From assembly GCA_021828545.1 (NCBI GenBank), contig JAJZEN010000074.1, forward strand, positions 1-40,234: a DNA stretch of 40,234 bases. The letters are read 5' to 3'. Of the stretch, positions 1 through 40,234 are shown one piece after another; within the stretch, counting starts at the first letter, position 1; every line of letters starts with the position of its first letter. Below the pieces are notes generated by a model. It was not told the DNA's origin and did no database searches. It worked only from the letters and a program-made list of their open reading frames with translations. Origin of the DNA: Actinomycetes bacterium (GTDB lineage: Bacteria > Actinomycetota > Acidimicrobiia > Acidimicrobiales > RAAP-2). A program made the translations under genes and the position numbers.

Positions 1-1
1 A

Positions 2-541
2 CGGCGTCGCGTGGTCGTGGTGATGACCGGATCTTTGGGCGCCACGCGGGTGAATCTCGCGGTGCTGGAGTTGGCACGCCTCTGGGGCGAGCGAAACGAC
101 GTCGCACTGGTGCACGTCACGGGGCGCCGCGACTTCGAAATGGTAATGGCCCAACGCCCCGAGGTGACGGGATTGGATTATCGCGTCGAGGCGTTCGCCG
201 ACATGGCCACGTGGTGGGCAGTGGCGGACGTCGCGATCTGTCGCGCCGGGGCCACCACGGTCGCGGAACTCACGGTGCTGTCCCTGCCGGCAATCCTCGT
301 GCCCCTGCCCGGGGCGCCGGGCGACCACCAGTCCCACAACGCTCGGGCGCTGTCCACGGTCGGCGCGGCCGTGGTCGTGCCCGACTCGGCGTGCACCGGT
401 GAGGCCCTCGCGCGCCACGCCGACGCGATGTTGACTCCCGCCGTCCTGCTCGAGATGTCGCGCGCGAGTTCCCTCCTGGCTCGTCCCGACGCGGCGGCGT
501 CGATCGCCCGCACCGTCCTCTCGACGCGGGTGGGCTCGTGA
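2..541 (+). CDS. murG: MurG C-terminal part (5' end outside window)
   Basis: This is the C-terminal half of the undecaprenyl-PP-MurNAc-pentapeptide GlcNAc transferase, the membrane-associated step that makes lipid II. The reading frame is open from base 2, so the gene starts upstream; about 180 of the usual ~360 residues are present. The sequence shows the family's TGSLGA glycine loop at the start of the C-terminal Rossmann domain. It also shows the UDP-GlcNAc-binding segment with ICRAGATTVAEL and the PLPGAPGDHQSHNA stretch. Its stop codon overlaps the GTG start of the next gene by four bases (GTGA), so the two are probably translationally coupled within a mur-fts operon. Identification is confident; the start codon cannot be seen. 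Confidence 0.95.
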   Translation, partial: RRRVVVVMTGSLGATRVNLAVLELARLWGERNDVALVHVTGRRDFEMVMAQRPEVTGLDYRVEAFADMATWWAVADVAICRAGATTVAELTVLSLPAILVPLPGAPGDHQSHNARALSTVGAAVVVPDSACTGEALARHADAMLTPAVLLEMSRASSLLARPDAAASIARTVLSTRVGS

Positions 542-2823
542 TCTTCGCCCCGGGAACGCGCGTGCACATTGTCGGCGTGGCCGGCGCGGGTATGAGCGCC
601 CTCGCGGTCGTCTTGGCGGGACTCGCCTGCGAGGTGAGCGGTTGCGACGAGGGGAACGTCGACCTCCTGGGCGAGCTCGCGCACCGGGGAATACGCACTT
701 TTCCGGGTCACGACGTCGCGCACGTCGAACACGCCGACGTCGTCATGTGGTCCCCCGCGGTGTCGAACGATCACGTCGAGCTTGCGAGCGCGCGGCGCCG
801 CGGAGCGACGATGTTGCCACGTCCGCGCGTCATGGCCGAACTCGCACGACGTCAGCGTCTCGTGGGCCTCGCGGGGACCCACGGTAAGACCACCGCCACG
901 TCGATGCTGGTGCACATCATGCGCGCCGCGCGCCGCGACGACGCACGACTGGTGGGTGCACCCGTGCGCGGCGTGGGGTTCGGTGGACATTTTGGCCCGG
1001 GCGACCTCCTCGCCGAGGTCGACGAGAGTTACGGCGCGTTCACTGAGCTGACGCCCTACGCGTTGGGCCTGTTGAACGTCGAGGCCGATCACTTGGACTA
1101 CTACGGCTCGTTGGCCGCTCTCGAAGGGGCCTTCGGCGACGTCCTCGAGCGTACGACGGGTCCGGTGGTGGTGTGGTGCGACGATCCCGGCGCGTCGCGC
1201 GTCGCTTCGAATCTGTCCCGGCACCACGTCAGCGTCGGGACGAGTGACACCGACGAGTGGCGCCTGGTGGACGTGGTGACGTCGCGACACGGTGCGCGCG
1301 CCCGGCTGGTGGGTGAGCACGTGATCGACCTCGACCTGGCGGTCACTGGTCGCCACAATCTGGCGAACGCGGCGGTCGCTGGCGTACTCGCGGTGAACGT
1401 GGGGGTGGCGCCGGCGGTGGTCAGCGAGGGTCTGGCGGCCTTTGTCGGCGCCCCGCGACGCTTTGAGCATCTCGGGACCTGGCGAGGGCTCGACGTGGTG
1501 GACGACTACGCGCACCTTCCCGGCGAGATCTCGGCCACGGTCGCGGCGGCGCGCGCGGGGGGATATCGGCGGATCGTGGCGGTCTTCCAGCCCCACCGCG
1601 TGTCGCGCACGATCAATATCGGCGCCGGTTTCGCCCCGGCGTTCGACGACGTGGACGAGGTGATCGTGGTCGATATCTACGGCGCGGGCGAGCCGAATCC
1701 TGATGGGGTCACGGGCGAAGTGGTCGCCCAGCACCTGCGCGATCGCGGCGTGGTGTCCAGCACCTACGCACCCCACTTCGTCGACGCCGCCCGCGCCCTG
1801 GAACGGGTCACTCGGGGCGCGGACCTTCTCTTGATCCTCGGCGCGGGCGACGTGACGGGGGTGCTCGACCACCTGCCCGAGTGGCGCTCGGGAGGATTGC
1901 GACGCGCCGCGCCCTCCGCGACCGCCTTCTTCGGTGATGATCCCCGGGTCACCTACGCCGCGGCGCTTGGCCCGCGCACCACGTACCGCGTCGGTGGCGC
2001 GGCGAGTGCGTTGCTCGTTCTCGCCAGCGAGGACGACCTCGCAGATTTCTCGTCCCGGCTCGGCGGGCTCGATCGGGCGCTGTGGGTGTTGGGAAATGGC
2101 TCGAACGTCCTCGTCGCGGACGGTACGCACGAGGCCGTGGCGGTGCGCCTGGACGGCGAGTTCCGGGACCTCGAGGTCCTCGATGAGGGCGACGGGCGCG
2201 TGAGGGTGCGCGCGGGCGCGGGGCTCGACCTTCCGGTGGCCGCGCGTCGGCTGGCCAACGACGGGGTCGTCGGTTTCGAGTGGGCCGTCGGCGTGCCGGG
2301 CACCTTTGGCGGAGCGGTAGCGATGAACGCGGGTGGTCACGGTTCGGACATGAAGTCCAGTGTTCGACGGGTGGAGGTCTGGTCGGCCGGGAGGCGGCGT
2401 TGGCGCGACGCGTCCGAGCTGGCGTTCTCGTACCGTTCCAGCGCATTGAGCGCGGGCGAACTCGTGACGCGAGTCGAACTCGAACTCACCCACGGTGACG
2501 CGCGTATGGCGCGCGAGACCCTTTCGCGTATCGTGCGGTGGCGGCGCGAGAATCAGCCCGGCGGCGCGAACGCCGGCAGCGTCTTTCGCAATCCCGAGGG
2601 CGATCACGCCGGTCGCCTCGTCGAGGCCGCGGGCGCCAAGGGTTTGCGCGTGGGCAGCGCCGTGGTCTCGGAGAAGCACGCGAACTTCATCATTACCGAC
2701 GCCGGTGGCCGTGCCGCGGACGTCGCGGCGCTGATGCACGTGGTGCGCGAGCGCGTGCGCGACTCGTCGGGTGTCTGGCTCGATCTCGAGACGCGCCTGT
2801 GGGGCTTTGGAGAGGTGTCGTGA
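538..2823 (+). CDS. murC-murB: MurC-MurB fusion: UDP-MurNAc-L-Ala ligase plus UDP-MurNAc reductase
   Basis: One 761-residue ORF joins two normally separate cytoplasmic peptidoglycan precursor enzymes. Residues 1-455 are MurC: a Rossmann start (VHIVGVAGAGMSA), the ATP loop GTHGKTT at about 114, EVDES at about 160, and the C-terminal FQPHRVSRT and GAGDV motifs. Residues about 465-761 are MurB, the FAD/NADPH-dependent reductase: TTYRVGG at 481, LGNGSNVLV, VGVPGTFGGAVAMNAG, and GSVFRNP with the proton-donor serine at about 681. The usual MurC motif DDYxHHPTE reads DDYAHLPGE here (322-330), so the second histidine is leucine. MurB makes the substrate of MurC, so the fusion joins consecutive steps, with the later enzyme at the N-terminus. 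The start is GTG in a 4-bp overlap with murG; the stop overlaps the ftsQ start. The reading frame is continuous across the junction. Confidence 0.95.
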   Translation: MIFAPGTRVHIVGVAGAGMSALAVVLAGLACEVSGCDEGNVDLLGELAHRGIRTFPGHDVAHVEHADVVMWSPAVSNDHVELASARRRGATMLPRPRVMAELARRQRLVGLAGTHGKTTATSMLVHIMRAARRDDARLVGAPVRGVGFGGHFGPGDLLAEVDESYGAFTELTPYALGLLNVEADHLDYYGSLAALEGAFGDVLERTTGPVVVWCDDPGASRVASNLSRHHVSVGTSDTDEWRLVDVVTSRHGARARLVGEHVIDLDLAVTGRHNLANAAVAGVLAVNVGVAPAVVSEGLAAFVGAPRRFEHLGTWRGLDVVDDYAHLPGEISATVAAARAGGYRRIVAVFQPHRVSRTINIGAGFAPAFDDVDEVIVVDIYGAGEPNPDGVTGEVVAQHLRDRGVVSSTYAPHFVDAARALERVTRGADLLLILGAGDVTGVLDHLPEWRSGGLRRAAPSATAFFGDDPRVTYAAALGPRTTYRVGGAASALLVLASEDDLADFSSRLGGLDRALWVLGNGSNVLVADGTHEAVAVRLDGEFRDLEVLDEGDGRVRVRAGAGLDLPVAARRLANDGVVGFEWAVGVPGTFGGAVAMNAGGHGSDMKSSVRRVEVWSAGRRRWRDASELAFSYRSSALSAGELVTRVELELTHGDARMARETLSRIVRWRRENQPGGANAGSVFRNPEGDHAGRLVEAAGAKGLRVGSAVVSEKHANFIITDAGGRAADVAALMHVVRERVRDSSGVWLDLETRLWGFGEVS

Positions 2824-3668
2824 GTCGCCGCCCTCGCGCGAGCACTCAGGGACGAGTGCGCCGACGTGAAACCCACGCAGTCGCGCCGAAGGTGGGCCGC
2901 GCGCCGCGAGAGGGCGCCGTCACGACGGCGACCGCTACTCCTGCGACGAGGCGCCCGCGACGCTGGTTGACCCTCACGAAGGTCGTACTGGGCGTCGTGC
3001 TCACGGTATCGACGTTCTACGTGGGTACTCAGTGGCTCCTGCATCAGTCGTATTTTCGTGTTCAACACGTCCATCTCACCGGCGAGGTGCACGAGACGTC
3101 CGCCCAGATCTTGTCGACGACGCACTTAGACGTCCACCCGACGATGGTGGGCCTGAACGCTGGGGTGTTGCAACGCGAACTGGCGGTGTACCCGTGGATC
3201 GGTTCCATCTCGCTCGTGAAGCGGTGGCCCAATTCGGTGGATCTGTCGCTGCACGAAGTCGCCGCGGTGGCGGTGGCCTTCGACGCGCGCCACACCTTGC
3301 AGTACGTGAGCGCGACGGGTCGTGACCTCGGTCCGGCTCCCCTCAACGCCAATCTCCCAACTCTCGCGACGGCGACGAAGGGTGTCGCCCCGGTGGCGTG
3401 GCCCTACCAGGGGATCGAGTCCGCGGCGGCGCTCGTGGCCAGTCAACTCCCCGCGGCCTTCGCGGCGCAGGTGAGCCAGGTGCTCGTCGACGCTCAGGGA
3501 AACGTGACGTTGCAATTGACGACGCCAATCAAGTTCTACCTCGGTCCCGCGACGAATTTGCACGACAAATTCGTCGCGGTGGCCTCGGCAATCCGCCACG
3601 CGACGTTCGCCGCGGGCGACGTGGTGGACGTGACCACACCGACGGAATTGTCAGTGACGGGACCCTAA
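2820..3668 (+). CDS. ftsQ: FtsQ/DivIB cell-division protein
   Basis: This is a bitopic divisome protein linking early and late division proteins. I start it at the GTG at 2820, which overlaps the murC-murB stop (GTGA) and follows a GGAGAGG ribosome site. The ORF-track start at 2538 lies deep inside murB and is not credible. The 282-residue product has a basic, Arg-rich cytoplasmic tail (1-48), one transmembrane helix (about 49-73) and an extracytoplasmic POTRA domain beginning YFRVQHVHLTGEVHETS. A FtsQ/DivIB beta domain follows, with WPNSVDLSLHE. It lies directly between mur genes and ftsZ, as in many actinobacteria. Sequence conservation is low, as is normal for FtsQ, but position, topology and POTRA agree. 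Confidence 0.9.
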   Translation: MSRRPRASTQGRVRRRETHAVAPKVGRAPREGAVTTATATPATRRPRRWLTLTKVVLGVVLTVSTFYVGTQWLLHQSYFRVQHVHLTGEVHETSAQILSTTHLDVHPTMVGLNAGVLQRELAVYPWIGSISLVKRWPNSVDLSLHEVAAVAVAFDARHTLQYVSATGRDLGPAPLNANLPTLATATKGVAPVAWPYQGIESAAALVASQLPAAFAAQVSQVLVDAQGNVTLQLTTPIKFYLGPATNLHDKFVAVASAIRHATFAAGDVVDVTTPTELSVTGP

Positions 3669-3795
3669 CTCTCGTGAGAAAGTCATTTGAGCCTAAACTA
3701 GGGACTTTACTAGCCTTCAACCAATTTAATTCGCACAATTCGGTCTATTACGACGAGACCAGAGTAGTTTCGATACACCACAGCAAGGGGAATTC
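3669..3795 (+). promoter_or_regulatory. AT-rich ftsQ-ftsZ spacer, probable ftsZ promoter region
   Basis: This 127-bp gap is strikingly AT-rich compared with its surroundings and breaks an otherwise overlapping gene chain. It ends in an AAGGGGAA ribosome site 5-8 nt before the ftsZ ATG. A dedicated ftsZ promoter is common in actinobacteria. I see no convincing TTGACA/TATAAT pair, so its position is inferred from composition and spacing only. Confidence 0.45.
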
Positions 3796-4881
3796 ATGAG
3801 TCTCAACCAGGGCAACTACCACGCCGTCATCAAGGTCATTGGCGTGGGCGGTGGTGGTGTGAATGCGGTGAATCGAATGATTACTGCGGGCCTGCGCAAT
3901 ATCGAATTCATCGCGGCGAACACCGACGCCCAGGCCTTGCTGCTCTCCGAGGCCGACCTCAAGATCGATATTGGCCGTTCACTGACGCGTGGCCTGGGGG
4001 CCGGTTCGGACCCCGAGATCGGGCGTCAGGCCGCCGAAGACCACCGCGCCGAGATCGAGGAGGCCCTCAAGGACACCGACATGGTCTTTATCACCGCCGG
4101 TGAGGGTGGCGGGACGGGTACCGGGGCCGCGCCCGTGGTGGCCGACATCGCACGCGCCCTGGGCGTATTGACCATCGGGGTGGTCACGCGACCCTTCTCC
4201 TTCGAGGGTAAGCGTCGCGCGACCCAGGCCGAGAAGGGTATCCAGGCGCTGCGCGAGAAGGTGGACACGTTGATCGTGATCCCCAACGACCGTCTGCGTT
4301 CGGTCGCCACGTCCGAGACGTCCATGCTCGACGCCTTCAAGATCGCCGACGACGTTCTGCTGTCGGCGGTGCGCGGAGTGACCGATCTGATCACGGTACC
4401 GGGTCTGATCAACACCGACTTCGCCGACGTCAACGCCATCATGCGCAACGCGGGCACCGCGATCATGGGCGTGGGAATGTCCACGGGTGAAGGGCGCGCC
4501 ATCAACGCCGCGCGTGCCGCGATCACCTCGCCATTGCTCGAGGCGTCGATCGAAGGAGCTCGGGGAATCTTGATGAACATCGTGGGCGGACCGAGCGTGA
4601 CGTTGAGCGAAGTCACCGACGCGGCGAGCATCATCCACGACGTCGCGCACCAGGACGCCAACATCATCTTCGGTAGCGTGATCGACGAGTCGATAGGCGA
4701 CGCGGTGCGGGTCACGGTGATCGCCGCCGGGTTCGATCACTTGCCACCGACCAAGGGTCCGGCGTCGCCCTCGACGGCCTCCGCGAGCGATGCGCCGCGC
4801 ACGGACATATTCGCCAACACCACCAGTGACGACTTCTTCGACGTTGGTGGCGATGACGACCTCCCCAGCTTCCTTCGCTAA
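3796..4881 (+). CDS. ftsZ: FtsZ tubulin-like division GTPase
   Basis: FtsZ is the GTP-dependent cytoskeletal protein that forms the Z ring at midcell. The 361-residue product shows the N-terminal nucleotide loop [13 protein letters not shown] and the tubulin signature GGGTGTG at residues 104-110. It also has the T5 region NDRLRS and the T7 catalytic loop [11 protein letters not shown]. The C-terminus ends in DDDLPSFLR, the conserved tail peptide that binds SepF and other partners; sepF lies two genes downstream. The N-terminal extension before the GTPase core is short. The ATG start has a strong AAGGGGAA site upstream. The 3' end overlaps the downstream yggS-type gene by 29 bp. Confidence 0.98.
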
Positions 4882-5545
4882 TCCCGACGCCGTCGCGCGA
4901 GTGGCGCTGAACCTCGCCGAGGTGCGCCGGCGCATCCGCGACGTGGGGGTGGATCCCTCGAGGGTCGAGGTGGTTGCGGTGACCAAATCCTTTGACGTCG
5001 CCACGGCGCGCGCGGCGCGCGCGGCGGGTCTGACGACGATGGGGGAGAACTACGTCGACGAACTCGACGACAAGCACCGTGACCTCGACGACCCCGCCAT
5101 CTCCTGGCACTACCTCGGTGCCCTGCAGTCCAACAAGATCGCGCGAATCGTTCGGGCGGCCGACGTCGTGAGCGGGGTGTCGCGCGACAAGGAGATTCGC
5201 CGCCTCGCCTCGCTGCGCCCCGGTCTCACCATCGACATCCAGGTGGACCTGACGGGCGAACCCCGGCGCCGCGGAGCGACCCCGGACGAGGTGGTCGCGC
5301 TAGCGGATCTCGCGCGGTCCGAGGGCCTCGACGTGCGGGGACTGATGACCGTGGCGTCACCCGACGCCGCCAGGGCCGCTCAACAATTCGCCCGCGTGGA
5401 CCTGCTGCGGCGGGAATTGGGCCTGCGCGGCTGCTCGATGGGGATGAGTGATGACCTAGAGTTGGCCGTGGCCCACGGCAGCACCGAAATCAGGGTGGGG
5501 CGCGCCCTCTTCGGTCCACGAACCGGCCCCACCCCGCTGACCTAA
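4853..5545 (+). CDS. yggS: YggS/PLPBP family pyridoxal-phosphate homeostasis protein
   Basis: This is a single-domain alanine-racemase-fold protein that binds PLP and takes part in vitamin B6 and amino-acid homeostasis; no enzymatic reaction is established for the family. The PLP lysine lies in VVAVTKSFD. Other family motifs are [19 protein letters not shown] (usually WHFIGHLQSNK), the [17 protein letters not shown] phosphate-binding segment and [10 protein letters not shown]. The ORF track starts at 4790; I prefer the ATG at 4853 because it gives the usual ~230 residues and follows GGTGG. That start lies inside the ftsZ 3' end (29-bp overlap), implying coupling. Position between ftsZ and sepF is typical for actinobacteria and firmicutes. 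Confidence 0.9.
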
Positions 5546-5581
5546 CATAGAACCGGGCGGCAGAGCCGCGAGGAGACGTAG

Positions 5582-6217
5582 ATGAACGAGAAAATGCGCA
5601 AGGCGCTGGGCTTTTTAGGCCTCGTCGAGGATGATTACAACGAGTACGCAGCGACCGAAGCCCCGCGACCCTTCGGCGAGGACGCCCGTGACGAACCGGC
5701 GTGGGCCCCGCGGCCCAGCGTCGCCACTCGTCCCCGTACCCCGGCCCCGCGCATCAATCCCACCCCGGCGCCACGGACGGGTCCCGCCCCTTTTCGGCCC
5801 CAGCCGAGCCCCTCGTACCCGGGCGCGCGCGCGACCCCGCTCTCGACGTACGACGCCGGAAACGTGACGTCACGGCCCCGGCCCCAGAGCGCCCCGTCGC
5901 CGACGATGCGCGGCGTGAGCGCCTACGCGGCCGAGCCCGATATCGAGATCATGGCGCCCCTCGAGTTCAACGAGTGTCAGCGGATCACTGACCAGCTCCG
6001 ACTCACTCGCACGGTGATCTTGGTGGTGACCCAGTGCGGACCGGCGGTGGCTCGTCGCCTCATCGATTTCGCGGCGGGAACGTCCTACGCGCTGCGCGCG
6101 ACGGTGGAGACCCTCGAGAAAGGGGCGGTCTACGCGATCTGTCCCCACGGTGTGAGTTTGAGCCCCGAGGTCCGTGCGCGTTTGGTGGCGTCGAGCTACC
6201 AGTCAATCGGCTACTGA
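5582..6217 (+). CDS. sepF: SepF, FtsZ membrane anchor
   Basis: SepF tethers FtsZ to the membrane in Gram-positive bacteria lacking FtsA. The product has 211 residues. An N-terminal amphipathic segment (NEKMRKALGFLGLVEDDY) should bind the membrane. Residues about 30-115 are a Pro/Ala/Arg-rich disordered linker, and about 120-211 form the DUF552 SepF core, with GTSYALRATVETLEKGAVYAICPHGV. The ATG follows a clear GAGGAG site. A 36-bp gap separates it from the yggS-type gene, and the stop shares a base with the yggT start (TGATG). The partner FtsZ tail is encoded nearby. Confidence 0.93.
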   Translation: MNEKMRKALGFLGLVEDDYNEYAATEAPRPFGEDARDEPAWAPRPSVATRPRTPAPRINPTPAPRTGPAPFRPQPSPSYPGARATPLSTYDAGNVTSRPRPQSAPSPTMRGVSAYAAEPDIEIMAPLEFNECQRITDQLRLTRTVILVVTQCGPAVARRLIDFAAGTSYALRATVETLEKGAVYAICPHGVSLSPEVRARLVASSYQSIGY

Positions 6218-6468
6218 TGTCGTTACTGCGCGAGCTCATCCAGATTTACATCTACGTGCTCGTGATTTCGGCTCTGTTGAGCTGGTTTCCCACCACGTCG
6301 TCGCAGGGAGGACTCGCGACGACCAAGCGGGTCCTGGCCCAATTGACCGAGCCGGTGCTTCGCCCCCTGCGTCAGATCGTGCCGCGCCCGCGGATCGGGG
6401 GAGTGAGTGTGGACTTCTCGGTGTTGGTGGCGATCATCCTCCTCGGAATAATCTCGACCATTCTGTGA
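6217..6468 (+). CDS. yggT: YggT/YlmG family small membrane protein
   Basis: This is an 83-residue membrane protein of the YggT family, whose exact role is unclear but which is conserved in division clusters next to sepF. The ATG at 6217 overlaps the last base of the sepF stop; the ORF-track start at 6034 lies inside sepF and is rejected. Two hydrophobic helices are visible: LIQIYIYVLVISALLSWF at the N-terminus and FSVLVAIILLGIISTIL at the C-terminus. Between them is the family's amphipathic stretch LTEPVLRPLRQIVPR. Confidence 0.88.
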   Translation: MSLLRELIQIYIYVLVISALLSWFPTTSSQGGLATTKRVLAQLTEPVLRPLRQIVPRPRIGGVSVDFSVLVAIILLGIISTIL

Positions 6469-6499
6469 CGTCTGACCCTCGGGTCGGGGGAGGGGACGG

Positions 6500-6512
6500 T
6501 AGGGTGGACGTC
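6500..6512 (+). promoter_or_regulatory. Predicted leaderless promoter of divIVA
   Basis: The -10-like hexamer TAGGGT (6500-6505) is followed by 7 nt and the ATG at 6513, so transcription would begin at or next to the start codon. No clear -35 hexamer is visible. AGGG within the same stretch could alternatively act as a weak ribosome site. Confidence 0.5.
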
Positions 6513-7316
6513 ATGGAAAGTACCGACACGCCCCGCTCCGCACTGGACGACATCAAGACGGTTTCCTTCAAGCAGGGAATTCGTGGTTACGTCGTCGACG
6601 AAGTCGACGAGTTCCTCGATCGAGCCGCTGCCGAGGTCGACCAAATTCGCGAACAGATGCACCAGATGCGCCAGCAACTGCGTCAGGCCAGTGAGCGCAT
6701 CCGTCAACTCGAAGGCGGCGCCGCGAGTGCGAGTCCCAGCGTCGCTCCCGCAACCGTCGCGGTGCCCGTGGTGCCACCCGCACCCGTTCCACTTCCCCCG
6801 CCCGCGCCGCCGACGCTCGTGTCGACGACGAGCCACACCGTGGGCGCCGAGCAGGTCACGGCGATGATCGCCATGGCCCAGCAATTCATCGATCACGCCC
6901 AACAAGAGGCGGAGACCCAAGCACGCGAATTGACCGTAGCGGCACAGGAGCGCGCCCGTGAGATTGTGGCCGAAGCTCGCTCGCGTGCCGAGGATGAGGT
7001 CACGCGGCTCAACGGACTGAAGCAGCGCCTCAGCGAAGACGTGACGACCCTGACGCGCCAACTCGACACCGAGCGAGCGCGCCTCTCGGGCATTTTGGCC
7101 GAACTCGCCCAGTGGATCGAGAGTTCGCTGCATATGGGGACCACGAGCGGGGCCCACGCGGCGCCGCCGGCTCCCGTCCAGCGCAGCGCCCCCACGACCG
7201 TCGCTGCGAGCCCGTCCGCGGCGGTCCCCCCCCGTCCGGTATCACCGCCACCAGCCCCACCGGCGACCATCGGACAGGTGCTCAATTTCGATCCGCCGAG
7301 TGACGACCGCGCTTAA
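6513..7316 (+). CDS. divIVA: DivIVA/Wag31-like polar growth coiled-coil protein
   Basis: DivIVA recognises negatively curved membrane and organises polar growth or septation. The 267-residue product begins with the DivIVA membrane-binding module: ALDDIKTVSFKQGIRGYVVDEVDEFLDRAAAEVD. A first coiled coil follows (about 45-75), then a Pro/Val-rich linker (about 80-110) and a second coiled coil (about 115-200) rich in Glu, Ala and Arg. The C-terminal tail is again Pro/Ala-rich. The ATG at 6513 replaces the track start at 6174, which overlaps yggT. It closes the division cluster, 44 bp after yggT. Confidence 0.93.
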   Translation: MESTDTPRSALDDIKTVSFKQGIRGYVVDEVDEFLDRAAAEVDQIREQMHQMRQQLRQASERIRQLEGGAASASPSVAPATVAVPVVPPAPVPLPPPAPPTLVSTTSHTVGAEQVTAMIAMAQQFIDHAQQEAETQARELTVAAQERAREIVAEARSRAEDEVTRLNGLKQRLSEDVTTLTRQLDTERARLSGILAELAQWIESSLHMGTTSGAHAAPPAPVQRSAPTTVAASPSAAVPPRPVSPPPAPPATIGQVLNFDPPSDDRA

Positions 7317-7373
7317 TGCGCTCGCGGGCTGCTAGGGTCTGCGCGCTGGTTCACACTGACCAAGGAGTCGTTC

Positions 7374-8450
7374 ATGCCGTCAACCGCGAAGGCGTCGCCG
7401 AAGAATGCCGCCACCCCCAAGGGCGCGTCCACTAAGACCTCGGCCACAGCGCCGCGCAGGGCCACGAAGGTCGCGACGCCTCCGACGAAGAAGGCGACCC
7501 TCGCCAAGAAGAGTTCAACCCCCCAGGCTCCGGCCCAGAAAGCAGTAGTTCAAAAGACCGTGAAGAAAGTCGCCCCCCCCAAATCCTCCGCCACGAAGAG
7601 TCCCGGCGCCCCCCGGGCGAACGTGACCAGTTCGAGCACCGCGAAGGCCGCCGCCGCCAAGGCCCTCAAGGATCGCGAGGCCAAGGCCAAGGCCGCCGAG
7701 CGAGCCGCCGCCGCCAAGACCAAGGCCGCCGCCGCCGCCAAGGCCCTCAAGGAGCGCGAGGCCAAGGCCAAGGCCGCTGAACGCGAGCGAGCCGCCGCCG
7801 CCAAGACCAAGGCCGCCGCCGCGGCCAAGGCCCTCAAGGAGCGCGAGGCCAAGGCCAAGGCCCTCGCCAAGGAGCGCGAGGCCCAGCGTAAGGCTCGAGA
7901 AAAGGCCGCCGCCGAGGCGAAGAAGCAGCGCGAGATCGACGTGAAGCGCAAAGCGATCGAGGCCGAGAAACAGCGCAAGTTGCGCGACATCGAGCGTCGC
8001 AACCAGGAGGAGCTGAAGCGTCAAGAGCGTCGCGACGCCGAGGAGCGCAAGCGTCAAGAGGCGCTCGAACGCAAGATGCATTCTCGGCCCTACGCCGACG
8101 AGCCGGAGTTCCTAGACGAACTGCGCGGGCTGTTGCTCGAGGCACGAGAGTCCACCCTGCAGCAGATCGCGATCAGTGACGATGAGGCCAACGAGATGCT
8201 GGTGGACCGCGAGCGTCTCGAATACGACGACGAGGACGGATCGAGCGTCGCTTCGGACATCCAGCGCGATCAGTTGAAGGATTTCGCCACGGCGTTGCGC
8301 CTCAAGGTCGACGAGATTGACGTGGCCCTGAGCCGTATCGACGACGGAAGTTACGGTCGCTGCGACGAGTGCTACGAACCAATATCGAAGCCGCGACTGC
8401 AATTTCAACTCCCCGTGTTCACTTGTGTCACGTGTCGCGCCAGCGTGTAA
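7374..8450 (+). CDS. DksA/TraR-type zinc-finger protein with Lys/Ala-rich N-terminal tail
   Basis: This 358-residue protein has two very different parts. Residues 1-230 are highly basic and Ala/Lys-rich, resembling histone-H1-like tails, and pass from a disordered Ser/Thr/Pro/Lys stretch into a long charged helix built of KALKEREAKAKA repeats. Residues about 240-358 form a DksA/TraR-like module: an acidic helical hairpin ending GSYGRCDECYEPISKPRL, then FTCVTC. Four cysteines at about 330, 333, 351 and 354 make a C4 zinc site. DksA-family proteins act on the secondary channel of RNA polymerase; a basic tail could add DNA binding. The ATG at 7374 follows AAGGAG. A possible -10 (TAGGGT) lies at 7333. 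The function of the combined protein is inferred. Confidence 0.82.
   Translation: MPSTAKASPKNAATPKGASTKTSATAPRRATKVATPPTKKATLAKKSSTPQAPAQKAVVQKTVKKVAPPKSSATKSPGAPRANVTSSSTAKAAAAKALKDREAKAKAAERAAAAKTKAAAAAKALKEREAKAKAAERERAAAAKTKAAAAAKALKEREAKAKALAKEREAQRKAREKAAAEAKKQREIDVKRKAIEAEKQRKLRDIERRNQEELKRQERRDAEERKRQEALERKMHSRPYADEPEFLDELRGLLLEARESTLQQIAISDDEANEMLVDRERLEYDDEDGSSVASDIQRDQLKDFATALRLKVDEIDVALSRIDDGSYGRCDECYEPISKPRLQFQLPVFTCVTCRASV
7656..7880 (+). repeat. In-frame tandem repeat encoding a Lys/Ala/Glu helix
   Basis: There are two full copies (7656-7736, 81 bp; 7737-7823, 87 bp) and a partial third from 7824. Each begins GCCAAGGCCCTCAAGG and encodes AKALK(D/E)REAKAKAAER followed by an Ala/Lys block. 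The copies are nearly identical at DNA level and differ by whole codons, which suggests recent in-frame expansion or contraction. Confidence 0.85.
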
Positions 8451-8905
8451 CTCACGGCGTCAACGTCAACGTCGTGGTCGTCGCGTTCGTGGTGACGATC
8501 GTAGATTTACTGAGCAAACTATGGGCGGGCCACGCGTTGGCGCACCGTAGTGTGCACCTCCTCGGACCCTTGTGGCTGCGACTGGCGTACAACACGGGCA
8601 TCTCCTTCTCCCTGAATCGATCTGGGCCCGTCTGGACGACGCTGACGGTCTTGTTGATCGTGGTGATCGTCGCTGTCGTCGCGCTACGCGCGGCGCCGGG
8701 AATCTCGACGGTTGGTTTCGGGCTGCTGCTAGGCGGCGGTGTCGGCAATGAGGTCAATCGACTCGTGGCGATTCCCCACCGGGTCACCGACTTCATCGCG
8801 TTCGGGACGTTCCCGGTGTTCAATCTCGCCGACGTCGGGGTGACTCTGGGGTGTGGCGTGCTGATCATCGCGCTGTTACGCGACGCGACCATGGTGCAGA
8901 AATGA
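8432..8905 (+). CDS. lspA: LspA, lipoprotein signal peptidase (signal peptidase II)
   Basis: This is the membrane aspartyl protease that removes signal peptides from lipidated prolipoproteins. The product shows four hydrophobic helices and family motifs: VDLLSK in helix 1, YNTGISFSL (normally NxGxxF), GGGVGNEVNRL and FNLADVGVTLG. The two aspartates expected to form the catalytic dyad are present, in VTDF and FNLAD. The usual GNxxDR reads GNEVNR. The track start (8369) overlaps the upstream gene by 82 bp. I prefer GTG 8432, which overlaps by 19 bp and leaves about 157 residues, though no good ribosome site supports any start. A lipoprotein substrate is encoded in the window at 36775. Confidence 0.85.
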   Translation: MSRQRVTHGVNVNVVVVAFVVTIVDLLSKLWAGHALAHRSVHLLGPLWLRLAYNTGISFSLNRSGPVWTTLTVLLIVVIVAVVALRAAPGISTVGFGLLLGGGVGNEVNRLVAIPHRVTDFIAFGTFPVFNLADVGVTLGCGVLIIALLRDATMVQK

Positions 8906-9866
8906 CGGAGAACCACGACGCCTTCGATGGGGCGACGCTGGATCTCGTGGTGCCCGGCACGCTCGACGCCGTTCGCGTCGACCGAGTGATCGCCATGCTG
9001 ACGGGCCTCTCGCGCTCCGAGGTGACCGAGATGGTGGGCGAGGGGGCGGTGAGCGTGAATGACAAGGTGGTGGCCAAGGGTGCCTACGTGCTCGAGGAGG
9101 GTCAGCACCTGGTAGCGCACCTACCCGAACCCGACGCCGCAATGGTCGAACCCGACCCGTCGGTCGACGTCGACGTGGTTCTGGACGACGAGGATTTCGC
9201 GGTCGTAAACAAATCCCCGGGTCAAGTAGTGCACCCGGGGGCCGGCCAGCGTACCGGGACCCTGGTGGCGGGCTTGCTGGCGCGCTATCCCCAGATGCAG
9301 TTGCTCAGCGACGAGGGTCTCAGTGACCCCTTTCGCCCGGGTATCGTGCACCGTCTCGACAAAGGCACGTCGGGAGTACTGGTGGTCGCCAAAACGGTGA
9401 CGGGATTGATCGGCCTACGCGATCAACTGGCTAGTCGCGACATGGACCGCACGTATCTCGGATTGGTGGAGGGCCACGTGGCCGAGGAGCGCGGCGTCGT
9501 CGACGCTCCCATCGGGCGCTCCACACGCACGCCCACGTTGATGGCCGTGCGTGCTGACGGGCGCGCGGCGCGCACGGGCTACGAAGTGATCGAGCGCATC
9601 GACAAACCCCACGCCGTGACGTTGCTACGTCTCACGTTGGACACGGGACGGACCCACCAGATTCGAGTGCATATGTCCACTATTGGACACCCCGTGGTCA
9701 ATGATCCTCGGTACGGGCACCGACGCGACCGCCGACTCCCCGAGGAGCGCTTCTGGCTCCATTCTCGCACGCTGAGCTTTCGACACCCTCGCACGGACGA
9801 GCCCGTGAGCGCGGGTGCTCCCCTGCCCGCCGACCTCGCGGGCCTACTGGGGCAGGAGCGAAACCT

Positions 9867-9870
<4 letters not shown>
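8902..9870 (+). CDS. rluD: RluA/RluD-family 23S rRNA pseudouridine synthase
   Basis: The enzyme isomerises uridines to pseudouridine in large-subunit rRNA. The 322-residue product has an N-terminal S4 RNA-binding domain (VDRVIAMLTGLSRSEVTEMV). The catalytic motif is HRLDKGTSGVLVVAK, with the essential aspartate at about residue 153. Downstream motifs are TLDTGRTHQIRVHM and GHPVVNDPRYG. It starts at ATG 8902 in a 4-bp overlap with lspA (ATGA), a very common lspA-rluD pairing. The exact target uridine cannot be deduced. Its stop overlaps the convergent sigma-factor stop. Confidence 0.92.
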
Positions 9871-10718
<848 letters not shown>

Positions 10719-10730
10719 GGCAACTCCTTT
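10719..10730 (-). promoter_or_regulatory. Strong ribosome binding site fixing the sigma-factor start
   Basis: On the minus strand AAAGGAGTTGCC directly precedes ATG 10718, giving a near-perfect Shine-Dalgarno site at ideal spacing. This decides the start over the longer ORF. The AT-rich stretch further upstream (to 10850) probably carries the promoter, but I cannot place the hexamers confidently. Confidence 0.75.
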
Positions 10731-10850
10731 GGGGACGAAGTACGCTACGTCCACAGGCTTTTCACAGGTATTTCTCCTATGGACGCATAACTAATTTACC
10801 ACGGGGTAGTAGTCGCAGTGAGGTGAATTTAGTTAGGTCTTAAGAAATGA

Positions 10851-11306
10851 TCAGACCACGGCCTGGTGGGGCTGACGCGGGGGCTGGAGACCGCGAGCCT
10901 GGAGCACCATATCGGCCAGGGTGAAACTCGAGAGGTGCTCACGCATATGGTTCCCCACCACGGCCCAGACCCCGAGTAGGACGCACTGGCCCTCGTGGTC
11001 GCACGCCCCGTCACGGTGGGGCTCGCCAAAGTCGCCCGCCACGATGGGTCCATCGACGGCGGCCACAATTTCAGCCAGGGTGATTTTCTCCGCGTCACGC
11101 GCCAGAACGTAGCCACCCCCGACCCCGCGCTTCGAGCGGACTAGGCCGACTCCCTTCAAAATGAGGAGTATTTGCTCCAGATAGGGCTGGGGGAGTCCCG
11201 TGCGTTCGGCGAGATCGCGCACCGACGTCGGTACCGTGAGGTCGCTGCCCAAGGCCAGGCTCAGCAGAGCGCGACTAGCGTAATCTCCGCGCGTCGACAC
11301 CCTCAC
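10851..11306 (-). CDS. Rrf2-family transcriptional regulator
   Basis: This is a 151-residue winged-helix DNA-binding protein. The Rrf2 signature is complete: MRVSTRGDYASRALLSLAL, then SVRDLAERTGLPQPYLEQILLILKGVGLVRSKRGVGGGYVLAR. Many family members (IscR, NsrR, RsrR) bind an Fe-S cluster through three cysteines. Only two are present here (C102 and C108, spaced CxxxxxC), so either an incomplete ligand set or thiol sensing is possible. The GTG at 11306 lacks a ribosome site but has TAGACT six bases upstream, suggesting leaderless expression. It is divergent from bpa. The target genes are unknown. Confidence 0.9.
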   Translation of the reverse strand: MRVSTRGDYASRALLSLALGSDLTVPTSVRDLAERTGLPQPYLEQILLILKGVGLVRSKRGVGGGYVLARDAEKITLAEIVAAVDGPIVAGDFGEPHRDGACDHEGQCVLLGVWAVVGNHMREHLSSFTLADMVLQARGLQPPRQPHQAVV

Positions 11307-11318
11307 GTCCGCAGTCTA
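11307..11318 (-). promoter_or_regulatory. Predicted leaderless promoter of the Rrf2 gene
   Basis: On the minus strand TAGACT (11318-11313) lies 6 nt before the GTG at 11306, and there is no Shine-Dalgarno sequence between them. A -35 hexamer is not evident. Confidence 0.5.
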
Positions 11319-11379
11319 TCGGCGAACGAGCGTCACGGCGCTGTCCCCGAGGGGCCACTTTTCTGGCACACTGCATGGT

Positions 11380-11874
11380 GTGGAACAAGCACCCAATCCC
11401 AATGTGACCGTGAATCCCGACGAGGTCATCTCGCCCGGAGACGAAGGGGCCGCGCCCGACGCGACCAAGGAACCCGAGACTGATTACATCTCTCAACCCG
11501 CCAAGGTGATGCGCATCGGGGCCATGGTCAAGACCTTGTTGGACGAGGCACGCGCCGCCCCGCTGGACGAGGCGGGACGAGCACGACTGCGCGAGATCTA
11601 CGAGACGTCGATTCGCGAGCTCTCGGGGGCATTGTCGGCGGATCTCGGTGAGGAACTCGGGCGCATGGTCCTGCCCTTTAGTGCCGAAATCCCCACCGAA
11701 TCGGAGTTACGCGTAGCACAAGCTCAGTTGGTGGGTTGGCTCGAGGGACTCTTCCACGGCATCCAGGCGTCCTTCTTCGCCCAGCAGGCGGCCGCGACCG
11801 CGCAACTCGAGAAGATGCGCGACCGGTCACTCAATCCCGGTAGCGTCGAACCCCGCGCCGGCACGTACCTCTAA
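11380..11874 (+). CDS. bpa: Bacterial proteasome activator Bpa/PafE (C-terminal GTYL)
   Basis: Bpa is an ATP-independent ring activator that opens the 20S proteasome gate in actinobacteria for unfolded substrates. The 164-residue product matches the family core: QPAKVMRIGAMVKTLLDEARAAPLDEAGRARLREIYETSIREL, followed by a long helical hairpin. The N-terminal 35 residues are acidic and probably disordered. The family in Mycobacterium ends in GQYL, which docks into the alpha-ring pockets; here the last residues are GTYL, keeping the Tyr-Leu end but changing Gln to Thr. The GTG at 11380 has no nearby ribosome site; CACACT seven bases upstream is a weak leaderless-type -10. No proteasome subunit or Pup gene is in the window. 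Confidence 0.88.
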   Translation: MEQAPNPNVTVNPDEVISPGDEGAAPDATKEPETDYISQPAKVMRIGAMVKTLLDEARAAPLDEAGRARLREIYETSIRELSGALSADLGEELGRMVLPFSAEIPTESELRVAQAQLVGWLEGLFHGIQASFFAQQAAATAQLEKMRDRSLNPGSVEPRAGTYL

Positions 11875-11910
11875 GTGACGCGGTGACGCGTCACAGTCTC
11901 TCGCTAGAGT
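11875..11910 (+). promoter_or_regulatory. Possible dnaE promoter with a perfect 12-bp palindrome
   Basis: GTGACGCG occurs twice in tandem (11875-11882 and 11883-11890). The second copy forms the perfect palindrome GTGACGCGTCAC (11883-11894). A -10-like TAGAGT lies at 11905-11910, so the palindrome would cover the -35 region. This suggests an operator; no regulator is known to me for it. No T-run follows, so a terminator for bpa is less likely. Confidence 0.35.
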
Positions 11911-11958
11911 CGGCCGGTCGCGCGTCGTCGTGGCCGACCCCAGAAAGTCCCTAAATCG

Positions 11959-14900
11959 ATGGCCGAGAGTTTCGTTCACCTACACAACCACACCGAGTAC
12001 TCGATGCTCGACGGCGCCGCGCGGGTCGAGGAGATGATCCTTGCCGCGAAAGCCGATGGTCAAGGGGCCATCGGAATTACCGACCACGGCAATCTCTACG
12101 GTGTCATCGATTTCTACGAGAGCTGTCGCACGCACGACGTCATTCCCATCATCGGACTCGAGGCCTACATGGCGGCGAATTCGCGTTTCGACCGACCGCC
12201 GCGCCGGGGCAAGATCGACGATACGGGGGGCGATACCGAAGGCGGCCAAAAGCTCTACCACCACTTGACGCTGTTGGCGACCAACAACGACGGGTACCGC
12301 AATCTTCGCGAACTCTCCTCGCGTGCCTTCCTCGAGGGGTATTACTACAAGCCCCGACTGGACTGGGAACTGCTCCAAGAGCACGCCGCCGGTCTCGTCG
12401 CGACGTCGGGGTGCCTGGGCGGCGTGGTGCTCCAAGCGCTACTGCAGGACGATTACGTCAAGGCGCTCGAACTCGCCGGACGACTCCAGACCATCTTCGG
12501 TGCCGACAACTTCTTTATTGAGATGCAAGACCACGGCCTGGCCGAACAGGGGCGCACCAACCCCCAGCTGCTACGCATCGCCCGTGACCTCGGGGCGCCG
12601 CTGCTGGCCACGAATGACCTGCACTACGTGCGTCACGGTGACGCCGCGATGCACGACGCGCTGTTGTGCATCGGGACCGGTTCGTTGGTCGCAGACCCGC
12701 AACGATTTCGATTCTCGAGCGATCAGCACTACCTCAAGTCCGCCGCCGAGATGCGCTACCTCTTTCGAGAGATCCCCGAGGCCTGCGACAACACGCTCGC
12801 GATCGCCGAGCGCGTCGATCTGACCATCGAATTCGACAACAACGCGCTGCCGGAATTCCCGATCCCCGCCGACCTCGTCGGCGCGACCCACAAGGAAGGG
12901 GCGGACCGCTTGTTGACCCACCTGACGATGGTGGGCGCCCGCGAGCGCTACGGCGACTCCCTCAGTGAAGAAGTACGTCAGCGCCTCGAATATGAACTGC
13001 GCGTCGTGGCGGACATGGGTTTCTCGGATTACTTCTTGGTGGTGTGGGACCTGATTCGTCACGCGCGAGAGAAGGGAATCCGCGTGGGACCCGGACGAGG
13101 GTCGGCCGCGGGGTGTTGCATTGCCTATTGCCTAAAAATCGTCGACCTCGACCCAATCCGTTACGGATTGATCTTCGAGCGGTTCCTCAATCCCGGTCGC
13201 AAGCAGATGCCCGACATCGACATGGACTTCGACGAGCGCTATCGCGGCGACATGATTCGCTACGCCGCCGAGCGCTACGGTTCCGATCACGTCGCCCAGA
13301 TCGTCACGTTCTCCACGATCAAGGCGCGCGCCGCGGTGCGTGACGCCGCCCGAGTGTTGGGCTACCCCCCCCAACTCGGTGACCAGATCGCCAAGGCCAT
13401 GCCGCCACTGGTCATGGGTCAGGACCTACCGCTGCAGGCTTGTTTCGAACCGGTGCCCGGGTACGAGGGTCGCTACACCGAAGCGGCGGACCTGCGCACC
13501 CTCTATGAGACCAACGCCGACGTCACCCACGTCATCGACGTGGCGAAGGGTTTCGTCGACAAGCGCCGCCAGGACGGCATCCACGCGGCGGCGGTGGTGA
13601 TCACGCGCGGCCCGGTCCTCGATTACGTCCCGGTCCAGCGCAAATCCAGTCCCAATTCCGCGGCCGAGGACGCACCAATCGTGACGCAGTACGAGGCCAC
13701 CGCGATCGAGAAGCTCGGGCTCTTGAAAATGGATTTTCTGGGGTTGCGAAATTTGGCCATCATCGAGAGGTCACTCGACCACATTCGGCGTACGCACGAC
13801 ATCGACATCGATATCGATCACGTCCCCTTGGACGACCCCAAGGTCTTCGCGATGTTGCAACTGGGTAATTCCATCGGCATCTTCCAACTCGAGGGCGACA
13901 AGATGCGTCAACTCATGCGCCGTCTCGCTCCCACCTCCTTTGACGACATCGCGGCGCTCAACGCGCTGTATCGACCAGGGCCCTTGAGCGAGAACGTGCA
14001 CAATGATTACGCGGATCGTAAGAACCATCGACAAGAGGTGCGCTACGACCATCCGGTGCTCAGCGAGATACTCGCGGAGACCTACGGGCTGATGATCTAC
14101 CAAGAAGACATCATGCGAGTGGCCACGAAGATCGCCGGCTTCTCCATGACCGAGGCCGACGATCTACGCAAGGCGTGTTCGAAGAAGATTCGCGAGATGA
14201 TCCAGGCCCAACGCGCCAAATTCGTTGATGGATCCGAACGCGAGGGGTACGGCCGTGAACTCGGCGAGACGATCTTCAACAAGATCGAGCCCTTCGCCGA
14301 CTACGCGTTCAACAAGAGCCACGCCTACGGCTACGCGTTGCTCGGGTACCAGAACGCGTGGTTGAAGGCCAACTACCCCGTCGAATACATGTCGGCCCTG
14401 TTGACCTCGTTCCGCGACGATAAGGACAAGGCCTCGCTATACCTCAACGAGGCGCGCCAGATGAATATCACCGTGGGTGTCCCCGACGTCAACGAATCCG
14501 TGGGGGATTACGCCCCGAGCCTGAGCGCGCCGCGGACGATCTTGTTCGGAATGGCCGCGGTGCGCAACGTGGGTGAGGCCCTCGTCGACAAGATCGTGGC
14601 CGAGCGCGATGCACGAGGTCCTTTCGCGTCGATCTATGACTTCGTGCGTCGCGTGGACCCCTCGGTGCTGAACCGACGCACGATGGAGTCGCTCATCAAG
14701 GCGGGCGCCTTCGATTCGTTCAACGTGCCCCGACTGGGTCTCCTGCTCAAGGTCGACGAGTTGATCGAGGTCACCCTCTCGCGTCGCAAGGACGTGGCAC
14801 TGGGCATCTCGACGCTCTTTGCCTCACTCGAGGCCAACGGTGCCAATGACTGGGAAGGTACCGAGGTCCGCCTGTCGCCGGTGGAGTTTGATCAACCGGT

Positions 14901-15519
14901 GAAGCTCGACTTTGAACGCGAGATGCTGGGAACGTACATCTCCGATCATCCGTTGTACGCCGTGGAGCACGCGCTGGCGACGAAGACGGACGGAACGCTG
15001 GTATCCCTACGCGAGCAGGCGGAGGATCTCGCGAAAGCGAATCGCCCCTTCAAGATTGGCGGAATCTTCTCCGAAGTCCAATTGCGCACCACCAAGGACG
15101 GTCGGGCGTACGCGCGTACGGTCGTGGAGGACCTCGGTGGTTCGATCGAAGTGAATTTCTCCTCCAAAGTGTTCGACAAGTGCAGCGGGTACCTGGCGAA
15201 GGACAATATCGTGGTCGTCAAGGTGCGAGTGGACGTGCGCGACGACGAGCCCCGTTTTGGGGCCATCGACGTCGAAGTATTGCGCGTGGACCGCGGCGAC
15301 GCCGAGTTGCGATTGAGTTTTCGACCCGAGGATTTTACGACGTCGGGCATCGCGAAACTCAAGGAGATCCTCCAGCGCTACCCCGGCCCGTCGCCGGTCA
15401 TCCTCGAGACCGGTCTCGAGGGCAAGGCGTTTAGGCTAGGACCGGATTTTCGCGTCACCATCGCCTCGGTGGTGGGAGACCTACGCAGCGAATTCGGTCG
15501 AAACGTCATCAAAGCGTGA
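11959..15519 (+). CDS. dnaE: DNA polymerase III alpha subunit (replicative, DnaE)
   Basis: This is the catalytic subunit of the chromosomal replicase. The 1186-residue product begins with a PHP domain (FVHLHNHTEYSMLDG, ITDHGNLYG). The C-family polymerase palm follows, with GPGRGSAAG and the catalytic aspartates in PDIDMDFDERYRGD (D419, D421). The finger and tHhH segments include FNKSHAYGYALLGYQNAWLKANYP. Near the C-terminus an OB-fold (KIGGIFSEVQLRTTKDGRAYARTVVED) is visible. Length fits DnaE1 of actinobacteria. The ATG at 11959 begins the conserved PHP sequence immediately, although the upstream ribosome site is poor; the predicted leader is about 45 nt. Confidence 0.97.
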   Translation: MAESFVHLHNHTEYSMLDGAARVEEMILAAKADGQGAIGITDHGNLYGVIDFYESCRTHDVIPIIGLEAYMAANSRFDRPPRRGKIDDTGGDTEGGQKLYHHLTLLATNNDGYRNLRELSSRAFLEGYYYKPRLDWELLQEHAAGLVATSGCLGGVVLQALLQDDYVKALELAGRLQTIFGADNFFIEMQDHGLAEQGRTNPQLLRIARDLGAPLLATNDLHYVRHGDAAMHDALLCIGTGSLVADPQRFRFSSDQHYLKSAAEMRYLFREIPEACDNTLAIAERVDLTIEFDNNALPEFPIPADLVGATHKEGADRLLTHLTMVGARERYGDSLSEEVRQRLEYELRVVADMGFSDYFLVVWDLIRHAREKGIRVGPGRGSAAGCCIAYCLKIVDLDPIRYGLIFERFLNPGRKQMPDIDMDFDERYRGDMIRYAAERYGSDHVAQIVTFSTIKARAAVRDAARVLGYPPQLGDQIAKAMPPLVMGQDLPLQACFEPVPGYEGRYTEAADLRTLYETNADVTHVIDVAKGFVDKRRQDGIHAAAVVITRGPVLDYVPVQRKSSPNSAAEDAPIVTQYEATAIEKLGLLKMDFLGLRNLAIIERSLDHIRRTHDIDIDIDHVPLDDPKVFAMLQLGNSIGIFQLEGDKMRQLMRRLAPTSFDDIAALNALYRPGPLSENVHNDYADRKNHRQEVRYDHPVLSEILAETYGLMIYQEDIMRVATKIAGFSMTEADDLRKACSKKIREMIQAQRAKFVDGSEREGYGRELGETIFNKIEPFADYAFNKSHAYGYALLGYQNAWLKANYPVEYMSALLTSFRDDKDKASLYLNEARQMNITVGVPDVNESVGDYAPSLSAPRTILFGMAAVRNVGEALVDKIVAERDARGPFASIYDFVRRVDPSVLNRRTMESLIKAGAFDSFNVPRLGLLLKVDELIEVTLSRRKDVALGISTLFASLEANGANDWEGTEVRLSPVEFDQPVKLDFEREMLGTYISDHPLYAVEHALATKTDGTLVSLREQAEDLAKANRPFKIGGIFSEVQLRTTKDGRAYARTVVEDLGGSIEVNFSSKVFDKCSGYLAKDNIVVVKVRVDVRDDEPRFGAIDVEVLRVDRGDAELRLSFRPEDFTTSGIAKLKEILQRYPGPSPVILETGLEGKAFRLGPDFRVTIASVVGDLRSEFGRNVIKA

Positions 15520-15546
15520 CAATTTCCCTTGGGTCGCCGCGCACCG

Positions 15547-15559
15547 TAGAATAGGGGCT
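15547..15559 (+). promoter_or_regulatory. Predicted leaderless promoter of the 15560 gene
   Basis: TAGAAT (15547-15552) is followed by 7 nt and ATG 15560. This is the clearest TANNNT-N7-ATG example in the window. A recognisable -35 is lacking. Confidence 0.55.
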
Positions 15560-16231
15560 ATGGGAATGACCGTCACTACGAAGGATTCCACCGCTTTGAG
15601 CGACGCGGAATTGGTTGAAATGGCTGATTTGTGCGTGGATCGGGAGCCCAACTTCGACATTGGCTTCTTGTCGAAGCAACGTGAGGAGTGGGTGCTCGTC
15701 ACCCACGCGCGCGAGGGCGCCAAGTTGCGCGGCTACTCGTTCTTCACTCTAGAGCGCATCGGCGGAACGCCGTCATTGCTCATCGGCATCATGTTGGTGG
15801 ACCGCAACGCCAAATCTGACCAGACTCTCAAGTCCATTCTGCACGACCAATTCCGCCGCGCCCTGCTGGCCTTCCCCGACGAGGACGTACTGCTCGGCTC
15901 GCGCCTGATTACCCCCGACGGGTATCGAGCCTTCCTCGGTCTCGAGGACATCGTGCCCCGCCTGGGGTATCGCCCCACGGGCGAGGACCGCGCGTGGGGC
16001 CGCCGGCTGGCGAAGCGTTTCGGCTCGGAGAAGGCCATTGACGATAAGACGTTCATCATGAGCGTCCCCGCGGGTTCGGTGGGGGGCCTGGACTACGTTT
16101 CGTCCAAGGGGACGATTCCCGAGGGCGCCGCGACGTTCTTCGAGGACGTCGTGGCGGACAAGGGACAGCGCCTCGTGGTCTTTGGTTGGGCGATGGCCGA
16201 GGCCCTGGCGTCGGGCAAACTCCTGAAGTAA
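15560..16231 (+). CDS. Conserved-looking protein of unknown function
   Basis: The product has 223 residues and no signal peptide or membrane segment. Sequence features are a start rich in acidic residues (SDAELVEMADLCVDREPNFDIGF), an alternation of strands and helices (LRGYSFFTLERIGGTPSLLIGIMLVDR) and a helical stretch (LKSILHDQFRRALLAFP). The order of elements loosely resembles an acetyltransferase (GNAT) fold, including SRLITPDGYRAFLGLEDIVPRLGYRPTGEDRAWG, but I see no definite acetyl-CoA loop. I therefore do not assign a function. It appears to be transcribed leaderless and converges on the 16235-16954 gene with only 3 bp between stops. Confidence 0.75.
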   Translation: MGMTVTTKDSTALSDAELVEMADLCVDREPNFDIGFLSKQREEWVLVTHAREGAKLRGYSFFTLERIGGTPSLLIGIMLVDRNAKSDQTLKSILHDQFRRALLAFPDEDVLLGSRLITPDGYRAFLGLEDIVPRLGYRPTGEDRAWGRRLAKRFGSEKAIDDKTFIMSVPAGSVGGLDYVSSKGTIPEGAATFFEDVVADKGQRLVVFGWAMAEALASGKLLK

Positions 16232-16234
16232 CCC

Positions 16235-16954
16235 TCAGCCGCGGGGCAGTAGTCCCGTGCAGCTCTTGTAACAGTGTCCGTCGATGGGTTGCGAGAGCGT
16301 GGTCAAGATGTAGGTCGGGCGGAAGCCGAGCGACGTCGCCAGATCCTTGCCGGCGAGCGACGTGCGCCGGGTCGCCTCGATGGTGCGGATTGCGTGGTTG
16401 TCCTCGCAGAGCAGCCAGATGTCATCGCCGTACCAACCAAAGCGCACCCAGGTTGATCCGTCGTCGGTGCGTCGCATCAACTGGGGTCCCCGGTCCGCCG
16501 CGATCAGCGCGACGCTCGGACGCTCCCCGCGAAACTCCCAGTACGGGGCGCTGGGTCCGCGGAATCCGAAGAGGGGACCATCCGCGGGGCTGGCGAGTTG
16601 CTCGAGCCACTTCTTGACTTGACGACCCGAATAGTTGCCGAGTCGGCGGGGCAAGTCCGCCAGCGTGACGGCCTCGGGTTGGGCCAGGTCGTTTCGTTCG
16701 AGGTCCGTGGCGAGCACCGCTTCGACGACGTCGAAGGCCGCGAGGTCGGTGACGAAATCCTCGGGCCAGGGTATGCGCCAGCGCACGATGGTGTGCGAGG
16801 CCAAGTCGATGACGGTCGTCGTCTCGTTGGTCGATCCCAGCACCAAGCCGTGGACGGTCGATCCGGGAGTGAGGTCGACGACGTCGACGTGGGGGGTCTG
16901 TTCGACGAGCCGCTTGATAGCGCGCGCCGCGGGGTCCCGTCGCCACCAGGCCAC
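16235..16954 (-). CDS. Unknown protein co-transcribed with the DUF255 gene
   Basis: The product has 239 residues and I do not recognise its family. It starts with GTG only 2 nt after the stop of the DUF255/thioredoxin-like gene, so the two form an operon. It has no signal peptide or transmembrane helix. The centre (about 115-135) is a basic helix, YSGRQVKKWLEQLASP, followed by aromatic-rich strands (PYWEFRGERPSVALI, WVRFGWYGDDIWLL). Near the C-terminus is a cysteine pair in HCYKSCTG. Function could be linked to its neighbour, but nothing in the sequence proves it. Confidence 0.75.
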   Translation of the reverse strand: MAWWRRDPAARAIKRLVEQTPHVDVVDLTPGSTVHGLVLGSTNETTTVIDLASHTIVRWRIPWPEDFVTDLAAFDVVEAVLATDLERNDLAQPEAVTLADLPRRLGNYSGRQVKKWLEQLASPADGPLFGFRGPSAPYWEFRGERPSVALIAADRGPQLMRRTDDGSTWVRFGWYGDDIWLLCEDNHAIRTIEATRRTSLAGKDLATSLGFRPTYILTTLSQPIDGHCYKSCTGLLPRG

Positions 16955-16956
16955 GG

Positions 16957-18951
16957 TTATCGGACTTCCGCGAGGACGTCACGCAGTTCCGCGACGCTCG
17001 ACACCGGGCGACGGCAAGAACCCGACTGACAGACGTACGCCAGGCCCTCCTCACGCCCGCGGAGCAGAGGGGACGAACCCGAACCACCGATCAAGACACC
17101 ACGCAACATGGGTAACGATCGTACGTGTTCGCTCAGGGCGTTGGGCGCACCCGGGATCACCACTTCCACACCGTGGACGATACCCGCCGCCGAAAGCAGG
17201 TCGGGGACCGCGCGGGGATGCGTGGCGATCAACTCGGCGCCGAGTTCCACGAGGCGCTGGGCGATGGCTATCAGATTCTGATCGCCGCGGCACAGCGCGA
17301 GACGCGCCAGGGCGTTGGTCGTGATGGCGTGACTCGACGGAGTCGCCGCGTCGAAGATCTCCTTGGGCCGGGCGAAGATGTCCCCGCACTGGTCCGAGGA
17401 GGCGAAGACGCCCCCGCCATCGTGCGGCGAACGCGCCGAGGGGACGGCACCGTCCCAGTAGTGCTCGATGAGGTAACTGGCACAGTCGTAGGCGCGCCCC
17501 AGCCACGCGTCGTCGCCCGCGACCTCGTAGGCGTCGAGGAGGGCATCGATGAGCCACGCCAGGTCGCTCGCGGTGGCGTAGTCGCGGCGAGTCTGGGTGC
17601 GCCACCAGTGGCCTCGAGCGAAGTGCGAGGTCGCGAGAGAATTCAGCAGATCGAGGGCGTCCGCGATGAATTGCCGGTCGCGCGAGGCGAACAGGGCCCG
17701 GGCGAACATGGCGTTCCACTCCAGGATCACCTTGGTGTCGCGCGTTGGTTGCGGTCGGCCTCGACGGGCCATCGTCAGTGCCTCGAGGGCCGCGCGGAGG
17801 TGGGGGGGCGCCGAGAACTCGGCGCCGTCGGCCAGGCGCAACACACTGCGACCCTCGAGGTCACCGGGGGGCGCGACGCAGAATCGATCAAGAATCTCGA
17901 GCGTCCACTGACCCTGGTCCGCGTCGCGCAACACGGCGGTCACTTCGTCGGTCGTCCACGTCAGGTGCGCCCCCTCGACGCCGCCGGCGTCGGCGTCGAG
18001 CGACGCGGCGTAGCCCCCATTGACGCGCAAGTTATCCTGGACGAAGGCTACGGTGCGGCGCGCCACGTCGGCGAAGTGGGTGAATTCTTGACCCCGGCGA
18101 CTCGCGCTGAAATAGGTTCGCGCCAAGAGCGCTTGGTCACTCAGCATCTTCTCAAAGTGCGGCACGTGCCACTTCGCGTCGACGCTGTAGCGAGCGAAGC
18201 CTCCTTCGAGGTGATCGAAGAGACCTCGGCGCGACATCACCGAGAGGACTCGCCACGCGGCCTCGTGTGACGAGGCCGCGTCGTCGTCGAGCAGCGCGTC
18301 GACGTAGCTCGGACGCGGAAAGCGCGGGGCGCCGGATCCACCGTCGGCGTCGGTTTGCGTGGCGAGTTCGTTCGCCAGGGCCCGTCGGCTCGCGGCGAGG
18401 TCGAGGGGTTCGTGGTGCGGCGCTAAGTGTTCGACGAAGGCGACCTCGCGCGACAAGGCATGCTCGAGGGTCCTCGCCTGACTCTCCACCTCACCGCGTC
18501 GGGTACGCCAGGCGCCGCTGACCGCTCGGAGCAGGGTGTCGAAACCGACTTGACCGTAGCGGTCTGTGGGTGGGTAGTACGTCCCGGCCGTGAAGGGTCG
18601 GCCATCGGGCAAAAGGAAGACCGACATCGGCCATCCGCCGTGACCGCTGACGAGTTGCGTCGCCGCCATGTAGAGCTGGTCGAGGTCGGGTCGTTCCTCC
18701 CGGTCCACCTTGATGGCGAGAAAGTTGTCGTTCAACTGGCGCGCCAGAACGAGATCCTCGAACGTTTCGTGCGCCATCACGTGACACCAGTGGCAGGCCG
18801 CGTAGCCGATGGATAAAAAGATGGGGCAATCGCGGCGCGTGGCCTCGGCGAGAGCGTCTTCCCCCCATAACCACCACTGCACCGGATTATCGAGGTGTTG
18901 GGCGAGGTAGGGCGACATTCCAGAGGTGGGCGTCTCGCGAAGGAGGGGCAC
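16957..18951 (-). CDS. DUF255 thioredoxin-like / YyaL (SPATA20-type) protein
   Basis: This is a cytoplasmic protein with an N-terminal thioredoxin-like domain and a C-terminal six-hairpin (alpha/alpha toroid) domain resembling sugar epimerases and glycosidases. Its biochemical role is not established. N-terminal motifs are SPYLAQHLDNPVQWW and the thioredoxin-like ACHWCHVMAHETFED (C53, C56). The domain continues with DREERPDLDQLYM and GGWPMSVFLLPDGRPF, and later VDAKWHVPHFEKMLSDQALL and ILEWNAMFARALF. I start it at GTG 18951, which gives 664 residues and a short lead before SPYL. The track start at 19053 adds a low-complexity Arg/Ala stretch unlike the family; ATG at 18918 is another candidate. 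A possible leader ORF stops 2 nt before this GTG. Confidence 0.85.
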   Translation of the reverse strand: MPLLRETPTSGMSPYLAQHLDNPVQWWLWGEDALAEATRRDCPIFLSIGYAACHWCHVMAHETFEDLVLARQLNDNFLAIKVDREERPDLDQLYMAATQLVSGHGGWPMSVFLLPDGRPFTAGTYYPPTDRYGQVGFDTLLRAVSGAWRTRRGEVESQARTLEHALSREVAFVEHLAPHHEPLDLAASRRALANELATQTDADGGSGAPRFPRPSYVDALLDDDAASSHEAAWRVLSVMSRRGLFDHLEGGFARYSVDAKWHVPHFEKMLSDQALLARTYFSASRRGQEFTHFADVARRTVAFVQDNLRVNGGYAASLDADAGGVEGAHLTWTTDEVTAVLRDADQGQWTLEILDRFCVAPPGDLEGRSVLRLADGAEFSAPPHLRAALEALTMARRGRPQPTRDTKVILEWNAMFARALFASRDRQFIADALDLLNSLATSHFARGHWWRTQTRRDYATASDLAWLIDALLDAYEVAGDDAWLGRAYDCASYLIEHYWDGAVPSARSPHDGGGVFASSDQCGDIFARPKEIFDAATPSSHAITTNALARLALCRGDQNLIAIAQRLVELGAELIATHPRAVPDLLSAAGIVHGVEVVIPGAPNALSEHVRSLPMLRGVLIGGSGSSPLLRGREEGLAYVCQSGSCRRPVSSVAELRDVLAEVR

Positions 18952-18953
18952 GC

Positions 18954-19073
18954 CTAGTTCTCTCGCCCACGACGTCGCGCACGATACCGTGGCGTCGTCG
19001 TGGTTTCGGCACGAGTGACGTCGTGGCGCGGCGACGGCGCGAGCGGGGACCACCCGGCGATAACGAATTGCAT
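18954..19073 (-). CDS. Possible 39-residue leader ORF upstream of the DUF255 gene
   Basis: On the minus strand an ATG at 19073 opens a 39-codon ORF (MQFVIAGWSPLAPSPRHD...) whose TAG ends 2 nt before the proposed GTG of the DUF255 gene. A TAGGAT hexamer lies 6 nt before the ATG, matching the leaderless pattern seen elsewhere. The peptide is not recognisable and its codon use is not clearly coding. The alternative is a plain 5' leader of about 120 nt. Confidence 0.3.
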   Translation of the reverse strand: MQFVIAGWSPLAPSPRHDVTRAETTTTPRYRARRRGREN

Positions 19074-19079
19074 AGAAGA

Positions 19080-19085
19080 ATCCTA
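19080..19085 (-). promoter_or_regulatory. Possible -10 element for the DUF255 transcript
   Basis: TAGGAT reads on the minus strand 6 nt before the ATG of the small leader ORF. It is the only such hexamer I see upstream of the DUF255 gene. No -35 match is seen. Confidence 0.35.
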
Positions 19086-19193
19086 GAGACTTTCCTCGGT
19101 GCTCCTGATGGGCTCGATCTCACGGCGTCCCTGACCACGCTCGGGCGGATATCGTCAGTCCACCGAGAATCGACGAACCAGTAACGTAAGAGC

Positions 19194-19221
19194 GGTCACG
19201 CTCGCCCCGAGCGAGGTGACC
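19194..19221 (+). promoter_or_regulatory. Stem-loop in the leader of the Gfo/Idh/MocA gene
   Basis: GGTCAC (19194-19199) pairs with GTGACC (19216-19221), and CTCGC (19201-19205) pairs with GCGAG (19211-19215). This gives 11 pairs with one bulged G and a 5-nt loop. It ends 43 bp before the ATG. There is no T-run, so it may be a leader structure, a protein-binding dyad or a weak bidirectional terminator. Confidence 0.5.
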
Positions 19222-19264
19222 TGGCGTCGAGGATGTTGCCACGCGACGAAGGGACGAGGGACGA

Positions 19265-20245
19265 ATGGTCAGACCAGTGCGGTGGGGATTCATCGGTACG
19301 GGACGGATCGCCCAGACCTTCGCGCGCGATCTGGCACTCATCGACGAGGGCGAAGTGGCCGCGGTCGGTTCACGTCGGCTCGATTCGGCCAATGTCTTTG
19401 GTGACGAGTTCAATGTCCCTCGTCGATACGGATCGTACGAGGCGTTGGTGCAGGACCCCGAGATTGATGCGGTGTACGTGAGCACCCCTCACCCGATGCA
19501 CTTCGACAACGCGGCGCTCGCCCTCGAGCACGATAAGCCCGTGTTGGTGGAGAAAGCCTTCACCATGAATGGCGCACAGGCTCGTGAATTGGTGGCGATG
19601 GCGCGTTCGAGGAACATCTTCATGATGGAGGCGATGTGGACCCGCTTTTTGCCCCACGTCGTCGCCCTACGGGACCTCGTCGAGCGCGGCGACCTGGGGG
19701 AGATCGTGATGGTCGAAGCGGATCACGGCAAATGGTTCGCCCACGATCGCGCCTCGCGCCTTTTCGCCCCCGAGCTGGGCGGCGGGGCGCTGCTGGACCT
19801 TGGGGTCTACCCCATCTCGTTCGCCTCGATGTTGCTCGGCACTCCCTCGCGCATGGTGACGATGGTCGACCCGGCATTTACGGGCGTGGACGGTCAAGCC
19901 TCGATGATCTTCGGTTACGACTCTGGCGCGCAGGCGTTGCTCACGTGCACCTCGGCCGCGCGCAGTGCGACGCGCGCGTGCATCACGGGCACCGCGGCGA
20001 GGATCGAGATCGACGCCGATTTCTACGCTCCGACGTCGTTTCGATTGATCACCCGCGAAGGGGATGTCACTCCTTTCTCCTTTGACGTGGCGCCGCGTGG
20101 ATTGCGCTTTCAGGCGATCGAAGTGGCTCGTTGTCTGCACGAGGGTCTCGTGGAGAGTCCTGTCATGCCCCTCGATGAAACTGTCGCCATTATGGAGACT
20201 CTCGAAAAAGTGATGGCGACCCTAGAGCCAGTCCCAGCCCGCTGA
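19265..20245 (+). CDS. Gfo/Idh/MocA-family NAD(P)-dependent sugar oxidoreductase
   Basis: The product has 326 residues and belongs to the dehydrogenase family that acts on sugars, inositols and related compounds; it most resembles the glucose-fructose/xylose and dihydrodiol dehydrogenase branch. The Rossmann start is VRWGFIGTGRIAQTFARDL, with the second-strand segment AAVGSRRLDSA. The family motif EKP is EKAF (VLVEKAFTMN), and the substrate domain has GGGALLDLGVYPISFASMLLG. A GAGGG site precedes the ATG. Together with the neighbouring sugar kinase, LacI regulator and transporters it likely takes part in carbohydrate catabolism; the substrate is unknown. Its 3' end overlaps the convergent kinase by 24 bp. 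Confidence 0.9.
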   Translation: MVRPVRWGFIGTGRIAQTFARDLALIDEGEVAAVGSRRLDSANVFGDEFNVPRRYGSYEALVQDPEIDAVYVSTPHPMHFDNAALALEHDKPVLVEKAFTMNGAQARELVAMARSRNIFMMEAMWTRFLPHVVALRDLVERGDLGEIVMVEADHGKWFAHDRASRLFAPELGGGALLDLGVYPISFASMLLGTPSRMVTMVDPAFTGVDGQASMIFGYDSGAQALLTCTSAARSATRACITGTAARIEIDADFYAPTSFRLITREGDVTPFSFDVAPRGLRFQAIEVARCLHEGLVESPVMPLDETVAIMETLEKVMATLEPVPAR

Positions 20246-21169
20246 GTGCGCGACGTCGCTACGGCGCGGTGGTGAAGCGCCGGAGCGCTGACAGTTAAGT
20301 CGCGATATCTCCACGGCGCCGGCGACCGCGCCCGCTACGGTTGTCCCCTCGTCGAGGTGCTGACGGGTGAGGTCGCGACCGGTCCACCACGCCAGGAAAC
20401 CTCCCACTAGGGCATCACCGGCCCCCACGGTGTCGACGACCTCGGTGGGAGCCACCTCGATGGTGAACTCGAAGTCCCGGTGTAGCACCGATACGGGTTC
20501 GGCGCCCCGGGTGACGATGACACAGCGCGCTCCGTCGTGCAGAATCCGCCGTGACCCCTCCGTTTCCGTGAGGTCGGGGAAGAGGTAGGCGAGGTCCTCG
20601 GTCGAGACCTTGACGACGTCGGCGCGCGCGCAGAGCCGGGTCACGCGTGCGCGATAGCCGTTGGGATCTTGTACGGCACTCGGGCGGCAGTTGGGATCGA
20701 GGACGACGAGTGTGTCGCGCGATGCCTTGGTCACCAAGGTCTCACCCAACGACGCCATGGGCTCGACGAGGAGCCCCAGTGTTCCCAGATACAGGGCGCC
20801 GAGTCGAGGGATCTTCGCCACCGCGGCGATCACCGCCGCGGGCTCGAGACAGAACGCCGCGGTGTCTCGAAGATGAAAGTCATAGCGTGGACCGTCGGGA
20901 CCGAGTTGCACCACCGCGAGGGTGGTGGGCTGGGCCAGCGGCTGGGGCAGCGTGATCCGTACCTGGCTATCGTCGAGGGCGCGCCGTACGAGTGATCCAA
21001 AGGCGTCGTTCGAGATCCCCGAGACGAAGTGGGCACTCGCCCCCAGTCGGCCAATGGTGCGTGCTACGTTCAAGGGTCCTCCGCCCACCACGGCCTGCAC
21101 GTTGCCCCCTGGTGAGACCAAAAGATCCACCAAATTTTCGCCCACAACGGCGATCGCGCGTGAGTTCAC
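20222..21169 (-). CDS. PfkB-family carbohydrate kinase (fructokinase-like)
   Basis: The product is a 315-residue ribokinase-fold enzyme that phosphorylates a sugar with ATP in the cytoplasm. Motifs in order are GENLVDLLVSPGG, VVGGGPLNVARTIGRLG (substrate-side glycine pair), VLDPNCRPS, VKVSTEDLAYLFPD, VIVTRGAEPV and DTVGAGDALVGGFLAWW. The last carries the anion hole and the catalytic aspartate at about residue 252. The overall pattern is closest to fructokinases, but substrate cannot be proven. It starts at GTG 21169 and is divergent from the lacI-type gene, with a LacI-like operator between them. Next to a fructose/ribose-type ABC transporter it would trap the imported sugar. Confidence 0.9.
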   Translation of the reverse strand: MNSRAIAVVGENLVDLLVSPGGNVQAVVGGGPLNVARTIGRLGASAHFVSGISNDAFGSLVRRALDDSQVRITLPQPLAQPTTLAVVQLGPDGPRYDFHLRDTAAFCLEPAAVIAAVAKIPRLGALYLGTLGLLVEPMASLGETLVTKASRDTLVVLDPNCRPSAVQDPNGYRARVTRLCARADVVKVSTEDLAYLFPDLTETEGSRRILHDGARCVIVTRGAEPVSVLHRDFEFTIEVAPTEVVDTVGAGDALVGGFLAWWTGRDLTRQHLDEGTTVAGAVAGAVEISRLNCQRSGASPPRRSDVAHSAGWDWL

Positions 21170-21248
21170 CGACGTCCGCGTCCTTTCAAAGGGTTCGCAC
21201 GACGACCACGTCGCCGCGACTGGTCGGGGCCCCGCTAGTGTCGCACGG

Positions 21249-21268
21249 TAGTTTAGACAACGTTATCT
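21249..21268. promoter_or_regulatory. LacI-type operator and -10 elements in the kinase/lacI divergent promoter
   Basis: AGACAACGTTATCT (21255-21268) is a near-perfect dyad centred on AACGTT. A -10-like TAGTTT (21249-21254) for the rightward gene abuts it. Read leftwards the same bases give TAAACT (21255-21250) for the kinase. An operator here could repress both genes. It matches the perfect copy upstream of the first transporter. Confidence 0.72.
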
Positions 21269-21322
21269 CACCACCATTGGGAGTGGCTCACCGGGCGGGG
21301 AGCTCGAGAAAGAAGATGCCGC

Positions 21323-22381
21323 ATGGTCCAAACAGTGCCGAACCGAGGATCGGTCTCGCGCGCGACTATGAAGGATGTCGCGGCGCTGGCCCGCGTCAGC
21401 CTGAAGACGGTGTCACGAGTGATCAACGATGAGCCCACGGTCAACGTCGAGCTGGTCGAGCGGGTGCGCCGCGCCGCGAGCCAGTTGCACTACCAGCCTC
21501 ACCTTGGCGCGAGCGCGTTGCGCCGGCGCGACGGACGCTCCTCGACGATCGCGGTGTTGCTCGAGGATCTATCCAACCCGTTCTCGGCGGTCATCTACCG
21601 AGTGCTCGAGGAGATGTCGATTGCCCGCGGTGTCTCGGTGCTGGGCGGGAGCTTCGACGAGGATCCCCAGCGTGAACGAGAGCTCACTCTTCGTATGTCG
21701 CGCTACCGCGTGGACGGCGTCATCATCGCTCCGGCGAGTCGAGATCATCAGTACTTGCGCCAAGAGCAACTCGCCGGCGTCCCCTTCGTCTTCATCGACC
21801 GCCCCCCCCATCTGCTCGACGCCGACGCGGTCTTGTCGGATTCTCGTGTCGGCACGCGTGATGGGGTGAAACACCTGATGAAACACGGCCATGATCGCAT
21901 CGCCTTTCTCGGAGACCTCACCACGATCTTCACCGCCCAGGAGAGATTCAATGGCTACAGCGACGCTTTGGCCATCGGTGGGCTCACCGTCGACCCGAGG
22001 CTGGTCGTTCGAGACCTACGCACAGTGGAGGCGGCTCAGGCAGCCGCCGGTGCGCTCCTCGATTCATCGAACGCGCCCACGGCATTCTTCGCCGCTCGCA
22101 ATCCCTTGACGGTGGGGACGGTGCGCGCCATTCGCGAGCGAGGATTGCAAAAGGACATCGCCCTCGTGGGATGCGACGACTTCTTGCTGGCCGATCTGCT
22201 CGAGCCCGCTATCACCGTCGTGGCCCAGGACCCGCTGGCCATTGCCCGTGAAGCGGCCACCCTGCTCTTCGCGCGCATAGATGGTGAGAATGGACCATCG
22301 CAGAAGAAGATAATTGAGATGACCTTCATCGCCCGCGGTTCGGGGGAAATTCGACCAGTACCGAGTCCCAGCCTGCGCTAA
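21323..22381 (+). CDS. LacI-family transcriptional regulator
   Basis: The product is a 352-residue repressor with an N-terminal helix-turn-helix (ATMKDVAALARVSLKTVSRVINDEPTVN) and hinge helix (PHLGASALRRR). A periplasmic-binding-type effector domain follows (STIAVLLEDLSNPFSAVIYRVLEE, VDGVIIAPASRDHQYL, FVFIDRPP, HDRIAFLGD, ALVGCDDFLLADLLEPAITVV). The effector is probably a sugar or sugar phosphate. I keep ATG 21323; a start at 21368 would cut into the first helix. It is preceded by its own LacI-type operator, consistent with autoregulation. The same operator lies before the ABC transporter immediately downstream, so these genes are its likely regulon. Confidence 0.93.
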   Translation: MVQTVPNRGSVSRATMKDVAALARVSLKTVSRVINDEPTVNVELVERVRRAASQLHYQPHLGASALRRRDGRSSTIAVLLEDLSNPFSAVIYRVLEEMSIARGVSVLGGSFDEDPQRERELTLRMSRYRVDGVIIAPASRDHQYLRQEQLAGVPFVFIDRPPHLLDADAVLSDSRVGTRDGVKHLMKHGHDRIAFLGDLTTIFTAQERFNGYSDALAIGGLTVDPRLVVRDLRTVEAAQAAAGALLDSSNAPTAFFAARNPLTVGTVRAIRERGLQKDIALVGCDDFLLADLLEPAITVVAQDPLAIAREAATLLFARIDGENGPSQKKIIEMTFIARGSGEIRPVPSPSLR

Positions 22382-22460
22382 TCAGGGATTACTCAGTGTG
22401 GTGACCCGTGAGCACAGCTCTCGCTGGCAATGGGCCCGTGAGGTGAAGAAAGTCACGCAA

Positions 22461-22495
22461 TTGACATTGACAGAAATGGGAGTCCTGGCTAGTGT
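22461..22495 (+). promoter_or_regulatory. Promoter of the first sugar ABC transporter
   Basis: TTGACA occurs twice in tandem (22461-22466 and 22467-22472). The second copy is spaced exactly 17 nt from TAGTGT (22490-22495). This is the best -35/-10 pair in the window. Transcription should begin near 22502, giving a leader of about 60 nt. Confidence 0.75.
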
Positions 22496-22497
22496 GA

Positions 22498-22509
22498 GAC
22501 AACGTTGTC
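22498..22509. promoter_or_regulatory. Perfect LacI-type operator over the transporter transcription start
   Basis: GACAACGTTGTC is a perfect 12-bp palindrome with the AACGTT core typical of LacI-family operators. It sits 2 nt after the -10 and covers the predicted start, so binding would block transcription. It lies 117 bp after the lacI-type gene. Confidence 0.78.
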
Positions 22510-22519
22510 CAGTACTCCG

Positions 22520-22532
22520 TGAGACGGTCTCA
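22520..22532. promoter_or_regulatory. Second dyad in the transporter leader
   Basis: TGAGACGGTCTCA is a dyad with 6-bp arms around one G, lying 10 bp downstream of the LacI-type operator. The one-base loop rules out an RNA hairpin. It could be a second protein-binding site; nothing identifies the protein. Confidence 0.4.
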
Positions 22533-22560
22533 TGGTTCGGGCAAGGGGGGAAGCAAAATA

Positions 22561-23577
22561 ATGAAGTCACGTTCAATGCGACTCGTCCAGGGTGCGGCAG
22601 TTGCCTCAACTTTGGCCGCGTCAGTTTTCACGTTCGTTGGGGGCACCGCTGGGGTGGCCAACGCGGCGGCGAAGAAATACACGGTGGACTATGTCGTGGG
22701 AGCGGCGTCGGACCCGTTCTTCATTTCCATGAGGGTCGGCGCCACCGCCGAGGCCAACAAACTGGGCATCAAGTTGGTGTGGCAGGGCAACCCCAGTGTT
22801 TACTCGTCGGCCACGCAAATTCCCATCGTTCAGAATCTGCTCGCCACGGCGCCGAACGCGCTCGTTCTGGCCCCCACCGACACCAAGGCGCTCCAGCCTC
22901 TGGTGGCGCAGTACGTGTCGAAGAAAATTCCGGTCTTTAACGTCGACTCGGGCGACGCGAACCAGAGCAACATCACGGCCTGGGTGACGGGCAACAATAT
23001 CCAGGGTGGCAAGGCCGCGGCCGACGCACTGGCTGCGGCCATTGGTTACGCCAAGCACTGCACGTCGTCGTCGAAGTGCGTGGTCGCCATCGGCGTGAGC
23101 TCCATCACCACGTCGACCGACGCGGCTCGTTTGCAGGGATTCGCTGCCGAGGTCAAGGCCAAGTACCCCAATATTAAGGCGCTCAACCCGATCGTCTCGA
23201 ACTCCCAGCCGGCCGTGGCGACGTCGGGCTTCAAGCAGGACTTGTCGGCCAACAAGGTCGCGGGAATTTTCGCGATCGATGGTACGGACCTCGAGGGCGC
23301 CTCTCAGGCGATTCTCACCGCGGGTTCGGCGGGCAAGAACATCAAGGTGGTGGGTTACGACGCGTACGCCACGACCATCAAGAGCATGCAGGCGGGCAAG
23401 ATCTCGGCGATCATTTCCCAGCAGCCCGCCCTCGAGGGTAAGGACATCATCGATGCGGTGTACGCAAAGTTGACGGGTAAGGGAAAGATCGCTCACCTGA
23501 CGACGCTCGCCAACGTCGTCTTGACACCGGCGAACTGCGCCATGCTGTGCGCTAAGTACGTGTACAAGGCGGCTTAG
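22561..23577 (+). CDS. Sugar ABC transporter substrate-binding protein (ribose/fructose type)
   Basis: This is an exported binding protein that captures a monosaccharide for the permease encoded downstream. It has 338 residues, with a Sec signal peptide: basic n-region MKSRSMRL, hydrophobic core to about 30, and likely cleavage after VANA. There is no lipobox cysteine, unusual for a Gram-positive binding protein. The mature part matches the Peripla_BP_4/RbsB fold: VVGAASDPFFISMRVGATAEANKLG, APNALVLAPTDTKALQPLVAQYVSKKIPVFNVDSG, GIFAIDGTDLEGASQAI, KVVGYDA and QQPALEG. Two cysteine pairs (CTSSSKC, CAMLC) could form disulfides. I start at ATG 22561, 8 nt after GGGGGAAG; the track start at 22519 lacks a signal-peptide shape. 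Confidence 0.92.
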   Translation: MKSRSMRLVQGAAVASTLAASVFTFVGGTAGVANAAAKKYTVDYVVGAASDPFFISMRVGATAEANKLGIKLVWQGNPSVYSSATQIPIVQNLLATAPNALVLAPTDTKALQPLVAQYVSKKIPVFNVDSGDANQSNITAWVTGNNIQGGKAAADALAAAIGYAKHCTSSSKCVVAIGVSSITTSTDAARLQGFAAEVKAKYPNIKALNPIVSNSQPAVATSGFKQDLSANKVAGIFAIDGTDLEGASQAILTAGSAGKNIKVVGYDAYATTIKSMQAGKISAIISQQPALEGKDIIDAVYAKLTGKGKIAHLTTLANVVLTPANCAMLCAKYVYKAA

Positions 23578-23590
23578 TCCCCGCACGATT

Positions 23591-23630
23591 CGGACCCCTG
23601 GGCGAACCCGAGTGTTCGCCCAGGGGTCCG
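23591..23630 (+). terminator. Strong intercistronic hairpin after the binding-protein gene
   Basis: A perfect 16-bp stem (23591-23606 pairing with 23615-23630) with an 8-nt loop lies 13 bp after the binding-protein stop. It is not followed by a T-run. Such hairpins commonly protect the upstream mRNA or partly terminate, so that binding protein is made in excess over permease and ATPase. Confidence 0.8.
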
Positions 23631-23693
23631 TCGGTGCTGTGCAGTACTTTCAATATGTGTTCATCGGTTCCGATGTCGTCCTAAGGAAGTCCC

Positions 23694-24722
23694 GTGTCAA
23701 TTGTCGAGACACCGCCCCCCCAGGGCACCGCAGAGAGGCCACCCTCGCTGCTTCGACGCTGCGCCGCTCTCCTCACGAGCCAGCAATCAATTCTGCTCGT
23801 GGTCTTGATCGCGGTGATGTGCTTCTTCGACTTCCACAACAGTCGATTCTTTAGTACGTCGGAGTTCTCTAATCTCATCGTGGACTTCTGCGAAGCTGTC
23901 CTGATCGCCGCCGCCGAGACCTACGTGATCATCTCGGGTGGTATCGATTTGTCAGTTGGTTCGACCGTCGCGGTCTCGGGAGTGGTGGGGGCCTACGTCA
24001 TCCAGTACCTGGAAGGACATCACTTCGGCGAGGTGCCCTCGTTGCTCGTCGGTACCCTGGTCTGCGCGGGAGTGGGGGCGCTGGTGGGCATCATTAATGC
24101 GCTGATGATCACGAGGGCCCGACTCGTCCCCTTCGTCGCCACGCTCGTCACGCTAAGTGCGGGGGAGGGCCTGGCGCTGGTGTTCTCCAAGGGGGGCACC
24201 ATTGGCTACGACCCCGTGGCGGCCGTCTGGAGTGCCACCGGATTTTGGATCTTCACGTGGCTCTCGGTCATCGTGCTGGTGCTGACGGCGATTCTGGGCA
24301 TTGTGCTGCACGTCTCTCGATACGGCCGTTACAACTTCGCCATCGGTTCCAACCCCTTCGCCGCTCGGGCCGCGGGCATCAACGTCAATCGCCACGTGGC
24401 CTCGGTTTATATCCTGTCGGGACTCTTGGCCGGCCTCACCGGGATGATCTTTTACTTCCAGACGAGCGGGGGCGCGCCCCAAAGCGGTATCGGCAACGAG
24501 CTCGAGGCGATTGCCGCGGTGGTCATCGGCGGAGCCAGCCTCGTGGGCGGCGCGGGTCGCTTCACCGGTACGATCATCGGCGTGGCGATCTTGACCGTCG
24601 TCCACGACGGTTTGACCTTCATCAACGTCGCCACGACGTGGAACGAGGTTGTCGTGGCGGCCTTCATCGCCCTGGCCGTCCTTCTTCAATCGCTCAGCGC
24701 CGGATCGAAGAAGTTGCTATGA
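23694..24722 (+). CDS. Sugar ABC transporter permease (RbsC/FrcC family)
   Basis: This integral membrane subunit has 342 residues and eight or more hydrophobic helices, starting with SILLVVLIAVMCFFDF. The family signatures are ETYVIISGGIDLSVGSTVAVSG, MITRARLVPFVATLVTLSAGEGLALVFSKGG, FAIGSNPFAARAAGINVNR and ELEAIAAVVIGGASLVGGAGRFTGTIIGVA. Residues 1-30 are a hydrophilic cytoplasmic tail. The start is GTG 23694 behind TAAGGAAG. The last bases overlap the ATPase start (ATGA), so the two are translationally coupled. The gene order binding protein-permease-ATPase is that of the fructose transporter frcBCA. Confidence 0.93.
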   Translation: MSIVETPPPQGTAERPPSLLRRCAALLTSQQSILLVVLIAVMCFFDFHNSRFFSTSEFSNLIVDFCEAVLIAAAETYVIISGGIDLSVGSTVAVSGVVGAYVIQYLEGHHFGEVPSLLVGTLVCAGVGALVGIINALMITRARLVPFVATLVTLSAGEGLALVFSKGGTIGYDPVAAVWSATGFWIFTWLSVIVLVLTAILGIVLHVSRYGRYNFAIGSNPFAARAAGINVNRHVASVYILSGLLAGLTGMIFYFQTSGGAPQSGIGNELEAIAAVVIGGASLVGGAGRFTGTIIGVAILTVVHDGLTFINVATTWNEVVVAAFIALAVLLQSLSAGSKKLL

Positions 24723-25477
24723 GCGTCGAACGCGAACCCATCCTCGAGTTGCGCCACATCAGCAAGTCCTACGGTTCGGTGCGGGCGCTGACCGACGTCA
24801 GCTTCCGCGCATACTCGGGAGAAGTCATTGGCTTGGTCGGTGACAACGGCGCGGGTAAATCCTCATTGATCAAGACCATCTCTGGTGTGCACAATCCTGA
24901 CTCCGGCGAACTCTTCGTCGACGGCGTGGCGCGTCACTGGAAATCACCCCATGATTCGATGCAGGCGGGAATCGAGACGCTCTACCAAGATTCTGGCCTG
25001 GCACCGGATCTGACCATCGGTTCGAACATCTTCTTGGGTCGAGAATTGCTCCGTCGGGGTGTACTGGGGCGACTTGGCTTCCTCGATCAAAAGACCATGG
25101 AACGCCGTGCCCTCGAAGAGCTCGAGAAGGTTGGCATCACGGTCCCCTTGTCCAAGCGCACCGTCTCGCAACTCTCCGGGGGTCAACGCCAGGCGGTGGC
25201 GATCGGGCGTGCCGCCATGTGGGCGAAGCACGTGATCATCCTGGACGAACCCACGAACCACCTGGGCGCGCGACAGTCACTGGAGGTGCTCAAGGTCATC
25301 ACCGCCGCGAAGGAGCAAGGACTCTGTGTGTTGTTCATCTCGCACACACTGCCGCACGTGCTCGAGGTGACCGATCGAATCATCGTGTTGCGACTCGGCG
25401 CGGTGGTGCGCGACGCGCCCACCACCGAGTACACCGTGGAATCGCTCCTGGGGACTATCACGGGATTGAGCGTCTAG
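24719..25477 (+). CDS. Sugar ABC transporter ATPase, single domain (FrcA-like)
   Basis: This 252-residue ATPase energises the upstream permease. It shows Walker A GDNGAGKSS, signature LSGGQRQAVAIGRAA, Walker B VIILDEPT and the switch histidine in LFISHTL. After Walker B it reads NHLGARQSLEV, where sugar ATPases more often have AALG. Unlike RbsA or XylG (about 500 residues with two ABC domains) it has one domain, as in FrcA, so it must act as a homodimer. The track start at 24245 is an artefact; the ATG at 24719 overlaps the permease stop by four bases. Confidence 0.92.
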   Translation: MSVEREPILELRHISKSYGSVRALTDVSFRAYSGEVIGLVGDNGAGKSSLIKTISGVHNPDSGELFVDGVARHWKSPHDSMQAGIETLYQDSGLAPDLTIGSNIFLGRELLRRGVLGRLGFLDQKTMERRALEELEKVGITVPLSKRTVSQLSGGQRQAVAIGRAAMWAKHVIILDEPTNHLGARQSLEVLKVITAAKEQGLCVLFISHTLPHVLEVTDRIIVLRLGAVVRDAPTTEYTVESLLGTITGLSV

Positions 25478-25483
25478 ACATCG

Positions 25484-25500
25484 AGGCGCAAGTAGCGCCT
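25484..25500 (+). terminator. Short hairpin after the first transporter operon
   Basis: AGGCGC and GCGCCT form a 6-bp stem with a 5-nt loop, 6 bp after the ATPase stop. No T-run follows. It could be a weak terminator or an mRNA 3'-end stabiliser. Confidence 0.4.
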
Positions 25501-25886
25501 GGACGGTCGCTCGCTGGACGTCGATCGCCGTGTCGTCATTTCACGTCGCGCTCGAACGACGCGCATCTCATTTCGTGCCCAGTGACGTCGAACGCGCGCG
25601 GTGGGAAAAGCGCGGTGCCACCGGGTACTTTGGCGTCGCGAACCCCCTATCGCTTCCACGCATTGACAGAATCTGTGGGTGCTCTCCTGCGGGGGGTCGC
25701 GGTGAATTCTTCGGCGTGAGCGTGAGGCCGTTGCGGAGTCCCGTCAACGACGTTAGGCGTCACCACCTGGGAAAAGCATCGCGACGCGACGCCACCGTTG
25801 GCCGTTCGCGCTCCCCGTTGTCAACACCGGAGAGGGGAGCGGGGGGCGCATTGGTCCCAAATTGAAACGATGCAAGTGACAATCAG

Positions 25887-25904
25887 GTGAAACAATGCGT
25901 TCAC
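25887..25904. promoter_or_regulatory. Operator-like inverted repeat before the second transporter
   Basis: GTGAAACAATGCGTTCAC has 5-bp matching ends (GTGAA/TTCAC) and overlaps the putative -35. Part of it, TGAAACAATGC, repeats a copy 25 bp upstream (TGAAACGATGC at 25863). It differs from the LacI-type operator of the first transporter, so a different regulator is expected. Confidence 0.45.
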
Positions 25905-25927
25905 ATTGGTTCGTTTGGTGTTATGTT
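25900..25927 (+). promoter_or_regulatory. Probable promoter of the second sugar transporter
   Basis: TTCACA (25900-25905) is separated by 16 nt from TATGTT (25922-25927). Transcription from here gives a leader of about 90 nt. Confidence 0.5.
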
Positions 25928-25981
25928 CTCCTTGCCGTAACGCGAGAGCGTGACGGTATTTGTTGCAGTGCAAAACCGAGA

Positions 25982-25997
25982 GACGTCTTCGGGCGTC
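25982..25997 (+). promoter_or_regulatory. UUCG-capped hairpin in the leader of the second binding-protein gene
   Basis: GACGTC and GGCGTC pair around the loop TTCG, closing with a C-G pair. This forms the exceptionally stable cUUCGg tetraloop. It lies just upstream of the GGGGAG ribosome site and may stabilise the mRNA or shape translation. Confidence 0.55.
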
Positions 25998-26023
25998 AAA
26001 AGAGAGTTGGGGAGAAAAAAAAC

Positions 26024-27247
26024 ATGAATTTTAATAAAGCGAAGGGTGCCGCCTCTTTGGTGGTTGCCGGAGCCTTCGTAGCGGCGATGTTGCCGGGCGT
26101 GAGCTCGGCCAGCGGAGCCATTACGGCGAGTGCTCTGAACACGAGCTACAGCACCATGCTGCTGCCCACGATTCAGTCACTGGCGGCGCACGCAAAGGGC
26201 GGCATCGGCGTTATTTTGCCCGACGAGACCTCGTCAACCCGTTACGTCGAGTTCGACGCACCGGCGCTGACCACTGCGTTCTCGGACGCTGGTCTCAAGA
26301 CCAGTCAGTTCAACATCCAGAACGCCCAGGGTTCGGACGCGATCGCCATTGCCGACGCGCAGGCGGACATCACGGCAAAGGACAAGGTGTTGATCATTGA
26401 CACCGAGGACGCCGCGACCGCGAATACGATTCAAAAGGACGCCAACCGGGCCGGCGTGAAGGTCATCGACTACGACCGCCTGCAGTCCAATGGCGCCGTC
26501 TACGTGAGCTTCAACAACGTCACCGTGGGTACTTTGATCGGTAAGGGCATGCTCAGCTGCTTGAGCGCGTGGAAGGTCAAGAACCCTCTGATGTACGTCA
26601 TGGATGGCGCGGCAACTGACCCCAATGCGGGACAGTTCGCGAAGGGCTACAACGCCGTTCTCAACAAGGCCGGCTACGCCGCCGCTGAAGGTGGCAAGGG
26701 TAACGCCAAGACCATCAACGAGAACGCCGGTACGTGGGACCCGCCCACCGCGTTGAAGGACTTCCAGGGTGCGTACGCTGCTAACAGCAAGATCAACGCC
26801 GTGGTGACTCCGAACGACGAGAACGCCGCTCCGATCATTTCGTACCTGCAGGGCCAGGGCCTCAAGCCCAAGACCATTCCCTTCACGGGCCAGGACGCAA
26901 CGCTCGCCGGTTTCCAGAACATCCTCGCGGGCTACCAGTGCGGTACCGTGTACAAGCCCAGTTGGCTCGAGGCGCAGGCGGCGGCGATCGCTGCTCTGTA
27001 CTTGGACGCTGGCAAGGCGATTCCGGGAAGTCTGTTGACGGGCAAGACGCAGTTGACCGGCACCAAGACCATGGTTCCGACGGTGGAGTTGAGCCCGACC
27101 TGGGTGACCACCGCCAACATTCAGTCCACGGTCATCAAGGACGGCGTTATCAACAAGTTCGCCTTGTGCACCGGTGTCCGTCCGACGGTCAAGGGAAGCC
27201 ACCTGCCGACGTACGCGCAGGACTGCAAGACCTACGGCATCAAGTAA
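26024..27247 (+). CDS. XylF/ChvE-like sugar ABC transporter substrate-binding protein
   Basis: This is an exported binding protein of the xylose/multiple-sugar type with 407 residues. The signal peptide is MNFNKAKG plus a hydrophobic core to about 26, with likely cleavage after SSA and no lipobox cysteine. XylF-type motifs are GVILPDETSSTRYVEFDAPAL, AGVKVIDYDRLQSNGAVYVSFNNVTVG, AVVTPNDENAAPII and PFTGQDATLAGFQNILAGYQCGTVYK. The canonical SFDN is SFNN here. The ATG at 26024 follows GGGGAG; the track start at 25895 would place an AT-rich leader in the protein. It is monocistronic-like at its 5' end but followed after 12 bp by its ATPase. Confidence 0.92.
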   Translation: MNFNKAKGAASLVVAGAFVAAMLPGVSSASGAITASALNTSYSTMLLPTIQSLAAHAKGGIGVILPDETSSTRYVEFDAPALTTAFSDAGLKTSQFNIQNAQGSDAIAIADAQADITAKDKVLIIDTEDAATANTIQKDANRAGVKVIDYDRLQSNGAVYVSFNNVTVGTLIGKGMLSCLSAWKVKNPLMYVMDGAATDPNAGQFAKGYNAVLNKAGYAAAEGGKGNAKTINENAGTWDPPTALKDFQGAYAANSKINAVVTPNDENAAPIISYLQGQGLKPKTIPFTGQDATLAGFQNILAGYQCGTVYKPSWLEAQAAAIAALYLDAGKAIPGSLLTGKTQLTGTKTMVPTVELSPTWVTTANIQSTVIKDGVINKFALCTGVRPTVKGSHLPTYAQDCKTYGIK

Positions 27248-27259
27248 GCATTAGTAGTG

Positions 27260-28096
27260 ATGGACGACACCCCAGAGACCTTTGAGTCAGTTATTGCAGG
27301 ACCCCGGGGCTCTGGGGTGGTACCGTCCGACGGTCCACCGCTGCTGAGCCTGCGCGGCATCACCAAATCTTTTGGTGCCGTGCAGGCTTTGCGGCACGTG
27401 GACCTCGATATTCCAGTCGGTCAGGTCACCGCCTTGGTGGGTGACAATGGGGCCGGTAAGTCAACCCTCATCAAGACCATTTCCGGAATCTGGGCCCCCA
27501 CCAGCGGGACCATTTCCTGGAAGGGTAAGGAAGTTCACGTCCATACGCCGCGTGACGCCTCGGACCTGGGCATCGCCACCGTTTATCAGGACTTGGCCCT
27601 GTGTGACAACCTCGATATTGTCCAGAATATGTACCTGGGTCGCGAGTCGACCAAAGGGGGCATTCTCGACGAGATCGAGATGGAGATTGCGACGCGTAAG
27701 ACCCTGGCTGATCTCGCGGTCACGACAGTCAAGTCGGTGCGTCAACTGGTCGGGTCGCTCTCGGGCGGGCAACGCCAGTCCGTCGCCGTCGCGCGCGCGG
27801 TCATGCGTGAATCAGAGTTAGTGATTTTGGACGAGCCCACGGCCGCACTGGGCGTCTCGCAGACCGCCCAGGTCCTCGAACTCATCAAGACCCTCAAATC
27901 CCATGGTTTGGGCGTCATCGTTATTTCTCACAACCTCAGCGATGTTTTTGAAGTGGCCGATCGCCTCGCCGTAATGTACTTAGGTACATTGGTGAACAAC
28001 GGTCCCATCGAAAACTACGACACGGCAAGCGCCGTTGAACTCATCACTACCGGGTCGTCCAGCCGCGTGCCGGGACCCGGGGCGATGAGCAATTAA
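27260..28096 (+). CDS. Sugar ABC transporter ATPase, single domain (XylG/FrcA-like)
   Basis: This 278-residue ATPase partners the adjacent permease. It shows Walker A GDNGAGKST, Q-loop VYQDLALCDNLDI, signature LSGGQRQSVAVARAV, Walker B LVILDEPTAALG and switch histidine VISHNLSDV. Before the ABC domain is a 30-residue acidic tail. It again has a single domain, unlike XylG of enterobacteria. The start is ATG 27260, or GTG 27257 one codon earlier; neither has a good ribosome site, so coupling to the preceding gene 12 bp upstream is likely. Confidence 0.92.
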   Translation: MDDTPETFESVIAGPRGSGVVPSDGPPLLSLRGITKSFGAVQALRHVDLDIPVGQVTALVGDNGAGKSTLIKTISGIWAPTSGTISWKGKEVHVHTPRDASDLGIATVYQDLALCDNLDIVQNMYLGRESTKGGILDEIEMEIATRKTLADLAVTTVKSVRQLVGSLSGGQRQSVAVARAVMRESELVILDEPTAALGVSQTAQVLELIKTLKSHGLGVIVISHNLSDVFEVADRLAVMYLGTLVNNGPIENYDTASAVELITTGSSSRVPGPGAMSN

Positions 28097-28114
28097 CTGA
28101 AAGGTCGACGTCAC

Positions 28115-29389
28115 GTGTCAAGCGATTTAACCTCGGAGGCCCTTCCCTCCGGGTCCGTCACCACCACGTCGGGACTCGCCGACGGTGAGGCTCCCAAACT
28201 AGATCTGGCCCTACAGTTCCGTAAGCTCTGGAAGGGTGACAGTGGTCTGGTCCCGATTCTCGTCGGCCTGGTCATCCTGATCATCTATTTCGAGTCTCGC
28301 AGTTCGAACTTCTTGACCGCGCAGAACCTCACCAATCTCATGGTGCAGGCAACCGTCTACATGCTGTTGGGCATGGCGGAGATCTGGTTGCTCCTCCTCG
28401 GCGAGATCGATTTGTCCGTAGGAGTGACCTGCGCGCTGTCGGGCATGGTCGCGACGATCCTTACCGACCCCCAGTATCACTGGTCGTGGTTCATCGCGTT
28501 ACCGCTGGGCGTCGTGACGTCGATGGCGGTGAGCGGGCTCTACGCGTTCTTCGTCATTAAAGTACGGCTCCCGTCGTTCATCGTGACCCTGGCGGGATTT
28601 CTCGCGGTTCAGGGCGTCTTGATTTACGTCGTGGACAAACAAAAGACCGGTGGGTCGGTGTCCGTGCAAGAAACGGTGCTCTACGACCTCGTGGGCGGTA
28701 ATTTCACCGTGCTGGCGACGTGGCTGTTCATCATCATCTGCATCGCCGTCCTCGCCTTCATGATGATCCGCAGTAATGAGCGGCGCATTCGTAACAACCT
28801 CGTCGCGCAACCACGTTTGTTATTGCTCTTCAAGTTGATTGGACTCGTTCTCGTGGGACTGGGTCTGGTCTGGGTGTTCAACACCAACCGGTCGAACTTC
28901 CTCGTGCTCGAGGGGATGCCCTTCGCCATTCCCATTGATCTGGCTATCTTGGCTGGAGGGACATTCATCCTCACCAAGACGCGCGCCGGCCGCTACATCT
29001 ACGCCATTGGTGGCAATGCTGAAGCCGCCCGTCGCTCGGGAATCGCGGTCAACCGTTACCGTCTGTTCGCCTTTCTGGCGACCGGTTTCACGGTGGGCGT
29101 CGCCGGACTCCTCTACGCGTCGCGACTCGGCGGTATCACCGACGGCGTGGACAATACGCTCACATTGTTGTCAGTGGGTTCGGCGGTCATTGGAGGGACG
29201 AGCCTCTTCGGCGGTCGGGGCAAGATGATCCACGCCGTGATCGGCGGTATCATCATTGCCACGATCTACAACGGCATGGCCCTGCTACAGATGGCGGCGT
29301 CCACTGAGTACATCGTGACGGCCGCGGTATTGTTGGCCGCGGTGACCATCGACTCGTTGGCGCGTCGCGGCAGCACCATCGTCAAGTAG
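28115..29389 (+). CDS. XylH-like sugar ABC transporter permease
   Basis: This 424-residue membrane protein is larger than RbsC-type permeases, as is usual for XylH. A 45-residue hydrophilic N-terminus precedes about ten or more helices. Signatures are MAEIWLLLLGEIDLSVGVTCALSG, VRLPSFIVTLAGFLAVQGVLIYV, GRYIYAIGGNAEAARRSGIAVNRYR and TLLSVGSAVIGGTSLFGGRGKMIHAVIGG. A charged central loop (IRSNERRIRNNLVAQPR) separates the two halves. It starts at GTG 28115 with AAAGG about 10 nt upstream, 18 bp after the ATPase. It ends 8 bp from the convergent menE stop, with no terminator visible between them. Confidence 0.92.
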   Translation: MSSDLTSEALPSGSVTTTSGLADGEAPKLDLALQFRKLWKGDSGLVPILVGLVILIIYFESRSSNFLTAQNLTNLMVQATVYMLLGMAEIWLLLLGEIDLSVGVTCALSGMVATILTDPQYHWSWFIALPLGVVTSMAVSGLYAFFVIKVRLPSFIVTLAGFLAVQGVLIYVVDKQKTGGSVSVQETVLYDLVGGNFTVLATWLFIIICIAVLAFMMIRSNERRIRNNLVAQPRLLLLFKLIGLVLVGLGLVWVFNTNRSNFLVLEGMPFAIPIDLAILAGGTFILTKTRAGRYIYAIGGNAEAARRSGIAVNRYRLFAFLATGFTVGVAGLLYASRLGGITDGVDNTLTLLSVGSAVIGGTSLFGGRGKMIHAVIGGIIIATIYNGMALLQMAASTEYIVTAAVLLAAVTIDSLARRGSTIVK

Positions 29390-29397
29390 TCGGGATC

Positions 29398-30516
29398 TCA
29401 ACCGACGAGAAGATCGTGGAGTTCGCCCCGGCGGATTTTGCCATTGGCGGTCCGCGGGATTGACGTAACGTAGCGAATATCGCGGGGTTTGGCCCAGGGC
29501 CCAATGATGCTCGAAGCGGCGTCGCGCAATGCCGCGTCGAGAGTGGCGTCGTCGCTGACGACCAACGCGATGAGTCGTTCGCCCCACTGATCGTCAGCGA
29601 CCGAGGTGACGGCGACGTCGCGAACGCCCTCGACGGTGGTCAGGACCGACTCGAGTTCTTCGGGCCATACCTTCTCGCCACCGGTATTGATGACGAAGCC
29701 GAGGCGACCGCGCACTCGCAGCACTCCGTCGACCACGTCGCCCGCGTCGCCGGTGGGGAACCAGTCGTGCGAACCGTCGGGTCCCGTGATCCGCGGACGT
29801 GACGCGTGACGATAGGAACGAAACAGGGTTGGACTCTTGACGCACACCTGTCCATCGACGGCGGTCACGTCCACGTCGCGCAGGGCGCGACCGTTGTAGA
29901 CGACGCCCGAGCCGGTCTCGGTCATGCCCCACGTCGCGATGACGTTCTCGGCGAGTTCCCCCGGTGGGCGAGCGCCCCCTAGGAGGACCGCATCGAAGCC
30001 GCGGACATCGTGCCGAAAGAGTTGCGCGCGCACTAGTGCGACGTGCGTGGCGCCATTTCTCGGCGCCTGAGAAATTTCCTGGGGATCGCCCCACAAGAGG
30101 CGAGCGTCGCTGAAGATCGCGCGTAGTACGACGGCGAGTCCCCCGATGTGATTCGCGGGTAAGCACGGATACCACACCGGTGCGCGCTCGCCGCGGAGGG
30201 TTTCTTGGGTCAACGTCGCGCTCGCCGCAAGGGCGTTCCAGGTGAGTTCCACGGCCTTGGGTGAGCCACTGGAGCCCGAGGTCAGCATGACGAGGCCAAT
30301 CTCGTCGTCGACCGGCGATCCCCCTTTTATATCGCGCGCAATGCCGTCGCCGTCGACGACGCTCGTCGCGCCCAGCGCCTCGAGGTCTCGCGTTCGTCGT
30401 GCCGGTGAGACCCGTTGATCGAGGACGCAAAAAGGCTGGCGGGCCTCGACGCAACGACGCAGGGCCACTTCGAGATCTGGTCCGAGGGGGAAGTCCAGCG
30501 CGAGGAGCGAAGCCAC
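29398..30516 (-). CDS. menE: MenE, o-succinylbenzoate-CoA ligase
   Basis: This is an AMP-forming acyl-CoA synthetase of menaquinone synthesis that activates o-succinylbenzoate with ATP and CoA. The 372-residue product is short, as in actinobacterial MenE. ANL motifs are LTSGSSGSPKAVELTW (phosphate loop), ATWGMTETGSG, GDAGDVVDGVLRVRGR, INTGGEKVWPEELE and the catalytic lysine in TANGKIRRGEL. The GTG start at 30516 has TACAAT six bases upstream and no ribosome site. It is divergent from menB across 69 bp. The pathway neighbours make the MenE assignment stronger than the ANL fold alone. Confidence 0.9.
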   Translation of the reverse strand: MASLLALDFPLGPDLEVALRRCVEARQPFCVLDQRVSPARRTRDLEALGATSVVDGDGIARDIKGGSPVDDEIGLVMLTSGSSGSPKAVELTWNALAASATLTQETLRGERAPVWYPCLPANHIGGLAVVLRAIFSDARLLWGDPQEISQAPRNGATHVALVRAQLFRHDVRGFDAVLLGGARPPGELAENVIATWGMTETGSGVVYNGRALRDVDVTAVDGQVCVKSPTLFRSYRHASRPRITGPDGSHDWFPTGDAGDVVDGVLRVRGRLGFVINTGGEKVWPEELESVLTTVEGVRDVAVTSVADDQWGERLIALVVSDDATLDAALRDAASSIIGPWAKPRDIRYVTSIPRTANGKIRRGELHDLLVG

Positions 30517-30528
30517 GAAGAGATTGTA
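30517..30528 (-). promoter_or_regulatory. Predicted leaderless promoter of menE
   Basis: On the minus strand TACAAT (30528-30523) lies 6 nt before GTG 30516. No -35 is clear. The divergent menB promoter is only about 45 bp away, so both must share one short control region. Confidence 0.5.
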
Positions 30529-30573
30529 GGGGTCCGACGTTCGCCCCCGACGAACAACGCAGAATGTGGGCGG

Positions 30574-30585
30574 TAGCGTAGAGCC
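30574..30585 (+). promoter_or_regulatory. Predicted leaderless promoter of menB
   Basis: TAGCGT (30574-30579) lies 6 nt before ATG 30586, and no ribosome site is present. The hexamer is weaker than the others but its position is identical. Confidence 0.42.
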
Positions 30586-31479
30586 ATGGTCACGACTGTC
30601 ATTTCTGGTTCACCCCACGACCCCGTGGACGATTTTCGCGCGGTAGCGCTCCCGGCGTGGGAGGTGTTCGCCGACTACGAGGACATCATCTACGAATCCG
30701 CCGAGGGAATCGCGCGCGTCACCATCAACCGCCCCGAACGACGCAATGCCTTTCGCCCGCAGACCCTCTTCGAGCTCTCCGACGCGTTCGAACGCGCGCG
30801 CGATGACATCGAGGTGGGGGCGATCATTCTGACGGGCGCCGGAGGCGACGCGTTCTGTTCAGGCGGTGATCAAAAGATCCGTGGTGACGACGGCTATATG
30901 GGCGACGACGAGGTGGCTCGTCGCGGTGTGGGGCGCCTCAACGTCTTGGACTTGCAGATCCAAATCCGACGCCTTCCCAAGCCCGTCATCGCGCAGATCG
31001 CCGGGTACGCCATCGGTGGTGGTCACATCTTGCACCTGGTCTGCGATCTTTCCATTGCGGCGGACAACGCGCGCTTCGGTCAGACGGGTCCGCGAGTGGG
31101 TTCCTTCGATGGTGGCTACGGCTCGTCGCTGCTGGCGAACACCATTGGTCTCAAGCGCGCCAAGGAGGTCTGGTTCTTGTGTCGTCAGTATGACGCGTCC
31201 CAAGCTCTCGCCTGGGGTCTCGTGAACACCGTGGTGCCGCTCGACGACCTCGAGAAGGAGACCGTGGCCTGGTGTCGTCAGATACTCACGCTCTCGCCCA
31301 TGGCCCTGCGCATGCTCAAGGCGGGTTTTAACGCGGCCGAGGACGGTCTCGCCGGAATCCAACAACTCGCCGGGGACGCGACCATGTTGTTCTACATGTC
31401 CGAGGAGGGCCAGGAGGGGCGCAACGCCTTCGTCGAACGTCGCGCCCCTGATTTTTCTCGTTTTCCCAAGCGTCCATGA
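30586..31479 (+). CDS. menB: MenB, 1,4-dihydroxy-2-naphthoyl-CoA synthase
   Basis: This is a crotonase-fold enzyme that cyclises o-succinylbenzoyl-CoA in menaquinone synthesis. The 297-residue product has the MenB-specific elements: [63 protein letters not shown] and the C-terminal [27 protein letters not shown]. The first ~30 residues form the usual N-terminal extension of MenB over other crotonases. The last bases overlap menA by four (ATGA), so the two are coupled. Confidence 0.95.
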
Positions 31480-32342
31480 GCCACCCCGGTCCCCTGGAGC
31501 GGTGGGTTCTCGCGGCGCGCGTACGCACGCTGCCCGCCGCGGCGGTACCGGTCGTCATCGGCGCGTCGCTGGCCCGTCCCAGGACCTACGACGTGGCGAA
31601 TACGGTACTGTGCCTGATCGTGGCGCTGTCGTTGCAGATCGGCACGAATTACGCCAATGATTATTCCGACGGCGTTCGCGGTACTGACGAGGCGCGCGTC
31701 GGACCGTTTCGACTCACCGCGTCGCGACTGGTGTCATCGACGGCGGTGAAGCGCGCCGCCTTCGGCTTCTTCGCGTTGGCCGCCCTCGCGGGCTTGTTGT
31801 TGAGTATTCGATCCACGTGGGTGTTCATTCCCCTGGGGATGAGCGCAATCGCCGCGGGCTGGTACTACACCGGTGGTCCCAGGCCGTACGGATACATGGG
31901 TTTCGGGGAACTCTTCGTGATGATCTACTTCGGCTTCGTCGCCACCGTGGGAACGGCCTTCGCTCAGCACGGTCACGTGCCGGCGGGCGCGTGGTGGTGG
32001 GGACTAAGTACCGGATCGATGGCGTGCGCGCTCCTCGAGGCGAATAATTTGCGCGACGTGGCCGGCGACCAGGTCGCGGGCAAAAAGACATTGGCCGCGC
32101 GTATGGGGCGACGACGCGGGTCCTGGCTCTACGCAATCTGGGTGGCACTCGCTATTCTCGGGGCCGCTTTCGGTGGGGAGGCGCTGGTGGGCGCGGTGGC
32201 GTTGGCGATGTACATCCCCGCCCTGCAGCTCGCGTTTTCCCAGAAGTCGGGTCGAGAGTTGTTGCCCTTGCTCAAACAGTCCTCGTACGCCCAGTGGACG
32301 GTTGGAGCGCTGACCGCCCTGGTGATGTTCGTCACGCGTTAG
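31476..32342 (+). CDS. menA: MenA, 1,4-dihydroxy-2-naphthoate polyprenyltransferase
   Basis: This integral membrane prenyltransferase attaches the isoprenoid tail to dihydroxynaphthoate. The 288-residue product has about eight helices. The first Asp-rich diphosphate-binding motif is [14 protein letters not shown], and the second is in [26 protein letters not shown]. The start is [21 protein letters not shown], typical of the family. ATG 31476 overlaps the menB stop by four bases. Its 3' end meets the menH stop tail-to-tail with a 4-bp overlap. Confidence 0.95.
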
Positions 32343-33082
32343 CGCAAGAAATCCTCGATCGCACGTGCGACGAGTTCGGGTTGTTCGAGGTGCGCAGCGT
32401 GACCCGCACCGGGGATGATTGACAACGTGGCGTGGGGGAACTGGGCTGAGATGGCGCGGGCCTCGGCGACAAACTTAGCGTCGAGCTGACCCGCGATGGT
32501 GAGCGTCGCGAGGTCGAGCGTCGCTAAACGTTCGCCCAGCCACTCCTGGGTTCCGGTGCCCGCGTGCCGCAAACTTCCGGCGAGTCCCGCGGCGTCGCGA
32601 CTGCGGGTATCGGACTCGGCGCGAGGACCGAGCGTGGAGAACAGTGGTTGGGACAGCCATTCACCGAGGAACACGTCAGTCCCCACCTCCTCCAGGTGGG
32701 CGGCGAGGGCGTCGTCGCGGTGTCGACGTTTTCGCCGTTCGTCGAGGTCGAGAATGCCTCGCGACGCGCTCACCAGCACCAAGGCGCGCACGCGTTCGGG
32801 GTCGGCGAGAGCGACGTGCAGGGCGACGCGCGCGCCAAAGGAATACCCGCCAACGACGACGGGTTCACGTGGCAGGGCGTCGAGTACGAGTTCGGCAGTT
32901 TCGGGCAAGGACGCGGTGATTCCTCCGGCCGCGCCGTGTCCGGGAAGGTCGAGGGTCAAGACTTCGTGACGACCTGCCAGAATGGTACGGAACTGACGCG
33001 CCGACGCCCGAGTCTGGGTGAAACCGTGGAGCCATACGAGTGGCGGACCCGACCCGTGTCGGTCCAGTGTGAGGAGTGACAT
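32339..33082 (-). CDS. menH: MenH-like alpha/beta hydrolase (SHCHC synthase)
   Basis: The 247-residue product is an alpha/beta-hydrolase-fold protein likely catalysing pyruvate elimination from SEPHCHC in menaquinone synthesis. Motifs are VWLHGFTQTRASARQF, LDLPGHGAA, nucleophile elbow GGYSFGARVALHVAL, acid residue near AGQLDAKF and catalytic histidine GAGHAAHLEQPE. The elbow has FGAR in place of the more common MGGR. Assignment to MenH rests on these and on the adjacent menD, which makes its substrate. The ATG at 33082 shares a base with the divergent menD start, so its promoter must lie within menD. Confidence 0.85.
   Translation of the reverse strand: MSLLTLDRHGSGPPLVWLHGFTQTRASARQFRTILAGRHEVLTLDLPGHGAAGGITASLPETAELVLDALPREPVVVGGYSFGARVALHVALADPERVRALVLVSASRGILDLDERRKRRHRDDALAAHLEEVGTDVFLGEWLSQPLFSTLGPRAESDTRSRDAAGLAGSLRHAGTGTQEWLGERLATLDLATLTIAGQLDAKFVAEARAISAQFPHATLSIIPGAGHAAHLEQPELVARAIEDFLR
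33071..33076 (+). promoter_or_regulatory. Ribosome site that selects the menD TTG start
   Basis: GAGGAG ends on the first base of the track's GTG start, so it cannot serve that codon. It sits 5 nt before the in-frame TTG at 33082, which is therefore the likely start. It lies inside the 5' end of the opposite menH. Confidence 0.55.
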
Positions 33083-34734
33083 TGCAACAGAGCGTATCGA
33101 CCACGAGCGTCGCCCAGGCGACGTTCGTGGCCACGTTGGTGGACGAGTGGCGTCGTTGCGGTGTGCGCGACGTCGTAATATGTCCCGGCTCGCGCTCCAC
33201 CCCGGTCGCCCTGGCCTTCACCCGGCGCGAGGACATTGATGTGTTCGTGCGGATTGACGAACGTAGCGCGGGGTTCTTCGCCCTCGGGCGCGCGCTCGCC
33301 ACGCGTCGGCCGGTGGCGATCGTGGTCACGAGCGGAACGGCGGCCGCGGAATTGCACGCGGCCGTCGCCGAGGCTGACGCGGCGGGCGTCGCCCTCGTGG
33401 TGGTGACCGCTGACCGGCCGCCCGAGTTGCATGGGGTGGGCGCGCCCCAGACCATCGATCAACGCGCGCTCTATGGCTCGATGGTGCGGGCCTTCGAAGA
33501 GCCGGGCGTCGCGCGACTCGAGGCCGCACTCTCGTGGCGGCCCCTAGCGCGACGACTCTTTGAGGGTGCTCGCGGCGTCGCGGGTCGCCCCGGTCCCGTT
33601 CACCTCAACGCCGCTTTCGTGGAGCCCCTGCTGGCCGAACCCCTCACGTTGCCCGCGACACGTCCCGTCGTCGCCGAAAGTTCCACACCGCGTGACGCGG
33701 CCGCGCTCGACGTGCGCGACCGCCGCGTGCTCGCCGTCGTGGGGGCGGGTACCGCACCCGAGGTCGTGCGCACCATGCACGAACTGCGCTGGGCCGTGGT
33801 GGGCGACGCCACGGTGTCGGGGTCACTGGCCTACGCCGACCCCCTCCTGCGCCACGACAGAATTTGGGAAGAGTTACGTCCCGACGTGGTCGTGCGTGTC
33901 GGAGGCGTACCGGCGTCGAAGTTCTTAGCGCAGCGCCTGCGCACCTTCGACGGTGACATCCTCGCACTCGACGTGGCGACCAGACCGGTAGCGGACCCCG
34001 ACGCCGTAGTGAGTCGACGACTCCCGGGACTACCGTGCGAGACCGAACCGCGACACCACGGTGACGAACGCTACGTCGAACTCTGGCGTGGGGCGAGTAC
34101 CGCGCTCGACGAACAACTGACTCACTGGTGGGGCGACGACCTCGACGAAGTCCAGGTCGCGCGCATCGTCGTGCACAGCGCCAATACTCACGGCGTCGCC
34201 CTGATGGTGGGATCGTCGATGCCGGTGCGTGACGTGGAGTGGTGGAGCGCCACGCGCCAGGGTCCGGTGTACGCGAACCGGGGTGCCAACGGCATTGACG
34301 GCGTGGTGTCCACGTTTCTCGGCGTCGCTCAAGGGACGTCGGCGATCGGCCTCGTGGGTGATATCACCATGCTCCACGACGTATCGGCCTTGGTCGAGGA
34401 TCCGGGTACTGCGACGCACGCGGTCTTGGTGGTGAGCGATAACCACGGCGGGGGGATCTTCTCATTTCTCGACCAATCGCGCGAGGTGCGCGCCGACCGC
34501 TTCGAACTACTCTTCGGTACGCCACGTCCTCATGATCTGGTCCAGGTCGCCCGCGGCTTTGGTCACCACGGCGAACGCGTCACGAGTGCGTCACGGTTGC
34601 GTAGCGCCATCGAGCTCGGACTCGAGCGAACGGGACTGAGCGTCGTTGTGGCGGAGGTACCCTCGCGTGACGTCAACGTCGCACGACATAACGAACTCAA
34701 CGAGCGGGTCGCTCAGTGGTGGGCGTCACGGTGA
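33082..34734 (+). CDS. menD: MenD, SEPHCHC synthase
   Basis: This ThDP-dependent enzyme joins isochorismate and 2-oxoglutarate at the start of menaquinone synthesis. It has about 550 residues. MenD motifs are VVICPGSRSTPVALAF, RIDERSAGFFALGRALAT, VVTSGTAAAELHAAVAEAD, VVVTADRPPELHGVGAPQTIDQRALYG and a C-terminal ThDP-binding region GDITMLHDVSAL...VVSDNHGGGIFSFL. The start is either TTG 33082 (good ribosome site) or GTG 33076. Its start overlaps that of menH on the other strand. The 3' end overlaps ccdA by four bases. Confidence 0.94.
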   Translation: MQQSVSTTSVAQATFVATLVDEWRRCGVRDVVICPGSRSTPVALAFTRREDIDVFVRIDERSAGFFALGRALATRRPVAIVVTSGTAAAELHAAVAEADAAGVALVVVTADRPPELHGVGAPQTIDQRALYGSMVRAFEEPGVARLEAALSWRPLARRLFEGARGVAGRPGPVHLNAAFVEPLLAEPLTLPATRPVVAESSTPRDAAALDVRDRRVLAVVGAGTAPEVVRTMHELRWAVVGDATVSGSLAYADPLLRHDRIWEELRPDVVVRVGGVPASKFLAQRLRTFDGDILALDVATRPVADPDAVVSRRLPGLPCETEPRHHGDERYVELWRGASTALDEQLTHWWGDDLDEVQVARIVVHSANTHGVALMVGSSMPVRDVEWWSATRQGPVYANRGANGIDGVVSTFLGVAQGTSAIGLVGDITMLHDVSALVEDPGTATHAVLVVSDNHGGGIFSFLDQSREVRADRFELLFGTPRPHDLVQVARGFGHHGERVTSASRLRSAIELGLERTGLSVVVAEVPSRDVNVARHNELNERVAQWWASR

Positions 34735-35471
34735 TCGCCGCCCTGCCCGCGTCGTTACTGGCGGCCTTCCCGCTCGCGTTTGCCGCGGGCCTAGTGTCGT
34801 TTGTTTCGCCGTGCGTACTGCCACTCCTACCCGGCTACCTCGCCTTTTTGGGTGGCTCAGCGGGTCGACTGGATCCTCGCTCGGGTCGCGGGCGCACCAT
34901 TCTCGGCGCGGTCGCGTTCATCTTGGGCTTCTCGGCCGTGTTCGTCAGTTTTGGGGCCCTCTTCGGCCAATTTGGCGATACGCTCAAAGCCCACCAGCGC
35001 CCCTTGGAGATCGTCTTTGGGGTGGTCACGATCGTGCTCGGATTTTTCTTCGCGGGCTGGTGGCCCTCGTCGTGGTTGCAGCGCGAGCGACGTGTGCACC
35101 TCCTGCCGCGCGCCTCGGTGCTCGGCGCCGCCTTGTTGGGGATCTTCTTCGCTGTGGGGTGGACGCCCTGTATTGGTCCCACGCTCGCCGCGATCGACGG
35201 ATTGGCCGCCTCCTCGGCGGGCGCGACGGCGCTACGCGGCTCGATGCTGGCCTTCGTGTACTGCCTGGGACTCGGACTTCCCTTCTTGGTGGCGGCGTTC
35301 GCCACTGAGTGGATGGCGAGTGCCTCGGGTTGGCTACGCCAACACGCCCGCGCGATCGGTGTGGTCGGGGGGGTGCTGCTCATCGCGATCGGGCTCGCCG
35401 AGATTACGGGTCTGTGGCAGACGTGGGTACTGTGGTTGCAGATCCATCTCCCCTTCACGGCCAGTCTTTAG
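34731..35471 (+). CDS. ccdA: CcdA/DsbD-type thiol-disulfide membrane transporter
   Basis: This membrane protein passes electrons from cytoplasmic thioredoxin to extracytoplasmic thiols, for example for cytochrome c maturation. The 246-residue product has six hydrophobic helices. The two redox cysteines are in FVSPCVLPLLPGYLAFLGG (helix 1) and GWTPCIGPTLAAI (helix 4), both flanked by prolines as in the family. I prefer GTG 34731, in a 4-bp overlap with menD, over the track start 15 bases earlier. No cytochrome c synthesis genes (resB, resC) are in the window, so the partner is unknown. Confidence 0.92.
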   Translation: MIAALPASLLAAFPLAFAAGLVSFVSPCVLPLLPGYLAFLGGSAGRLDPRSGRGRTILGAVAFILGFSAVFVSFGALFGQFGDTLKAHQRPLEIVFGVVTIVLGFFFAGWWPSSWLQRERRVHLLPRASVLGAALLGIFFAVGWTPCIGPTLAAIDGLAASSAGATALRGSMLAFVYCLGLGLPFLVAAFATEWMASASGWLRQHARAIGVVGGVLLIAIGLAEITGLWQTWVLWLQIHLPFTASL

Positions 35472-35484
35472 TCGAGGCTCCTCG

Positions 35485-35497
35485 TAGACTCACCATC
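35485..35497 (+). promoter_or_regulatory. Predicted leaderless promoter of tyrS
   Basis: TAGACT (35485-35490) is followed by 7 nt and ATG 35498. There is no ribosome site. The hexamer is identical to those before nfuA and the Rrf2 gene. Confidence 0.55.
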
Positions 35498-36778
35498 ATG
35501 CAATTGCGCGAAGACTGGCATTTTCGAGGCCTCGTCCACCAAATGACCGACGCGTCCCTGCTCGATCGACTGAGTGGGGGAGGCGTGACCGCCTATATCG
35601 GCTTCGATCCGACGGCGCCGTCGTTGCACCTGGGTAGTCTGTTGCAGATTTGCAATCTTCGCCGACTGCAACTGTCGGGAAATCGCCCCATCGCTCTCGC
35701 GGGTGGCGGGACGGGGATGGTGGGCGACCCGAGTTTCAAGGCCGTCGAACGACCACTCCTCAGCGCGGAACAGATCGACGCCAATGTCGAGGGTATCGCG
35801 CAGCAACTGGCCCGCTTCCTTGATTTCACACCCGCCGCGGGCACGAGCCAGGCGCTGCTCCTCAACAACGCCACGTGGCTCACCTCCATCACACTCACGG
35901 AGTTCTTGCGCGATGTGGGTAAGCACTTCACCGTGAATCAAATGGTGGCCAAGGACTCGGTCCGGAGTCGACTGGACCGCGACGACGTCGGCCTCTCCTT
36001 CACGGAATTCTCCTACATGCTGTTGCAGGCCTACGACTTCTTACGCCTCAACCTCGATCACGACTGCACGCTGCAATTGGGTGGATCAGATCAATGGGGC
36101 AACATCACGATGGGCACCGAACTCATTCGCAAGGCCGCCGGCCGCTCCGCCGCGGGGCTGACGTCGCCGCTGTTACTCCGCAGCGACGGGCGAAAGTTCG
36201 GCAAGTCTGAGTCGGGGAACAATATCTGGCTCGACGCACGTCTCACGTCTCCCTTTGAGATGTACCAGTACTTACTCAACTCCGACGACGCCACGACGCC
36301 GACCCTGTTGCGATTCTTCACCTTTCTCGATCACGCGACGATTCTTGAGCTCGACGACGCCATCACGTCCGCGCCCCAGGAGCGTCGAGCCCAGCGTGCG
36401 TTGGCCCACGCGGTGGTGACCCTGGTGCACGGCGAAGGCGCGGCGCGTAGTGCAGCGCGCGCCGGAGAGGCACTCTTTCAACCCGCCATCGCCGAACTCG
36501 ACGAGGTCACTCTTCTCGCGGTGGTGGCCGACGCCCCCACGACCACGTTCAGCCGCAGTGATTTCGCCGCGGGAATCGACGCGGCTGACTTCGTCGTGCG
36601 GTGCGCGCTCGCGAAGTCCAAGGGCGAGGCGCGGCGCTTTCTCGAACAGGGCGGCGTGTACGTCAACAACGTGCGTCTCGAGCCCGACGCCCGCATTGGT
36701 CTCGACACCACCCTGCACGACCGCTACGTCGTGGTTCGCCGAGGTCGGCGAGAGCTTCGTCTCGCGGTGGTGGCGTGA
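35498..36778 (+). CDS. tyrS: Tyrosyl-tRNA synthetase
   Basis: This class I aminoacyl-tRNA synthetase charges tRNA-Tyr. The 426-residue product has the Rossmann start AYIGFDPTAPSLHLGSLL, with the HIGH-type HLGS at 44-47. The KMSKS-type loop is GRKFGKSESGN at about 233, and tyrosine-binding elements include YMLLQAYDFLRL and LQLGGSDQWGNI. The C-terminal S4 RNA-binding domain is AKSKGEARRFLEQGGVYVNNVRL. I start at ATG 35498; the track start at 35309 lies inside ccdA. The stop overlaps the following lipoprotein gene by four bases. Confidence 0.97.
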   Translation: MQLREDWHFRGLVHQMTDASLLDRLSGGGVTAYIGFDPTAPSLHLGSLLQICNLRRLQLSGNRPIALAGGGTGMVGDPSFKAVERPLLSAEQIDANVEGIAQQLARFLDFTPAAGTSQALLLNNATWLTSITLTEFLRDVGKHFTVNQMVAKDSVRSRLDRDDVGLSFTEFSYMLLQAYDFLRLNLDHDCTLQLGGSDQWGNITMGTELIRKAAGRSAAGLTSPLLLRSDGRKFGKSESGNNIWLDARLTSPFEMYQYLLNSDDATTPTLLRFFTFLDHATILELDDAITSAPQERRAQRALAHAVVTLVHGEGAARSAARAGEALFQPAIAELDEVTLLAVVADAPTTTFSRSDFAAGIDAADFVVRCALAKSKGEARRFLEQGGVYVNNVRLEPDARIGLDTTLHDRYVVVRRGRRELRLAVVA

Positions 36779-37221
36779 TCCGTCGCTGGAGCGTGCTGGG
36801 CGTCTTGGTACTTGGGTCGTTGATTCTCGCCGCGTGCGGTACGATCAGCGCCAGCACCGCCCTGGACCAGTGGGCAACGAGCAGCAATCTTTCCGGGGCC
36901 CTGGCGCAGTTGAGACTCGACGCTCGCCACGCGGTGATCGAACTCACGGCGAGGAGCTCTTCGACCAAGATGGTGCGCACGGTTTGTAGCGTCTTGGACC
37001 TCGAGACCCGCCAGGCCAACGCCTCGCTCCCGACGCCCGACGCCCAGACGACGACGCTGCTCTCGGCGGCGTACACCGATCTCGGATCGGGCGCGAACGA
37101 GTGCTACGAGGCGGGGTCGTCACTCACCAAACGCGCCGTCGCCACCGGCTACCTTCGTCGCGCCGGCGCAGAAATGGCCGAGGCCCAGGCGCGAGTGAGC
37201 GCGATAACGGGACCGTCCTAG
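36775..37221 (+). CDS. Small putative lipoprotein of unknown function
   Basis: The product is a 148-residue exported protein. The signal peptide MIRRWSVLGVLVLGSLILAACG carries a classical lipobox (LAAC), so it should be lipidated and processed by LspA. The mature part is Ala/Ser/Thr-rich with predicted helices (TALDQWATSSNLSGALAQLRLDARHAVIEL), and two further cysteines that could form a disulfide (TVCSVLD and NECYEAG). I do not recognise the family. GTG 36775 overlaps the tyrS stop (GTGA), so it is probably translated with tyrS. The track start at 36601 is inside tyrS. Confidence 0.8.
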   Translation: MIRRWSVLGVLVLGSLILAACGTISASTALDQWATSSNLSGALAQLRLDARHAVIELTARSSSTKMVRTVCSVLDLETRQANASLPTPDAQTTTLLSAAYTDLGSGANECYEAGSSLTKRAVATGYLRRAGAEMAEAQARVSAITGPS

Positions 37222-37225
37222 CGCT

Positions 37226-37486
37226 CTAGCGCGACGGTGAACTCGGACGAGGTCTCAAGTCAATCTCTAGGCGCAAGATTCCGTCGTCGAGGGTGGCGGT
37301 TGCGTCGCCCAGCATGGCGAAATCCTGGAAATCTACCGTGGCGGCCTGGAGGAATCGCTGGCGATCGGGGCCCTCGACCGGCGGTAGACCTCGTCGGCGC
37401 ACGGCCTCGGCCCGTTCACGGAATCGCGCAATCATTTCGTCGGGATCGAAGTCGTACACGTCGCCATGATAGGGGTTCAATGTCAT
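37226..37486 (-). CDS. Small protein of unknown function
   Basis: On the minus strand ATG 37486 opens an 86-residue ORF: MTLNPYHGDVYDFDPDEMIARFRERAEAVRRRGLPP, then a central stretch VEGPDRQRFLQAATVDFQDFAMLGDATATLDDGILRLEIDLRP. The longer track ORF (to 37690) reads through the opposite gene and is unlikely. The product looks cytosolic, with a charged helix followed by a strand-rich end. The gene is divergent from the 37574 gene. I do not recognise it; the compositional quality suggests a real gene. Confidence 0.6.
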   Translation of the reverse strand: MTLNPYHGDVYDFDPDEMIARFRERAEAVRRRGLPPVEGPDRQRFLQAATVDFQDFAMLGDATATLDDGILRLEIDLRPRPSSPSR

Positions 37487-37530
37487 GGTGGAGTTGGTAC
37501 AATGGAAGTCCGGCTCAGTTGTGCTGAGTC
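37476..37530 (+). promoter_or_regulatory. Promoter and leader hairpin of the 37574 gene
   Basis: TTCAAT (37476-37481) and TACAAT (37498-37503) are spaced by 16 nt. Shortly after the expected start, GGCTCAG and CTGAGTC (37512-37530) form a 7-bp hairpin including one G-T pair, with a 5-nt loop. A GAGGAG ribosome site follows about 30 nt later. Confidence 0.45.
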
Positions 37531-37573
37531 TCGGCCGCCGCCAGTTATGGACCGCGGCCAGTGAGGAGTTGAC

Positions 37574-37786
37574 GTGAAAAAGGGCCGCCATCGTCGGTTT
37601 GTTGAAGCTCGCGAGCTCAAGCGTTCTACTGGTCCACGAGCGACGACGTGTGTCGAATGCGGAGCGGCACCCGAAGATGTTCACGCTCAATGGTGTCTAG
37701 CGGAGGAGGATCGGTACGACGAGATTCTCGGTTCGCTGCCCCGACCCACCTTTACCGAAGACGACCCGCTCGCCGCAGAGAGTTAG
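37574..37786 (+). CDS. Small CxxC protein of unknown function
   Basis: The product has 70 residues: a very basic start (MKKGRHRRFVEARELKR), then TTCVECGAAPEDVHAQWCLAEEDRYDEILGSLPRPTF. The CxxC and following WC resemble half of a zinc ribbon. The GTG start is 6 nt after GAGGAG, and a promoter with its own leader is visible, so I consider it a real gene. A nucleic-acid-associated role is suggested by the basic tail but unproven. It converges on the Cys-cluster gene with a 4-bp stop overlap. Confidence 0.65.
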   Translation: MKKGRHRRFVEARELKRSTGPRATTCVECGAAPEDVHAQWCLAEEDRYDEILGSLPRPTFTEDDPLAAES

Positions 37787-38517
37787 ACGCGTCGCCGAAG
37801 AACGGGGTGTGGTAGCGGTGTACCGCGTCGTGAGCGATCGGTGATCAAAGCGAGCAACGTCGCGTACGCGCTCGGTCCCATCATGGCGGTGAGTTCCTCG
37901 CCCATCGAATCGACGACTCGCGTGGCCCCGACGAACGCCGCGGGTTCCTCGGTGCACCACCAGTGGAAATCATCCCCGCCCGAGCCCCAATCGGGGCGGT
38001 CCCACTGCGCGATGCGCGTCACCACGTGGCCGTTGGCGAGCACGAGGTCTTCGCGTCGCAGGGGGAGTTGCCAGCACACCTCTGGTTTGAGGGGGATGTA
38101 GCTTTCGTCATTGTCCATGGCCATGACGTGCAGCGCGCAACCCGCTCCGCGGGGAAAGTCGGGGCGGTTGAGGAAGATGCAGGCGTCGTTGACGAGTCGC
38201 GTGACGGCGTCCCCATTTTTCTTGACGCGTGTCGTGCCCCTCTTCCCCTTGGACTTGAACTGCCATTGCTCCGAGGTCAGTCGGGTGGCGGCGAGTTCGA
38301 CGCGCTGACGGTCCTCCTCGTCGGTGAAGTGGGCTCCGTAACTGCAGCAGCCCTGTACGAGCTCGGGCGTGGGCTGAGTCAACACGCCTTGGCAACCCGC
38401 GCCGAATATGCACGTCCAATTACTCTCGAGGAACGTCGCGTCCACCATCCACGTGCGTTCGTGGCTCTCGTCTTCGAAACTCACCCATTCGTGGGCGTCG
38501 CGCGGCACTGATGTCAC
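37783..38517 (-). CDS. Cysteine-cluster protein, YkgJ/DUF3109-like (putative metal-binding)
   Basis: The product is about 244 residues and cytosolic. The N-terminal half carries a cysteine cluster: CIFGAGCQGVL, then QGCCSYGAHFTDEEDRQRV. The CC followed by an acidic helix recalls the YkgJ/DUF3109 cluster families thought to bind zinc or iron-sulfur. A basic segment (KSKGKRGTTRVKKNGD) follows, then FLNRPDFPRGAGCALH and VCWQLPLRRED. The C-terminal part is aspartate/tryptophan-rich (QWDRPDWGSGGDDFHWWCTEEP). I start it at GTG 38517, 6 nt after TATGTT, instead of the TTG at 38523 in the track. It is divergent from nfuA. Confidence 0.78.
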   Translation of the reverse strand: MTSVPRDAHEWVSFEDESHERTWMVDATFLESNWTCIFGAGCQGVLTQPTPELVQGCCSYGAHFTDEEDRQRVELAATRLTSEQWQFKSKGKRGTTRVKKNGDAVTRLVNDACIFLNRPDFPRGAGCALHVMAMDNDESYIPLKPEVCWQLPLRREDLVLANGHVVTRIAQWDRPDWGSGGDDFHWWCTEEPAAFVGATRVVDSMGEELTAMMGPSAYATLLALITDRSRRGTPLPHPVLRRRV

Positions 38518-38529
38518 TCCCAAAACATA
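38518..38529 (-). promoter_or_regulatory. Predicted leaderless promoter of the Cys-cluster gene
   Basis: On the minus strand TATGTT (38529-38524) lies 6 nt before GTG 38517. This also decides the start codon among three candidates. The divergent nfuA promoter is 27 bp away. Confidence 0.5.
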
Positions 38530-38555
38530 CTGGCTCCCTCAGCACACCTCACCCG

Positions 38556-38568
38556 TAGACTGTGGGCC
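38556..38568 (+). promoter_or_regulatory. Predicted leaderless promoter of nfuA
   Basis: TAGACT (38556-38561), then 7 nt and ATG 38569. No ribosome site is present. Confidence 0.55.
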
Positions 38569-39222
38569 ATGACTTCGACCGCTTCCTTTGACGTGCTCAC
38601 CCTCACGGACGAGGCCCGCAACGTGGTACTCGACGCCTTGGCCAATGAGGAGATGAACGCGACGCTGGCGCTGTGGGTGGAGGTGACGGGGACCATGGGG
38701 GCGGGCTACTCCTACGATCTGTACTTCTCGGACCTCGCCGACGCGCCCGAGGGTGCCGCCGTGGGTCGTGACGGGGAGATCACGATTGTGATTCCGCGCG
38801 CCAGCGTGGATCGACTGCGCGGGAGCCGACTCGAATTCGCCAGCGACGGTGGCGGCGGACTGGTCCTGGTGAACCCCAACCACCCAGCGCCCGAGGAGCT
38901 CAACCCCGGCGTCCCGGCCGAGATTCTGGCCCTGGGCGTCGAGAGCGCGTTGGCGAAGTTGGCCATCAAAGTGCTCGACGACCAAGTGAATCCCTCGATC
39001 GCCTCGCACGGGGGTCGCGCCGACCTGGTGGCCCTCGACGACACCAATAATGTGGCCTACATCAAGATGTCGGGCGGGTGCCAGGGGTGTTCGATGAGCC
39101 GCATGACCCTGTCCCAGGGAATCGAAACCGCGTTACGCGCGGCGATACCTGAACTCACCGACGTGCGCGACATCACCGATCACGCGTCGGGAGTCAACCC
39201 GTTCTACGCCGACGCCCACTAG
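38569..39222 (+). CDS. nfuA: NfuA-type Fe-S carrier protein
   Basis: This cytosolic protein delivers [4Fe-4S] clusters to target enzymes. The 217-residue product has an N-terminal degenerate A-type (IscA-like) domain (LTDEARNVVLDALANEE to FASDGGGGLVLVNPNHP) that lacks the A-type cysteines, as in NfuA. The C-terminal NifU domain (from about 125) has AIKVLDDQVNPSIASHGGRADLVALD and the cluster motif MSGGCQGCSMS with C171 and C174. The protein is expected to bind the cluster as a dimer. Its divergent neighbour, a Cys-cluster protein, may be a client or merely adjacent. Confidence 0.92.
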   Translation: MTSTASFDVLTLTDEARNVVLDALANEEMNATLALWVEVTGTMGAGYSYDLYFSDLADAPEGAAVGRDGEITIVIPRASVDRLRGSRLEFASDGGGGLVLVNPNHPAPEELNPGVPAEILALGVESALAKLAIKVLDDQVNPSIASHGGRADLVALDDTNNVAYIKMSGGCQGCSMSRMTLSQGIETALRAAIPELTDVRDITDHASGVNPFYADAH

Positions 39223-39239
39223 TTCGCGCCCGTGTCTCC

Positions 39240-39251
39240 TAGAATTAGGGG
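39240..39251 (+). promoter_or_regulatory. Predicted leaderless promoter of aroC
   Basis: TAGAAT (39240-39245) lies 6 nt before ATG 39252. The intervening TAGGGG could be read as a weak ribosome site but would abut the start codon. Confidence 0.5.
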
Positions 39252-40234
39252 ATGTTACGCTACTTGACCGCGGGCGAAAGCCACGGGCCGTCTCTGACGA
39301 TCATCGTTGAAGGACTTCCGGCCGGAATCCCCATCACCGCCGAACAAATCGGCGACGAACTCGCTCGACGTCGCTTGGGATACGGTCGGGGCCCGCGCAT
39401 GCGATTCGAACGCGACGTCCTACGCCTGACGGGGGGCATCCGCCACGGTCGTACCCTGGGTTCGCCCGTCGCCATTGAAGTCCTGAACTCCGAGTGGCCC
39501 AAGTGGGAGAGCGAGATGTCCGCGGCCCCGGGCGAACCGAGCGACAAGTTGACCACGCCGCGACCGGGCCACGCCGATCTCGTGGGGATGCAGAAATACG
39601 CCTTCGACGACGCGCGCGACGTGCTCGAACGCGCCAGCGCGCGCGAAACCGCCGCCCGCGTGGTCGCCGGCGCACTGGCCAAAGCGCTCCTCGAGACAAT
39701 CGGCGTACGTATCGTGTCGCACGTCGTGCGAATCGGGTCAGTCGCGGCGCCCTCGGGTGCGCGTCCGGGACCCGACGATCTCGGTGTCGTGGACGAGAGT
39801 GAGGTGCGCTGCTTCGACTCGCGCAGCGCCGAGGAGATGATCACCGAGATCAAGGCCGCGGCGAAGGAGGGTGATTCCCTCGGGGGCATCGTCGAAGTGG
39901 TCGCGTACGGCGTGCCCGTGGGGCTGGGGAGTTATGTCCATTGGGACCGAAAGTTGGACGGTCTCTTAGCGGGCGCGCTGATGAGCATCCAGGCGGTCAA
40001 GGCCGTGGAGATCGGTGACGGGATGTCCCAGGCGGCGCAGCGCGGTAGTCAGGCCCACGATGCGATCGCGCTGGACAGCAACTTCCTTCGCGGTGGGGGC
40101 TACATTCGCAGGAGTGACCACGCCGGTGGACTCGAGGGGGGGATGACCTCGGGCGCGCCCGTCATCGCCAAGGTCGCCATGAAGCCCTTGGCCACCTTGA
40201 ATCGCCCAGTCCTGGAGACGGTGGACGTGGCGAC
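39252..40234 (+). CDS. aroC: Chorismate synthase, N-terminal part (3' end outside window)
   Basis: This enzyme makes chorismate from EPSP with reduced FMN, the last shikimate-pathway step and the origin of both aromatic amino acids and menaquinone. About 327 codons are present and the frame is still open at the window end, which is why the ORF track omits it. Motifs are MLRYLTAGESHGPSLTIIVEGLPAG, RRRLGYGRGPRMRFE, GGIRHGRTLGSPVAIEV, RPGHADLVGMQKYAF, ERASARETAARVVAGALAKALL and GGGYIRRSDHAGGLEGGMTSGAPV. Full-length enzymes have about 360-400 residues, so little is missing. Confidence 0.96.
   Translation, partial: MLRYLTAGESHGPSLTIIVEGLPAGIPITAEQIGDELARRRLGYGRGPRMRFERDVLRLTGGIRHGRTLGSPVAIEVLNSEWPKWESEMSAAPGEPSDKLTTPRPGHADLVGMQKYAFDDARDVLERASARETAARVVAGALAKALLETIGVRIVSHVVRIGSVAAPSGARPGPDDLGVVDESEVRCFDSRSAEEMITEIKAAAKEGDSLGGIVEVVAYGVPVGLGSYVHWDRKLDGLLAGALMSIQAVKAVEIGDGMSQAAQRGSQAHDAIALDSNFLRGGGYIRRSDHAGGLEGGMTSGAPVIAKVAMKPLATLNRPVLETVDVA

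Follow-up and report, generated by a model that had tools for sequence, protein, structure and literature searches.

A LacI-family regulator encoded in the 40 234-nucleotide stretch of DNA analysed here (the window) is very probably a local, autoregulated repressor that controls the uptake, and probably the phosphorylation, of a fructose-like monosaccharide; we put the probability of this reading at roughly 0.88. A dozen relatives have the predicted operator in the same positions, and the predicted circuit is therefore very probably real. We infer that in the absence of the sugar a regulator dimer would occupy an operator of roughly 17–18 bp with a central CG, approximately GTGAGAYAACGTTGTCY, at two positions: O1, between the −35 and −10 elements of the regulator gene's own promoter and in the gap shared with a divergent PfkB-family kinase gene, and O2, just downstream of the −10 element of a CUT2-type transporter operon. 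The bound dimer would block RNA polymerase and would be released once the sugar, or a derivative of it, occupies the Peripla_BP domain.

The regulator and its relatives

The regulator (21323–22381, + strand) is a protein of 352 amino acids. It has an N-terminal LacI helix–turn–helix (residues 15–59; Pfam LacI) followed by a periplasmic-binding-protein-like sugar-sensing domain (residues 74–340; Pfam Peripla_BP_1/3), which is the arrangement of the LacI/GalR family. The Pfam scores are 55 bits for PF00356 (cut-off 27) and 105 bits for PF13377 (cut-off 26.5). The protein falls below every NCBIfam equivalog cut-off, including those of the RbsR, FruR, CytR and UriR models, the best being RbsR at 164.4 versus 382 bits.

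The window belongs to a draft genome of 1.96 Mb in 167 contigs. In the same-genus genomes sampled we found 19 orthologues of the regulator with 47–88% identity, across which the helix–turn–helix core DVA..A.VS.KT.SRV.N is invariant. The search covered 61 genomes of the genus, 11 of which, besides the window genome, hold close orthologues (64–88% identity); a 12th relative with a close orthologue, MAG L091, was taken from the genome collection. The relatives that carry names are mostly Acidimicrobiaceae or actinobacterial MAGs, several of them with peatland isolate names (palsa, bog, fen).

Operators and promoters

The first-pass annotation had reported a perfect palindrome, GACAACGTTGTC, at 22498–22509, 2 nt past TAGTGT (22490–22495), and a near copy, AGACAACGTTATCT, at 21255–21268; both are found exactly there. 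The full predicted operator extends beyond the version given in that annotation. O2 (22494–22510, + strand) reads GTGAGACAACGTTGTCC; it covers the predicted transcription start, and its core GACAACGTTGTC is invariant across the ten aligned SBP1 upstream regions and recurs on contig C84 of G058. O1 (21252–21274) has the core GACAACGTTATC at 21256–21267 and reads GTGAGATAACGTTGTCT on the minus strand, and it stands in the same place in 12 relatives. Compared in the same reading direction, the two sites are identical at 15 of 17 bases. The palindrome is even and CG-centred, as are most of the motifs in a survey of the LacI family, in which 72% of the regulators surveyed were autoregulated (PMC4052901). 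A literature search on the exact operator sequence returned nothing relevant.

The transporter promoter, TTGACA-N17-TAGTGT (22467–22495, + strand), has a perfect TTGACA (22467–22472) 17 nt ahead of TAGTGT. The pattern TTGACA-N17-TANNGT recurs in all ten aligned loci, and the order of promoter, 2 nt and operator is near-constant in the relatives. The lacI promoter of the relatives has the form TTGNNN-[AGACAACGTTATCTCAC]-TANNAT, in which the −10 is mostly TACCAT and the spacer is 17 or 18 nt (TTGACA-N18-TACCAT in G029). As TTGNNN and TACCAT flank the operator in these genomes, we place the lacI operator within the promoter spacer. The window's own lacI promoter (inferred at 21249–21277, + strand) has degenerate, weak hexamers, with TAGTTT (21249–21254) in the −35 slot, CACCAT (21272–21277) in the −10 slot and O1 in the 17-nt spacer between them. 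The near copy had been described as abutting the lacI −10, but alignment with 12 relatives puts TAGTTT in the −35 slot, which rules it out as a −10. Nor is the geometry relative to the −10 nearly the same at both sites, as had been proposed: O1 lies between the −35 and −10 elements, whereas O2 lies just past the −10.

For the kinase gene we could define no convincing promoter in the kinase–lacI gap, and no consistent −35 was found there. The overlap of O1 with a kinase −10, which the first-pass annotation had assumed, is possible. O1 is asymmetric through a C-to-T change, GATAAC replacing GACAAC (GATATC in one relative), and on the kinase strand the resulting GATAACG would fit a TANNNT −10 element inside the operator, albeit one with no supporting −35.

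Conservation of the sites

The lacI-proximal site is present in all 12 relatives with a close orthologue, as GACAACGTTATC or, in one relative, as GACAACGATATC, which carries one change beyond the common asymmetry. In each of the 12 it is asymmetric, one side reading ATC. A perfect GACAACGTTGTC precedes the gene for the first transporter's binding protein (SBP1) in 10/10 relatives that retain SBP1; in G058 the locus is split across two contigs, and its SBP1 site with the operator core is found on contig C84. The predicted operator is thus conserved upstream of the regulator gene and of orthologous targets, and both sites keep their position in the close orthologues while their surroundings diverge. 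The exact 12-mer occurs in 12 of 12 genomes with a close orthologue and in 12 of 49 without one (Fisher p = 1.6e-6, ignoring kinship among the genomes), the counts in orthologue-bearing genomes being mostly the neighbouring sites themselves.

Related motifs accompany the more distant orthologues. At 59–61% identity (L056–L058) GACAACGATGTC stands before SBP1, where it overlaps the −35. At 47–48% identity the gene order is reversed, so that lacI and SBP1 are divergent, and TACAACGTTGTC lies in the gap that they share. The operator has been relocated within the promoter: it lies over the −35 in distant orthologues and past the −10 here.

Gene content and probable substrate

The kinase gene (20222–21169, − strand; Pfam PfkB) is divergent from lacI and encodes a fructokinase-like sugar kinase of the PfkB family. 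Downstream of the regulator on the + strand are SBP1 (22561–23577; Pfam Peripla_BP_4), a CUT2-type sugar-binding protein resembling those for ribose and other monosaccharides, the CUT2 permease Perm1 (23694–24722; Pfam BPD_transp_2), which is like ribose/arabinose permeases, and the ATPase ATP1 (24719–25477; Pfam ABC_tran), which resembles one half of AraG or RbsA. This clustering of a Peripla_BP_4 binding protein, a BPD_transp_2 permease and an RbsA/AraG-like ATPase identifies the transporter as CUT2, although its ATPase is a single-domain half, unlike the fused two-domain RbsA type. A second, xylF/GguB-like CUT2 transporter follows on the same strand (26024–29389), with SBP2 at 26024–27247, ATP2 at 27257–28096 and Perm2 at 28115–29389.

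Kinase homology suggests that the sugar of the regulon is fructose-like, and this is the sole basis for the assignment. The PDB relatives of the kinase include fructokinases. Its best NCBIfam model is also a fructokinase (PRK09434, PfkB type), yet its score lies below the cut-off (116.7 versus 450 bits). In distant orthologous loci a ROK kinase stands in place of the PfkB kinase, closest to a putative fructokinase (PDB entries 1XC3 and 3OHR). Two unrelated fructokinase-like families therefore adjoin the same regulator, which points to fructose or a sugar like it. The solved structures nearest to SBP1 are binders of ribose and other monosaccharides, and these neighbours would also allow sugars besides fructose.

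Alternative interpretations

Perfect 12-bp palindromes are unremarkable by themselves in the window, which is rich in them (26 observed, 19.4 expected), and with up to two mismatches, the scan that the first-pass annotation had proposed, the 12-mer occurs at 194 places in the genome; being so common at this stringency, it makes the two-mismatch scan too loose. Stricter searches give a different picture. The exact 12-mer is expected about 0.23 times per whole genome, and the expected number of copies with at most one mismatch in the 153-bp kinase–lacI gap is 6e-4. Across the genome, the 14-mer AGACAACGTTGTCT is found with no more than one mismatch at three places, namely O1, O2 and a site on contig C126, and the 11 other one-mismatch 12-mer places examined in the window genome (ten, plus one on C86) are all inside reading frames. 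The many random copies away from promoters that would have spoken against a regulon are thus not seen at this stringency. Since the sites also recur at both promoters in a dozen species whose flanking sequences have diverged, we regard the probability that these are chance palindromes as negligible. Recognition of the sites by a same-family regulator encoded elsewhere, rather than by the window's LacI protein, is highly improbable. Genomes of this genus can hold several LacI-family paralogues, but in the window genome the regulator query has a single further LacI-family match (C48, 27% identity); moreover, the site tracks the orthologue of the window's regulator and moves with its gene where the gene order is reversed.

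The role of the regulator at individual targets is a separate question. A single repressor had been proposed for the kinase, the regulator itself and the transporter. The LacI domains, the conserved sites and their co-occurrence with the regulator strongly support control of the regulator gene and of the adjacent transporter. Control of the kinase is plausible because O1 occupies the only upstream region of the kinase gene, but it is less certain because no kinase promoter is definable and distant orthologues adjoin a different kinase. Both of these latter points would agree with a regulator that controls itself and the transporter and not the kinase, the operator in the shared gap serving the lacI promoter only, as would the location of the operator in the relatives exactly in the lacI promoter spacer. 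Against this, the gap is only 153 bp long with the operator as its only conserved block, and the C-to-T asymmetry of O1 would suit a kinase −10; we consider it rather unlikely that the kinase escapes control. It is less likely still, and in our view improbable, that the protein is an activator or a dual regulator at some targets. The distal positions of two sites described below would accommodate such a role, but O1 and O2 overlap the core promoter or the transcription start, which is a repressing position. The most consistent interpretation is still that of a local repressor of lacI and the transporter, and plausibly of the kinase.

A probable wider regulon

The regulon appears to exceed the earlier prediction, extending to an SBP_bac_5 transporter in the window genome and to the second CUT2 transporter and an aldose-1-epimerase in relatives. 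The third site of the window genome (G000), at C126:5368–5381, is 169 nt ahead of the gene for an SBP_bac_5 binding protein and about 100 nt upstream of that gene's apparent core promoter, TTGAGT-N17-TACAGT. It is found at 169–172 nt in G000, G046, G031 and G009 and is absent from 15 other genomes examined. In one clade (G017, G029 and G051) a perfect operator stands 158 nt before SBP2 of the second CUT2 transporter. As the third site and the SBP2 site are both distal, simple occlusion is insufficient to explain them, and they may act through looping, activation or a further promoter.

We note that all that is left of the first CUT2 transporter in G029 and G051 (L051 and L053) is an ATPase remnant, and that the operator stands before the second. 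The window's second transporter has no operator of the O1/O2 type upstream. A different CG-centred palindrome, TTGAAACGATGCAA, is located upstream of it at 25862–25875; it is conserved in relatives, is perfect as TTGAATCGATTCAA in G046 and probably serves a different LacI-family regulator as its operator.

The operator palindrome also occurs within the coding sequence of an aldose-1-epimerase paralogue, at codons 78–81 (around nucleotide 232), in G024, G046, G009 and G031 (L145–L148). These codons are identical in all four copies and form the longest run of identical codons (four; the next longest is two), against a background in which the codon is retained at only 36% of conserved residues. 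GTT is fixed in 4/4 copies, although it makes up 6% of valine codons. Protein conservation alone is thus an unlikely source of the palindrome, which we regard as a candidate intragenic operator. A fifth copy (G025) is without it, and the operator-bearing paralogue has no close counterpart in the window genome, where the single match is 50% identical. In Escherichia coli lac, an auxiliary operator lies inside lacZ. The operator inside the coding sequence in four relatives resembles that arrangement, but differs from it in that no partner operator was found upstream of the epimerase gene. Literature searches for LacI operators within genes and for LacI–fructokinase regulons of actinobacteria found no papers. 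Taken together, the sites would suit a distributed regulon rewired within one genus: one clade, two of whose three members no longer have the first transporter, would have gained an operator at the second, and the intragenic epimerase operator would act as a roadblock; we hold this tentatively, at slightly less than even odds.

Comparison with known systems

We place the system among the local autoregulated LacI-family regulons, a well-known type; its target set is lineage-specific, and no published description of its motif came to light. It shares with RbsR-type local regulons (PMC4052901) autoregulation, an adjacent transporter and kinase, an even CG-centred palindrome and an operator in the core promoter. 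It differs from them in its half-site, GACAAC with an extended GTGA, in a regulator that scores far below the NCBIfam equivalog cut-offs and in its hosts, which are peat and soil Acidimicrobiaceae-type MAGs. With Frc-type fructose ABC uptake coupled to a fructokinase it has in common a CUT2 transporter linked to a kinase (PfkB here, ROK in the distant loci); unlike in those systems, SBP1 is closest to binders of ribose and assorted monosaccharides, and its ligand is putative. The locus offers a concrete, testable sugar regulon for uncultivated peat and soil Acidimicrobiaceae-type bacteria without direct genetics. It is also a compact case of regulon evolution, in which a further transporter has acquired an operator, the operator has shifted within a promoter, one kinase has been replaced by another and an operator may lie inside a gene.

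Leader hairpins

An Rfam search of positions 20000–27000 gave no match. The SBP1 leader (22494–22560) contains a conserved hairpin, TGAGACGGTCTCA, between the operator and the ribosome-binding site; in G045 both arms are altered, giving CACTGGG-CCCAGTG. In addition, TTGTCC of the operator can pair with GGGCAA immediately upstream of the SBP1 Shine–Dalgarno sequence. The SBP2 leader (25990–26023) has a small hairpin, GACGTCTTCGGGCGTC, ahead of the Shine–Dalgarno sequence, the arms of which covary in relatives (for example GGGGCCGCAAGGCCCC), and a similar hairpin, CCACTTCGGTGG, is present at the SBP_bac_5 gene on C126.
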